A stretch of DNA of 64,000 nt from positions 1,603,531 through 1,667,530 of the forward strand of contig ML133432.1 of NCBI GenBank assembly GCA_003864495.1, in the 5' to 3' direction. Shown piece by piece: positions 1-64,000 of this stretch. The position numbers and the translations under genes were made by a program. The DNA comes from Nemopilema nomurai. Taxonomy: Eukaryota; Cnidaria; Scyphozoa; Rhizostomeae; Rhizostomatidae. Within the stretch, counting starts at the first letter, position 1, and every line of letters starts with the position of its first letter. The notes under the pieces were generated by a model. That model did no database searches, was not told where the DNA came from, and saw only the letters and a program-made list of their open reading frames with translations.

Positions 1-2526
1 GCCGAACAAAATACTGAAGCATTGAAAATGGCGTCACTCGTTGCTTTGAAGATCTTCTGCTAGGCGTCTGAACTTTGTGTGGTGGGGAGCCACTTCAGCA
101 TCACTGATGGTCAATTTAAAAAGATGAAACAAAGACTGATTTCACAATCAATCAGCCTCACTTTTTACCCATCTCTTCTTGATAAAGAACAATTCCAGAG
201 AACCTGCAAGCTATTCTGTATTCTGTAGAGCTTCACAAAGCGATTGTGCGTTCATTTATTTGCAGGTTTTTGGATTCATTTAAAGTGCTATGAAAATGCA
301 CAAATGAATTATGAATACGCACAGAGTCAGGGTTGGGATCCAGTACACTCCAGTACAAGTGTTGTTCTGAGCCCTCCGCCTGATATTTCAACAACTCAAA
401 CGCCAATTATTTGAGAAATTTTGTAGCGTTATTCATTTGCAGACCTTTTATACTTAGTCCAGTGTTTTATGGACGTTTATTAATATTTGATACCGTTCCT
501 GCTAACATGACTATACGGCGAATCAAAAACTGTTGGTCAGATAACCAGATATAACCCTGCAATATTCTCAGAAGACTTGAAAGTTTGCCCCAAAGTGAAT
601 GGAAGAAGAATAAAGAAAAATGTGGAGCTTGTCACTTGCAATCAGGGTTTTTAATCTCCTATTCAATACGAAATTCAAACCAGTAACTAGCTAGCAAGTA
701 CTCCTTGCTAATTATGAACAGCTCGTTGCTGCAGTGTTGCGCATATTGAATCGGTTGGAGAGCCCTTGCTGGATTTTTCCTAATGAACTTTTGTTCTAGA
801 GCATGAATAGGGCGTGGGATTTTTCGAGGAATTTAACAACTCGTATTTCTCATCTGTCTCTTGAATTGTGGTCGAGGTATGCTTAGAGATGGGGGATGAA
901 CGAAAATGAAGACTAAAAGATCTGAGAGAACAAAAACACGTAGAAAGTTGAGAGTTTGACTTGCTTGTGTCTGTATACACTGTCATTTGATTATCAACAA
1001 CCAGCCTGGCTGAAATTTTAAGAATCATAACAACTACTGATTGTATTCATTTTATGCCACTCGTGTGCTGCTTTCTCCATAGTTTCTGTTGAGAAGCAGT
1101 GTTGACAAATTGTGCAAAAAAGTTACTTTCTGGAGATGGTTCAATTGTTCAAGTACGTCTTTAGTATAGACTTATGAATTTTTAAGGTGAGAGAATTGGC
1201 ATGGTGTGACATTGGGAGTAATGACATGGACGGTTTCCACCGTCGAATACTGGGCCCACCTTATATTCTTCCAACAAAATTATAAAAACTCTAAAATGAA
1301 ATGAGGAAAGTTTTGTAAAGAAATTAACTATTTGAGAGCTTCATTACTAGCATTTGCTGAGAGCCCCTTCCAACAGAGACCCCGGCAGCAGGAGTAGCTG
1401 TCTCTCCTGTTCTCAATGAAAAAGCCTTTTTCTTTCGTTTTGCTATTGTTTTGCCACTGCTACGATGCTTTGTTTTCCCTTTCCCCAACATATGCAAGTA
1501 TCCTTGTTCTAGAGATGCTTTGGTAACAACTCCTATGAGAGTATTGATAAAGAGTGTTCAATAGGAGTTGGTTTTTATCTGACTTGGAGTCACTTGATCA
1601 AAATATACTTTACTATAATAGTTAATCAACCAAAATATACATTAGATATATAAAAATCCTTGGGTAACTGAAGATTTTATGCAGAGCTGCATAGGAAAGA
1701 ATTCCTGAATCAAGATTGCTTCAGAGATGTGCTAGAAAACAATTTTTAATTGATTACTGCGCTGCCTATATTAAACAAAGATTTTGCCAGGACAAAATTC
1801 ATCATAGTTGAAAAGTTACGAGTAGGATTAATGAAGACTATTATGACTATAAAATATTTTTCTCAAACTTTTCTCAAATTTTATAAAGATTTCAATAACA
1901 TCCAGAACTAGTTCAACATGTACATGTAATAACAACCAAGGGTTTAGCGAAAATTAACAGTCTAAAAGTAAACTGCAAGCAACCGCCGGGGACATTTCCA
2001 CTTGCCCATAAGGGCCAGAATATTGAATGCCCTACTCCTCAAAGGCGCTGATTAAACATCTAGTTTTAGAGCACCAGAAACTTCTGTCGTATGCCCAGTC
2101 TGCAACCGGTTTAGATAACCCTACCTTTTAACATGCTTTTCGACAATGTTTATTTCCATTCAAAATGTAACGGAATCGAGAAAACAATTTGAATACCCAG
2201 GCTATTTCATAGACAATGCATCACCAAACAACACTTGTTCCGCTTGACTTAGAGAATGAAAAATTTTTCTGGCGATAAGTGGCGTTCTTTAGAATGCAAG
2301 CATTTGTGTTATTTCTTAGAGCTTAAGGCAGTGTTGTGGTAGCTATTCAGTTCTGGACGATGCCGAGTCTAAAAATACCACCGAGATCAGCAGATTGTAA
2401 GAGCCTTTTATATTTTTATCCAGTTTTCATAACCGTGCAACTTTGATTGTTTGGGAAACCCGGTTACCGCCGAAGGGCCGATAGAAAGCGTCGCGTGTTT
2501 ACGCGGGCGGAGAAAAGCTTTATTAA
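1..2526. other. No gene recognised
   Basis: AT-rich sequence with frequent stops in all frames. I see no exon with convincing splice sites, no long repeat and no RNA gene. A CpG-rich patch at about 2465-2550 stands out from the AT-rich surroundings and lies just beside the GPCR-like fragment that follows. Confidence 0.5.
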
Positions 2527-2718
2527 CTAGGCGGACTGCGTGAATACGAGGACAAGAACAACGAAACCATTCAGTATTGTCATTGGCAGAAGCACGTCTG
2601 ATAAAGAGAGTGGAAGGTAAGCCGTGAAATTACACAGTTGTGGATCCTTGACATCAGCTGCTTGGCTGAAAAAGCGACAGTGTTTAAGTGAAACTACCGC
2701 GTTGTTAAGAGCTTGCAC
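2527..2718 (-). pseudogene. Possible GPCR N-terminal fragment
   Basis: A 63-codon frame whose last third is strongly hydrophobic and resembles the first transmembrane helix of a rhodopsin-type receptor: an Asn-Gly pair sits inside the hydrophobic run, and an N-glycosylation-like Asn-Phe-Thr lies about 30 residues upstream. The frame stops right after this helix, and AATAAA follows within a few bases, so no further helices can be read. It could be a truncated receptor copy or chance hydrophobic coding. No flanking exon completes it. I treat it as a weak candidate only. Confidence 0.2.
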
Positions 2719-4370
2719 TTAAGGCCAAAGGACATAGGTCATTGGTAGCAGTTCACACGAGGTCAAAGTTGATCTCATTTCACAGATTAGGTTGTGTATA
2801 TTTCTATTTTTACTAATCAACATTACGCTTTACTCGTAGAAAGTCTCCTTTGCCCTATAAAGTAGGCCACATTCACTTGTGCATTGACAATCAAAGCAAC
2901 TCCACTGTAAAAGAGCTCTAGTTATGATACTGCCAACCTCAAGCTGATTAACAAATTCTGCAAATCAATCCGTTGGGGAAAGCTCGAAGTGATCAATGGA
3001 AAGCTAGAGAGCTTGTTGTCTTCAGCTCCAGCTCAAAGAGTTTCAGGTCGATGACGTCACAAAACATGGCTTCATAACATTCAAATATGGTCACTTGCTT
3101 GAAAACAAAATGTGAAATATTGCTAGACTCAAAAGATTGGAATCTACCAAGCAAATTTTTTGTGACATAGATTTTGATTCGAGTCTCGCGGATCATGCGG
3201 CATAAGCCAGTAAACCCCTTCAATTTTCCAAATTCTGGCAAGCGAATTGAGTACATACGCATATTACATGTTTACGTATTTACTTTCTACCACGGTACAC
3301 TATTTAAATTGAAAACTGCGCGAAGGTGTTCTATATCGACCTTCAGAACATCTGCATTCTTACTAACTAACACCAACATTGATGTCTTACTCAATTTTCC
3401 TAAAAGTTACTTAGAATTTGTCCCTTCCTGTGCCAGTTTCAAACTGGCCTACCAATACTTCTCCAATTCTCAGTATTCACTTTTCCTTACTATTCTCATT
3501 TTCCCCCAGTCAATGCTTCAAAGAAACAATACTGCTTTTAATGAGGTCCTCTTTGCTCATATTTAAAGCCTTGATGTTGTTTGCAATTTTTAATCCTGTT
3601 CTTGACTCAGACCTTTACAGAGATTCATTCTATATTTGTTTAACTCAATAGTCTCCTTACTTCTATTACGTCCATAACATTATTTGATATGCTCTTTGCC
3701 AATGAAGAAAACTCAAGCTTTTAATCTTGAAAATCTGAGCCAGGGAAGGATACACCCCCTTACACCCAGAGGGTATTTAGGCTGGTTCAAGAATCCATCA
3801 TATTTTCTAACCACTTGAACCAACTAGGAAACGGTAATTTTATGATTGTTTGATTGGAGATGTGATGCTACAATTTACTTACACAAGCTACAAGCTAGCT
3901 ATACTAAAATACCTAAACAAGTTAGCATCTCAGGCATGTTTTGCTGCCCAGTGCCCAGGGTCAGGCAACTTTGATTTTACACTGTTTGGTGAGCTTAAAT
4001 TTTGATTATAGATGGAAGAGTTTCCTCCACCGAGATCTTTGGCATACCCTGTAGCAATGGCATCGTCCCAGTTTGCATCTTGCTATGGAAGTCACTGCAA
4101 TGCTCCATGCAGGTATGATAATTGTATTTTTTCTCTAGATGACTTGCCGCTTTTTAAAGTTTGGAATGGATTTAATAGATGCAATATTGCGTTGTTGAAG
4201 AGTATCAAGGACTCACGACCAAGTGTTGCCTGCCTATATATGCGTGTGTTCCAGCGTGTCGAGTTTACTTAACGAATGCGTGTACGTATCGCTCGTGCTG
4301 CATCTTGTGCCAGTATGTATGCAAAGTCTATCAGAAATAACACAATCGCTACTTGCTTACCGTTAAGGTT
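2719..4370. other. Mostly empty; one weak exon candidate
   Basis: No gene recognised. The only item of note is a plus-strand stretch at 4012-4112 that starts with ATG right after an AG and ends at a GTATGA donor-like site, encoding about 34 residues (begins MEEFPPPRSL). There is no neighbouring exon to support it. Confidence 0.35.
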
Positions 4371-4532
4371 AAGTTATCTGGCTACCATTAACTTCTCAGT
4401 CGTTGAAAGACCGCGGTATCTAAATGTAAACTTTCAAGACATCATGATGTGGATCTATAGAAAGTTTACGGAATAGCCAGAAGCGATCGGTAAACCATGA
4501 TCCATAAATTATATTAGAAATGTTTTACTTAC

Positions 4533-4584
4533 CGTTCTTGTTGTGACCACCTTTTGCGTTGGACTTTTTGCAAGTACGCTTTTT
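4533..4584 (-). CDS. Candidate 52-nt lysine-rich exon, copy 1
   Basis: On the minus strand a TGTATTGCAG acceptor-like site precedes a 52-nt stretch, which ends at a consensus GTAAGTA donor (4532-4526). In phase 0 it reads a basic peptide starting KKRTCKKSNAKGG, but all three frames are open, so the frame is not decided. It lies between the minisatellite and unique sequence. No partner exon was found: joining it to the NNSVP frame upstream would need a 56-nt intron. Splice motifs are good and coding evidence is weak. Confidence 0.3.
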
Positions 4585-4661
4585 CTGCAATACAGAATCT
4601 TTATTAAGGCTTCCGTTTATGAATGCCTTGCTATGCCAACCTTATCAGGTATGGTGTAGTT

Positions 4662-5460
4662 ATTTGCAACACTACTGTTGTTTGGAACACTGATGTCTGG
4701 AACACTGTTGTTTGGAACTCTGTTGTTTAGAACATTGTTGATTGGAACACTGTTGTGAGGAACACTGTTGTTTGAAACACTGTTGTTTGGAACACTGCTG
4801 TCTGGAACACTGTTGTTTGGAACTCTGTTGTTCAAAACATTGTTGATTGGAACACTGTTGTTGGGAACACTGTTGTTTGAAACACTGTTGTTTAGAACAC
4901 TGTTGTTTGGAACACTGTTGTTTGAAACACTGTTGATTGGAACACTGCTGTTTGGAACTCTGTTGTTTAAAACATTGTTGATTGGAACACTGTTGTTGGG
5001 AACACTGTTGTCTGAAACACTGTTGTTTAGAACACTGTTGTTTGGAACACTGTTGTTTGAAACACTGCTGATTGGAACACTGCTGTTTGGAACACTGTTG
5101 TTTAGAACACTGTTGATTGGAACACTGCTGTTTGGAACACTGTTGTTGGGAACACTGTTGTTTGAAACACTGTTGTTTAGAACACTGTTGATTGGAACAC
5201 TGCTGTTTGGAACACTGTTGTTTAGAACACTGTTGATTGGAACACTGCTGTTTGGAACACTGTTGATTGGAACACTGCTGTCTGGAACACTGTTGTTTGG
5301 AACTCTGTTGTTTAAAACATTGTTGATTGGAACACTGTTGTTGGGAACACTGTTGTTTGAAACACTGTTGTTTAGAACACTGTTGTTTGGAACACTGTTG
5401 TTTGAAACACTGTTGATTGGAACACTGCTGTTTGGAACACTGTTGTCTGGAACACTGTTG
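4662..5460. repeat. 15-bp minisatellite, copy 1
   Basis: About 53 head-to-tail units of a 15-bp motif close to TTTGGAACACTGTTG. Variants at the first three positions (TTT, ATT, TTG, TCT) and at the G/A before AACACTG define several unit types, and these recur in blocks, which points to multi-unit duplication inside the array. Because 15 is a multiple of three, long frames stay open on both strands: plus reads a hydrophobic five-residue repeat around GTLLF, minus reads NNSVP. Neither shows a convincing start or bounded exon. Confidence 0.95.
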
Positions 5461-5760
5461 CGCTTTTACTTTTATTTCTTATTCTTATCATTATCATATC
5501 ATTTTTGCAGTTACTTAGTGTAAAAACCTTTCAAGATGAAGTTGTCAAAATTTTATGTCACAAACTTTTCTTTTTATTATATCATATTTCGGTGCTATAA
5601 GTTATCTGGCTACCATTAACTTCTCAGTCGTTGAAAGACCGCGGTATCTAAATGTAAACTTTCAAGACATCATGATGTGGATCTATAGAAAGTTTACGGA
5701 ATAGCCAGAAGCGATCGGTAAACCATGATCCATAAATTATATTAGAAATGTTTTACTTAC

Positions 5761-5812
5761 CGTTCTTGTTGTGACCACCTTTTGCGTTGGACTTTTTGCA
5801 AGTACGCTTTTT
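5761..5812 (-). CDS. Candidate 52-nt lysine-rich exon, copy 2
   Basis: Duplicate of the candidate exon at 4533-4584, carried by the second copy of the 1.2 kb duplication. The acceptor, donor and exon bases are unchanged. If the exon is real, the duplication made a tandem exon pair and so a possible choice between splice forms. The copy is too young for conservation to count as evidence of function. Confidence 0.25.
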
Positions 5813-5888
5813 CTGCAATACAGAATCTTTATTAAGGCTTCCGTTTATGAATGCCTTGCTATGCCAACCTTATCAGGTATGGTGTAGT

Positions 5889-6643
5889 TATTTGCAACAC
5901 TACTGTTGTTTGGAACACTGATGTCTGGAACACTGTTGTTTGGAACTCTGTTGTTTAGAACATTGTTGATTGGAACACTGTTGTGAGGAACACTGTTGTT
6001 TGAAACACTGTTGTTTGGAACACTGCTGTCTGGAACACTGTTGTTTGGAACTCTGTTGTTTAAAACATTGTTGATTGGAACACTGTTGTTGGGAACACTG
6101 TTGTTTGAAACACTGTTGTTTAGAACACTGTTGTTTGGAACTCTGTTGTTTAAAACATTGTTGATTGGAACACTGTTGTTGGGAACACTGTTGTCTGAAA
6201 CACTGTTGTTTAGAACACTGTTGTTTGGAACACTGTTGTTTGAAACACTGTTGATTGGAACACTGCTATTTGGAACACTGTTGTTTAGAACACTGTTGAT
6301 TGGAACACTGCTGTTTGGAACACTGTTGTTGGGAACACTGTTGTTTGAAACACTGTTGTTTAGAACACTGTTGATTGGAACACTGCTGTTTGGAACACTG
6401 TTGTTTAGAACACTATTGATTGGAACACTGCTGTTTGGAACACTGTTGATTGGAACACTGCTGTCTGGAACACTGTTGTTTGGAACTCTGTTGTTTAAAA
6501 CATTGTTGATTGGAACACTGTTGTTGGGAACACTGTTGTTTGAAACACTGTTGTTTAGAACACTGTTGTTTGGAACACTGTTGTTTGAAACACTGTTGAT
6601 TGGAACACTGCTGTTTGGAACACTGTTGTCTGGAACACTGTTG
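5889..6643. repeat. 15-bp minisatellite, copy 2
   Basis: Second array of the same 15-bp unit inside the downstream copy of the 1.2 kb duplication, about 50 units and three units shorter than copy 1. The order of unit variants matches copy 1 on both sides of the missing block, so the change was a single in-register deletion or insertion and not independent growth. Confidence 0.95.
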
Positions 6644-6985
6644 CGCTTTTACTTTTATTTCTTATTCTTATCATTATCATATCATTTTTGCAGTTACTTA
6701 GTGTAAAAACCTTTCAAGATGAAGTTGTCAAAATTTTATGTCACAAACTTTTCTTTTTATTATATCATATTTCGGTGCTATAAAAGCGCTACAAGCTGGT
6801 TGTTGAGGCATGCGTTTGACAAAATAAAGAGATTAACATGCGATTGTGTAATAGCATAACCAAGATCATTAATCTAGGGGAATATTAGTGAATAGGATGG
6901 GTATGCTTGATTACCCTTGGTTGTAAACAGTTGGTAACAGAATGATGAAAGATAGTGATTCTCAAATAGCACCTCAGATGTCTTG

Positions 6986-7842
6986 CTAAAAACATCCGAA
7001 ACATTCATCTTCTGTATTTGATTCTTGTATAACACTTACGCAATGCCTGACAATGTTGGCACAAAACTTGTCACATGCACCTGTTGTCACATACACAGAA
7101 TGAGCATACCAGGCATTACCAGCTGCACTTATCCAATTTCGTACATTAGATGGCGCGAGTGCTAACGTCCAAAAACAATTGGCTCTGTTATTCACTAAAG
7201 ACGGAAATAAAAAAGAAGGGATATTGGATATTTATAACGGATATTGAAATATAACCTAGAAACCAGTATTTGAGAAACAAATAACCATTGATACCCCATT
7301 AAAGATGATAATGGTCAGATGCTCAATTCTAATATCCCAAAATGCAACCACTACTGCCCTGGAAACAGGCCTGCCATTTATTACCTAGCAGAGTTTTGTT
7401 TTTAAACTCAGGTGAATGCAGACAGCTTCCGGTGCTAGTGGCCCAGTACTGTGTACGCTCTAGTTACCTTCGCCTTCTTGTTTTAATTTTTGCTCCTGTG
7501 AGCATGCTAAGCTGAATCAAAATCCTATCCAATTTCCCTAGCAACAGAAAAAAAAGCGAAATTGCATGATGTTACTGACTTCAAATCTTCAATATAAGAA
7601 GTAGCAATGAAGAATCTTCCCCTATGGAAATAAGCGTATGATCACTTCTCCTAGGTTGATAGAAGCACAAATTTACACCTCCATTATCACATTCACCTTT
7701 TAGCTTCATACCATGAATTTGTTTGGTTAAAGCGATATTTAGTTATTTGCTGAAATTTAACGGCTTGAATCCTGGCTCTAAGTCACTTTTAAAAGGGGGA
7801 AATACCTGCATAGATGCTTTAAAGTTTTAACTTCGACCTCGA
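6986..7842 (-). CDS. 3' part of an unrecognised small-exon gene
   Basis: Three minus-strand exons join with compatible phases: 7842-7806 (acceptor after a CTGCCCTCTCAG tract, donor GTATTT), 7511-7468 (acceptor TTTTGATTCAG, donor GTAACT) and 7194-6986 (acceptor after a long TTTTTTATTTCCGTCTTTAG tract, ending in a stop). The joined reading has a short charged segment (EQKLKQEGE) and then a 69-residue Cys-containing tail with Cys pairs in GACDKFC and DECFGC. Both introns change phase correctly, which chance rarely gives. A further upstream exon ending near 9166 would also fit in phase but is 1.3 kb away. I do not recognise the domain; the spaced cysteines suggest an extracellular or disulfide-bonded piece. 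No poly(A) signal is seen close downstream. Confidence 0.4.
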
Positions 7843-9286
7843 CTGAGAGGGCAGAATGTTGTAGCAAATGCTACTGTAGAGATGACATATCAATCTGTTA
7901 ATTCTAGGTCATCAGCTCTTTCTTGTATTATTTTTAAGACTTTCGACTAATGCACTCCTTCTTATCCAGACAACCTTGAATTAGGTGCCTAGAAATGATC
8001 CAAGCAGAAGGTGCACCTGTCACAGTTTTTTAGTTGTGCAATTGATTAGCCTAATCTTCTATCTACTTCTTTAAGGTTGAGATATTTTAGCAACAGATAA
8101 TGAATAATGTATCAGCAACAAAATTCTTATATGAAATCCCAGGTCGCCTATCAAGCAAATATGTTTTTTCTATCTATATCCGGGAAATCAAGGCAAAACT
8201 TGGAATCTTTATAAATTAATCTGCCTAAAATGATCAAGACTTGTAAGGAAGTCACACTTAGAAATATCTCTATGGCTTGCAAAAGAAGGGTCAAATCCTT
8301 CCCGAAAGGAAGCTTGCAAACTCTTACTCGCTTGGGTGAAAGGGCAACCGATTGACCTTATAAACTTGAAACTTTTCATAACTTTGTGATTTCTTTATAA
8401 AGCTATGTCTTCGTGCCTTTATCGAATTGGTTGAAATTCGCTGAAATGTCACCAGGCCATTGATGTTTTGACAGTTGTTCTTAAGCCAGATTCCTCTAGA
8501 CGAATCAAAGGCAAAGACAAAAGTTTCTAAATATCATAGCAGAACAGTCGCACTATTGAATGCAGAAATGTAACAATCGCAATAAGTAAGTAAACCTTCC
8601 CTTTTAGCATACCACTTGTGTTGATGCACTGTCGCAAAAGCTGTATTTAATTATGTGATCGAATTCACGAAAAGCAGCGTATAAACAGAAGGGATATTGG
8701 TTTCAATCTCACAAGTTCATGAAATCATCGCCAGTCCTCAAATGGTTAGTTGTGTATTAGCTGTCTAAATGGTTAGACCTTTCAGGTGTCCCCTAGTGAG
8801 TAGGAAAGGGGGTGTCACGATGAACTCTTGCCCCATTTTAGGTGTATATGCAAAGTGACACTAAGGCACAGGGTGAAGTTTTTAGTTTAAGATATCAATT
8901 GGGTGTTCCCCTGATGGTCACTGCCTCAGGAGCATATACTTTCTCAGCATTTCTGCAAAGGAAGCCAACGTATTGGCTCTTGTTTACTACCAGTATATCC
9001 TTTTCATGCCTTTAGATCTTTCAACCCATGGAAGGAATCTGGAAAAACGTTGAAATCGGCTCACTTTCTATAAATTGGCTCATGATGTCGGATATTATCT
9101 TCGAGAAGCGCTCTTGGAGAGGTCATGAATTTAAAACTTAAAAGCTAGCAGGGGTACCTTTAGCGCCATAAACACAGACAGGCGTGCTGCAGTGCCTAAA
9201 TATTCATATGGCACTATGAGATTGAGGCGAGTGGTCAAGGAACGCTTTTCGCCCGCCAAGGCTGCTCATGTCTGGCTCAAAAGACT
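7843..9286. other. No gene recognised
   Basis: AT-rich, with no long repeat and no bounded exon except the weak possible upstream exon of the preceding minus-strand gene near 9166-9205. The last part leads directly into the 600-bp array. Confidence 0.4.
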
Positions 9287-10990
9287 TTGCGAAAAACGAA
9301 TCTACCACGCATACTTGCCTAATGATAGCAGCCCACGCTGTATCGAATATTAGATATCAGCAATGAGGACTTCGTCGTGAAATGGAACGAAACTGAATTT
9401 CGTTAAACGCGGCGGAGTCTAGCACTGCCTTGCAATTACCTAGCAAGCAAAATATGTGCAGCTTGACCCATTTACTCAAAGTCATTGCTGAATCGCTAGG
9501 AATACTGTTGGTAATTCAGAATGCTTCTTCCAGACCTTAGAAGCCAATCTAGTTCTGACGCAAAAGCACTTGTATTCTCTAACTACATTTGTAACTGATT
9601 GAGTTTCTCTAGGGATCACAATTTGACATCAACCTGCCGTTGGAACACTCGGTAGTTCGTTAAACGTTTTCCTAAAACAACTAGAGAGATATGCAGAAGA
9701 GCTTGGGATCAATCATGTTCTTTCACCCATGCAAACCTTCAAAATATCAACGGCCTAGTTTTCTTCCTCTTGTGAAGTTCCCGACTGCTGCTGGCATAAT
9801 TGTCGATCGATTTGCTACTTTCTCTCCCACTGAGTTCTCCTTGAACCCTTATTCAAATGAGAATTAGTGTCCTTCTGAAATTTTTTTTGCGAAAAACGAA
9901 TCTACCACGCATACTTGCCTAATGATAGCAGCCCACGCTGTATCGAATATTAGATATCAGCAATGAGGACTTCGTCGTGAAATGGAACGAAACTGAATTT
10001 CGTTAAACGCGGCGGAGTCTAGCACTGCCTTGCAATTACCTAGCAAGCAAAATATGTGTAGCTTGACCCATTTACTCAAAGTCATTGCTGAATCGTTAGG
10101 AATACTGTTGGTAATTCAGAATGCTTCTTCCAGACCTTAGAAGCCAATCTAGTTCTGACGCAAAAGCACTTGTATTCTCTAACTACATTTGCAACTGATT
10201 GAGTTTCTCTAGGGATCACAATTTGACATCAACCTGCCGTTGGAACACTCGGTAGTTCGTTAAACGTTTTCCTAAAACAACTAGAGAGATATGCAGAAGA
10301 GCTTGGGATCAATCATGTTCTTTCACCCATGCAAACCTTCAAAATATCAACGGCCTAGTTTTCTTCCTCTTGTGAAGTTCCCGACTGCTGCTGGCATAAT
10401 TGTCGATCGATTTGCTACTTTCTCTCCCACTGAGTTCTCCTTGAACCCTTATTCAAATGAGAATTAGTGTCCTTCTGAAATTTTTTTTGCGAAAAACGAA
10501 TCTACCACGCATACTTGCCTAATGATAGCAGCCCACGCTGTATCGAATATTAGATATCAGCAATGAGGACTTCGTCGTGAAATGGAACGAAACTGAATTT
10601 CGTTAAACGCGGCGGAGTCTAGCACTGCCTTGCAATTACCTAGCAAGCAAAATATGTGCAGCTTGACCCACTTACTCAAAGTCATTGCTGAATCGCTAGG
10701 AATACTGTTGGTAATTCAGAATGCTTCTTCCAGACCTTAGAAGCCAATCTAGTTCTGACGCAAAAGCACTTGTATTCTCTAACTACATTTGTAACTGATT
10801 GAGTTTCTCTAGGGATCACAATTTGACATCAACCTGCCGTTGGCACCCTCAGTAGTTCGTTAAACGTTTTCCTAAAACAACTAGAGAGATATGCAGAACC
10901 ATCATAATTGTCAATCGATTTGCTACTTTCTCTCCCACTGAGTTCTCCTTGAACCCTCCTTATTCAAATAAGAATAGGTGTCCTTCTGAA
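9287..10990. repeat. 600-bp tandem array, three units
   Basis: Three direct copies with a 600-bp period start at 9287, 9887 and 10487. Copies 1 and 2 are full length and differ at only a few positions, for example GTGCAGC against GTGTAGC near 9459/10059. Copy 3 has an internal 92-bp deletion after 10898 and more substitutions near its 3' end, where it stops at 10990. No open frame of useful length runs through the unit and no RNA-gene signature is evident. It is best called a short satellite-like array of unknown origin. Confidence 0.95.
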
Positions 10991-13670
10991 CTGTGGGTCA
11001 GAATCTTCCAACTGTCTGTGTCCTCGCTAGACAGTTGCTGTTGACGCTCAACCAGTTGGGCGTCACATTCAGGATCAATATGCATTGCCACAGACTAATT
11101 GCAGCGACCATTCAACTAGCTACGGGGCTAAACCGACAATTCTCAATAATTACCCCTTTCCAATTTGAAGTCTGACAGTTTCCTAGGAGCCGAACATTCT
11201 GTTGGAAGTCATTCCCGTGAAGACACGGCTCAGTTTTAAATGTTTTGAAGCCGCGTTGTCTGCAGAAAGCCATGGGGTGAAGTGTTCTCTTAGTGAGCCA
11301 CTAGTCTGCCGACACTGTTCCTTTTTGACTGGGGAATCACGACTATGAAGGGAATTGCCTGAAATGTAGAGTAGGACAGGCATAGGTTTGAGGCAAATGT
11401 CTTTGTATGTGATAATATACAAGTCTGTGAATGAATAAAATGTGGATTATTATGCAGCTTAGTGGGGATAAATTGGAATAAAAGACCATTTCTAATGCGA
11501 TGAGGCAACATATTAAAGGTATGTAGACTTTCAGCTTTTGCATAGAGCCTTTAGGAAAGGTGGTCAGGAAAGCACATGGTCAGGAAAGTACTTGGTAAGT
11601 TGCTTGTTTTGAGAGTGCCAAGCAATTAGAAGTCATTAGTTCGGGGGGGTTCGTAGTTACTGAGCAATCAAGACAGGGTGTATCATACCAATACCTAGGG
11701 TAATGCGGGTTAGTGCCATTCAAAGCAAAATTGCTTCCCGTTTTCAGAAAACCGAGTCGGTAAAACGATTGATTGATGAGCTGTATAGAGGCCTGCTATA
11801 CGTAGCCCCGTTTTGTTGCTCAATAAAGTACATTAACCAATATTCGCGTAAGTGATTCCAATACAGTGCTTGTATCGTGTCCAGTTCAACGGATCTCAGT
11901 TTCTTTCCATTTCCTACATAGCCTTCAATTTCAACATCTAATTTTCGATGAACTAAAGCGTTAAATACTGTCATTAGGGAAGACTGTGTGTGTGGTAAAT
12001 GTGCTTTTGAGTGTTCTTGTGCCAGGGTCAAACAGTCTTGGCAGGTGACAGTTCCCCACTGGGGGCTGAGAGGCCACGGCCTCTACTTTTTCGCAAACCA
12101 TGCAAAAGTGCCCCTTCCAAAGCCAAAAGTGTCTTTGCGAGTGCAATGAGTGCCCCTTTCAAACCCGAGAATAGAAGTGGTCATGTGATTGCCCCTTTTG
12201 ATCTGACCTCTCACTTTTCAGATGCTTTCTACGTCCGCTCACCTTCAACTCCTTCGTGCAATTTGACCAAGAGCCGCTGCCGCTAATGCCCCATGTCATC
12301 AGGGAAAAATTTGGTTCCTGATAAGAGTTGCTTAATCATATTTTCCTTTTGCCTCTAATTTTAATGGCAAATGGAAGACGTAAAGATACAATGGTAAAGA
12401 CTTGAAGGGTAGAGCGCGCATCAAGGGTGAAAGCGGAAATTGGGCTGAGATTCATTGATGATAAAAGGGATCTAAAAAGGGAAGAGAGAGTTTCCAATAA
12501 GTAAGGCTACTTAGATAAGTTTCTGATAATGTTACTTGTTGATACATAGATTGCGTTGGAATCTTAAACAAAGGAAAGTATTGGTTAGAAAACGTTTTCT
12601 CTGTGCCGGATTGCATTGTACATAAATGAAGTAGAAAGACATCGGCTAATGCTAAGAAAAATGAGTCACAGGACGTGATCTACTTCGATTGATATGTCCA
12701 GTCGTCTTCAAGGCAATCAAAAGAAGTGAATATTTTGATTAATCAAGCAGTTTGACTAAAGCGCACACGAATAAAGCGCACAACTGGAACTGTCATCTTC
12801 AAAACACTGCAACACTTCCCTGTTTAGGTTCTAAGATGGCTGAGGCACACCAATTTGCGATAAGAATAGCACCGTCTGCTGGAACAAAATACCCATTCCC
12901 TGCTCCTAGAGTACCATACTAAAAGTTGCGGACCAATCTGAAGCTAAAAAGCTTAGAACTGCAATTGCAACGATTTTTGACAAAAGACCAGTTACAGGTG
13001 ACATTTTCGTAGAAAAGGCGGTGCTGTGTATTGTGCATGGAAACAATGGTGACCAATAGTTATCAGCTGTAGCCCGCTGACCGTGTCCATAATCACCTCA
13101 GTTTAGTGGTCAATCTCCAGCGTCAAGCTGCGTGTAAATAGTGCGTGCTGGGATGCTCAGTGAAAGGCTTGCACCTGTGACTGTTTGGTTGCCCGGCTTG
13201 TGGCGCAAACTTCGGAAAATGTAATTAAAAAGGTCCTCTTGTAGCTTATGCATACTTCCTTACTTGTAACTCTGCTTGGAGAATGCCTCGCGTATTAATG
13301 ATAAAGTGCATTTCAAGTCGTTAAGGTCAACAGGTATAGTCTGAATACTGGTGTTGTATTAATAGGGCGATTACCTCACCAACACAAGATTGGTTCACAA
13401 TATCTCGTTCATGCTTCTACAGATAATTGTTCTTAGTTTCACATTACCTTGTCCTACTCTACGCTCCAGCATCGTATTGGCTTCTAATGCCTGTATGGCA
13501 TTTAAGATTGTAAATCTGGGAAGTGATCGTAGGTGTATTCATTTTGCTGTACTTTGAGATAGTAGTTCTGCGGACGCAATAATTGAACATTTGGTTCTAG
13601 TTCTCCCATCGTCTTTCTCATTGTTAAGACTAAGGCTGGCGGGTAGGTTCGGGTGACAAGGATAATACTT
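10991..13670. other. No supported gene; two weak coding stretches
   Basis: A minus-strand frame at 12031-11744 (95 codons) has protein-like composition (for example VELDTIQALYWNHL) but no clear start or splice context. A plus-strand stretch at 11536-11595 lies between a TTTCAG and a consensus GTAAGT donor and stays open, but part of it is a short direct repeat (TGGTCAGGAAAG twice). I would not call either a gene. Confidence 0.3.
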
Positions 13671-13765
13671 AACAGTCCAATTTCCAGACATGCAAGTTTA
13701 TTCAGTAACAATCCAATTTCCAGACATGCATTGTTAGTCATTCAGTAACAATCCAATTTCAACTT
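13671..13765. repeat. Short tandem duplication, 36-40 bp units
   Basis: The word AACARTCCAATTTCCAGACA starts at 13671 and 13707, and a truncated third copy starts at 13747. The spacings of 36 and 40 bp differ by a small insertion between copies 2 and 3. Confidence 0.85.
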
Positions 13766-16055
13766 GCCAGACAGACTTGACTCAAAATGTCGCAGATCCC
13801 TAACATAACTATCACTATGAGGGCCGTTTCTTTTAGGATCAAAGTTTTTCGTTACATACCTTTGCGTGTGTATTTCAATAGTTTATGCCTTTTACTTGTA
13901 ATCAGGATCCGAACCAGTAACACGAAAGTCTTCGTTGCAGCCCGTATGTGGCAAAACTGCAATTTTGTGCAACGACTTGAACGATGTTTTCATGCCATCG
14001 CAACATTCCACATACCGTACCCTCTACTAATTCATGTCATTCTCCATATTGACCGTTTCGTTTTCTAATTTCACACCTCAACAAGCTAGAATAAGGGTGT
14101 GGTTATAAATCTCAGCCGTGTTGATGACGTAGTTTGTGGTGACAGGAGTGTATATATATATCAACCAGGCCTAGCAATAGTGCTTTGCATGAATCAGGCT
14201 TCGGTGATGATCGGCCTGAGAGACTGCACCAAAGCCTCTTGCGATTCAGCAGTGCCTCGCTTCATTTTAGATGCAAACATGACTAGGTTTCGGTTGCAGA
14301 AGGCTTGCTTTAGCTAAAAGCTGTCAAGCCTCAAGCTTGCTTTGTAAGACGCGTTCAGCTGGAATGTACAACTTCAATTTCAACTAAAACTCAGATGCTC
14401 CAACATGTTGATCCTCTCTCTGATCAATATACTTTTATTTTGATAGTTTTCCTTCAAAAAGCGATCGTGTTCTTTGAAGAAATGTTGACTATTTACATTT
14501 ACTCACATGTGTTTCAATTCCATTCCACAAAGGCGAGCAAAACGAAACTTTTTCCTGGAAGCAGCAGCCATGTGAGAAGGTGTTCTAATGACATTTTCTT
14601 ATAAAATAAGATGCAGCTAATAGATTGCGGCTTATAAGCAATTTGTAAAGAGGCTAAAAATCGTGAAACGTTAGAAGAAATCGCCCGCATAAAGATGCAT
14701 CAATGATCCCTCTTGATTCGGTTATGATAATTTGACCAACCTTTGTTCAAGCATATCATCAATAAGCAAGCCTACGCAATAGGCATGATGATTTTATGGC
14801 ACGTGTTCATCCATTTGCACAAAGCACTCCTAATCAAGGTCTTTCTTCTTGGAATCTTGAATGCCGTGTTTCTAGAACGCCAGCCATGTTTACGCTTTAG
14901 AAGACTCAAAGACAACTGGGTATCTTTAGTGTTCACCTGCCTCAATTCGCTGAAAATGGTCATCATTAGAATGTACTCAATTTGAGCGAATGGTGACGTT
15001 TAACAGGAGAAGGAGCCGCAAAAAATTTCCTGTGCAAAGTTTTTGTCACATTTCGACCCATCAAATGGAGCCAAACAGGCAGCCATTCGCTAAAAATAAA
15101 GAATGTTTCACTTTCACTCTCCACGCGGGGCGTCATCTTGCCTCATAAATATTTAAGGCCGAAATGTTGTTCGAGATTCTTCAAACCCGCAGGGAAAGGA
15201 GATTACAGCCAAGCGAGGGAGCTCATCACTCCTAGTTGCCTAGCTCATTGATAATTAAGTTCATAGCTGAAAGAGGCACAGTTGCACCAAGCCTACGCAA
15301 CGCTAGCAGTTGCTTTTGCAAATTAGACGAGGCCTGGGACCACTTGCGAGTGCAGCATTGGAGTGAACAAACGAAGTATTCCTGCTAAAGAAGATGCCCT
15401 TAAAGCTCAATAATACAAGCATTGTTTGATTAGCCGACTTATGTCATCAGAATGTAATCGTGGAGCTGACTGTATCGAGATGCCGTAAGACAAGCATAGT
15501 AACCAACAGAATCACACAGAAAGGTAGGAGCTTTGTAGTTCTTTGTCGAGAAGCCTCTAGATTATTGTCGCTTGGTATTTTAAGAGAGAGTGGTTCGTAT
15601 TTTTCCCAAGATCGTCCAGGTAAATCAGAGGTCCCGGCCTTGTCTCCATTACGTGAATCACCCTAGCAAGGTGTCTCCATTTTCCGCGTACCAGTTTCAA
15701 CATTATGTTCGCTTCTGTTGAATTCAACGAGGATTGGGAAACAAATACCAACCATGCATTGTATGCTTAACAAGGGTGAGATACTTTCCTTAAAGTTTCT
15801 CAAATTTGATGGTGGAGAAGAAAGAAACGATAACGTTCCATCACAGGGACAAAGACACGTGACGCTAATCAAGGTCGTTTTGTGTAGCAAATAGAACTGC
15901 TGCAGAAAAACTATTACGATGAACAAATTTAGAAAAGAAATCACACATTTGAGCTATCGTTTAGCTAACAGATGCTTGTGGATCGCAACTTTCTTCTGTT
16001 TTGGATTTCAATGCATTGACAGATTTTCAAAGTTGAATTTGTTTTGCGAGATGAA
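13766..16055. other. No gene recognised
   Basis: Frames here are short and mutually overlapping, with nothing conserved that I recognise. A minus-strand stretch at 14966-14772 is somewhat basic and protein-like but lacks a bounded exon structure. Confidence 0.4.
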
Positions 16056-16262
16056 ATGAATTCAACAATTTGGCAGCTTATTCTAATTGGTTTATTGTTC
16101 CTTATATCCTACACCTTTATCAAGGCTCAGTCAATTCATCCTATGTACAGTATTAGTGGGTTCCAACAACGCACGTGTCAAAGTTCCCTATTGGCAATTC
16201 TTCCTTCTCCCATTCTCTCGACACTAACGGATGCCTTTAAGATGAAACACAGCGCGAACTGA
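16056..16262 (+). CDS. Candidate first exon with signal peptide
   Basis: A 68-codon frame from an ATG preceded by AA. After MNSTIWQ it has a hydrophobic core of about 16 residues (LILIGLLFLISYTF) followed by Lys-Ala-Gln, a plausible signal-peptidase region. The rest has no recognised domain. It may be the 5' exon of a secreted-protein gene, and the terminal-exon candidate 1 kb downstream is a possible partner, but no well-formed donor joins them in phase. Hydrophobic runs arise by chance in T-rich DNA, so confidence is low. Confidence 0.2.
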   Translation: MNSTIWQLILIGLLFLISYTFIKAQSIHPMYSISGFQQRTCQSSLLAILPSPILSTLTDAFKMKHSAN

Positions 16263-16900
16263 AACGGATAAATCTAAGGTGGCCTTCCTGACTCTTTTTG
16301 TTGCGATAGAAGGATATCTAGAAGCGATAGATATAGAATATCTTGGATATGCAACCGCACACCATAATGTCCGCTAGGCCGCTAGGTCGTTGCGTAATCT
16401 TGTCGTACCTTGAGTCACAATCACATTCCATAGAAATGTTTAATGGAGTGTTCCAGCAAGCTTTTAGGGGTGTTTTCCAAAAGTTGTCACGGAGGGTGAC
16501 ATAGCGCTTCTCATAAAGCAAAATATCTAAATATTCTATGCAGTATTTCTTCCAATAGAATTATCTACCTGAAATAGCTCTAAATTTCCTTTCCAGTTCA
16601 AAACAGACTCGGCTCTTTCCATAACATTATACTTAATTCCATGCCTTGACTTTTTCAAAACTGGACTCAACAAACCGTCTGCCAACAGCCAATCTTTTGA
16701 GTTGTTGGTAGAAGTTTTACTTTTCCTTCAGGAAGCCATTTTTGAGCCCATTATTCTACGTTCTCTCCAATCAAATCTTTCAACAGCAACCATCTATATT
16801 TGAGGTGCTTTTTCTCATATTGTTTTCAGCGACATTCGTAATCACCATAGTTTATCGTGGGCCATCCACACAGAAATACTTACATAATTTATTTCACTTT

Positions 16901-16953
16901 CATTTTCATTTTCATTTTGATCGTACTTTCAATTTCATTTTCATTTTCATTTC
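16901..16953. repeat. TTTTCA microsatellite
   Basis: Runs of the hexamer TTTTCA/TTTCAT, interrupted once near 16920-16930. Simple-sequence slippage tract. Confidence 0.85.
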
Positions 16954-17201
16954 ATGAAGTCCTAAAACTCAAGTATAACCAGCAGGGTAATAACACCCTT
17001 TGTAAGCATTCACACATGTCATAGTTGCAAGTATGCCCCCATCCAAAAACAGTCCGTGTAAATTTTTGCGCAAATTTCTTGCGAATTTAATAAAATACTC
17101 ACACGGATTTTGAAGAAGTTCTTGCTTATTAAGTACGACTTGAGTGAACAAAAGAAAGAGAAATAGCGGTTTCCTAAAGTGCTGTTATTTCTTCATCGCA
17201 G

Positions 17202-17370
17202 CATAGTTTTGGAGAGCGAAGTGTACTTTGAAATCGTCTGTCGCTCAAAAGCGATAGAAAGTCTTTACTTGCAATTGGTCGCAGAAAACATTGGTGAAGC
17301 GTCGCTTAAGTTTGAGATATTTCTTGATAGACATTCAGTGTCATCGAAGGATGAAAGATTCAATTGCTAA
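17202..17370 (+). CDS. Candidate terminal exon, unknown protein
   Basis: A TTATTTCTTCATCGCAG acceptor precedes 169 nt that read open to a stop in one frame, entered in phase 2. The 55 residues are well mixed and protein-like (for example LYLQLVAENIGEASLKFE), unlike the low-complexity frames nearby. An AATAAA lies at 17610-17615, about 240 nt after the stop. I found no convincing upstream exon and do not recognise a family. Confidence 0.35.
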
Positions 17371-18562
17371 GGTTTTCCTCGTTTTTTTCTGTTTATATTG
17401 CGATTATTCTTTAGGCATCAAGATCCTTCTAACTCTTTTCCTGTGGGATTTAATTTGACTCTAATTATCTTCTTCGCCCCTTCCTTTAATTAGGAAAGCA
17501 AACATGCTAAGACTTTAAATTGCAAAGTGAATTATACCCCACGCACATTCATCATGTCTTATTACGATGAGCCTGATCATGCCCAAATGAGTTTTGAGTA
17601 AACAAACAAAATAAACTAAAGAAAGATTGCACGGCCCGTTAGCTTCTAGGTGTGGGTGACTATAATACACGCTGAAGTGTATAATGTGTAAGATTCAGGT
17701 TTGCAGAGTCTTCAGGCCTAAGTTATTTCATTTTGAAAGCCAGTTTTGGAAAGACACAGTCTTTATTATCACTCATTTGCCAAATCTTTTCTGGCAACCC
17801 GTTTCCGATACCACTGCCAAAAGAATACCACTTTAAACTACTGGGTATCTTCGACTTTTAAATGCAACTACATATTTGATATTTCTTATTATCGAATCAT
17901 TCCAGTTCTGCAATGTTAAAATCACTTAACGACATGGAAGCACCTGCCTCTTCTTTAGGCATAATTAAATGCTTACGTCGCAGATCTTATCCTCTATATT
18001 TATCTATTTGCTGCGAGCCATTAGAACTCAAATTATGACTGCGAAATTGATTAAATCTTAATACGATTATTTCATCACTCATTTTCTTATACATTTTTCA
18101 CATATTTTCGCTATTCAGTTTTCAATTACCATTTTCAGTTTTCATTTGTATCAATTATGAGTTGCTCACATCTAGGCAACCCATTTTCAGGTTAAAAAAG
18201 TGAACTTGCAGCTTTGCTTTCTTTGTCATTTGCCTTCTGAATCATTTGTAAAGCAATGTTTTGATTTTGCCTCTTTCGAGTAACACGTTTGCACATCCTG
18301 TATTGATAATGTCTGGGCAGGTCGGGCTAAACTTACAATAAATGAAGAAGAAGCGTGCCGGCATTTTGTTATGAAGCATGGTCAATTGAGAGCCGAAAAT
18401 GGTGGCAATATTTCAGGGTTTTAATTGATAGTAACTGCAATGAAACATATTGAAACTTTAGCTCACCGCCATTTAGAAGCCTAAATCGGCAAGGAAAGCT
18501 GGACGCTTGTTCCTTGCAGTCATAGATAGAACATAAATTCTACATTCTTCAAAGTCTAGGTT
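17371..18562. other. No gene recognised
   Basis: AT-rich. Contains the AATAAA at 17610 and loosely repeated TTTTCA-like words around 18115-18150. Nothing else stands out. Confidence 0.4.
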
Positions 18563-18756
18563 CTATTGTCCTTTAAATTGAGTTTGATTTTCGTGGTGTT
18601 CTGCCCACACGCATTTGAGACGTAGCCATACTTTGTGTTTAAAAAGCAAGTCAATGTGGTCCTTATGCAATTTAGAATTCTCTTCACAATTATCATATAA
18701 TTTACCCCCAACTAAACTAATTATCTTCTTCAGTCGATGACGCCATTTGAACATAG
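18563..18756 (-). CDS. Candidate terminal exon, basic protein
   Basis: On the minus strand an ACCTTTGTCAATAG acceptor-like site at 18758-18757 precedes a frame with ATG at 18754 that runs 63 residues to a stop. The composition is lysine- and histidine-rich and protein-like (KIISLVGGKLYDNCEENSKL). A competing GTAAAT donor-like site lies within it at about 18705. No poly(A) signal follows closely and no upstream exon was identified. Function unknown. Confidence 0.3.
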
Positions 18757-20853
18757 CTATTGACAAAGGTAATTTGCAGACACCAGTAAAGACAAAGAAA
18801 CTTTCTTTTCTGTGCACTGCCATTCCTAAGATGGGTTCTTATTGGGTAGATAACTTAAAGAAAATGCAAGAGGATAGATATTTACCTTTGTAGTAATAAA
18901 GCGGTTGCTTCCAATGTAAGAAGCCTTTGCTTTAAGTTACCCATGCTGCATGCAATCAGTTTGAGTAATTGATGGATGGTGTAGCTCGATAGCATGTAAT
19001 GTGACATGTGGCAGTTTGGTATTCACAAATACATCCTCCATATGTAGACAAACAATGCTTACTAAATGTATTGGAACACTTTTGCAGCTCGTACCCATCT
19101 ATTTCCTAAATCCCTTTAAACGAAGTTGCGTTACTAGAGCAAAAACTCGGATAAAGCATTAAAGAGTTCCAAAGATTTTTCGTAGGCATTGTAGCTTTTA
19201 AAACCCATTTTTGAAAATACAAATATTGACTATCGATGCTCTAATAAGAGCTTAAGTGCAGCTTCCAAGGATACATGTGATATGCTGTATGAAGAAAGCA
19301 TGTGCTATAGGAAGATTATCAAATATAACTGATTTTATAACTTGTCTATGCTCCGTACCGTCTTTTGACCATTTCTGCTTTCTAAATTTTTCAACATTTG
19401 TCAGAATTGCCATGTTACTCTAACCGAGGGTGGCATGAAGTAATACTGAATGAGCCAGCAGCACAAATATTGCAGTGACCTGTTAGCGCGGCAAGAACCC
19501 TGTTTGTCTTGCCTGACTTGCCTGAATATGAATTTCAGGTTTTCTACTCCTGCATTCCAAAAGACAAAAAACTGTTCGAATCACTTCTGCAGCTGATACG
19601 CTTTCAACATGCTATTTTTGCAGATATTGATCTTTCAAGCGACTGCATCTTTGGAATTAGCTATATTGTATGATATTAGAAGCGTTTCCCCTGCTAAAAA
19701 CTCTCCTGTGTATGATAACCAAATTGATTTGTCACTAATTGATTGACAAATAGAGTAGCAGAAGAATAACTTACACAACATGCTTGATCATATTGTTTTT
19801 TCTTTGCTCTGAGCTTGATAAGACAAGACAAAACAACAACAACCTGGTACTTGGCTCTTTGCAAATCACCACCTTGTTTGCCAAGCTAGTAATACACTTT
19901 GCCAATCATAGCCAATTTCGCTGGGACCTCCTTTTGCAGTTCAAAATTTTTTTAAACTGATCTTTGTTGCGACTTAGATTCAGTATACTATTGCTTTCTT
20001 TTTCTTTTGTCTCTTATCTGCAGAATAAGTTGCCTTTGAGAAAACCTTTCTTATAAAAGACAGTATCTTCCAAGAGAATGCTCTCATTTAAATAATCAAC
20101 TTTTGTCCCATTTCCTGCCTACGACACTGGATCAAGTGCATGCTTCTAAGGCTCATTTAGGAATAGCCCTGCCCAATCACCAATGCACTGTTGTTTGGAT
20201 AGAAATCTCCTGAACCAAGCCAAGAGTTGGAGGTGGCATGGAAATTGTAACTGCTTGGGCGATATAAAGTAATCCGCTTGAATGCACGGCGGTTCCTCCC
20301 ACGGCAACTTTGCAGTTATGCTTTCATCCTATGCGATAATCATCACTTGCCTCTTCACTATTGTAATTAGCCACAGAACATCACGGCATTGACATTCCTA
20401 TAGAACAACAAAGGTTTGTTAATTCTTAATAGAAATCCAGACTCAAACGTCCTTCGACTTTCAAAGACATTAGTTTTTCGTATATTTTTGTTTGTGATTA
20501 CCCTCATAAAACCTTCGCCTGAAGAAGACCCTCTTCCAAGAAATAGATACTGCTAGAGCACATTAAATCTCCATTGCCTTTACAGCTAGCATTGCTTGTA
20601 GTAATCATTGTTGTGTTTCCACTCTTTGCTTGCATAAGGGTGTGTAAAGAGTGGTATTAGTAGGGAAGACCTTAGTAGGGGGTATTAGTATGTTGACTTG
20701 AAAACTGGCTATCCAATATACTAAGTAGATAAGATAAATAAAAAGCATCGGCCCAGATGCAAGATCCTGTGACAGCCGTGCATTGTTGCATGTTCTCTAG
20801 CCCCGATGAAAACAGAATCGCGATATGAATTTAAAACTATAATTAAGAATAAA
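18757..20853. other. No gene recognised
   Basis: AT-rich, stop-rich in all frames. I see no repeat or RNA feature. Confidence 0.45.
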
Positions 20854-21180
20854 TTATAAACAAAGACTTATAGTTTTGCAACAAAAAGTGTCAGACGTAG
20901 ACAATTTCAAAACTTTATAAACAAAAGCTTTCAAATTCATTGTCCTAATCAATATAACACAGATTTGAGTAGTCTGAGAAAATAAATTAGAATAAAAAAT
21001 TTTCAAAACTCTTGCACTAAATGTAACTCCAACCTCTGCGCGTTCACTGTGTTGGAAGAAATTGGGATTTCGCCATATGTTTAAATATTCACACAGTCCT
21101 CCTCCCACGTAAGGATGCACGAAATCATTCCTTGATGGGAAGCTTTGCAAACGTAACTGAGAACGTTCCAAGCCATGCAC
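20854..21180 (-). CDS. Candidate exon, unknown protein
   Basis: On the minus strand a strong acceptor (TTTTGTTGTGCATGCCTTTGCAG) is followed by an open frame of 108 residues. Roughly the first 50 look protein-like (RSQLRLQSFPSRNDFVHPYV). A GTTGGA site at about 21030 could be a donor, and the remainder to the stop is AT-driven and less convincing. A short alternative frame directly after the same acceptor holds five cysteines. No family recognised. Confidence 0.2.
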   Translation of the reverse strand: MHGLERSQLRLQSFPSRNDFVHPYVGGGLCEYLNIWRNPNFFQHSERAEVGVTFSARVLKIFYSNLFSQTTQICVILIRTMNLKAFVYKVLKLSTSDTFCCKTISLCL

Positions 21181-22587
21181 CTGCAAAGGCATGCACAACA
21201 AAATGTGCTTTGAATAAGGTTAGGAGGAGAAAACATTCTCTTTTTTACAGTTTGATTGCCTTTAGTCGTTCCTCGTCTGTTCTTGCAGAATGCTTTCACC
21301 CTATTTGCGAAAGCAAGCCATTCTCGGGAAATCAGCTCAGGAGCTTTGCATTTAATTATACTCCCTTCTGTATTCGTCTAGTTAAACTAACTCCTTAGCC
21401 AAATTTCATGTCAGACTTAGCAGTCCAAGCTCCAGCCTGTACATACGGTCTTGGCAGAATGACACAATTGGCTATAACCTTTAAATTATCATGACTTAGT
21501 TTCCTCAAATGTCTGTAGATTCAAATGTACTGTCACTAGGTAAGAGATTTCATTAAAAAGTCAGAATACAACCAAACCAAAACTACAAAGCAGCTTACAT
21601 TTTGTGCACTTTCACAATCGAGGAAGACACACAAGAGGAGCACTAAAAAGCTAGAAAAGAAAGCCTCTGGTCTAATTTTGAAGCATTGTAGCGAAAATAA
21701 TTTTCTTGTAGCCAGAAGCATGCTGAGCTCTCTAAGCATGCAAATAGACTTCAATTGCGAATAGCTTTTGTGTTGTTTTAGAGATTTTAACGTTGTTTTG
21801 CAACGAATATTGCGGTGCCTTCTTTAACGTCTTTCCCTCATCAATATTCAAAGTGAATTCACGTTCTTGCTGAAGATTTTGCTAGATTTTTGTCACATCT
21901 TTTCTCAAAACATAGATAGGAGACCGGAGCTGTCAGCCCTCGCAGATGGCGCTTCTCTTTCCATCAGCTGCAAAGCCGAGTTGTGAAGCTATTCCGCTTT
22001 TGTCCACAGTTCTTCTTGGGCTTAGTATGTTTCTTCTAGTTTCTCGAGTAGCTTTGCTAAGATTCTCAATATTCTAGCCGGCTATGCTTATTTTTGCTTT
22101 TTCTGTCCCAATTTGCTTATTAGCTCCGATTGCTTTCGAAAAGCAATCCTTGCTTTCCCTGAACTAAAAATTCTCATTCTCATTATCTTCTTTACACGCT
22201 TTATGTCTCAATAAGGCCCTCCAGAAGGACACATGGGCTAGAGGGAGGAAGGGTGGTAGGTAGAAAGAAGTTTGAAGTGAACCCGAGTAAAGATATTAAT
22301 GACTAAAAGAGCTGATCTCATTGGACGCGCAAAGTAGTTTTAAGAACACATTAAAACATTGCCTACACACCAAACTTTTGTCGCAAAAAGGCTAACATCT
22401 ATATTCTGTATTTTTTTACACAAAGAATACAGTCTACATACAGTGCCACTTCATTCGGCTTAGTACCTCGATTAAGACTGAAAGCAAGATTGGCCATGCG
22501 TTACTATGCAAAGGTACCTTGGCTAGTCTGCTGAATCGTCTGAAATCGGAATCTGGATGAATTTGATTCACAGAAATACTTTTGGCA
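21181..22587. other. No gene recognised
   Basis: Short overlapping frames only. Opposite-strand acceptor-like signals lie close together at 21180-21250, so the direction of any gene here is unclear. Confidence 0.4.
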
Positions 22588-22890
22588 TTAAATGATCACT
22601 TTGACTGGGCCCTGGTTTGATGAAGAAATCCTTTGGTAGATTTTGCTTGAGGAAGCAAGCAAACAAGCAATTTTATTTGTTAACCCAGGCTGAGGTTTGT
22701 GGCAGCTATTCTGCTGATGTAGGCCTAGAGCGCTAGGGCTTGTGCCATCAGGATTTCTCCCGAGTACCCATTTACCGACCTCGGAAGGATGGGCAGCTGG
22801 GTTGGCTGGGCAGCTTGTGACAAATTGTTCCAACTGGGGCTCGAACCTGGGTCATCAGGCTTCGCAGTGCACCGCCCTACCCCGCCTTGA
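22588..22890 (-). mobile_element. tRNA-derived SINE (relic)
   Basis: On the minus strand a B-box-like GGTTCGAGCCC (22847-22837) is preceded about 35 bp upstream by GGTGCACTGCG, which sits where an RNA polymerase III A box would be but is degenerate. A tRNA-unrelated body of about 240 bp follows, with an A-rich AACAAATAAAATT and a palindromic GGGCCC near the 3' end. This is the organisation of a tRNA-headed SINE. No target-site duplication is clear, so the ends are approximate. Short open frames through it are not genes. Confidence 0.55.
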
Positions 22891-25415
22891 ATATTCTCAT
22901 CAAGAGAACCGCAAAAGCTAATCATAATACCCTGGTATAATCTCCTAATCATAGTCTGTTGCTTTGCTGGAGAGGTCCCACAAGACTTTCTGTACTTATA
23001 AGCAGAGCGTCACGGCATATATGTCTTGCAATATCCAATATCCCTCCCAATATCAAATGTTTAGATTGAATTAATGTTAGCACAATCCAGGTTCTAGCCT
23101 CTTTTCATAAAACACTCTTGCAATTTTACAAAATTTCTCTTGATCCAAGCTCAATGTGAACTTACTGATAGTGCAACATTTCTTCAAGGACTTCCAACTG
23201 CACATAAGCATGCGATGGAAATTATAATGCCACATGTGTATGACAGACCTTCTCCAATGACCAGCACTGCCTGTTCGAATTTCGGCCAATGGCGGTTATA
23301 GGAATTCTAGGGCTCGGGGGCGAAATCATCTGTTAGCCAAGAATTTTCTGTTAGCCAAGTTTATTCTTTCAGTTCTTTTCCGTTAAAATTGTTATGCATA
23401 AAAATGGTGCCTTTTCAACTTTTTCGTAGGTGTGGGGCCCCTATCTGGGTTACCAAAAGCGCGGGGTCTGCAGCAACGCCCCTTGCCCTTCCCCTAAAAC
23501 CGCAGCTGGTTTCGGCACTTTAAATTATTGCCAATTTATGGACATTAGAGAAGCAAACTCTGGGAGGTTGAGCATAATATGTATCAGCTATGGCTTTGCC
23601 ACGGTTATTACTATTTCTAATACCTTGAAATTGTTTCCTATGAAAATATTTCGCTTCTGACGAACCTGGGATCATATTGTACATTCAACGGTCAAGTTGC
23701 AGAATAATTGATCCGAGAAAATGGGTGGTTGCACATACCAAGCCCAGTTTTGGTTAAGTCGTCCAGAGATGTAGTTCGAAATCATACTCTTATCGACAGG
23801 GTCAAGTGTGTTTGAAGATTTGTGCGTTTCAGAAAGCCATTGAAAGGTTTTTCCTAAAAAAACTCTGGACGGTTCAGAAATAATTTAAGCTGGAAATCCA
23901 GTCAGAGAATTATCTCAGATAGGAACAGATGAAAGCAGACCAAACTGATTTGAATTGAACTCTTAGACTACTAACTAGTAGCTACTTCATCTTCTACTAT
24001 GTTGTCTCTGAGACTCTGAAAATATTTTCAACGATTGTACCTGAGAAACAAGCAGTTCAGTTCTCAAATGCTGCATACGGGATTAGCTGTCCCAGTGAGG
24101 TGTTTTCCGAAATGCTCTTGAAGACGTTCTTTGTGTAATTTGCGTCATGTTGAATATGAATGCCTCGCAACTAGAAAAAGAGCCAGTCTTGTTTCGATGC
24201 TAATTGGCTTCCAAGGGCAGGACAGCTGTAGAGTGGAAATGTGTTTATTTGTATCCTGATCACAGAGGCAAGATAACGTGATGTTGCTAAAATGAGTAGA
24301 TAATGTTGCTAAAAGTAGTTGGTAGAAAATAGTCAGCAACTTGTCCCAAAGTATTAAAGAATTGAAGAGAGAGACATTTCAAGTCTGGGGAACACTTAGC
24401 AGCCGCGAGTCCCCAGAGAAGCCGGTAGTAGAGCAACTGAAGCACTCAATTCTTTCACTTTAACTTTTCACTTTCAATCCTATACTTATTAAGAACGATT
24501 AGACCACAAATCCTGTTTTATAGAACCATGGGAATGTTTTCCCATAAAATTTTTAGCTCTTCTTGCAACAAAGCTGATTTTCGCTCCTTCAATATACCAA
24601 AACGTCAAAAATATCACTAAAATCCCTTCACGCGTATCATATTTCCTAAACACCATAGCATTCTAAGTCTTGCTTTGATATCTTTCTATCGTCTTCTTCC
24701 AAAAAAGCAGGATTGTCAGGCTGTAAGAAAAGGGCCTTAGAAGTACATGCCATTTAGATGTCTAAATTTCTTTTAGAGAGATTGTTACTGTGGGGAATCG
24801 GTTCTGTAGATTCGCTTGTTTATCACTGCAAAATCTTAGTCAATATCAAAAGGACATAACATTCAATAGGTAATTTCCATGTAGGATTGGACATCATTTT
24901 TGCAGATTCAAGTTGAACATCTGTTGAAAATCCTGGTTTAATTAGCAAAAGTAAACAATGTTACTAATTTCATTACAAGATGGTAAACAAACCATGGTGT
25001 TCTCACATTCCCCTGCCTATTCTCTAAAAAAGGTCTTGATTTTTTTCTGCTAATAATTTCTTAGATTTCAAAATGGTCTCTTCCTTCAATTCAGACACTG
25101 TACCTCTCTATCTCTATTGCTTGTCACTTGCTCTCAGTTTCAGACATGGTAGCTACTCAGAGAATGGCGAAAAAATTCTTGTTTTAAGGGAGGGTATGAG
25201 GTAGCAAAGCTGTCAGCAGACACTGTCTACAAAAGTCAGTTGTATCTGTCATGTCGTCCATGTGTAATTTTGTTGAGTCAGCATTAAAATCCTACTGACA
25301 TGCCTAAATTCCCTATTGAATGATAGTAAAGTTTAAACTTTTGCAGATTGGAAATAAAATTTTTGAAATATGAAAGTAAAAGTTCATAAAACTATTTGCA
25401 ACCCTTAAATTATGT
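22891..25415. other. No gene recognised
   Basis: No bounded exon, long repeat or RNA gene seen. Composition becomes more AT-rich after 24.4 kb. Confidence 0.45.
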
Positions 25416-25465
25416 CAACATATTTACTCTTCCTATTATTGATGGCAACATATTTACTCTTCCTA
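25416..25465. repeat. 30-bp direct repeat
   Basis: CAACATATTTACTCTTCCTA occurs at 25416 and again at 25446, directly downstream of the MADF gene's 3' end (that gene is on the minus strand). Confidence 0.85.
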
Positions 25466-25575
25466 ATAAAAAATCATCACCCTCATTTTAAAAACACATT
25501 TCTTAATCATCTCATCTTAAGCATAGCATCAGTTAGAAAAGCATAGCTAATTTATATAATAAAACAGATATATAA

Positions 25576-27404
25576 TTAATGTTTATTCTGCTCCTCCTGT
25601 TCCATAAGCAAGTTGAAAATTAAATTTTGAATCTGATTCTTTGCTATCAACTGATTTCTAGAAGAAAGTGATCTCATATCTGCAGCAATAAGTCTAGCAA
25701 AGAGATCAATACTATCTTCAGGGCAACTCCTGATCTCATCTTCAAGTTGTAACTCATTTTGAAGTTTTTCGTATTCGCAGCATAGTTCTTGTGAGTGTGT
25801 TGTAGTGTTGCTTTGGTCTTCTACAGGACATGCAGTCACAGCTGCAAACTGCACTGGTGATAATGTTTTTAATCGTCTTACTTTTATGTGTGGAATCAAC
25901 CAAGATAGGAACTTGTATTTTTCAAGATTTTTCCTTGCTATGCTTAAATCCATTTCTGAACCACCAAGGTACTGAAGCTTCTTAACAGCATTTTTGCTTT
26001 TGTTATAGCGCTTTTTCAAGTTTTCAAACAGCCTTTTCGCCTCCTCACCTTAAAATAAAAATTGAGAATGTTATTCATTTTAAAACATATCACTTGCAAA
26101 ACATGCTGAATTTCTTCCTGCTTCTAAAACCCTTTGTGGAAGTAGTAAGAAATTTAGCTGACACCAGGTAGAGTTTTACCATGAGAACAGCAGGCTTTGC
26201 AAATATTTTTCAAATTCTTCCTCTTTCTTCATTCAGTATTGAGGGTACTGTTGAATGCTGATCATAAATTTTTTTTTCATATGTACCTGGTAGAAATTGG
26301 ACATCAAACACGACACAGAAAACATTAAGGTCATAATCAAAATTAAATAATCCTATGCTGAAATCTATTAGAAGCCAGATCAGATTTACATTTACTGTAA
26401 TACTAATTATATAGATAATTCATTACAAGTGTTTAAAAGTTAGCTGAGATTGAATCTACTGCCTATTGACTCTCTGTTACTTACCCAATCAGAATAATGA
26501 ATAGAAAACCCAGAAAATGTTCAACTCAGTGAATTCAATCAAAGAAATGCTTGTGTCAGTTTAACAAATCATATTATCAGGAGCTACATTAAAGGGAACT
26601 CATTTTGTATATATTTTATTCCTAAAATTCCAAGAGGCATGCTGACTTTTTTGCTTTCTTTATTTTGTATGTGAGACTTTATTGTCACAAACAAGTCAAG
26701 ACATTTTTTCTCAAGACATGTTAAACAAAAATCTCTATATTTTCTCTACGAGAACAATTTCTCAATTTTGTTCTTTTGTTTTGCTAATAATTTATGCGTA
26801 TAATCTAATAGACGAAGCATATGTTGATCTTGATTTACTCATTTTCACCATTATCAGTTCTTTCGGCTGTGCAACCCGTAAATAAAACTGAAATAGCGCC
26901 GCCCCATACTCATGGTTCCTAGTAAAAAGTGACACTCGGTCCAGAAAAATGTCATCTTTATGGTACTTAATCGCTACTTCAATTCGTTTGCCCCTACCCC
27001 TTCGAGGCCTTGAATGGTACGAATACCTTGATTGTTGATACTGCAACGCAGTGTAAAAGATGTGATTGTGCGAAAACTGAATACCATTCCATCTTATTTT
27101 CAGTCACCCTCGCGTTTAAGCAAAAATATGAACTTCTATTTTGTACTGCAAAGAAGCCTAAAATTGAAACTGAGCTAGGATCTTTACCATCTTGGAGCTT
27201 CAGCTTTTCGGCCACGCTCAACCATGCATTGTCAACAACTGGTTTGCCGTGGAAACCCTTGTGTCTTTTATCATACAAGCATGGGTACTTTTTAACGGTC
27301 TCCGATAACTGCCTGTCAAAGTGTCTCTCAAATGTATCAGCTTGTTCCTCGCTCGGATCCATTTTGATCGAAAATTCCTCCAAGTGGCGTTCTACCCCGG
27401 ACAT
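25576..27404 (-). CDS. MADF-BESS domain protein
   Basis: Two minus-strand exons, 27404-27188 and 26048-25576, joined across a 1139-bp intron with a GTAAAG donor and TTTTATTTTAAG acceptor. The split glycine codon joins Asp72 to Gly73-Glu-Glu in frame, giving 229 residues. Residues 25-115 match the MADF (Adf-1/Myb-SANT-related) pattern: an aromatic-rich first helix with YPCLYD, then AWLSVAEKL, then the third helix LFENLKKRYN. The last 45 residues resemble a BESS interaction motif (DLFARLIAADM followed by IQNLIFNLL). Members of this family are sequence-specific DNA-binding transcription factors; some are also the accessory proteins of PIF/Harbinger transposons. I see no transposase nearby, so a host gene is more likely. 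Start: first ATG of the open frame, 15 residues before the MADF helix begins. AATAAA overlaps the stop region. A frame reading into the intron is not coding. Confidence 0.85.
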
Positions 27405-27826
27405 TAGCGCGCGTTAACAGGCGTTTACGGGGAAAACCTCGAAGCGCCACAGAACCGTACGTCAATAAAATCTATCTTGTGGTTTTGAACGAGAGATTTC
27501 ACAGCATGAAACAATCCTCTCTGGTCTGAACGCTTCAATATCTAATGTCGAATAGTCGAATTATCACAACAATCACGCCTGTACTTTGTTTTGAGGAGCT
27601 GCAACCTAATCGTTTAGCGCGATAGAATATCAAATGCGTTTGACAAAGACGTCATGACGACTGCAGGGGCCATATTATTGCCTCAAAGCAATTAGAACCA
27701 CAGATTCGCGATTATCTTGGCTTGCAGATACCCAAGGAAACATGGAAATACCTGTTCTAAATATAAGCAAAAACATGCGAAAATTCTAGATGTGGTAATC
27801 TGATAATAATCCATGCCTTCAAGGTA
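27405..27826. promoter_or_regulatory. Putative divergent promoter of the MADF gene
   Basis: The region just upstream of the MADF start is richer in CpG than its surroundings (GCGCGCGTTAACAGGCG, CCTCGAAGCGCC). About 420 bp away on the plus strand a short ATG-containing stretch (ATGCCTTCAAG) runs into a consensus GTAAGTG donor at 27827, so a second gene may start in the opposite direction. No downstream exon was found for it. Confidence 0.3.
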
Positions 27827-27853
27827 AGTGTAAACTTATGACTATGAAAATCG

Positions 27854-27912
27854 CTCGTTGTCTCTGCTGATAACGCCTACTTTCACTCTGTTGATTAAGC
27901 AGAGACAACGAG
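27854..27912. repeat. 15-bp perfect inverted repeat (hairpin)
   Basis: CTCGTTGTCTCTGCT at 27854-27868 is the exact reverse complement of 27898-27912, with a 29-base spacer. It could form a stem-loop in RNA or be the ends of a very small element. It is not associated with any gene I can see. Confidence 0.8.
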
Positions 27913-30186
27913 GATATTTGATGAATGTCCAGTTCTTGAACCAAGTATAAAGTACATTGTTAAAAAAATCATCGAGCCTATTGGTAGACGTCGAATTCTT
28001 TCAAAGACAAAAAACGGGCACTTTCACTGAAGTTTGATTTGATATCATGACATGCACGATGTTGGAACATTTAAACAAAATATCGAGACTCCAAACAATG
28101 CATTTTGCAATGTTGGGCCAGGTTTCATTTCAAATCTAACATTTCATTGTTCCCAATATCATCATATATCATTTATCGATCTTACTAGAAGACTATCTAT
28201 TATTGACTTCCCTTTTTTATGGCAATAGTTGTAATATTACTGCCGAATCTGAAGGCATGTCGTAGAAGATGCAGCATATTGTTGCTTTAAGCTGAGGACT
28301 GTTGCTCTTGTAAATGAAAAAGTTGCTGCCAAGCTACTGTAGACAATGGGCCAAAAGTTTCCCAAAGTGTACATGTATTTAGTGACACGGTTATCAGTAT
28401 AGATTTGGGAACTTTGGTTCAACCATATCTTTTCATTAAATTACAAATACAAATTCCGCTTGCATGTCGAAGAAAGCATATGTTTATGTAATAGTTGTAA
28501 CATCAACCATAAATTGAAGTGGGGCGAATGGGCTGTCACACTTGACTGAATCCATGCCACAACAGCGCATAAGCTGGCATTGATAGAAACTTTTAATGTA
28601 TAATGTTGCTCATTTTCCAAATAACCCACTGCAATACAATGCAACTCACTATAGCAAAGTATCGAGTCTGCTATCAACAAGGAAATTCGTATCATATACA
28701 TTTACTGCCAGCTTTCTGTCTACATCGGAAACATTTGATAAAATATAATTTTCATTTCACTTTTTACCATCAACTTCTATTCAACTGTCAGACGTACTTT
28801 TTGACACAAATGCTTTAATATAAGGGGAAAAAAAGAACTCAGCCATGTTTGTATCTTAGTTGTAATAGATGAAATATTCGAAGAAGATTACTACGAATAT
28901 TTAAATGTGCTACGTTTGGCTATTTAAGGTGTCCGAGAATTGGGAGATTGATTAGTCCATCAGTGATTTTTAGACCGATTAACCCAACTAAAGAGTTATA
29001 GATTGATTAGTTTAATTGAAATCAGTGCAAAAATAGATCAAGGCTTTATTAAAACCAGGTTCGATAAAGAGCGAAGCCAGCATGGAAGCATGAAGGGTGG
29101 CTTATGGACAGTTTATTTTACTTGGAAGGAAAATCGAGCTCCAGATCTTGCTGCGAATCCGCCATGTATTCCCAGAAAAGGAGTAAATCGATGTTCTGAG
29201 GTGATTGCAAAATAGCTCACAAATCATCTTTGGTGTGGGTCAGATGCACCTAAAAAAGAATAAGAACAGGCGAAAACGAAAAGGGTGCTGTCGATCTATG
29301 TCTCTTACTTTGCTTTTTGTAAGCTTAGGTAAACTGACTGCTTTGAAGCGAATTAGAGGACAAACTGTAATGATTGCAAGAATAGGGATCAACTTTGAGC
29401 AAGGTGATATATTCCCTGACTAAGGACCAAATGCATTGATTTACGCTACAAAGTCATTCACTCACCGGAGATCTTCAGGAAAATCATCAACAGAGACCTC
29501 CTAGATGATGTCATTAGGGCTAATTTCGTAAGAGTAACACCAATAGCCCCCAAAACCCCGCTTCGTGGGCCTAACACCTTCTGAGATAATATGATTGGAC
29601 CTGAAGCTACCCCTAACAACATTAAGCAGATTAGCCTTGAAAATACTAGAGCCTAACATCAAAGGGAATTGACGGGGGTCAGCCAGAAAGCTCGGATAAA
29701 AAAAGAGTATGAAGTAGTGACAAGAGGCAGTTTATAGGAGCTCATGTTTTATATGCGATATGTTTCACTGTTACAACAGACAGAATTCAAAGAATGTAGT
29801 TTCATAAAGATCTAGAGTTAAGATGTGAGAGACATATGTAGGTAGTTGTGGCATTACTTAAAGAGGTCTGATCGTGTGTCTAAACAGGGAATCAAATTGG
29901 TATCAGCATGCCTCATTTCCAAATTTAAAGAAGTGTCTTATTTAAAGAAGTGTCAGCAACTGTTTGGGACTAAGATAACTCAGATTGAGCCTACTTTTAA
30001 AAGCGGAAGAGTTTGCTTTTGGCTGCTTTTGCAATATTTATGTATAGAGGCGGATGATTCAATGATTCATCCACAATATGTGGTAATAGAAAGGCAAGGC
30101 TTTTTTACGTACCATTTTGATAAGTGTGCTTTGATATATGACTTTCCAATCCCTACTGAGAGGTTTATGAATAGTGGCTAATAGTC
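27913..30186. other. No gene recognised
   Basis: AT-rich. A plus-strand frame of 111 codons at 29846-30181 has mixed composition but no domain and no start or splice support. 29.43-29.70 kb is a little more GC-rich and could be an old element remnant. Confidence 0.35.
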
Positions 30187-30260
30187 ATTATTATTATTAT
30201 TATTATTATCATTATTGTTATTATTATTATTATTATTATCATTATTATTATTATTATTAT
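30187..30260. repeat. ATT trinucleotide microsatellite
   Basis: About 74 bp of ATT repeats with a few C or G interruptions. Confidence 0.95.
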
Positions 30261-32643
30261 ATGGCATAAATGAGCATATCAATTACAAGTGTGGCTCTTC
30301 AGCTCTAAAAAATTAAATACAAGTCTATTTTACTAAGTTAAGGCAATTGCATAAAACGATAAGAATATCAATTGCACATCTTTGTAAATTTTGGAGTATG
30401 CTGATGTATGGGACAAAAGGAGTTAACCTATTGGCATCTGGAACAGACCAAACTTATTGTTAAATTCGTCAATGATAAGTATGTAATGAGATATGTGATC
30501 TTCGTATACTCGTTTGCACCGACAAAGTAGAATTCAGCCGAAAATTGAAATCACACGGTAGAGAATATATTATAATTCATTTGGAAGTGATTATTTCTAA
30601 TATCTTCGAAGAAGAGGGGGACACTTATTGGGATAGAGTTCGCTTAGCATGCATCATATTTACTCTTTTGAAACACAGTTTGTAACCTTCCTTTTGTGTG
30701 AGAATTGGAGAACGGAATATCTACCACTGTTGCCTCCAGCCTCAGTTTCCATATTACTTTTCTCAGTTGCTTACAAAGTTACATTCAAGAAGTCTCTTTG
30801 CTTAGAATTCTCCGCTTTTGAAATAGAATATTCTTTAAACCTTTCAGAATGGCCTATGCTTCAGAACACTTTTGTAAATGGCTGTTGCAGGTTATTCTTT
30901 TGACATTAATGTTACCTGACACAATCTTCTAGCCCCATCATGTTTCGATTGCAATTACCCACTGCAACCTACATATCCTTTATAAGGCCTTTGCAGCAGT
31001 CTTCGCTTGCTGTTTAATTTATCCAGATTAACTGCTTATTTTGCAATACTTGTTTACAGTAATACAGTACAAAATTGAATTTTTCAGTATTATCTTTTAC
31101 CCTTATCATAAATGTTTGTGGTCCTCTCTTGAACTAAAATTCGTAAGATAATGTCATAAGAAAAACAAAAAGAAAGCAAATTTAGCCATGCAATGTCGAC
31201 CAAATCATTTCAAGGTTTTTGTGAATCACGCAATATTTATTTTTGTTTAGCGCTTTCAGATTCTAATACTTTTATTCACGGAAGTTTCTACCTTATAATT
31301 TCAATCAAAGAAGTTTCTATCTTTGAACTGCAATGGTCTTTCTAAAGTCTGCGAACATATTTCTGCAAACATTTTGTAGCACTCAACGCTAGCAAAACTT
31401 CGATATCTTCCCTAACATACAAGCTCTAAATGATTAATGTACGTGAAGAGTTAATAAGATTGAGGTGCCTTTTTAGCAAAAGTTGAAGCATTCCATTGTC
31501 AGAAGTATAGCACAAGGAATTCACAACATGTATCCAGAAAAAGCATTGATGCAAATACCTTCCAATCATATGAAATGGCTAGAAAAAGCGGAACTAGTTT
31601 TGTACCACAAAGCACTTGTTCCATCATATGAAATTTCGCACTATCACGGGGAACCAGCTGTTTCACAAGTATTTGAGTAAATAGTCAAACAAAAATATAA
31701 TTTCCATTCACTTAAAATCATTTTGCGCTGCAAGTAATCAGAGGTGACTCTGGAAGAAGTTAATTGCACCTTCAAGTGCTGTGAGGTGATTATCACAAGA
31801 GCGTTAATGGGCAGTTTTGCACCAACACTTCAAACGTGTTGAAACATATGCAGTTTGAAGGAGCTGACATGGGGTGTCGTTCCATTTTGTCTCAATCTTC
31901 TAAAAGCTAATGAGCCGCATTTGGCCTTTTCAGACTATAGCGAATTCAGGCCCTGTTTACCAGATTCACTTCACATTGGATTATTGACCCTATCCGATAT
32001 GACAATTTTGCTTGTTCACAATATACCAGATTCAGTTTGAGGACCTTTCGCACCAATCCGCTCCTCTCCGACTGATGTTACTAAGCCTATTATTTAAGAA
32101 AACGTTCCATGAAAGAGCTGGAGCTTTGTTGGGCTATTTTTGTGCTTTTGGGCGCGAAAGTTCGCCATTTCCATTTCATTGTTGACGACATACAACATGT
32201 AAAAAGACCATTTTAGCTAAACTGACTGTGAAATTTCCCTAGGATTTGTAAGGGATTTTCTTTTAAGGGCAAGCGAGGAAATGAAATAAAAACGCGATAG
32301 GAAAATCCCTCCTTTAGAGCCACGGAAACTGCAAAGTGGAAGAAGAACACGTCCCGAAACCCTCAATTTGTTTTTGGTTCCCCTACTTTTGATAAGGTGT
32401 TCCTTGAGACTTTCCCGAAAATTCAATAAATTATGTACTTCAGGGGGGCCTAGGCTGATCTATTAAAAGTTTTAAATCATTACACCAACGAAAAATTTGG
32501 CCTCGCACAAAATACACCTAAAAGAGGCGTTGTCCCCCTTTTCTAAGAATCTTGACGGAGTGGATACGAAAACTTTTCCAGATCCCCTTCTCACTTCTCA
32601 GGGGCTGTGAACGCCCCTAGTTGCGGGGTCTAGTGACGTCAAT
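30261..32643. other. No gene recognised
   Basis: AT-rich with short frames only. Contains at 31601-31621 a 21-bp word that recurs inverted at 36196-36216 with one mismatch. Confidence 0.4.
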
Positions 32644-32898
32644 TGGGGCGGAGTGGTGTCGTGTAAATTTCCGGACGGCCGAGTAAAAACTGATATCGCT
32701 GAATATTTGAAAATGAAAGTGACAAAGAATTGTAAAAGGAACACCAAAAAAGAGTTTGTCTTGACTGATGAAGAAATTTCCTTGTTGCTCCAAATATTTA
32801 TTTATCATTAGTCAGCAAAGATGGTGCAGGGCCTAAGATGGGAGACTGTCAAGGCCAAATATGAGGGGATAATGGAGCGATTTCACTTGATAAGGCCG
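32644..32898 (+). pseudogene. Decayed Myb/SANT-like domain protein fragment
   Basis: One frame runs 85 codons with a single in-frame TAG at 32809-32811. The upstream part is basic (KMKVTKNCKRNTKKEF) and leads into an acidic TDEEISLLL helix; after the stop come LRWETVKAKYEGIMERF. This is the spacing of a Myb/SANT-like helix set: acidic start of helix 1, Trp before helix 2, then Lys-Tyr-Glu. From memory it resembles an abundant uncharacterised family in coral and anemone genomes that is often associated with transposons. One base change at a position where a lysine would fit explains the stop. Similarity ends at a GTAAGG donor-like site (32899), beyond which the rest is missing or intronic. An in-frame start is not evident. 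Confidence 0.5.
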
Positions 32899-32963
32899 GT
32901 AAGGCCTAGCTCATTTGCCAAGTTAAGACCTCGCTGTGATCCGTATCAAAAGTGTTACGGATT

Positions 32964-33088
32964 GCACCGTTTACACTGGGCATTCACGAGTCCGGATCAT
33001 TTTGGGTCCTTTTGCTCGAAGGGTCAAAGGCGAACCGTGTCAGTTTTGCTACGAATCAAAAAGTGGCCGGTAGCAGTGTAAACGGCGC
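32964..33088. mobile_element. Small inverted-repeat element
   Basis: GCACCGTTTACACTG at 32964-32978 is inverted at 33074-33088 (CAGTGTAAACGGCGC) with one mismatch in 15, enclosing 95 bp of relatively GC-rich sequence. It looks like a very small nonautonomous DNA transposon or a folded-back element next to the Myb/SANT fragment. No target-site duplication is visible. Confidence 0.4.
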
Positions 33089-33149
33089 CTGAGTTAAGAT
33101 TCAAGAGAAGGTCAAAGATGACAGTTATGAAATGTTTGCAGGCATATTT

Positions 33150-33368
33150 TTAAAACTCTGCAAATACTGGCGTGAACCTTATCAGATACGAAACAAGAAA
33201 TGCGGGTGGATATGGGCTTGAGGCTTTCTTCTTGGTGGGATTAATGATGTCATGTTGCAGGCCATTGTTTGACTTTTGCCTTGGCAATATCTCCACTTCA
33301 TCAGATTTCTGGTCGTTCCTACCTTTGCTGGCTTTCCCTTGTCTTTTTGTCATCTTAAGTCTACTTTT
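33150..33368 (-). CDS. Candidate terminal exon, basic protein
   Basis: On the minus strand a GATTCTACTTGCAG acceptor is followed by a phase-0 frame of 72 residues to a stop. The first half is strongly basic (MTKRQGKASKGRNDQKSDEV) with another lysine cluster further on (PTKKKASS), suggesting a nuclear protein tail. A GTAGGA donor-like site lies after the first 46 nt, but the reading stays protein-like beyond it. No upstream exon or close poly(A) signal was found. Family unknown. Confidence 0.3.
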   Translation of the reverse strand, partial: KSRLKMTKRQGKASKGRNDQKSDEVEILPRQKSNNGLQHDIINPTKKKASSPYPPAFLVSYLIRFTPVFAEF

Positions 33369-34309
33369 CTGCAAGTAGAATCGCCATCTGTTATACTCTA
33401 TACCTTTCTTATCCAATGATCCATTTCTGACTCAAGCGTGACAATTCCAGCCACAAGTCTCTCGAAGACCATTTTGCGTTTTTCATTTTGTTGACGCGCC
33501 AATGGCTGCTAACCCCTAGCACTCCCCAAAACAAAGTTGGTATCGAAGTATCGCATCCAGTCAATCTGGTTAAATATTTGGACACAAAGATGTTGCTTCG
33601 TTTGGCAGAAGCACAAGGAACAGGGAGAAGAATGGAGACGACTTAAAGAATTGTCGTCAGTGTTCCAACAATTTTGGCAGGATTGAAGCTTTTAACGCCA
33701 AGTTGTACTCACATGTTGCATAATACGTTCTATAGTCACTGAAGAAACTGCCAGAGGTGGCATTGGCAGATGCAAGCAAAAATAAGAAATCAAAACGGAG
33801 AAACTCTAGCTCTAAAGACACCCTACAGAGTGGATAGTGTTTAGGATACACAAAAACCTTACTGTCATTATGCTAGGCAGACAGGTGGGAGACTCAAACA
33901 GAGCCGTAATGAGCACTGGGAAGGCATTTCACTCAACGAAATAGACATTTGCTGTTTTCGATCACTGTGCCACCCAGGACATAGTATTTATGACTTTGAC
34001 AAGACGCCCTTGCACCCACTCCGCACTGGAAAGAGCCCAGTAGTAAGCACTATAAGGGCAGTTTATTTCTGGTCTTCTTCATTTCACATTAATCGTCTTG
34101 GATACTGGATAGCAGACGAAGAAAGGCCACCTTTCACTTCACTTGCAGCCTTCATTGTTGGTCTCTAAGCTTGCTGTTTCTGTTCTACAGGTATTTTTGC
34201 AAGTGGCAAACGCCATTTTCGCCAGCATAAGGGCACTATCATTTCTTATGGCTGTTTATGCAAGAGCTAAGTCTTATAGTCAATAATTCCATTCTCTAAA
34301 AATTGGAAC
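33369..34309. other. No gene recognised
   Basis: Short frames on both strands, none with splice support. Confidence 0.4.
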
Positions 34310-34347
34310 ATGAAGACTATCAATCTGGTCGCGACGAAGATCATCAG
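34310..34347 (+). CDS. Candidate short first exon
   Basis: ATG preceded by GGAAC starts a reading MKTINLVATKII that runs into a consensus GTGAGT donor after 38 nt (phase 2). The donor is strong, but no downstream acceptor-exon pair was found within the next few kilobases, so this rests on one splice motif. Confidence 0.2.
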
Positions 34348-35510
34348 GTGAGTGCTTCGTGATGGCCATGGTTCCTTTGTCCTGAATTTCTTCTTCCTAA
34401 TATCGGTTTTCGTAGCCACGCAGACCAGATTAGTCCCTTCCTGTAACCACCCGATGCTTCGTAATCGCTCATACTATATCTCCCAGAGTAGCAAGCGATC
34501 TCTTAATCGTTGCGGCCAATTCTCTGTATTAAAGCAGAACACCTACATCTGGTTACTGTTATTGCAACGAATATCTATGATGTTTAGCTCGGTCTTCTTT
34601 CGAATCCAATTCTCCTTTGTATTTTTATCAGTGCGCAAAACTAACAATTCGAAGTGCTTTGGATCACCAATTATATTTTTCATGCAATAAAAACTTAATT
34701 CCAGTTGTCCATGCAATAAAAACGTAATCGTACCAATAATTTTCAATCTGAAAGATTTTCTGCTTATTTGTTAGCAAATTAAACTACCTACATCAGATCT
34801 GGTCACGTGAATTTGGCATTTCCAGGCACCTTTCCCTAACTGGTCTTTTGCACAAAGCCTTCTTGTTCTTTAACCTAAAAGACTAATTATAACTGTAATG
34901 AAAAGATACATCAAATTTCAATTTCCAATTAAAAATTATACTTGGGCACGTTTAGCCCAAGTAAATTGGGGCTCATTGAAGGTCCCTAGCTCTCGGGAAA
35001 TAGTTCGCACCTTTTTCAGAAGGCTTTGTAGCTTCTGTAAGTAGAAGTTTGTACCTTACAGCTGTTTAGTACTTTAAAGATATGGCCTCGTTCCATCTGG
35101 GTTGAATCGCATTTACCATGATGTGAAAATCCAAGTATTGTTTGCAGCTTAGAGTTTTCCTGCCAACGATGTCGGACCGGGTAGATGAGATCTCAGCTTG
35201 GTTATCGCGTCTATGTCGTATCCAATCTAGGCCGGGCTGACTTTATAACTCTATCTTTGAATGAGATCATTTTGGTTTCTCCTGCAATTCGAATTCTCCC
35301 GCTTTATTACATGGTAAAATGGGTAGCAACCTGTCACAGAATGTAGTTGTTCAACTTGACTAAAAACTGCATGTTATTAGACCAGTTGCTACGAGAACGC
35401 TTGGCAACCGCATTTGGACTACACAAAAGCTCGAGCATCGTACTTTATTTCCTGTGTAGATGGGGTCCACAATTGCATCTACTGACATACTCCCGCGTGG
35501 AACCGTTTCG
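34348..35510. other. No gene recognised
   Basis: Includes a 31-bp direct repeat of CATGCAATAAAAAC at 34680 and 34711. Nothing else recognised. Confidence 0.4.
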
Positions 35511-35785
35511 CTCAGGTACAGATAGGGTTTGCGTTTCCACGAGACTGCTTCAAGCCTTTCCGCGTGAAACCATTCCACTCGTGTACAGATAGGGTTTGCG
35601 TTTCCACCACACTGCTTCGAGCCTTTCCGCGTTGAGCCGTTCCACTCGGGTACAGATAGGGTTTGCGTTCCCGTGGGACTGCTTTGAGGCGTTCTGCATA
35701 AAACTGTTCCACTCAGGTACAGATAGGGTTTGCGTTTCCACGAGACTGCTTCGAGCCTTTCTGCATTGAACTGTTCCACTCAGGT
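35511..35785. repeat. 67-bp minisatellite, four units plus partial
   Basis: The word CTCAGGTACAGATAGGG or a close variant starts at 35511, 35578, 35645, 35712 and 35779, exactly 67 bp apart. Each unit contains GGGTTTGCGTTTCC and a TTCGAGCCTTTC-like core. Because 67 leaves remainder 1 on division by three, a minus-strand reading passes through the unit in all three frames in turn, producing three overlapping stop-free frames that are artefacts of the repeat. Confidence 0.95.
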
Positions 35786-36362
35786 ACAGTACTGAAGAAC
35801 CTCAGAAAATAAAGAAAAAACATTATGGAAATCTGTTTTGCTCACTAATGGGTTTCTTCACCATTTTCTTTATCTTATGGCTGCAGATGTTGCTCGCCAA
35901 AAATGGAAACAAATATTTTAAGAATGGGCAATTGTGATAAATGATGCATAAAGGTATTTGCATGCTTATCAGCATTTAGCAGGACATGTTTCCCGTTAAT
36001 GTCAAGTCTTAGGCAAAGAGAAGTTGACGCCAACAAGTCTCCTGGGCTCTCTTTGAAAACCTCTTGTGCAGTAGCTGCTTCGGTTGTCCTCGTACTCACT
36101 TCCCTGTAAAGTCGATCTCAAAGCGTTGAATAGAGATCCACATTTTTCTGATCCACTTCTTTCAGCGTTGAATAGAGATCCAGAGTCTAAACAGTGAACA
36201 AGTGCTTCGTGGTACAGAATTTCACAATAGAAAGAAATAGCGGAACCAGTTTTTGCATACTTTAAGTACCTTTTTTTGTGACGCCCATCATAGTGTATAA
36301 ACGTCGGAAATGGACCAAAAGCTGAAAAATACATACCCAGTTGCAGATCGAACACAATAGAG
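35786..36362. other. No gene; 42-bp direct repeat
   Basis: AGCGTTGAATAGAGATCCA occurs at 36122 and 36164. The 21-bp word at 36196-36216 matches 31601-31621 in inverse orientation. A minus-strand frame through here is a by-product of these repeats. Confidence 0.45.
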
Positions 36363-36702
36363 GATGGTAAGAAGAGCGTATGATTGGCTGTAAATGACTA
36401 ATCACTCTTACTTCACACCTTACTATCAGAAAAGCCCACTGGAACAGATAAACTCTTTCTGTCTACAAAGGTTTGGTCCTAATGCTCGTGAGAACATGCC
36501 GTTAAATTCTCCCCTCCAATATTTGCGTAGTGCGATATACATACGACATGAAAATTTCATAAGCAATCAAACTTTTCTGATGGGTAGGTAACTATTTATG
36601 GTAGGAAGAAATTTCGTTTTTTCCTTGGGCTTTTCTAACATTTAAATGTGAAGTAAGGTGATTGGTCGATTACAGCCAATCATACGCTCTTCCTATCACC
36701 CT
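36363..36702. mobile_element. MITE-like element with ~53-bp terminal inverted repeats
   Basis: The left arm 36366-36418 and right arm 36648-36700 are inverted copies of each other with scattered mismatches; the longest exact block includes AAGAGCGTATGATTGGCTG. They enclose about 230 bp with no coding capacity. Length, long terminal inverted repeats and lack of a gene are typical of a miniature inverted-repeat transposable element. The exact ends and target-site duplication are not clear, so no superfamily is assigned. Confidence 0.7.
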
Positions 36703-37719
36703 TTAGTGATTTCGATTTGCGAATGGCTACTTATTCTATCAGCTTTTGGTTATTCCAACTTTTGCATACCCCGAGCATCATAGCGATTTCTTATGTTGCA
36801 ATGTTTTTGGCACATTTCAGTTTGAAAGAGATATGCCCCGTCACTTATGTCGAGAGTTATACTTAAGGGAAATCACTGCGAACATCGTTTTATTTAAAGT
36901 TGGCATTTAACATAAGTAGATAATTCCAACTCAACACACTGTGCTAACGTGTACAACTCTCAATGGATGTTACTTGCCTTGTTCCTTAGCATTCTTGGCT
37001 ATCCTAATGAAATTAAATCGGTTTGATGGTTTGTGCCAAGATATAGACAAGCCAAGTTACACACAAATTTATCAAAAAATTATAAAGACGTGTTTGAATC
37101 TCCTACTCACGATATTAGATCTGATGCTTCCCTTTTGCCACGGCGAATGCCATAGAGTGAACTTTTCATTACCATCGTACCTAAAAGTGTCACTGGTATC
37201 AGAAAAACTGCTATTGAAACCAAACATTTAAGGAAAACATGCTGCAACTGCTGATGACGACATTAGTCTAACTAGCCAATAGGGTGAAGACGTACGGGAT
37301 CATCCAATAAGGAAGGGTGTTTCAGCTGATGCTTGTCCAATCAAATTACTCGTTGTGGTATAATGGTCTTTCGTGACAATAATATATGACGTAATGCTTA
37401 TTTTTCTAGCCCGAATGAATAATGTAACAATGGTAATTTTTCGTGACCAAAATGCCCTTTTATTCAATGTTCCTCAAATTGGATCTCATGGTGCGTTTTC
37501 TTGTGATCAAAACAAAATATGACTTCATTCCTTCAATTCACATGTCGTCAAATGGACTGCAATCCTCCTAAACGTCTTGGTGCAGTCATTCGTGATAGCA
37601 AGATGTGACGTCATGCTTATTTTTCTAAGTGAATGAATCATGGAGCCATGCCGGCCTCACCACCTTTAGGCTCGAATTCTCGACCACCCCTAACCGAGCC
37701 CTAACAGCAACTGATCACT
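36703..37719. other. No gene; loose degenerate repeats
   Basis: The words TGACGTAATGCTTATTTTTCTA (approximate) and TTCGTGA-CAA recur in diverged form at about 37366, 37436, 37496 and 37586, suggesting an old tandem repeat. No exon seen. Confidence 0.4.
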
Positions 37720-37725
37720 TTTATT
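37720..37725 (-). promoter_or_regulatory. Poly(A) signal AATAAA
   Basis: TTTATT on the plus strand, reading AATAAA on the minus strand, 27 nt after the stop codon of the four-exon gene. The spacing fits a compact 3' UTR. Confidence 0.6.
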
Positions 37726-37751
37726 GTTAGGCCACTGTTTTTGTAACGCTA

Positions 37752-38692
37752 TCAGGCAACTACTAGTTGCAATAAACAACAATTTAGTGCGGAAACCTCC
37801 GAGGAAGAACAATCAATCAGCTTTTCCACTGTTTTTCTAGTACTAAGAAATGGTAAATTTTCACCAGCAAAAACACGACCATCATCATCATCATCATCAT
37901 CATCCTCATTATAATGGAGGCTACGTTTTAGCGTGTCAGGGTGCTCTGCAAACTGCACTTCTGTAAATGGAGTGCACTGCTCTAGGCAGGTTGGCTGAGT
38001 CACTGTAAGGGGTGGATCCTGAAAAAATCTGAAGGGGAGCAGTTGATGAAAGGGGCACCCAAAAAGCTCTTTAAATGTTTTGTACACGTGTACACGTTAT
38101 ACAGCCCGATTCCATCTCCTGAGAAAAGGTCCTCTTTTCGCGTTCTACCAAACCTATTTCTAACTAAAAAAGCAAGAACTATATAGCAAGAAATCAATTG
38201 TTGTGATGTTATATCACTGCAGGACATTATGTAATAGTATAAACAATGCCAATGTGATTCCCATATGCGCAGGTGTGCAAATTGAAGGCTATTGATTATT
38301 TATCCAAAGCTTGTTGTCAAATCAACGACAGTGTAATTCCGCTTCTGGGAAGTAAACCATTGTTAACATGTACTGAAATTTGAAGGCTTGCTCTTTTCCC
38401 CTGGTTAGTAACGTCCCATACCACTGGGGTACGTTGGCAATTTACTTTAAAAAGATGAAATTTTTCACAGTCACCCTTGAAATTAAACACAGCACCCATT
38501 ACATCATGTGGATTGTGCACAATGCCCTAATCTAAAAAAATTCATCGTTCTCCTTCAGACAGGGAATAGCATCAAAACCCCTTTTAAATAAAACATCCAG
38601 CTCACCTCGTTGAACGGCCCTCGACTTTTGCCCATCAAAAGAGTAACCTCTGGAAAATTTGAATCGAAAGCAATCTTGAAATAAACTTCCAT
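37752..38692 (-). CDS. Four-exon gene, unrecognised protein with Asp tract
   Basis: Exons on the minus strand: 38692-38606 (ATG start, donor GTGAGC), 38526-38422 (acceptor TTTTTTTAGATTAG, donor GTATGG), 38163-38086 (acceptor TTGCTTTTTTAG, donor GTACAA) and 38018-37752 (acceptor CTTCAGATTTTTTCAG). They are 29, 35, 26 and 88 codons plus stop, and every junction is phase 0, giving 178 residues. Introns are 79, 258 and 67 nt. An AATAAA follows the stop by 27 nt. The protein has cysteines clustered around exons 3 and 4 (GCITCTR, TCLEQC), then a run of eight Asp residues encoded by a GAT/ATC microsatellite, then a charged tail. I do not recognise a domain. The start may lie further upstream: the frame is open a little before the ATG, and an internal acceptor TTTTCCAG within exon 1 would shorten it. 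Phase, splice and poly(A) agreement make a real gene likely; the function is unknown. Confidence 0.55.
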
Positions 38693-41600
38693 TTAAGAGA
38701 AAACCTACCCTGTAAATGCTTTATTTTGAGATGAAACCAAGCACAACATTTGTTAGCATTTTGGTCGAGACTCGATACTGTTGTTCCTTCATCCAAAAAG
38801 CAATCGGAATGCTATGAGCCTTTCAGAGAACACTGAAAACAGTTACGCCACAATCAAATTGGAACTTGCTTATATGACCAGATGAGTAGCCAATATTATT
38901 AGTTTCTGTTTCTGCTACTCTGACGAAGGGTATTGATTTTATTTTCTGCCCAACTTATCTTGCAATTTAATTTGTTTTATCTACAAAGACATGGGTTGCT
39001 CAAAAGATAATATAAATTAAATGATAAGATATATCATAACATTATACAATATAATGAAATATAATATAGAAAATATAACATGATATAATATAATATAACT
39101 TATATTATATAATATAATGTTATATGATATAATATAATAAAATATATATTTACATTATATGATAATTATATAATACTCCAATTGCAACCGCAAAGGGCTC
39201 GATTTCCGCTTTCAATTCCTGCTACCTGCTACTTTGAATGGGATTAACTTCTCAAAGATTAAATTTGACTTGAGCCTAGAACTTCTTTCTGTCGAATTGT
39301 TGCAATACTAAACTGTCTGTCATGACGCCCTGGGGGTCCTGTGGGGTTTTGGGGGCCAGCCTATCACTAACATTCATACTCTATAGAAAATCACCAGCCG
39401 TGCCACAAAGCTACAGTAAGAGATTTATTGTAATATTCGTAATAATATAAAAAGAGCTTGGTTTACAAGCCTTTCATCAAGGGGTTTTAAAGTCTGCGCA
39501 TACACCAGTTCAAGATCCCGTTCCATGAAGACAGAAAGAGTTTTTCTACCATCATCCTTCTAAACGCAGTTGCGATATAGGCGCTGGTTAGCCATAAAAG
39601 TTACAATCTGAGAACGCTAACGTTGTTTTCGATCCGCAACCGTTTTTATATTCATCAGCTTGTGACTTCTTTTCCAAGTATACATAATAAGAGAACTTTC
39701 ACACAAAAGATTGCGTTGCTTACAAGAGTTATGGTTCCTCTGCGGCGAAACTGTTTGTTGCTAACATCATGTCGTTGTAAGACTTACATAAACGTTTCTT
39801 ATATAACCATATTATTCTCCCTGGCACACATGACTTCTTTGAAACATTCGAAATGAAGATGGCATATCAGATCCATTGAATATCATATATCTTCTGCATC
39901 TTTATTCACACAGGGGGCTTGTTATTGTTTTTTTTGAATCGATGTAACATATTTTCAAGATCAAAGCACATTCATATTATGCATCATTATGGTATCTACC
40001 CATATATTCGATATATTATCACATTTCGTTGTCATCTTGATTCCGTTGCGCTTAGAAAAGGCTCCAATGTGGTTGCGGCTCACAAAGTTCCATTACAATT
40101 ATTTATGAAAGCCTTAGAAAACAGTTACATAAGGTCTTAAGATCTCAGGTAAAAACACAGACAAGCTTATGTCAATAAAACCCGCGTCTATTCTACTTTC
40201 ATCATACATGGGATAACCGATTTTCTCGCCTCCTCAAATTCTACATGAACCTGTCTGTCCTTATTTGCGGAAAATGCAATATCCGCATGCCCTAGAGCAA
40301 ATCAAGACACGGATGACGTCAGATGCTTTTTTTAGAATGTCTAGGTTATGTAACATTTGTCTAGGGACGTTATCATTATGGAGGTTTAAATGCGGCGTTC
40401 CGCTTTCAGGGTTAAATGAATTCTGCGAGGGCAGTTCCCTATATCGTTGTGTGGTATATGATCAATTATTTTGCATACTCCTGGCGACAGTGGCGGCTCG
40501 TATGAGCTGGTTTCCAAACCAGACGCGTGCACTGAATGTACGGGGCTTCACCATTCGGGCCTAAACTCGTCACTTCCAGCTTCGGTCGAGTCTCAAGCGA
40601 CACAAAGCGCCGTGAAGTCGTACTTCTTCGTACTTGAATAAAAATCACTAACAGACCTTCTTCAAATTTGACATAAATATGCAAAAGCTTCCTTCGTTTT
40701 ACCGACATTTCTCAAAGAATGAAAATGTCTTGAAGTAACTGGAATCCGACAAGATGAATAATCGTATAAATGGCTAAAAGAAAAAAGGACACGGTTGGCT
40801 GTGTTTCGAAAAATCAGCGCCTAATCCCACCTTTTAAAAAGGAATTATCATGACTCTCTATGCTTGAAATAGACAATTCCTTGAAAGAAACTACTAATTT
40901 TCTAATAATGTTGTATAAATCAAAGAAAAATATTCTATTCCCTGTTATTTGTTTTCGCTAACGAAAATGAAAATCAAAAGAAGATTCTAATTTTATCAGC
41001 TGGTCTCTGTGAACTGAGCAAAGTGTATTATTGCTTATATATTTTACTCATGCGATGAATAAATTTCTGCCAATCTGCGCCATGTATTATTTACTTAAGA
41101 CCATTAGGACAATTTTTGGAAATGGAGTTTTTTATGACTTAGAGGAGAATGCAATTAAATCGTTAAAGCATATCGACCCAATTGAGGTCAGTACGTCACA
41201 CTCTACCGATCTTGTGAATTGAGGATGACCCATTTATCAAACAAGAATGGAAGTTGGCTTATGTAATTTTCAATGTGTAAAAGTAACGCATATCAAGCTT
41301 TTTTTGTAATGCAAATTATTTTCACAACTTAACACAACTAAGTAATTTAGGCCATTTGAGTATAAGGGTTCAGAACGATTTCTCAAAGTCCACCATCACG
41401 GTATTTTGTCGTCGCCTTGTAATTGCATGGTCCCCCTTCTCTCCCCATGAGTGAAAATCTAAGTAGATTCGTGTTCAAGTCATGGATTTTCCCCATTATT
41501 AGAAGGCGACAATGGGTTAATGACATTTGAAGCTTCGGCTAGGTTTTTACTCATAATTGTTGTCATAAGCTTCAAAATTGCAATCGGGGCACGATACACG

Positions 41601-43080
41601 TTACCAAAGCTCGAAGAAACGATAATCGAATCGGCTGTAAGATCACGAATGTGCGTGAATATCGCAGCAGAATGCAGTTCGAACATCAATCCGTTTGTAC
41701 TGGACTCCATCTTCTTTGCATGCCCGTTTCGCAATTGTATTACACTATGGTCCATTGACCATGAACCTTCGTTCGGTCAGTTCCGGGTCAGCTGGAAACA
41801 CGCCCTTTGGCCCTGATGACATGGCATTGGATTCTACTCATGCCGGTTGAATCTTATACCCTCCTCACCATCTTTTTAGCCAAGCATTACACTGTGAAAT
41901 GCCAGAGGGGACGCATGCTCGGGGGAAATTAGGAAACGCGGAGCAGGGGGGGCTAATGGGATTCAGCCCCCCCACTTTTTGCAAAAAATGCAAAACACTA
42001 AGCAATAAACTACCAATAAAGCCTCTTTTAAATGGTTTTAGCCCCCCCCCCTCCACTTTTCTCAACGCTCCGCGGTGCCTGGACATTCAGTATCATGTCA
42101 CTGTTCTGGATCGCTTTTCCCGTTTAACATCTTTTCTCTCGTATCACTTTTTCCATTTAACCGTCTTCAAATTCGACCACTCTTTACAACAGTTAAAATT
42201 CCACAGCAATCAGCATCTTATTCTAGTTCGCTGTTCAAATAGGATTATTCCTATGCTGGTCTTATTTTTCACTGGCACACTTTTTCTACCGGCCGCGTTT
42301 CTTGCCGGATCATTTTCCCTGTTTGATGCGACCAACCTCCGGTATTATATTGGCATTGAAGAAACAAAGTCTTGATACGGTCTTCAATATTGGACGAATC
42401 TTGCGTACTGCGTGTTTTGGAAAGTTTACATCAACGTTGCAATTATTACTCTTCTCTATGAATTGAAACATAATTAATTATGAAACATCTCAAATAATTT
42501 TCAATGCGCTTGATACACTCAGAGGTCATTACTTGAAAATATCAAATACTAGGAATAATTTGATCTAACTGGGATTATGGATCCATTCTCCGTGCTTTGT
42601 TTTTGGAACGGGAATCACTTTTTATTTACAATTATGCCCATTGGTTATCCTGTTGTTTCCAAACGCTCTTCTCCAAGAAGGTTAACTTCCATTCCACTGC
42701 GCACTGTCCTAAGAGAAGTGGATTTTTATTGTATCTACTGTCGCAGTCACTGAACCACTCAATGGAGATGGCAATCTGCTTTCTGCAAAAATTCAACTAT
42801 TTTTCCAGAAGATTTGCTTCGATTAATGGGGTTTCGTAAATGTTTCTGAATTCTCAGTACGTGTGTCGTGTGCAGAAACATCTGCTTTTGAAACTAAAGG
42901 GAAAAACAGAGCACACCGCATGCGAATCGTGATTTCTAGCACAAGAAGCACAGCTGAGACAGGTCGAGAGTGGGCGGTCATGGCAATGGAATAACAGGAA
43001 CCCAAGTGTACATCACTTCCTGACTAGATCTTTTCTTTTTAATTTGCAAATGCAACGCTAGAAAAGCGCTGTTGCTTCAG
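38693..43080. other. No supported gene
   Basis: Contains the AT block at about 39000-39180. At 40466-40708 a minus-strand frame overlaps a CpG-rich patch and could be a 5' exon, but it lacks splice support. At 41480-41755 both strands have 90-codon frames that cannot be told apart. At 41943-41970 a GGGGGGGCT...AGCCCCCCC inverted repeat lies beside a second C tract at about 42045. Confidence 0.35.
39005..39175. repeat. Palindromic AT-rich low-complexity block
   Basis: Almost purely A/T sequence built from TATAATATAA-like words with several self-complementary stretches (for example TTATATTATATAATATAA near 39102). Likely to form cruciforms or hairpins; no coding content. Confidence 0.8.
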
Positions 43081-43326
43081 ACATCGAGTAAGCGAGGAAC
43101 AGTGCTCTTCAGTCGAGGCTCAAAGAGCGTCTCAAGAAGGCCTTGTTACAAGGAAACTCTCAACTCCTTTCATAAGTTCTCACCCACTTTATTGAGGTGG
43201 AATGATTTGTATAAAAAACGCGCTACCACTTTTTCAACTCTGGTAGTCAGAAGTATCACCAGCGCATTAATCGTTAACAAAAATGGCTGCTATTTGGAAT
43301 CCACATACTATTTTTTCGCACATTAA
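43081..43326 (+). CDS. Candidate terminal exon, unknown protein
   Basis: A GCGCTGTTGCTTCAG acceptor is followed by an 81-residue open frame in phase 0 to a stop. The first 60 residues are basic and Ser-rich with normal complexity (KRGTVLFSRGSKSVSRRPCY). No upstream exon or poly(A) signal was found and no family recognised. Confidence 0.25.
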   Translation, partial: TSSKRGTVLFSRGSKSVSRRPCYKETLNSFHKFSPTLLRWNDLYKKRATTFSTLVVRSITSALIVNKNGCYLESTYYFFAH

Positions 43327-46300
43327 TATTTTGATGTTGGCACTTCTGGTGAATTCTTCAACTGCATTGCTTCGTTCTCAGGCACAAAGAGTTGGATTGA
43401 GTCTCGCAGTGTGAGCGCCACTCAATATTAATGGCGTTAGAGGCTTAAAACGTTTACTTCGTTCCACGAACCTGTTGCTTTTTTGCCAATAGTTTCATTA
43501 CTCTCTTAGGCAACTTACGTTGGTCTTCATTTGCAGCAATTTTGATTTCTATAATCCACAAGCATATCGAAATGCAGTTGCATTTGAAGTTTAATTTGAA
43601 TTAGCTTTCATTTCAAAATGAATTGACAGTCGGCGATCTACATTAGCTGTAAAGTTGTCATGTAAACTGAGGTGCAAAAAGCTTGTGTTTTTTCTAAAGT
43701 CACGCAGTAGCTTCGGGTATCAAAAAAACTCCTAGAAATATGCCACGACTCTTGAGATTTGTTAAAAGGTCATTTTTGCAAGGTCGAGCCGGAATGAAAA
43801 TTCGACCATAATTTAGTAGAGTGAGAGAATCAATCTAGATTGCCCATTTGATATGCTGAATGCAATGAAAAGCCCATGAAAAATTATTCTTCATTGTTCA
43901 CCCAAGTCTATGTCTATTGCAATTTTCTACTCATAGTTTAAAGTATCTACATAAACTTGTTTCTAAAATAGAGCTGTTAATGTTCTGTTAATGTAAAAGA
44001 TCATGAAACCCATCCACTCTGTTCCTTTAAAGCAGGTCGGCATACAATCGAAAGAACTCGTGCTATTTTATTTTGTTAAGAAGCCATTAGGGAAACTTTT
44101 CTAGAGGGAAGCTTACAGCTAGTTTCAAATTTGGAGTCTATGAAGTTTCGTGAATTTGTACTCCAGGCTTGTTTCAAGAAAATATTATTTCTAGAATTAA
44201 CCTAATTAACGCAGAAAAATTATGTATAAATGAGAAACATACCAGTAAAAATTACTGACTAAAACTTAACCCCTGAAGCCCTTTCCGAAGCCTTGAACAC
44301 AATATAATTTTAGCTCAAGCGTGAAAAGAAATAACTTGAGGGGAGTACCCGTAAGGCAGAGGAGGGGCACTTTTGTGGGGGTACGTGCCTACCACTCCTT
44401 TTTAGTAATAAAGGGGCTATGTTGTCGTTGTTGTGCTTGTTTATCGATCACTGCTGTGGAATCTGAATAGCTTGCTTTGCTGGAACTAAACAATTTATTG
44501 AGTTGTTGAATTTGCTAGGTTGATAAGCCTACGTCCTGTACCTCTCAGTCTCCAAGTAGCTGTTGCTGACAGGTAGCTTTTTTTCAAATAAGGATCCCAG
44601 GCCTTGGGGATCGTGACTACATAGAGGGCATTTTTGTTGACTTGTCATATATCTTGCTGAATCTGATACTTAGTTTGATCTAGATTTGACTTTTCGTTGT
44701 TCGTTGTCTTTCCGGCGGTGGTGGTGGATTTCCTGAGTTTTCACGTGTCGAATGCTGTCCTTGCATGCCGTCCTGAATTACTCCCCAGCCTGGATGGGAT
44801 TCCTTTCCCCATCATCAACATGCTTTGTTGCTTTTTGCCTCTTCACCACCGAGTACACTTCCAGGAACATAACTGTGACCAATTAATTGGTGCGTTGAGA
44901 CTTAATAGTTAAATGGGGGAAAGGTCCATCCATGTGCCATTAGGAAACCTCTTGTTTGCTTTGCATACTAGTGAATCAAGCTAAAAGAAAACGGTATATA
45001 ATTTTTTAATAACATACTGTGCTCGGTACTTAATTTTCAATAAACAACTTTTCTTGTCCGATTTTCCTCTTCATATATTTCCATTTACATCCCATTCAAA
45101 GTATTTTAAAAAATATACCAGCTCTGCAAATGTAAATGAAAAAATTTCAAGCATTCTCATCAGCAGTTACAACTTGTATTTCCTTTTTGATTCATTGATA
45201 TGTGTATGGGATCTCATGCACCTACCCTCTTCATTTCGAAGCCAATAAGAAACCATTCACAACAGCTCATCAGGATCTTGCTTGCTTTTTGCTAAAATTT
45301 GTGTGCTCGCTTTCAACTTCTTAACTTTGATATAAATTATGCTGCCCATAAGAGATATCTATACATAAGAAAGCACATATTTCGAGTTTTTAGACTCCGC
45401 GGTAAATTGAAGTTGATCCAAACGCAAGCGTAAATGTAGCAACGCAGGGCAGACTTAGTGATTTTGGTTTAAGTTCGACAAGTCCTTAATTTATTTAGGA
45501 CGCTGGATTAATAACAACCATTCAAAATAATTTTGGAATTGAGTTTCGTTCTACATGAAAATGGTCCCACAATGCTATTCTTTTTTCGTAATATCGTGTA
45601 CTTTTGTCGCTGTCTCGCAAACGTGTTTCTCGTGGAAGAACAAGTGATCTCCCATCCTAAATCAATAGACTACAGTAACATACTGCTGCGAATGTAATAG
45701 TCTCTTTTTAAATCATAAAAAGCATGGTAGACATGTTTATACAAGGTAATATACCTCATCAATACTAGAGATCGTTGCTATCAACAAGAGCTCTGTTAGA
45801 ATTGATATGTGAAATACAAATAGTAGCAGTTCTGATACAATGTGGAGCTGGTCGAGGTAGTTAGAAAAATATTTATTAGCAAACGTTTCATCAAGAGCAT
45901 GTTACTCCAACCTTGAAACCATATTGGGGCCCCTGAGCGGAGCCGTTTGGAACCGTTCCAAGGTTCTTGTGTAAACGCAAACACGAAATATTTGGAACCG
46001 TTCCATTTGGAGCCGTTCCATTTGGCCTCGTGTAAGTAGGATCAGTTATAATAAAGTCAAAAGTTTTTCCTTTCCAACTTGCTTTTCCTTTCCAATTCTC
46101 CTCGGCTTCTTATTTCTTCGGCTTTAAAAGACATAATTTTGAATATCTTATCTAGAGGCTTAGTTCCACTTGTGGGTCGAGTTAATATGAAGCCGCAATT
46201 AAGTTTTGGATGTAACTTTGGAGTTGAATCAGCTTTTTCTAGAGAGATATTGTTACGCCCAGCGATCCTCTGCTAACACAAAAATCAATCTAAAGTTCTC

Positions 46301-47924
46301 CTGCTGTTCCTTGTTTTAGCTTGTCACTTCTTTGCGAGACAAGGACACTCCGTATTAAATAAAGCTGTCTTTTATGACGTAGAAGTGCTCTGTAGAGCAT
46401 CGAATTATCTCCATAACAGCTGTTATCTGCAGTATTTTTTGCTGCTAACGTTCTGTATTTTTAGCACTCTGTTTTTGTGACTGAAAAATTTCATTTGGCA
46501 GTGATATGGTCTGAACTTAACTATCAACAACTTCCCTGAAGGTTAATGTTTTCAAAACACAATCATGTTTTTATTTCAGTATGTTTACCAAATAGTATGG
46601 CAAACGACAGCTCATAATTCTGTAAAGCATCACTGAAAAGTATATGTTGTTAACGGTCATGGGAATATTCATAAAACCAGGCTTTTAGCTATCTAGTGCT
46701 GTAGTTAGAGCCATAACGAACATCTCACAATCGGAGAAGTGTTCAAAAGGGAATGTCTGTGAAGAATGAAAGATGGAAGGGGGGTATCTCCATTAGGAGT
46801 GAAGCGACGTACTTGTGATATATCGGTGTTGCATCACAAGCTAAACCCCCGTTTGCTACGGCTATATAGAAACTTGGTTTTGCTTTACAACACGACAAAG
46901 TTAACTGTGAATAAGCGGGGGATAGACGATTGCGGGCTGAAGAACGTTCGTTGACACCCCAACGCTTTGGCAGGCACTGAACAACTAAAACCTCTAGTTG
47001 CAACAGAAGTCTAAAGTACTTTTTTATTAGCATAATATTTGGTAAGTCACAAACCCACTACAACTATTCCCACATCCATGTTGTATAATGTCGAACTTCT
47101 TGGTTGCTGATGTTTTACGTTTTCTTTCTGGGCTGTTTCCCTTTCTTTCCTATTCGTTCTTCCCTCTCCACAAACCTCGCCGAACAGCACCTATTTTAGT
47201 GCATTCCAACCTGGAGCGACTTTTACAATGCAGATTTTTACAGAAATTCTTTACTCAATTCCCACCTTCCTTTCTACTAACACATGTAGTCAAAACCATT
47301 TTTCTGTGAATTTGGAGACTTTGCTAAATTTCCAGCCCTAAACGGGGAACATTACCCTAGCTTCTCCCGATAAACCAGTAATCAGTTCAAGCTGGCCTAA
47401 TCCTCCTCCGCATTCCTATGCCGATTTCCCTGCAAGATCCGTGATCAAATTCAGTTCTCCAAGGTCTCTCTTCATGTTACTCCTCCACTATGTTATGCCC
47501 CTCCCCCCTGACTCCGTATGTCTGGAAACTCTATTTATGTCCACTAAAATTATCTCCAATCTATCTTCAATAAATGATAGTCTTCAATAACTATATGCAT
47601 TAATTTGGAATCAAGCAAAAGAGAAGTTTGGTGAAAGCAGGTGTTTTGCTGGCGTGGTCGTGGATGGACTTTTGAACAGTCTAGCAGTTCTAACTTTGAC
47701 GGTTTTTCCTTGTCTAACTTCAGTTTTCTAGGGTTTCGTTGTCCAATCTTTCTCAAAATTTTAGCAGTTCTGAATTTGCTCCAACCCAGCTCCAAAAAGC
47801 AGTTTAATGGGTTCTTTACGTCATATAGGGGTAATCCCCGTTTAAAAAGTGTCTTTTTTCGAACTGGCTTCCAGCTTATGACGTCAAACGAACATGCTGG
47901 GTTTCAATTCATCTTTAATTTTTT
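43327..47924. other. No supported gene; CCGTTCCA cluster
   Basis: Short frames only. 45945-46025 holds three copies of the near-palindrome GGARCCGTTCCA with a nearby GTGTAAACGCAAACAC, words that also echo in the 67-bp minisatellite at 35.5 kb. A 246-nt minus-strand frame at 47795-47550 is charged (KLKLDKEKPSKLELLDCS), but no splice structure was found for it. Confidence 0.35.
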
Positions 47925-48899
47925 TTACTTTGAGCAATAAGGTAAATTCATCAAATCTCTTCTGAATGACTCCTGAAGGTCACGCAGGGTAGTTAAGTTA
48001 TTCATGTTAAACTTCACTCACATTGGATGCTCATGACGGGAATTTCCAAAACGCGTTGCCATAACATCCATTTAATTGGGAGCCCTGCCCCGCATTAAAT
48101 TTTTCCTATTCTGATACTCGTTCACATCTGCTCCTAAGAAAGCTTTGCGAAGGTGCAAATAAAGCCTGCCCCCCCCCCCCCCTCATTTCACTTTGAGCTG
48201 ATTTTCCAGTCAATATCGTGAAGATTTAGTTGATGTGAGAATCAGATCTAGTCCTATTGAAAAAGAAATCAGTAAAGCCACTTTGTATAGTGACCGCAAT
48301 GGTGAGGTCACTTGCACCTGCAAATGCATTGAACTGTTCTTCGTCTCTGTTTTGTTTATTTGCAGTCTCGTTTCGACGTTCAGATCGCGACTGTTAAGTT
48401 ACATAACTTGACCAGTTGAGGGGGATGTCCTCTACCCTTTCCTTCAAGTATGCAATTTCTCAATAACAGAACCACTACTATGCCGGTTTTCTGTCTAAAT
48501 CTACACTCAGGAGCGTTTTTGAAGTCAAAAAATATCTTGTGCCTAACCTGATTATGCGACTTGGGAAGGAAGAGAAGGTATGTGCCTTTAGTATCTGACA
48601 TGACGTAATCGGTCCTCGTGAAGCAGACCCGTGCCTTCGCTAGGTTGAGTGCTGGCAACACGCACAGAGATAACGCTGGTGAGATTCCCATTTGCTCACC
48701 CTCTGCTTAGGCGTTGTGTTCTGTACGTGATTTGTTTTGCCAATAATGTTATTAAGTTATATGAAAAAACAGGCCACTGATCATCGACTCGTGATTTGTA
48801 AGGTAATTTACCTCTGTACGACATAACTTGGTTTACAGTCGAAGCAACTCGGGCAGCGTAAACACTCAATGAGATGTCACCTGCATTTGATGACGCCAT
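47925..48899 (-). CDS. Candidate three-exon gene, short unknown protein
   Basis: Exon 1, 48899-48812, starts at an ATG in the favourable context AAAGAAAATGGC (MASSNAGDISLSVYAARVAS) and ends at GTAAAT in phase 1. Exon 2, 48651-48548, follows a CTCTGTGCGTGTTGCCAG acceptor and continues in phase for 35 codons to a GTTAGG donor. Exon 3, 47972-47925, after GACCTTCAG adds 15 residues and a stop, giving 79 residues. Exon 2 could instead read through to a stop at 48380, giving about 119 residues. ATTAAA lies about 10 nt after the exon 3 stop. The exon 1-2 junction is the most credible part. No domain recognised. Confidence 0.35.
48169..48182. repeat. Poly(C) tract, 14 bp
   Basis: A run of 14 C in AT-rich DNA, lying within the last intron of the preceding candidate gene model. 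It is prone to length error in assembly. Confidence 0.9.
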
Positions 48900-51800
48900 T
48901 TTCTTTAACCTAAACACTCGCATTGCTGGAGATCGAACGTTGTTCAATATAACTGGAGGAATCCCTGGACTGAAGTTAGAAAACTGGCAATTCGCGTTAA
49001 TGTTGCAGGCCGTTGGCTGGTTTAAAGAGAATTTCGTCCGTGTAAAACTAAATTTCAGAATAAGATACGCCTAAATTGTCAAAATACAAAGTACTAAAAA
49101 TTTTTAGAAGTCCACAATCTGCATGATCCTTCAATGCTATCAAGCCTAGAAAAAACAAAAGGGGATGCTGACGTAAAAAAATAGAAGCTTAAAAATTTTA
49201 AGCAACACTTGTTTTTATGCAAATGCAATATAATGAAAATTAGTCCCTGTCAGTAATGCTATAATCTCCAAAATACTGAGACATAGAAATGCTTAATCAT
49301 CATGTGGATTAGATTATACCAGGAAAACATGTTTACCAGACCCATAAATGGCTTTTTGGGTAATTGGTTTAGTGATCATGGAAGATGCTCCTGGTTTTTT
49401 AGCATGGTGTTCAGGTGTGCAACAGCTTGAGAGATTGGAGGCAATTTCAATGTAAAAACATTGAAATGTTGAAATCATCCTGCTGCATTGTTTTTTGCAA
49501 TCCTCTTTCAAATTTACCTTCTTGCTTGATAAAACTGCAGCTAAATTTTTTGCTTTGGGATCTCCAACTTTTTTCTAAAAAAGACCTCTTTTTGAATTCT
49601 TTGTCCAAGACATGATTCAAATGTATATCCTGTTCTCAGAGAAATAGGGAACAAGCTTGAGGTAAAAAAACATAGGTACTGGTGCTGATGTTAGTCCAAT
49701 ATTAATGAAACAGACATTGCTCAGCTGTAATTCATGCATGTGACGCCATGTTGCCTGTATCTTGACAGTTTTCATGGATTAGAAATGGAAGGCAATTTCT
49801 CTCTAGATTGTCTAGTGCTATAAGCTATATAGACAAAGCAGAAGCTCCATTGGTTATGTGAATTTACAAAGCTGAAGTTCAACAAAATTCCAGGGCTTTG
49901 CATAAATGCAGGTCGAGAAATGTCTCATGGCTAAATATTTTGCTTTTACAGTGTAAATGGTATCATGGAATGTAGTGGTGCTGTGATATAAACCTTCTTT
50001 TTGCTGACTTTACTCATGTGCCAATTGCAGCACCAAAGTTTCCTTTCATCGTGAATCGTCAACTCCACTTTCCCCCACGGTATCACAGATCTCAATGCCC
50101 CTTGCAAAATGGGAACCTATTAGAACCCTACTCTAATCTGAGCATACCAGCCTCTTGTTTGAATATAAAGGGATTATTCATCAGATAAAATTTGTAGGGC
50201 ATGACAATTTTCATTAACTTTAACAAAGGTTTATTTTGGCTCAGATTTCTCTCTTCAGTTAGTGCTTTAAGGAGATCACTTTCTTGCTTTCATATATTTC
50301 CGTCTGCATTTCAAAGTTCTTGGCAAATTGCCTAAAACAGATTAAAGTATGAAAACTAGCGGAAATGAGAAATGTGTAAGATATTGCAAAACTGTCAAAG
50401 GCTTGAGGATTTTGGAAAATACTAATTTGAAAATTGTTTTCCGCCAAGAAAAACAGAATTTTCAGTTGATGCAGTATTCTAATAACATGTTTGGTTAGAG
50501 GTTAACTTTCTTGTCATATTGCTGGTTTAGTAGCTACATGTTTATAGAAACTTGATTGGAGTGGTTATAGAATGGAAGCCAAACTCTTTTACCACCTGTC
50601 GTCTTTTACTCAAGACTACCTGTCGATTTCATCAATGTCTGCTGTTTACACATTATGTTTCGCGTTGTTTTACTCATCGCTTTCAGTGGCCATTCTACAA
50701 ATAACATAGTAGTTTTCAAGATTCAAATGCACGATATTCGCCTTTCGCATCTTATTCTGCTTTAGTTGTCCGGGACCAAGTCTAACTTCACTGAAGATAA
50801 GGGCTTTTGCGAACGATTCAAGAACTCGTTGGAGGGGATGATGTTGACATTATGCCAACAAATTTATTACCCTAATAGTAGACTGTGTTTATTATGTCCC
50901 AAGGAGGACCTTTTTGCCGTGGGAATTGAAGTGCTTTTAATCTGTTGTTTTCAACAATTTTGTACCACACGCGGCAATTATTTGAGGTTCGTTTTAGGAT
51001 TGGTTTGGATTGCGAATTTCCACGCACCTGCTGCTTATAAGAACGTTTACCTGCTGACATTAAACTCATCTAGGCAAGACGCCACTTACTTTTACCTTAG
51101 AAAATTGATATGAAAATTGAAGAAAAGTAGTTTCGAACAGAAGGCCAAAGAATAGATTCCCAAAACAAGAATGCATTCTTTTGTAATTTCGAAAACAAAA
51201 ACTGGAAAAGACCAACGGAAACTTGAGCCCTATAAACAATCGAGAAGTTGGTTTATGTATCAAATTATACTGTTTTGAAGAAATAAGTAAATCTTCCCCT
51301 TGTTTCTTTTGTATAGGAAGCGACAATGTTTAGTTTTTCTGCTTCCTTTTCCATATTTTCAGTTGCAATCTTACATTGGTTCTAATCTGACCAAAAGTAG
51401 TCTGTACCTTCTAAGGCTACTCGACTCTACTGCTTCTTCAAGAAAATCTTTCAAGGAAAAACAACCCATTTCATACCATTGTAATAATTATTTTGTCAGT
51501 TCATCTGGTTCTTTAAGCTCGAGATTTTCATAGCAGATTAAAATTCCTAGAAACTATCAAGAGTCGCTTTTTTTGAAGACAAGAGTTCATTAAGGATCAT
51601 GTTTCTGTGAGGGAAAAACTGTGCGGAAGACTTGACTTTGCCAAATAAATCCTGCCTCTTTGCTGGTGCTTACTGCCAATTATTTTTAACACAATAACCA
51701 TACAAGTGCCTCAATGGATTTTTCATCCCATTTTCTTTGAAAATACACCGACGCTCATCTCTTAGCTAAAACGAAATTTCTCGCCAATTTTAGGTCCCTC

Positions 51801-53257
51801 CCATTTTAGGTGCTTTCTAAATAATTGTCCACGTTAAGACATGATAAGAAATAAAATTTCACATTAGTGTGCAGAAGGCCCGCTCGCAAGCATTGTCAGC
51901 TGTGCCCTTGTGTCAATGCACCCCAGCCTCATTTTCGTATTCTGCATCTTTCACCACAGTCTCCAATCATATCTGCCTCTTTGATTTTGAGATTTGCTTG
52001 TTCTTTTTTATGTCAATTAAAATTTAAGCTTGAATTGGAGAACTATCCGCAATATCAGGTGCTGCAAAAGATAGAACAGGAACTTCAAACTGTATCGCCT
52101 GGCTTTAAAGCTTTCCGAGTCCTTGTTTTATTATACATCATAGTATAGCTACATTATGTCAAAAGTGGGCCCGCCATGTGAGCTTCATCAATAAGTCTGC
52201 CATTCCTAAAGGTGCATTCAACTCTTAATAAGGCCTAGGGACCATGAAAGAAATAATGGAATAGAAAGTCTTTCCCATTGACGTTAAAAGCCCAGGCGTC
52301 ATTTATGAAATCATCTAGGTAGCTAGCGGAACGAAGCCGTACCACACGAGTCAAAATCGATCCCCACCACTCATTGTCCGAAAGAATTCCGTTTGAACAA
52401 AGTATTAGGTTGGATCTTGTTTGCTGTTGAATACGCGTACCATGTATGCGTTTTCGACTTTGAATACGAAGCCATGTGACTGCTGTTTGGCAGAGTAGAA
52501 AGAGCCGTCCAATCAGCTTATAGCCTTTGAAAGAGCAGCTAGATTAAAATCGGTTTTCGGCGATTTGCAACAGAGCCGCAAGTAAGAAGTAAAATGACAA
52601 AGGCAAGCTATTAACTGCGCTTAAAACGATGGTTTAAGTAACCTTTTCGGCTTGAAAACCCCCAAGAGAGAAAACTCTTGATTTTGAGGTCAAACGGATG
52701 TATCTGAGGATTGGGACTACCATATTGCTTGGCATCTGTTTTGCCTAATCCACACCTCACCCAGTTCACCAACCGACTCAAAGCCGGTGCCTTCGTCTAG
52801 CTAAACGAAAGTTAATAGTTTCCATAAGTTCTTGATTTTTAATTTAGTCATAAGATTAAAAATGATAGATTTAACAGCAGTGGTTTGTCAGATGGGTTTT
52901 CAATTTTTGTATAAAAGAGAAAATCAACTGATGCATACCTCACTCAAGTCATTTATTTGTTTGGTCACAGCAGAATCTCTTCTAATGTTCTACCTAGTTA
53001 AATGGTATTTTTTGTATTGAAATTTTATTCTTCCAATTTAACTTTTGTTATGTTCTCATTCTCTTATACTGTTTTTCATGCATTTGTTCATTAAACGTTG
53101 GCTAGATATTTATTGTTGTTCATCAAATTGGAAATTTTGCATTCTTTTGACTTTTGAGTTTTGCAAAGCCTTTTGAAGGTTTGGAAAACTCCAACTTGCT
53201 ATTAAACCTGTTCTCTTGATGCTTCTTGAATCTAAACCCTTGATGTTTATTTTTCAG
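48900..53257. other. No supported gene; possible 5' region of the A-B-A'-B' gene
   Basis: Most of this is AT-rich and empty. A plus-strand frame ending at 52148 includes a protein-like stretch (LENYPQYQVLQKIEQEL) but has no bounded exon. At 52505-52580 a CCAATCAG box is followed by CpG-containing sequence and a consensus GTAAGA donor (after GAGCCGCAA), which would suit a noncoding first exon for the gene at 53274. Confidence 0.3.
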
Positions 53258-53273
53258 CCACTATTATCAGAGT

Positions 53274-56200
53274 ATGGAAGTTTGCAGGAGTCGAAAGAGG
53301 TAACAAACTTTTCTTGGTCCTGTTATCTAGATCTGCAATTTTGATTGTGAGACTTCTAGTCTAGATTTTTTGTTCAAGTCCAAATACATCTCACGAGGTG
53401 CCTTTAACGTGGAAACTCAATTTAACATAGAATAATTATTCATTCAATCCTGTTTTCTGTCGCAAGACAAAAGCATCCCCTTTCTAGTATTGGTTATGGA
53501 AGTGCCATTCCTTAAAACTTTAACTCTATCATAGGGAAGGAAGTACGTGCAATTACGGTTATATGAAACGCGTCAAAAGTCAAAGTGATGATCAGGACTC
53601 TGAACCATACAGTGCTGGCAGTACAAATTTCTCATCACCGATAGACTCAGGATTTCCAGAAAACGGAGCTATCAGCAGCTTAAGTGGAGGTAAGCGCATC
53701 GACGTAAAATTGTCCTTAGTTGATCCTCACGTTCTTCTGAACATGCGTCTTGGAAGGACTATAATGGGTACTTTTGTGCTGGACTGTGGCGACCTTTAGC
53801 CACTGTGCCCGAATGTCCTGTCCAGCCCATTCTGCAACACGCAAACTACCCCTCCAAGATCTACTTATACCCTTTTTCCCTCCGTGCCACCCATTTCCCT
53901 GTATATTAGTCGTCCCGCCTTTTTCGTTTTGTCGCAACTCAATTCTTATTATAGACGATGTACCAGCAAGGCATCCTGAAAGCTGTTCGCAAGAAGAAAC
54001 AGCGCTACCAAGTAGGGTTAGGATTTTAGAAGAGAAGGTTGACTGGATTGGACGTGAACTGCAGCTCATACGAGAAATGCTGCAGTTCATTACGAAGGTG
54101 ATGCCCGCGGCAAATTCATCGTCCCGGCAAGTCGTCATGCCTGCCAGTGAAAGTAGGCCCAAGACGGTTATCCGCAACGGAAAGCGCTCGTCCACCTGCA
54201 ACAAGTCATCCCCCCGTCGACATTCGCTGCACACCAAGGGCTTCATCGATGCTCAATACTTGCTGCACTATGAACCTACGAAAACATCAAATCACTTGAA
54301 CATCTACCCGTCTACTGGCTCATCAGACGAGAAGAACTCGACCCTTGCCGAGAGCGAGAACAGGGAAACAAACTCGGACAGCGTCAGCAAGTCCTGTTCC
54401 GATGATTATGATTCCGATACCTACGCTGATAGGGAGCAAAATGGCAGCGGAAGTGGCGAAGGCGGTACAGATTCCAACCAAGCATCAAGAGAGGAATCCC
54501 CCAACAACGAGTTCACTGCGGAAGTGCCAATCATCAAATTCCAGGAGCACAACATCATCTCGGGACTCGATGTCATCTACCTGTGGGAGCATGGCACCGA
54601 TGAGATGCTACCCATACGGCTTTGGAACGAGTCGCAGCTGGAATCTGGAGGAGAGGTCATCAAGAAATGGCAGCAGGTTATCAACATTTTCAAGGTTGCT
54701 TGCAATGGCAGTTTGAAAGCGTTTGTGAACAAGTTCACGAATCAAGATGGGAAGTTGATGAGTGTGGCAGAAATAATAACAGCAAGCCAAGTAGAAACGA
54801 TGATGAGTGACGTGAGTGCTCCAACAAATACCCACTCGGATGGGAGCTCTATAAGCTCAAACAGCCTGAATGACTTAAAAATGGGACTTACCCATGACGC
54901 AACGTCGAATTTTTCATCAATGCCTAGCCAGCTGAAACAGAAGCTGATGCCTATCTACATTTTGCCACGCAAGATCAACGGCCAGAAGGTATCCGCTAAA
55001 GATGTGATACGCATCTGGGAAGACGGCTTCGGGAATATCCCGCCGGTGAAGACTTGGACTCCTAACCAGAAACTGAAGCAGCAGAGTAAAATATCCCGCT
55101 GGAAGAAGATTGTGGATATATTCAAAACAGAATGCAACTCCAACGTCAATCTGTTCCAGAAAAGGTATTCAAATGATTGTGGAGTTTTAATGCCAATCGC
55201 AGCGATTATCAGCAAATATGAACAGTCCCAGACGAACGACGGCCTTTTGAAGCAGTCCACGATTGCCAGCATGACCGCTCCAGTAATCAACGTCAAATCA
55301 GATGCAATGGGACCCTTGAATACACCAGTTGTCGACACCTTGGGTAGGAGCGGCGCAAACGACTACTGGAGATCATACAAGCGGCTAGATGAGCTCGGAA
55401 GAGAGTGGGATTTCAAGGAGGCCCAGAGCTGCAACGAGAGGAGGGCTTTTACTATCAGGCAGGTAGAGGACTGGCAGCGGAACAGTATCCAGTCAACAGA
55501 AGACGATAATAGGCCTGAACGCATGCAGAACCGGTTCCTTTCCATCCCTCGGTGCTTCACGGACCAGAGGAAAGGCACCATTGCCAGAGCAGTGCCACCA
55601 CGACATGTCACAAACATATCCAGCATTGACCAAAGAAACTTCCAGAGCGCCCCAATCAGTGGGATTAAGAAGATAGAGCCACAGCCAATACTGGACGAAA
55701 AGACAGCGCCACAAATCAACTCGATGCAGAAATTCAAACCGGTAGAGAATAGGAGCGCGAATGAGGCCAATAATGGCTCCACCCCGCCTTGTCTTCCACA
55801 AGTGAACCAGACTGGACAGAAGCAAAGAGATCCATCGCCGACATCAAGTGAGAGCGGGGAAAACAGCGATGCGTACAGCGGAAAGGACATCGATGTGACC
55901 GGGAGCGAAACCTCTGAGAGCTCGGCCCCATCGAAAAGCTACAGCCCAGTGCAAACCAAGTCATCAAAGTTCGTAGAGTCGAAAGAGCACGTGTACACGA
56001 CCGCCTCAAGTACACTGCAGCAAAACACATTGACGAATACATCCAGCTCTCTAACACAATTCGATCAGCCGACCCCAGCAGCGCCAACCAGACAGGCGGA
56101 TGAGAACTACACAGTGCTGCCCGACTCCGATGACCCGTTCGAAGTTTTGAAACTGTGGGAGCATGGTAGCGAAAAATGCCCGCCAATCAGATTTCTCACC

Positions 56201-56860
56201 ATGAACGATGACGTCATCAGGCATCCCCGGCTAATTGCGTGGAGAAAGTTCATCGACATTTTTCGTTTTCACTGCAATTCTGATAAGCAAGTGTTGATTG
56301 AGAAGTACTCGGATGACAAGAGGCGACTGTTGAAGGTGTCAGAAATTCTGCAAAGGTTTGAGTCCACCTTCATGCATCGACCTTTCGAAGCAGTAACAGG
56401 GACAGTGAAAAGCCCCGGTCCACTAACAACTGCAACCACGCCTACGCTGTACCAGAATGGCCATTTCCAGACTCAGATGGATGCCAAAAAGGCGTTCGCA
56501 ACCAATTCAGATATATATATTCTGCCAAGAAAGGTGAACGGTCACAAAGTCTCCGCTCATGATGTCATCCACATATGGCACCATGGGTTCAAGAATGTGC
56601 CGCCTGTTGCCTCCTGGTTGCCTCATCAGAAGGTTCGTCAGCAGAGCAAAATTTCTCGGTGGAAGAAAGTTGTGGAAATCTTCGAGGTCGATTGCAATGG
56701 CAACATGCAGTATTTTGATAAGAAATACTCAAACAAGACAGGTGATCTTTTGCCAATTGCGGCAATTATTTCGAAATACGAAGCAGAGAAGAATTCTCTG
56801 GAAGCAGAAAGTGGTATTGACATTAAGGTTGATCAAATCACAGAATCTTATGGACACTAA
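53274..56860 (+). CDS. Coiled-coil protein with four GCR1_C-like domains (A-B-A'-B')
   Basis: Three coding exons, 53274-53299, 53535-53689 and 53955-56860, with GTAACA and GTAAGC donors, TTTTTCAG, TCATAG and TTATAG acceptors, and matching phases (2, then 1), give 1028 residues. Residues 82-110 form a coiled coil with hydrophobics at 82, 85, 89, 92, 96, 99, 103, 106 and 110. An acidic Ser-rich linker (about 200-248) precedes domain A (252-339) and domain B (392-484). A second acidic Ser-rich linker (about 690-740) precedes A' (779-863) and B' (913-1004). Each domain has a hydrophobic-Trp-acidic-x-Gly motif, a Pro-Pro-hydrophobic or similar turn, a Trp-Lys/Arg-Lys helix ending in Cys-Asn, and a Lys-Tyr/Phe-Ser-like end. 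B and B' are about two thirds identical by eye. The layout recalls the fungal GCR1 C-terminal DNA-binding domain next to a leucine zipper, so a DNA-binding regulator is my proposal. The frame is open upstream of the ATG, so a further 5' exon is possible. Long antisense frames over exon 3 are shadows. Confidence 0.85.
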
Positions 56861-58339
56861 TCTGTTTTATTTGGCACCTCATAAGACCACGTGGGACCGA
56901 AAAATTTTTGATACAAATCCGGCCTTTGCTTTGATAGATTTTGCTTTCACTTTTAAACCATATTTTAGAATCATTTGACGCACACTTTTTGGAATCATTG
57001 TTTTTTTTATATTTCAACCACAAGATTTTCCCTTCCCTTCCATAATGGCTTGAGAGATGGCGTCTGTATCTGTTTTACCATTTCAGTCTTGCAAAAACAA
57101 GGACAATCAAATAAGCTTTATTTACTGCCATGATGTCTAAGTCTTATATCCCCTCCATCCTTCTACAGTCTGCATCTGCATTTTAAGGTAGCAACTTTTA
57201 CTGAAACCTGGGTCATCAAAGCTTTTTCTAGATGGTATTTAAGTTGAAGTGTATCATCTAGAGATCTTTATATGTAGGCCCTACGCTCTTACACTGACCT
57301 TTCACTTCATCGAAGCATAACAGAATCATGTCTGATGCTCTTGTAGAAGTGAAAAGGCTCCCTTAAGATGTTTTCACCAGGTTTTTGCAGACTTTCTGAT
57401 GCAACCTAAGGTTCCTCAAATCTCAATTGTATCTCTGTTGCAGCTCCCTCCGTCTACCCATCGTTGGTATAGCTAAGCATGAAGTATAAATACCTATTCC
57501 TTGACCCTAAGCGTCATTGGCTTCTCTGCTCTCAATGCCATTCTAACATCATTGTACTCCAAAGATTTCTAATATTGAACTTGCTATGGATTCATCCTAC
57601 TGGTGTGACATGAATGCAATGCATTCGAATCAAACACTTATTAAATGTTTATGAATATTATCCATTCAGGTCTTCGATCCAAGTCCAATAGATAGTGTCA
57701 TTTAGTCCAGGTTTTTTCAAACGCTCACGAATTACACTCCGATTTGCTACCTCAGATACTCTTTATTGCAAAACACCATTAACAAATTCGAAGGCAAAAC
57801 AGAAGCTCGAAGCATTGAAGGAACTCTTTGCTGTGCCAATCTTACCACAGGCTAATTGCTGCTTGTATAGACGCCCATCTATTAGTCATTCAATTCAACC
57901 ATTCCTACTGCGAAGGCGCCACAGCCTCGTATTCACTATTTTCTTAACACCTTGCACATGAACACAGTCGAAATTTCAGTCCAGCATGAGGCTGACTATC
58001 ATCGCACGGCGAATTCTCACCCCAACCTTGGCCACAGCATCATTCATACATGGTAGCCTAAAATTGATTAGGGTTCGATTATGAACCAATAGAATAGAGT
58101 GTTAATTCTGAACCGTTGTAATTTCTGAATTTTCTCACTGATTAAACTCTTATCCTCATTTTGTATATTTGTAAATACAAGTGTATGTAAATGTACAGTT
58201 AAATGAAGCTAATGCTTGGTTGGTAAAGACTGGTTGGACAATAACCGACCTGTTTAAAGTCCCGCGCTTCCTGGAGCATCGGTTTTCGAAATTCGCATAA
58301 CAGATGGAACTGAAAATATGGCAAATTATTGTACCTTAC
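56861..58339. other. 3' flank; no gene recognised
   Basis: Presumed 3' UTR and intergenic DNA after the A-B-A'-B' gene. No AATAAA was found close to the stop. The plus-strand frame at 57695-57961 has no domain or splice support. Confidence 0.4.
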
Positions 58340-58408
58340 CTTATCATATCGTATATTATTCTGAAATGTAAATACGAGCGAGAACCATTGTTTATCTTTC
58401 ACCTTCAT
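58340..58408 (-). CDS. Candidate first exon of a minus-strand gene
   Basis: ATG preceded by GGCAAG starts MKVKDKQWFSLVFTFQNN and runs 23 codons to a consensus GTAAGG donor in phase 0. The CpG-rich promoter-like patch about 550-650 bp upstream fits a transcription start on this strand. Later exons should lie below 58.3 kb, but I could not identify them, and the plus-strand gene ends at 56860, so the two would be convergent. Confidence 0.3.
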
Positions 58409-58950
58409 CTTGCCTTAAAGTTCGATCGCAGTCTCTGAGATGATCTGTTCTATCTGGTGTTATTTGTTACGTATGATTTTCGTAGATTGTTCTGTGCAGT
58501 TTATGGAAGTTTCTTACTTTTGAGACGTTTGAAGTGCCTTTCGAGAGTATCAAAGAAAGGAGGTAAGTCACCAAAAGCATGCTCTTCTTTATGGTTTCAA
58601 AGTTGAGTAAATTTAGGTTTTCGAAAATATCCTCGTTGATGCTCCCTCAAGAAGTGGCTAGGAGTTAACCTCGTTTCAGTTTGATTTGAGCAGGCATTGT
58701 GTTTAACCTTTCCTTCGTGTTTCATGAGTGGGATCTGACTCGTCATATTTATCCCATTTTCTTGTCGTTTTGGTGTTCCAACAGGGTAACATTGTGCTAT
58801 ATGAGGATCCGTATGATGCATGCATGTGGAAATTCTAAAGGATTTATGCCACTAACTATGTCATTTAATTGATGCTTTCGGTGAAAATGCAGATCGCAAC
58901 TCAGGTAATCCGAAGCTGGAGGGGGTCATAGACGCAAATTTCAGAAAACG

Positions 58951-59060
58951 TAATGTGACCGCGTGACGTATGAATTGAAAATCCGAGATCGGCCTGCAGT
59001 GAGAGGTTGTGAACTTGTACGTCATAGCGTCACGTGACGCGTTTCCCGCCAGAATTTAAC
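58951..59060. promoter_or_regulatory. CpG-rich promoter-like patch with E-box and E2F motif
   Basis: Contains the 14-bp perfect palindrome GCGTCACGTGACGC (59027-59040), a full USF/MITF-type E-box, followed two bases later by TTTCCCGCC (59042-59050), an E2F-type site. CRE-half-like words (GTGACGTA, TACGTCAT) lie in the same 90 bp. CpG density is far above the local average. It could serve the candidate minus-strand exon at 58408 or an unseen plus-strand gene. Confidence 0.4.
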
Positions 59061-59606
59061 CGTTCGCTTTTGGGGTTTTGAAGCCCAATTTAATGACATT
59101 ATTTTTGTGGAAATTCTTATACAGTAATTTGCTTAATTTGTCAAAGAGAAATAATTTGGCATCAACGAAGATGGCATAAATCCTCAGGTAATGAAATTGT
59201 TTTGCCCATCCATCTTTGACGATTACTGCGCTGAGCGGTTATCGCTGAGAATGCTGCGCAGGAGACCGAAAATGCATCACCCTTTTATTAGGAAGAAGAG
59301 AGGTCCTTTCTTGTACATATTTTGCATCCAACTTATTCAAGCTGTAATTTTTGAATCATAGAATTTTGTTGCGTTTATTAAAGGAAGATAATGAAGATGA
59401 CAAAGAGCGAATGGCATTTGCGTCAAATGGGAAAACTTTCCGATGTTTATCGCACAATCTTTGTAGAGAGATGAAACACAGTGCTGGGAAACTTGCAGTT
59501 AGTTCATGAATTTAAATCTTGCTGTCGGTCTTGCTAAATTCCTGTTGTCGCCTTCAGAGCTTTAATGAAATAATAAACAAATGAGGCGACTGAGAGGAGA
59601 TTATCT

Positions 59607-59655
59607 TTGGAGGAAGAGTCGAACACCGACACTCTTTAACCACTTAGTTCGAATT
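59607..59655 (-). repeat. tRNA-like / SINE fragment
   Basis: On the minus strand TAAGTGGTTAAAGAG resembles the D-arm/A-box of a serine- or leucine-type tRNA, and GTGTTCGACTC resembles a B box, but they are only about 15 bases apart. A functional tRNA needs more distance and an anticodon arm, so this is at most a deleted SINE or tRNA relic. Confidence 0.2.
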
Positions 59656-60149
59656 AGCAGAGGGTTTCGTAGAGCTAGCAAAGAATTCTTGTAGACCAAG
59701 CTATCCAGAAGCAAAACTAGTGAAGGAGAGAGCAATTGGTGATCGTTTCAATACACTTGCACGTTCTAATTGCAGCCGGCAGAAGCGATTCTTTGCAATA
59801 AAATAGGTCCCACACCAACATGACACTGTCCTTCCTTGATCACCAGCATTGGCTTATTTTTGTTTAAATTAGCGACACATACCTCGGCTACCCAAAGTTC
59901 TATCTATAAATATTCTCAAACTATATGGAAAAGAAGGTTTTAAGATAACATACATGCAAAATAGCGAGAGGCCCAAACAGTGCCTATCATGGAGACCTGT
60001 GTAAAGAAGAGGAATGGAACAAGGTTTGAGATTAGAAATGTTGAGATAGCGAATAATGTGCAGATGCAAACTTCATTTAAGAAGAGATTGTGCCATCGAT
60101 TAGAGGAGTCGGCGTTTTCGTAAAGTATTTCTACTTGTTTTGATAACAA

Positions 60150-60284
60150 CTACAGCAGCTGCTTACGGCCTACGGTCAGTTCTGTTTTCACACAACACGA
60201 AGGCAGCCAATCAGGAACCTTGTCGTAGTTGCTAACGTCTTTTTGTTCGGGGCCACTCCGCTGTACAGCGTAGCCGGCAGACAT
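60150..60284 (-). CDS. Small open frame, possible 5' exon
   Basis: A 44-residue frame starting MSAGYAVQRSGPEQKD with normal amino-acid complexity, in a CpG-containing patch. It may be a first exon or chance. A second ATG frame overlaps it in another phase (MTNKEAS...), which weakens the case. No good donor within it. Confidence 0.2.
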   Translation of the reverse strand: MSAGYAVQRSGPEQKDVSNYDKVPDWLPSCCVKTELTVGRKQLL

Positions 60285-61361
60285 TGCTTTTGTGATGTAG
60301 AAGCCTCTTTGTTGGTCATTACAGCAAAATGTTGAGTCACAGTGTTGGAGAAACCCGACGCTACCTTCACCCGACGATGGCTTTAAGAAATACGATTAAA
60401 GAGATTGGTATGTAAATTTATAATTGGTGTTGTTATACAATATGTGTATGTATAATGGTATATAATATAAAGTTCTTAAGAATGGTTGGTACTTGCAATG
60501 CACCCTATGCCTGCAGTAAAAATGCCCCTTAATGATTGCATGTACATCAAGCATTGTTATTCAACATATTGCACTGTCTTTAGTCGTTTAGTCTACTGCA
60601 TCTATCATTATCAGCCAAAGCTGTAGACGAGTAACGCCGAAATGATCTGGGACTTGTTTCAACTGAAGCATTGCGAAAAAGTTCAATTATGACTTAGGAT
60701 CTCAATAAAGCCTCCAGCAGCTGAAAAGAGTTAATGTACGAAAAATTGCTGACTAATAAAATAAGGCGCCTGGTGCATGAATAAACGGGCTGTCTAGTTG
60801 AAAGATGGAATCGAAGCTGGATGGGCTCGATAAAAGCTAATAAAAATGAGACGTGTTTATATTTCACTTCATGTAGGTCCCAGCCACACGTAATGACTGG
60901 ATGCTACTGGGTCAATCCGAACAGGGTGAAAACGGGAAGCAAACATTTGCAATGTTTACAATAGTAAACATTGTGTTTGCTCACGTCTGGCTGAATGTTT
61001 GGGTTTGTTCATTGCACGTTTGGGCAACCAGATGGTTGTCGGCTCGATTACAGAGACAGGGAAACAGTTGCTTCACAGCAAGTCGAAGAAGGGTGCACTA
61101 CATCAATGCATGTGGGTTGGCGGTTAAATGATATTCTTTTCATTCAAGCCAAATTGCAACAGAAATGGAGACAGGCCAGTCGCACTGCAACTGATGTTGA
61201 TCCTCCTGTAGCATGCTTCTAAAAATCAAATGCTGCAACTTGCTTGAAAGGAATCGAAAACCACCATAACCTCAGTTGTCGACTGCGATTTATGCCGAAC
61301 TACAAGCCACGTTAGATGAAACCGTGATGTCTCGCCCGTGAATTTTGGCAGTCGGTCGAAG

Positions 61362-61688
61362 GTTGTAGACGGTGTTGGCTGTTACAAGTGGAAAAACGCT
61401 TTTCCGGTTATTTAGAAAGAGACTTGCGTTATAATGTTGTTTTACGCGAACAATTGCTTGTTTAGATGCTAGTAAGAGAGCACTTCAGATTAAAAAGCAG
61501 GCGATCAACTGGTAAATCATTATTGAAATAGATGTTGTAGACGGTGGTAGCTGTTACCAGTGGAAAAACACTTTTCCGGTTATTTAGAAAGAGACTTGCG
61601 TTATAATGTTGTTTTACGCGAACCATTGCTTGTTTAGATGCTAGTGAGAGCACTTCAGATTAAAAAGCAGGCGATCAACTGGTAAATC
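61362..61688. repeat. 172-bp tandem duplication
   Basis: 61362-61518 and 61534-61688 are near-identical direct copies (start GTTGTAGACGGTG, end GATCAACTGGTAAATC) with a period of 172 bp. The copies differ by a few substitutions, a 2-bp length change in the AGTAAGAGAG region and a short spacer. The period is close to that of the satellite that begins 180 bp further on, but the sequences do not match. Confidence 0.9.
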
Positions 61689-61864
61689 GTTTTTTAAACC
61701 GCTGTTTTCCTAATACTCAAGTGACCGTTGTTCTCCCCTTCTCAAAGGCAAACACCAAGAATATAGACAGAACATTCTCTAGAACCTCTGATTCCTATAA
61801 CTGAAAGAGTGCAACAAAAGCAGCCCATTGACGCTGATTGAATTCTTCTGTTGCCTTTAATTGC

Positions 61865-64000
61865 CAATTTTTCAGCGATTTTGGCCTTGTTCTAAGGAAA
61901 AACAGTAAGGCTATAGCATTGGAAAAAAAGCCGATTTTGGTAGAAATTTTGAAGGCCCTCTGCTTCGTATGTCTGGTAGAGTAGAGAAAGGGTAGCTTAT
62001 TGGTGCTATTTGTATTCTTCTGTCGATGTTTTTTTACCATGTTTTGAGCCACTCTGGCTTTGGCCTTTTTTGAGGGAAAACAGTAAGGCCATAGCCTTGA
62101 AAAAAGAGCCACTTTTGGTGGAAATTTTGAAGACCCTCTGCTTCGTGTGTCTGGTAGAATAGAGAAAGAGCAGCTTATTGGTGCGATTTGTATTCTTCTG
62201 TCTACGTTTTTTACCATGTTTTGAGCCACTTTGGTGTTGGTCCTTTTCAAGGGAAGAAAGTAAGGCTATAGCATTGGAAAAAAAGCCGATTTTGGTAGAA
62301 ATTTTGAAGATCCTCTGCTTCCTATGTCTGGTAGAGTAGAGAAAAGGCAGCTTATTGGTGCTATTTGTATTCTTCTGTCGACGTTTTTTACCACGTTTTG
62401 ATCCACTCTGGCTTTGGCCTTTTTCGGGGGAAAAATGTAAGGCTATAGCCTTGAAAAAAGAGCCGATTTTGGTTGAAATTTTGAAGACCTTCTACTTTGT
62501 GTGTCTGGTAGAGTAAAGAAAAGGCAGCTTATTGGTGCTATTTGTATTCTTCTGTCGACGTTTTTTGCCACGTTTTGAGCCACTTTGGTGTTGGTCTTTT
62601 TCAAGGGAAGAAAGTAAGGCTATAGCCTTAGAAAAACAGCCGATTTTGGTGGGATTCTTGAAGACCCTCTGCTTCCTATGTCTGGTAGAGTAGAGAAAGG
62701 GCAGCTTACTGGTGCTATTTGTATTTTTCTGTCGACGTTTTTTACCACATTTTGAGCCACTCTGGCTTTGGCCTTTTTCGGAGGAAAAATGTAAGGCTAT
62801 AGCCTTGAAAAAAGAGCCGATTTTGGTGGGATTCTTGAAGACCCTCTGCTTCCTATGTCTGGTAGAGTAGAGAAAAGGCAGCTTACTGGTGCTATTTGTA
62901 TGCTTCTGTCGATGTTTTTTACCACGTTTTGAGCCACTTTGGTGTTGGTCTTTCCAAGGGAAGAAAGTAAGGCTATAGCCTTAGAAAAACAGCCGATTTT
63001 GGTGGGATTCTTGAAGACCCTCTGCTTCCTATGTCTGGTAGAGTAGAGAAAGGGCAGCTTACTGGTGCTATTTGTATGCTTCTGTCGACGTTTTTTACCA
63101 CGTTTTGAGCCACTCTGGTTTTGGCCTTTTTCGGGGGAAAAATGTAAGGCTATAGCCTTTAAAAAAGAGCCGATTTTGGTTGAAATTTTGAAGACCTTCT
63201 ACTTTGTGTGTCTGGTAGAGTAGAGAAAGGGCAGCTTATGGTGCTATTTGTATTTTTCTGCCGACGTTTTTTGCCACGTTTTGAGCCACTTTGGTGTTGG
63301 TCTTTTTCAAGGGAAGAAAGTAAGGCTATAGCCTTAGAAAACCTGCCGATTTTGATGGGATTCTTGAAGACCCTCTGCTTCCTATGTCTGGTAGAGTAGA
63401 GAAAGGGCAGCCCACTGGTGCTATTTGTATTCTTCTGTCTACGTTTTTTGCCACCTTTTGAGCCACTCTAGCTTTGGCCTTTTTTGAGGGAAAAGATTAA
63501 GGTTCTAGCCTTGAAAAATGAGCCGATTTTGGTGGGATTCTTGAAGATCCTCTGCTTCCTATGTCTGGTAGAGTAGAGAAAGGGCAGCTTATTGTTGCGA
63601 TTTGTATTCTTCTGTCTACGTTTTTTACCACGTTTTGAGCCACTTTGGTGTTGGTCTTTTTCAAGGGAAGAAAGTAAGGCTATAGCCTTAGAAAAACAGC
63701 CGATTTTGGTGGGGTTCTTGAAGACCCTCTGCTTCCTATGTCTGGTAGAGTAGAGAAAGGGCAGCTTACTGGTGCTATTTGTATTCTTCTGTCGACGTTT
63801 TTTACCACGTTTTGAGCCACTCTGGTTTTTGCCTTTTTCGGGGGAAAAATGTAAGGCTATAGCCTTGAAAAAAGAGCCGAATTTGGTTGAAATTTTGAAG
63901 ACCTTCTACTTTGTGTGTCTGGTAGAGTAGAGAAAGGGCAGCTTATGGTGCTATTTGTATTCTTCTGCCGACGTTTTTTGCCATGTTTTGAGCCACTTTG
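61865..64000. repeat. 177-bp satellite with nested higher-order structure
   Basis: About twelve direct monomers, anchored on AAGGCTATAGCC at 61911, 62089, 62266, 62443, 62620, 62797, 62973, 63150, 63326, 63504, 63680 and 63857, run off the end of the window. Two monomer classes alternate: A (TCAAGGGAAGAAAGTAAGG... with GGTGTTGGTC) and B (TCGGGGGAAAAATGTAAGG... with CTTTGGCC). Class B alternates again between a form with TTCTACTTTGTG (62443, 63150, 63857) and one with CTCTGCTTCCTATG, giving a 707-bp four-monomer period. The first two or three monomers are the most diverged, as expected at an array edge. Minus-strand frames span monomers because 177 is divisible by three; these are not genes. 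Confidence 0.97.

What the first reader, a model, noticed from the sequence alone, without database searches (positions are those of the whole stretch)
53274..56860. A metazoan protein with four GCR1_C-like domains in A-B-A'-B' order
The sequence shows two pairs of related domains, each pair preceded by an acidic Ser-rich linker, so a linker-A-B block was duplicated inside the gene. B and B' are about two thirds identical by eye, while A and A' have drifted further and A differs from B in its N-terminal part. The closest fold family I can name is the fungal GCR1 C-terminal DNA-binding domain (PF12550), which is not normally associated with animals. Four such domains plus a coiled coil in one chain would be an unusual DNA-binding architecture.
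Basis: partly seen in the sequence, partly recalled or inferred. Interest (0 to 1): 0.85.

Follow-up and report, generated by a model that had tools for sequence, protein, structure and literature searches.

The report
Cnidarian protein with ordered repeat domains
A gene from a likely jellyfish encodes a protein with four copies of a small domain that matches no catalogued family above its cut-off; most related proteins found, cnidarian wherever the source is named, carry four, five or seven copies in a group-specific order of subtypes, and the protein likely works in the nucleus as a DNA-binding regulator, which is untested.

Summary
A three-exon gene (53274-56860, +; 1,028 aa) carries four related domains of about 78 aa in A-B-A'-B' order, each pair after an acidic, Ser-rich linker. 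Its proposed identity is not established: no window domain reaches PF12550 (GCR1_C) even at E<=10; 6 of 45 scanned sequences, all hydrozoan-type, hit it below cut-off (best 15.9 bits, cut-off 23); profile-profile comparison with GCR1_C covers 19-25 columns at 0.2-1.8% probability. AlphaFold2 gives B' a confident four-helix fold (pLDDT 93.6) without a PDB or viral match. The gene is the only match in its 213 Mb genome. All seven relatives listed with an organism name are cnidarian. Arrays follow group-specific orders of subtypes: 36 S-F-S-F-S, 21 d-S-d-S (window included), 12 S-F-T-d-T-S-F, 7 others, of 76. A basic long-helix motif is kept in B and B' and in nearly all anthozoan positions, and eroded in A and A'. 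Best reading: a cnidarian-restricted, likely nuclear DNA-binding regulator built from a domain without a family model; function is inferred only.

The parts
53274..53299 (+). exon 1 (ATG; start of MEVCRSRKR...)
   Evidence: Splice donor GT at 53300; N-terminus matches P0002
53535..53689 (+). exon 2 (rest of the basic, bipartite-NLS-like N-terminus and a Ser-rich stretch)
   Evidence: AG/GT borders; N-terminal region 88% identical to P0002
53955..56860 (+). exon 3: coiled-coil-like helix, linkers, all four domains, stop codon
   Evidence: AG acceptor, frame open to the stop at 56860
54002..54106 (+). coiled-coil-like helix (by eye)
   Evidence: 35 of 35 residues identical to P0002, 43% and 57% to P0003 and P0007; no coiled-coil predictor was run
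54314..54463 (+). acidic Ser-rich linker before A
   Evidence: 13 D/E, 4 K/R, 12 S in 50 residues
54557..54790 (+). domain A (type d: basic long-helix motif eroded)
   Evidence: repeat HMM 88 bits; motif and typing
54989..55222 (+). domain B (type S)
   Evidence: repeat HMM 116 bits; motif and typing
55814..55993 (+). acidic Ser-rich linker before A'
   Evidence: up to 9 D/E and 15 S per 50 residues
56132..56362 (+). domain A' (type d)
   Evidence: repeat HMM 81 bits; motif and typing
56549..56782 (+). domain B' (type S)
   Evidence: repeat HMM 112 bits; AlphaFold2 pLDDT 93.6, helices at residues 20-29, 42-65, 70-76, 87-100 of window 56498-56800

Best explanation
The gene encodes a 1,028-residue protein with four copies of a predicted four-helix domain that no Pfam model matches, arranged as eroded-canonical-eroded-canonical, and it likely acts as a coiled-coil-assembled nuclear regulator that would contact DNA through the two canonical domains. 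Shown: the four domains and their order, the gene model by comparison with a relative, a single match in the genome, relatives named as hydrozoan, hexacoral and octocoral genera, group-specific orders of subtypes, and conservation of a basic motif in the long helix of B and B'. Predicted: the fold of B' (modelled) and, by homology, of the others. Inferred: nuclear location from a basic bipartite-like N-terminus; self-assembly through the N-terminal helix; DNA contact by the conserved basic long helix of B and B'; A and A', which have largely lost that motif, serving as spacers or protein-contact modules. Flexible acidic Ser-rich linkers would let the domains sit on separated sites or act as activation or phosphorylation regions.
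For: Domains and gene model. Conservation is concentrated in the domains (to P0003: A 76, B 86, A' 64, B' 86% against 31-42% in linkers). By array position, in the 22 four-domain proteins the five K/R positions of the motif QK-x5-K-x2-RW-K-K are kept in 95-100% of B and B' but 5-45% of A and 32-77% of A'; mean net charge is +4.3 and +4.4 for B and B', -1.2 and -1.0 for A and A'. Four of the five K/R positions are at 100% in all five positions of the 37 five-domain proteins and in six of seven positions of the 13 seven-domain proteins. Group-specific orders across 76 proteins. Bipartite NLS-like pattern near the N-terminus in P0002, P0016, P0049, P0027 (4 of 8 tried). Confident helical fold of B'. 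One Xenia relative carries an N-terminal THAP domain (45 bits), a DNA-binding zinc finger by general knowledge.
Against: No DNA-binding family matches above its cut-off inside the repeats in any protein scanned one by one. No PDB or viral fold match. Several anthozoan positions that keep the motif are net acidic (mean -5.0 for the seventh position of seven, -1.5 for the fifth of five). The NLS-like pattern was not found in 3 of 8 proteins tried (P0064, P0013, P0062) and lies at another place in one (P0059). THAP is in 1 of 12 octocoral-type proteins scanned, and that record is marked low quality. No binding, localisation or expression data.
Confidence: 0.45

Rival explanations
1. The domains are protein-interaction modules in a scaffold or adaptor, nuclear or cytoplasmic, and touch no nucleic acid; the ordered subtypes bind different partners.
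For: Group-specific order of subtypes with long linkers suits a scaffold; several motif-bearing anthozoan positions are net acidic; A and A' have largely lost the basic motif; no DNA-binding family match above cut-off inside the repeats.
Against: Basic motif kept in B, B' and nearly all anthozoan positions; basic bipartite N-terminus in 4 of 8 tried.
Confidence: 0.33
2. The domains are true but remote GCR1_C homologues, descended from a Crypton-type or other fungal-like source.
For: PF12550 appears below cut-off in 6 of 45 scanned sequences, all on B- or B'-type domains and starting at profile position 11 each time (best 15.9 bits, E 0.016). HMM-HMM local alignment pairs helix 1 and the W-G-P loop in register, score 15.3, above 149 of 149 block-shuffled controls (best control 15.2) for the full set. 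A GCR1_C profile gives real cnidarian domains a mean of 0.5 bits against -1.0 for reversed ones, and only 3 of 1499 shuffles reach its best real score of 6.8. The first three helices have comparable lengths in the models (9-10/8/22 against 10/3/24). Tandem GCR1_C proteins with 3-5 copies exist.
Against: hhalign probability 0.2-1.8%, 19-25 of about 100 columns; with the tandem subset 7 of 149 controls reach the score; in global mode 91 and 148 of 149 controls do. Scores of the two HMMs across families stay at 6-7 bits, and in the other direction (cnidarian profile on GCR1_C domains) reversed sequences score higher (7.0 against 6.2). An unrelated yeast family (LRS4) scores better on the same domains (E 0.00053). 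The six hits are near relatives, not independent. C-terminal helices differ (14/6-7 against 7/14).
Confidence: 0.15
3. The repeats are a remnant of another transposase or mobile-element DNA-binding module domesticated before the cnidarian radiation.
For: THAP and MADF-type modules occur in mobile-element proteins by general knowledge; THAP in one relative.
Against: Single match in the genome, no nuclease, recombinase or NDC10_II family in the exon at E<=10, no relative confirmed in viral or prokaryotic contigs.
Confidence: 0.07

Closest known systems
GCR1_C (PF12550), the domain shared by CryptonF transposons and yeast Gcr1, Hot1, Msn1 and Cbf2 (PMC3212892, passages)
   Same: Helical domain of about 80 aa; W-x-x-G-x-x-x-P-like pattern in helix 1 and the following loop; can occur in tandem (3-5 copies in P0077-P0086 and P0164)
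   Different: Below cut-off in all 45 scanned; HMM-HMM match limited to 19-25 columns; C-terminal helices differ in the models; no NDC10_II or recombinase partner in the exon
THAP domain proteins (PF05485)
   Same: One Xenia relative carries a THAP domain upstream of the repeats
   Different: In the own genome, of the 150 candidates scored out of 545, the only one on the window's contig (C66:2616518) lies outside the window; no THAP in 11 of 12 octocoral-type relatives scanned
DUF3492 (PF11997)
   Same: Above its cut-off of 23.3 in P0049 (26.6 bits) and P0052 (24.6), over the fifth repeat
   Different: Covers about 65 of 268 profile positions; P0051, P0065 and P0071 lie below cut-off; no hit in the window protein; judged chance
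LRS4 monopolin subunit (PF10422)
   Same: Weak hits on the long helix in 10 of 45 (best E 0.00053)
   Different: Best 20.4 bits against a cut-off of 24.2, about 35 of 211 positions

Membership tests
GCR1_C (PF12550) | Score over the curated 23-bit cut-off | tested here: not met
   No hit at E<=10 for the window exon and the four domains; best of 45 scanned is 15.9 bits
GCR1_C (PF12550) | Significant profile-profile match over the domain | tested here: not met
   hhalign of 84 cnidarian against 88 GCR1_C domains and two subsets: probability 0.2-1.8%, 19-25 columns
GCR1_C (PF12550) | Same fold | tested here: inconclusive
   Models compared by helix order and length only: 10/3/24/7/14 against 9-10/8/22/14/6-7; coordinates were not on hand to superpose
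GCR1_C (PF12550) | DNA binding | not testable with these tools
   Needs a binding assay
CryptonF-derived proteins | Tyrosine recombinase or NDC10_II region in the chain | tested here: not met
   No Pfam family at E<=10 in the 967-aa exon; by the passages read, some derived yeast genes keep GCR1_C alone, so this is not a strict criterion
Cnidarian repeat family described here | At least two copies of the domain and an order seen in relatives | tested here: met
   Window protein has 4 copies, order d-S-d-S, as in 20 other proteins
DUF3492 (PF11997) | Score over cut-off in the window protein | tested here: not met
   No hit in the window protein or its domains at E<=10

The most novel reading that the evidence does not exclude
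A new DNA-binding domain with a new fold, confined to Cnidaria and present since before the split of corals and jellyfish, strung in arrays whose subtype order is a fixed, lineage-specific reading code for composite DNA sites; jellyfish and hydroids read with two modules of four, stony corals and anemones with five.
Probability: 0.27. Interest if true: 0.82.

Novelty: new variant of a known kind. Interest (0 to 1): 0.58.

Why it matters
If the array binds DNA, Cnidaria own a regulator class that no search here found outside them, old enough (hydrozoan, hexacoral and octocoral genera are among the named relatives) to predate the split of the main lineages. The group-specific order of domain subtypes gives a testable system for how tandem domains divide labour, and the domain deserves a family model of its own. 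If it does not bind DNA, it is still a conserved protein that annotation leaves as 'uncharacterized'.

Full report
What is there. The window gene runs 53274-56860 on the + strand. With exons 53274-53299, 53535-53689 and 53955-56860 it reads 1,028 residues with one terminal stop and GT/AG at both introns. The N-terminus follows P0002, the closest relative found (81%). The first joining attempt used wrong junctions and was discarded. Four domains lie in exon 3; all six pairwise alignments score 112-345 while the best shuffle of 1000 per pair scored 54. An iterated repeat profile finds A, B, A', B' at 88, 116, 81 and 112 bits. Acidic Ser-rich stretches stand before A and before A'. That the host is a jellyfish is inferred from similarity; no tool named it.

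How far the duplication story goes. B and B' are 64% identical over 95 residues. A is no closer to A' (23/65) than to B (25/75) or B' (28/80). In a tree of 96 domains from 20 proteins, 32 of 93 inner branches are well supported and several long branches meet. Neither A+A' nor B+B' came out as one clade; holding them together is not rejected (AU p 0.238 and 0.23). One block duplication is possible; the tree cannot show it.

Relatives. A search with the exon found 63 proteins at E<=10 among 6472 candidates, the weakest at 2.8e-42. A second search with an alignment of 26 proteins found 60, all at 1.1e-137 or better, with only the 7996 best word-sharing candidates scored. Together with the window protein I hold 76. 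Seven records bear an organism name and all seven are cnidarian: Dendronephthya, Porites, Nematostella, Xenia, Hydra, Clytia, Oculina. The rest are unnamed; I assign them to lineages by copy number and similarity, which is inference. No relative was confirmed in viral contigs or prokaryotic genomes. The own genome (213 Mb, 226 contigs) holds one match at E<=1, this gene (four candidates scored). Restriction to Cnidaria is therefore supported, not proved: sponges, ctenophores and placozoans were not searched separately.

Ordered arrays. Over all 76 proteins: 36 read SFSFS, 21 dSdS (window included), 12 SFTdTSF, and one each SFTSF (the Xenia record), dSS, SS, SF, SFTddSF, SFSd and SFS. The types were set after looking at the sequences, and the proteins are related, so these are not independent trials; but within each copy-number group the order is nearly always the same. 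A Trp in helix 3 goes with type F (32 and 36 of 37 in positions 2 and 4 of five-domain proteins against 6, 1 and 1 of 37 in positions 1, 3 and 5).

Basic motif. Counted by array position in 374 domain instances, the K/R positions of QK-x5-K-x2-RW-K-K are kept at 95-100% in B and B' of the 22 four-domain proteins (the 21 d-S-d-S ones plus P0075, which reads SFSd). In A they stand at 5-45% and in A' at 32-77%. In the 37 five-domain proteins, and in six of seven positions of the 13 seven-domain ones, four of the five K/R positions are at 100%; the fifth is mostly missing from positions 3 and 5 of the five-domain and from position 6 of the seven-domain proteins. The fourth position of seven has lost three of the five. 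The S, F, T and d types are themselves defined on part of this motif, so motif loss in 'd' is true by definition; the count by position is the independent statement. Mean net charge is +4.3/+4.4 for B/B' and -1.2/-1.0 for A/A', but it ranges from -5.0 to +2.9 over anthozoan positions, which speaks against a simple 'all domains grip DNA' reading.

Is it GCR1_C? The exon and each single domain give no PF12550 hit even at E<=10. Of 45 sequences in alignment A2, 6 show PF12550 below its cut-off (P0055, P0056, P0057, P0060, P0061, P0062; E 0.016 to 2.6), always on B- or B'-type domains and starting at profile position 11; no hit appeared in the 30 proteins (E<=10). I then retrieved PF12550 proteins with a query of seven typed variants: 301 at E<=1 among 7993 scored candidates, the best 120 listed and used. 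I compared 84 cnidarian with 88 GCR1_C domains, thinned at 75% identity from 374 and 155 instances. hhalign gives 1.6% probability over 25 columns in helix 1 and the loop, 1.3% over 19 columns with the tandem proteins alone and 0.2% over 24 with the single-domain ones; on trimmed alignments 1.8% and 1.4%. The score of 15.3 beat all 149 block-shuffled controls for the full set, by 0.1. For the tandem subset 7 of 149 controls reached the real score of 14.8, and in global mode 91 and 148 of 149 did. A GCR1_C profile scores the cnidarian domains at 6.8 bits at best (mean 0.5; reversed at most 1.3, mean -1.0; 3 of 1499 shuffles reach 6.8), the tandem GCR1_C profile at 6.7 (2 of 1463 shuffles), and the cnidarian profile scores GCR1_C domains at 6.2 at best while reversed ones reach 7.0. 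So there is a faint excess in one direction, none in the other. The AlphaFold2 model of the tandem GCR1_C protein P0084 has helices of 9-10, 8, 22, 14 and 6-7 residues per repeat (the last two may lie outside the Pfam domain); the B' model has 10, 3, 24, 7 and 14. Similar front, different rear; the two models could not be superposed here. Membership is not shown.

Other family hits. DUF3492 passes its cut-off of 23.3 in P0049 (26.6) and P0052 (24.6) over about a quarter of the profile, on the last repeat; P0051, P0065 and P0071 lie below. LRS4 shows in 10 of 45 below cut-off. I judge both chance helix matches; a reader who trusts cut-offs alone should know that DUF3492 passes twice. For four A2 members (P0002, P0026, P0033, P0036) I saw only the pooled table, which shows 25 of 63 families. 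Xenia P0053 has a THAP domain (45 bits); 11 other octocoral-type proteins scanned do not, and the record is marked low quality. In the own genome the THAP search scored 150 of 545 candidates; the one listed hit on contig C66 (2616518) lies outside the window.

Most likely function. A basic bipartite-like N-terminus, a conserved helix that looks like a coiled coil, acidic Ser-rich linkers and basic helical domains together resemble a transcription regulator. I put a DNA-binding nuclear role at 0.45, a protein scaffold at 0.33, remote GCR1_C kinship at 0.15 and another domesticated mobile-element module at 0.07; the last two speak of origin and could be true together with the first. All steps from sequence to function are inference; nothing here measures binding, location or expression.

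Known or new. CryptonF elements and the yeast genes derived from them carry GCR1_C, and Crypton elements are listed for Nematostella (PMC3212892, 12 passages read). Searches for GCR1_C with Crypton, for the GCR1_C domain, for GCR1 with Cnidaria, for gene identifiers of five of the relatives' records and for cnidarian-specific or orphan DNA-binding proteins listed no paper on this family. I rate it a new variant of a known kind: a tandem-domain, probably nuclear regulator made of a domain that lacks a catalogue entry.

Noticed in passing
P0077-P0086 and P0164: Eleven of the 120 listed PF12550 proteins hold 3-5 tandem GCR1_C domains; of the five printed, four begin with a hydrophobic, signal-peptide-like stretch and the fifth (P0080) has one further in, odd for a DNA-binding domain. 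Sources unnamed.
   Followed up: partly
[not shown]
   Followed up: no
window 25576-27413 (-): Two reading frames with a MADF_DNA_bdg match (31.7 bits, cut-off 22) and a BESS match just under its cut-off (20.6 against 21): probably one MADF-BESS type gene.
   Followed up: partly
window 4674-6643: Tandem array of a 15-bp unit, about 130 copies, that reads as long open frames on both strands.
   Followed up: no
window 61879-64000: Satellite-like array of a 177-bp (or 354-bp) unit, 12 (6) copies, running to the window's end.
   Followed up: no
G000:C70:3822717-3823148 (L001): One DUF3504 match (64.1 bits, cut-off 29.7) in the own genome, the domesticated Crypton recombinase domain of animals.
   Followed up: no
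window 55362-55490, in the linker between B and A': A stretch around REWDF, ERRAFTIRQVE and WQRNSIQ is, by eye, strongly conserved between P0001, P0002 and P0003 inside an otherwise drifting linker: a possible further functional element.
   Followed up: no
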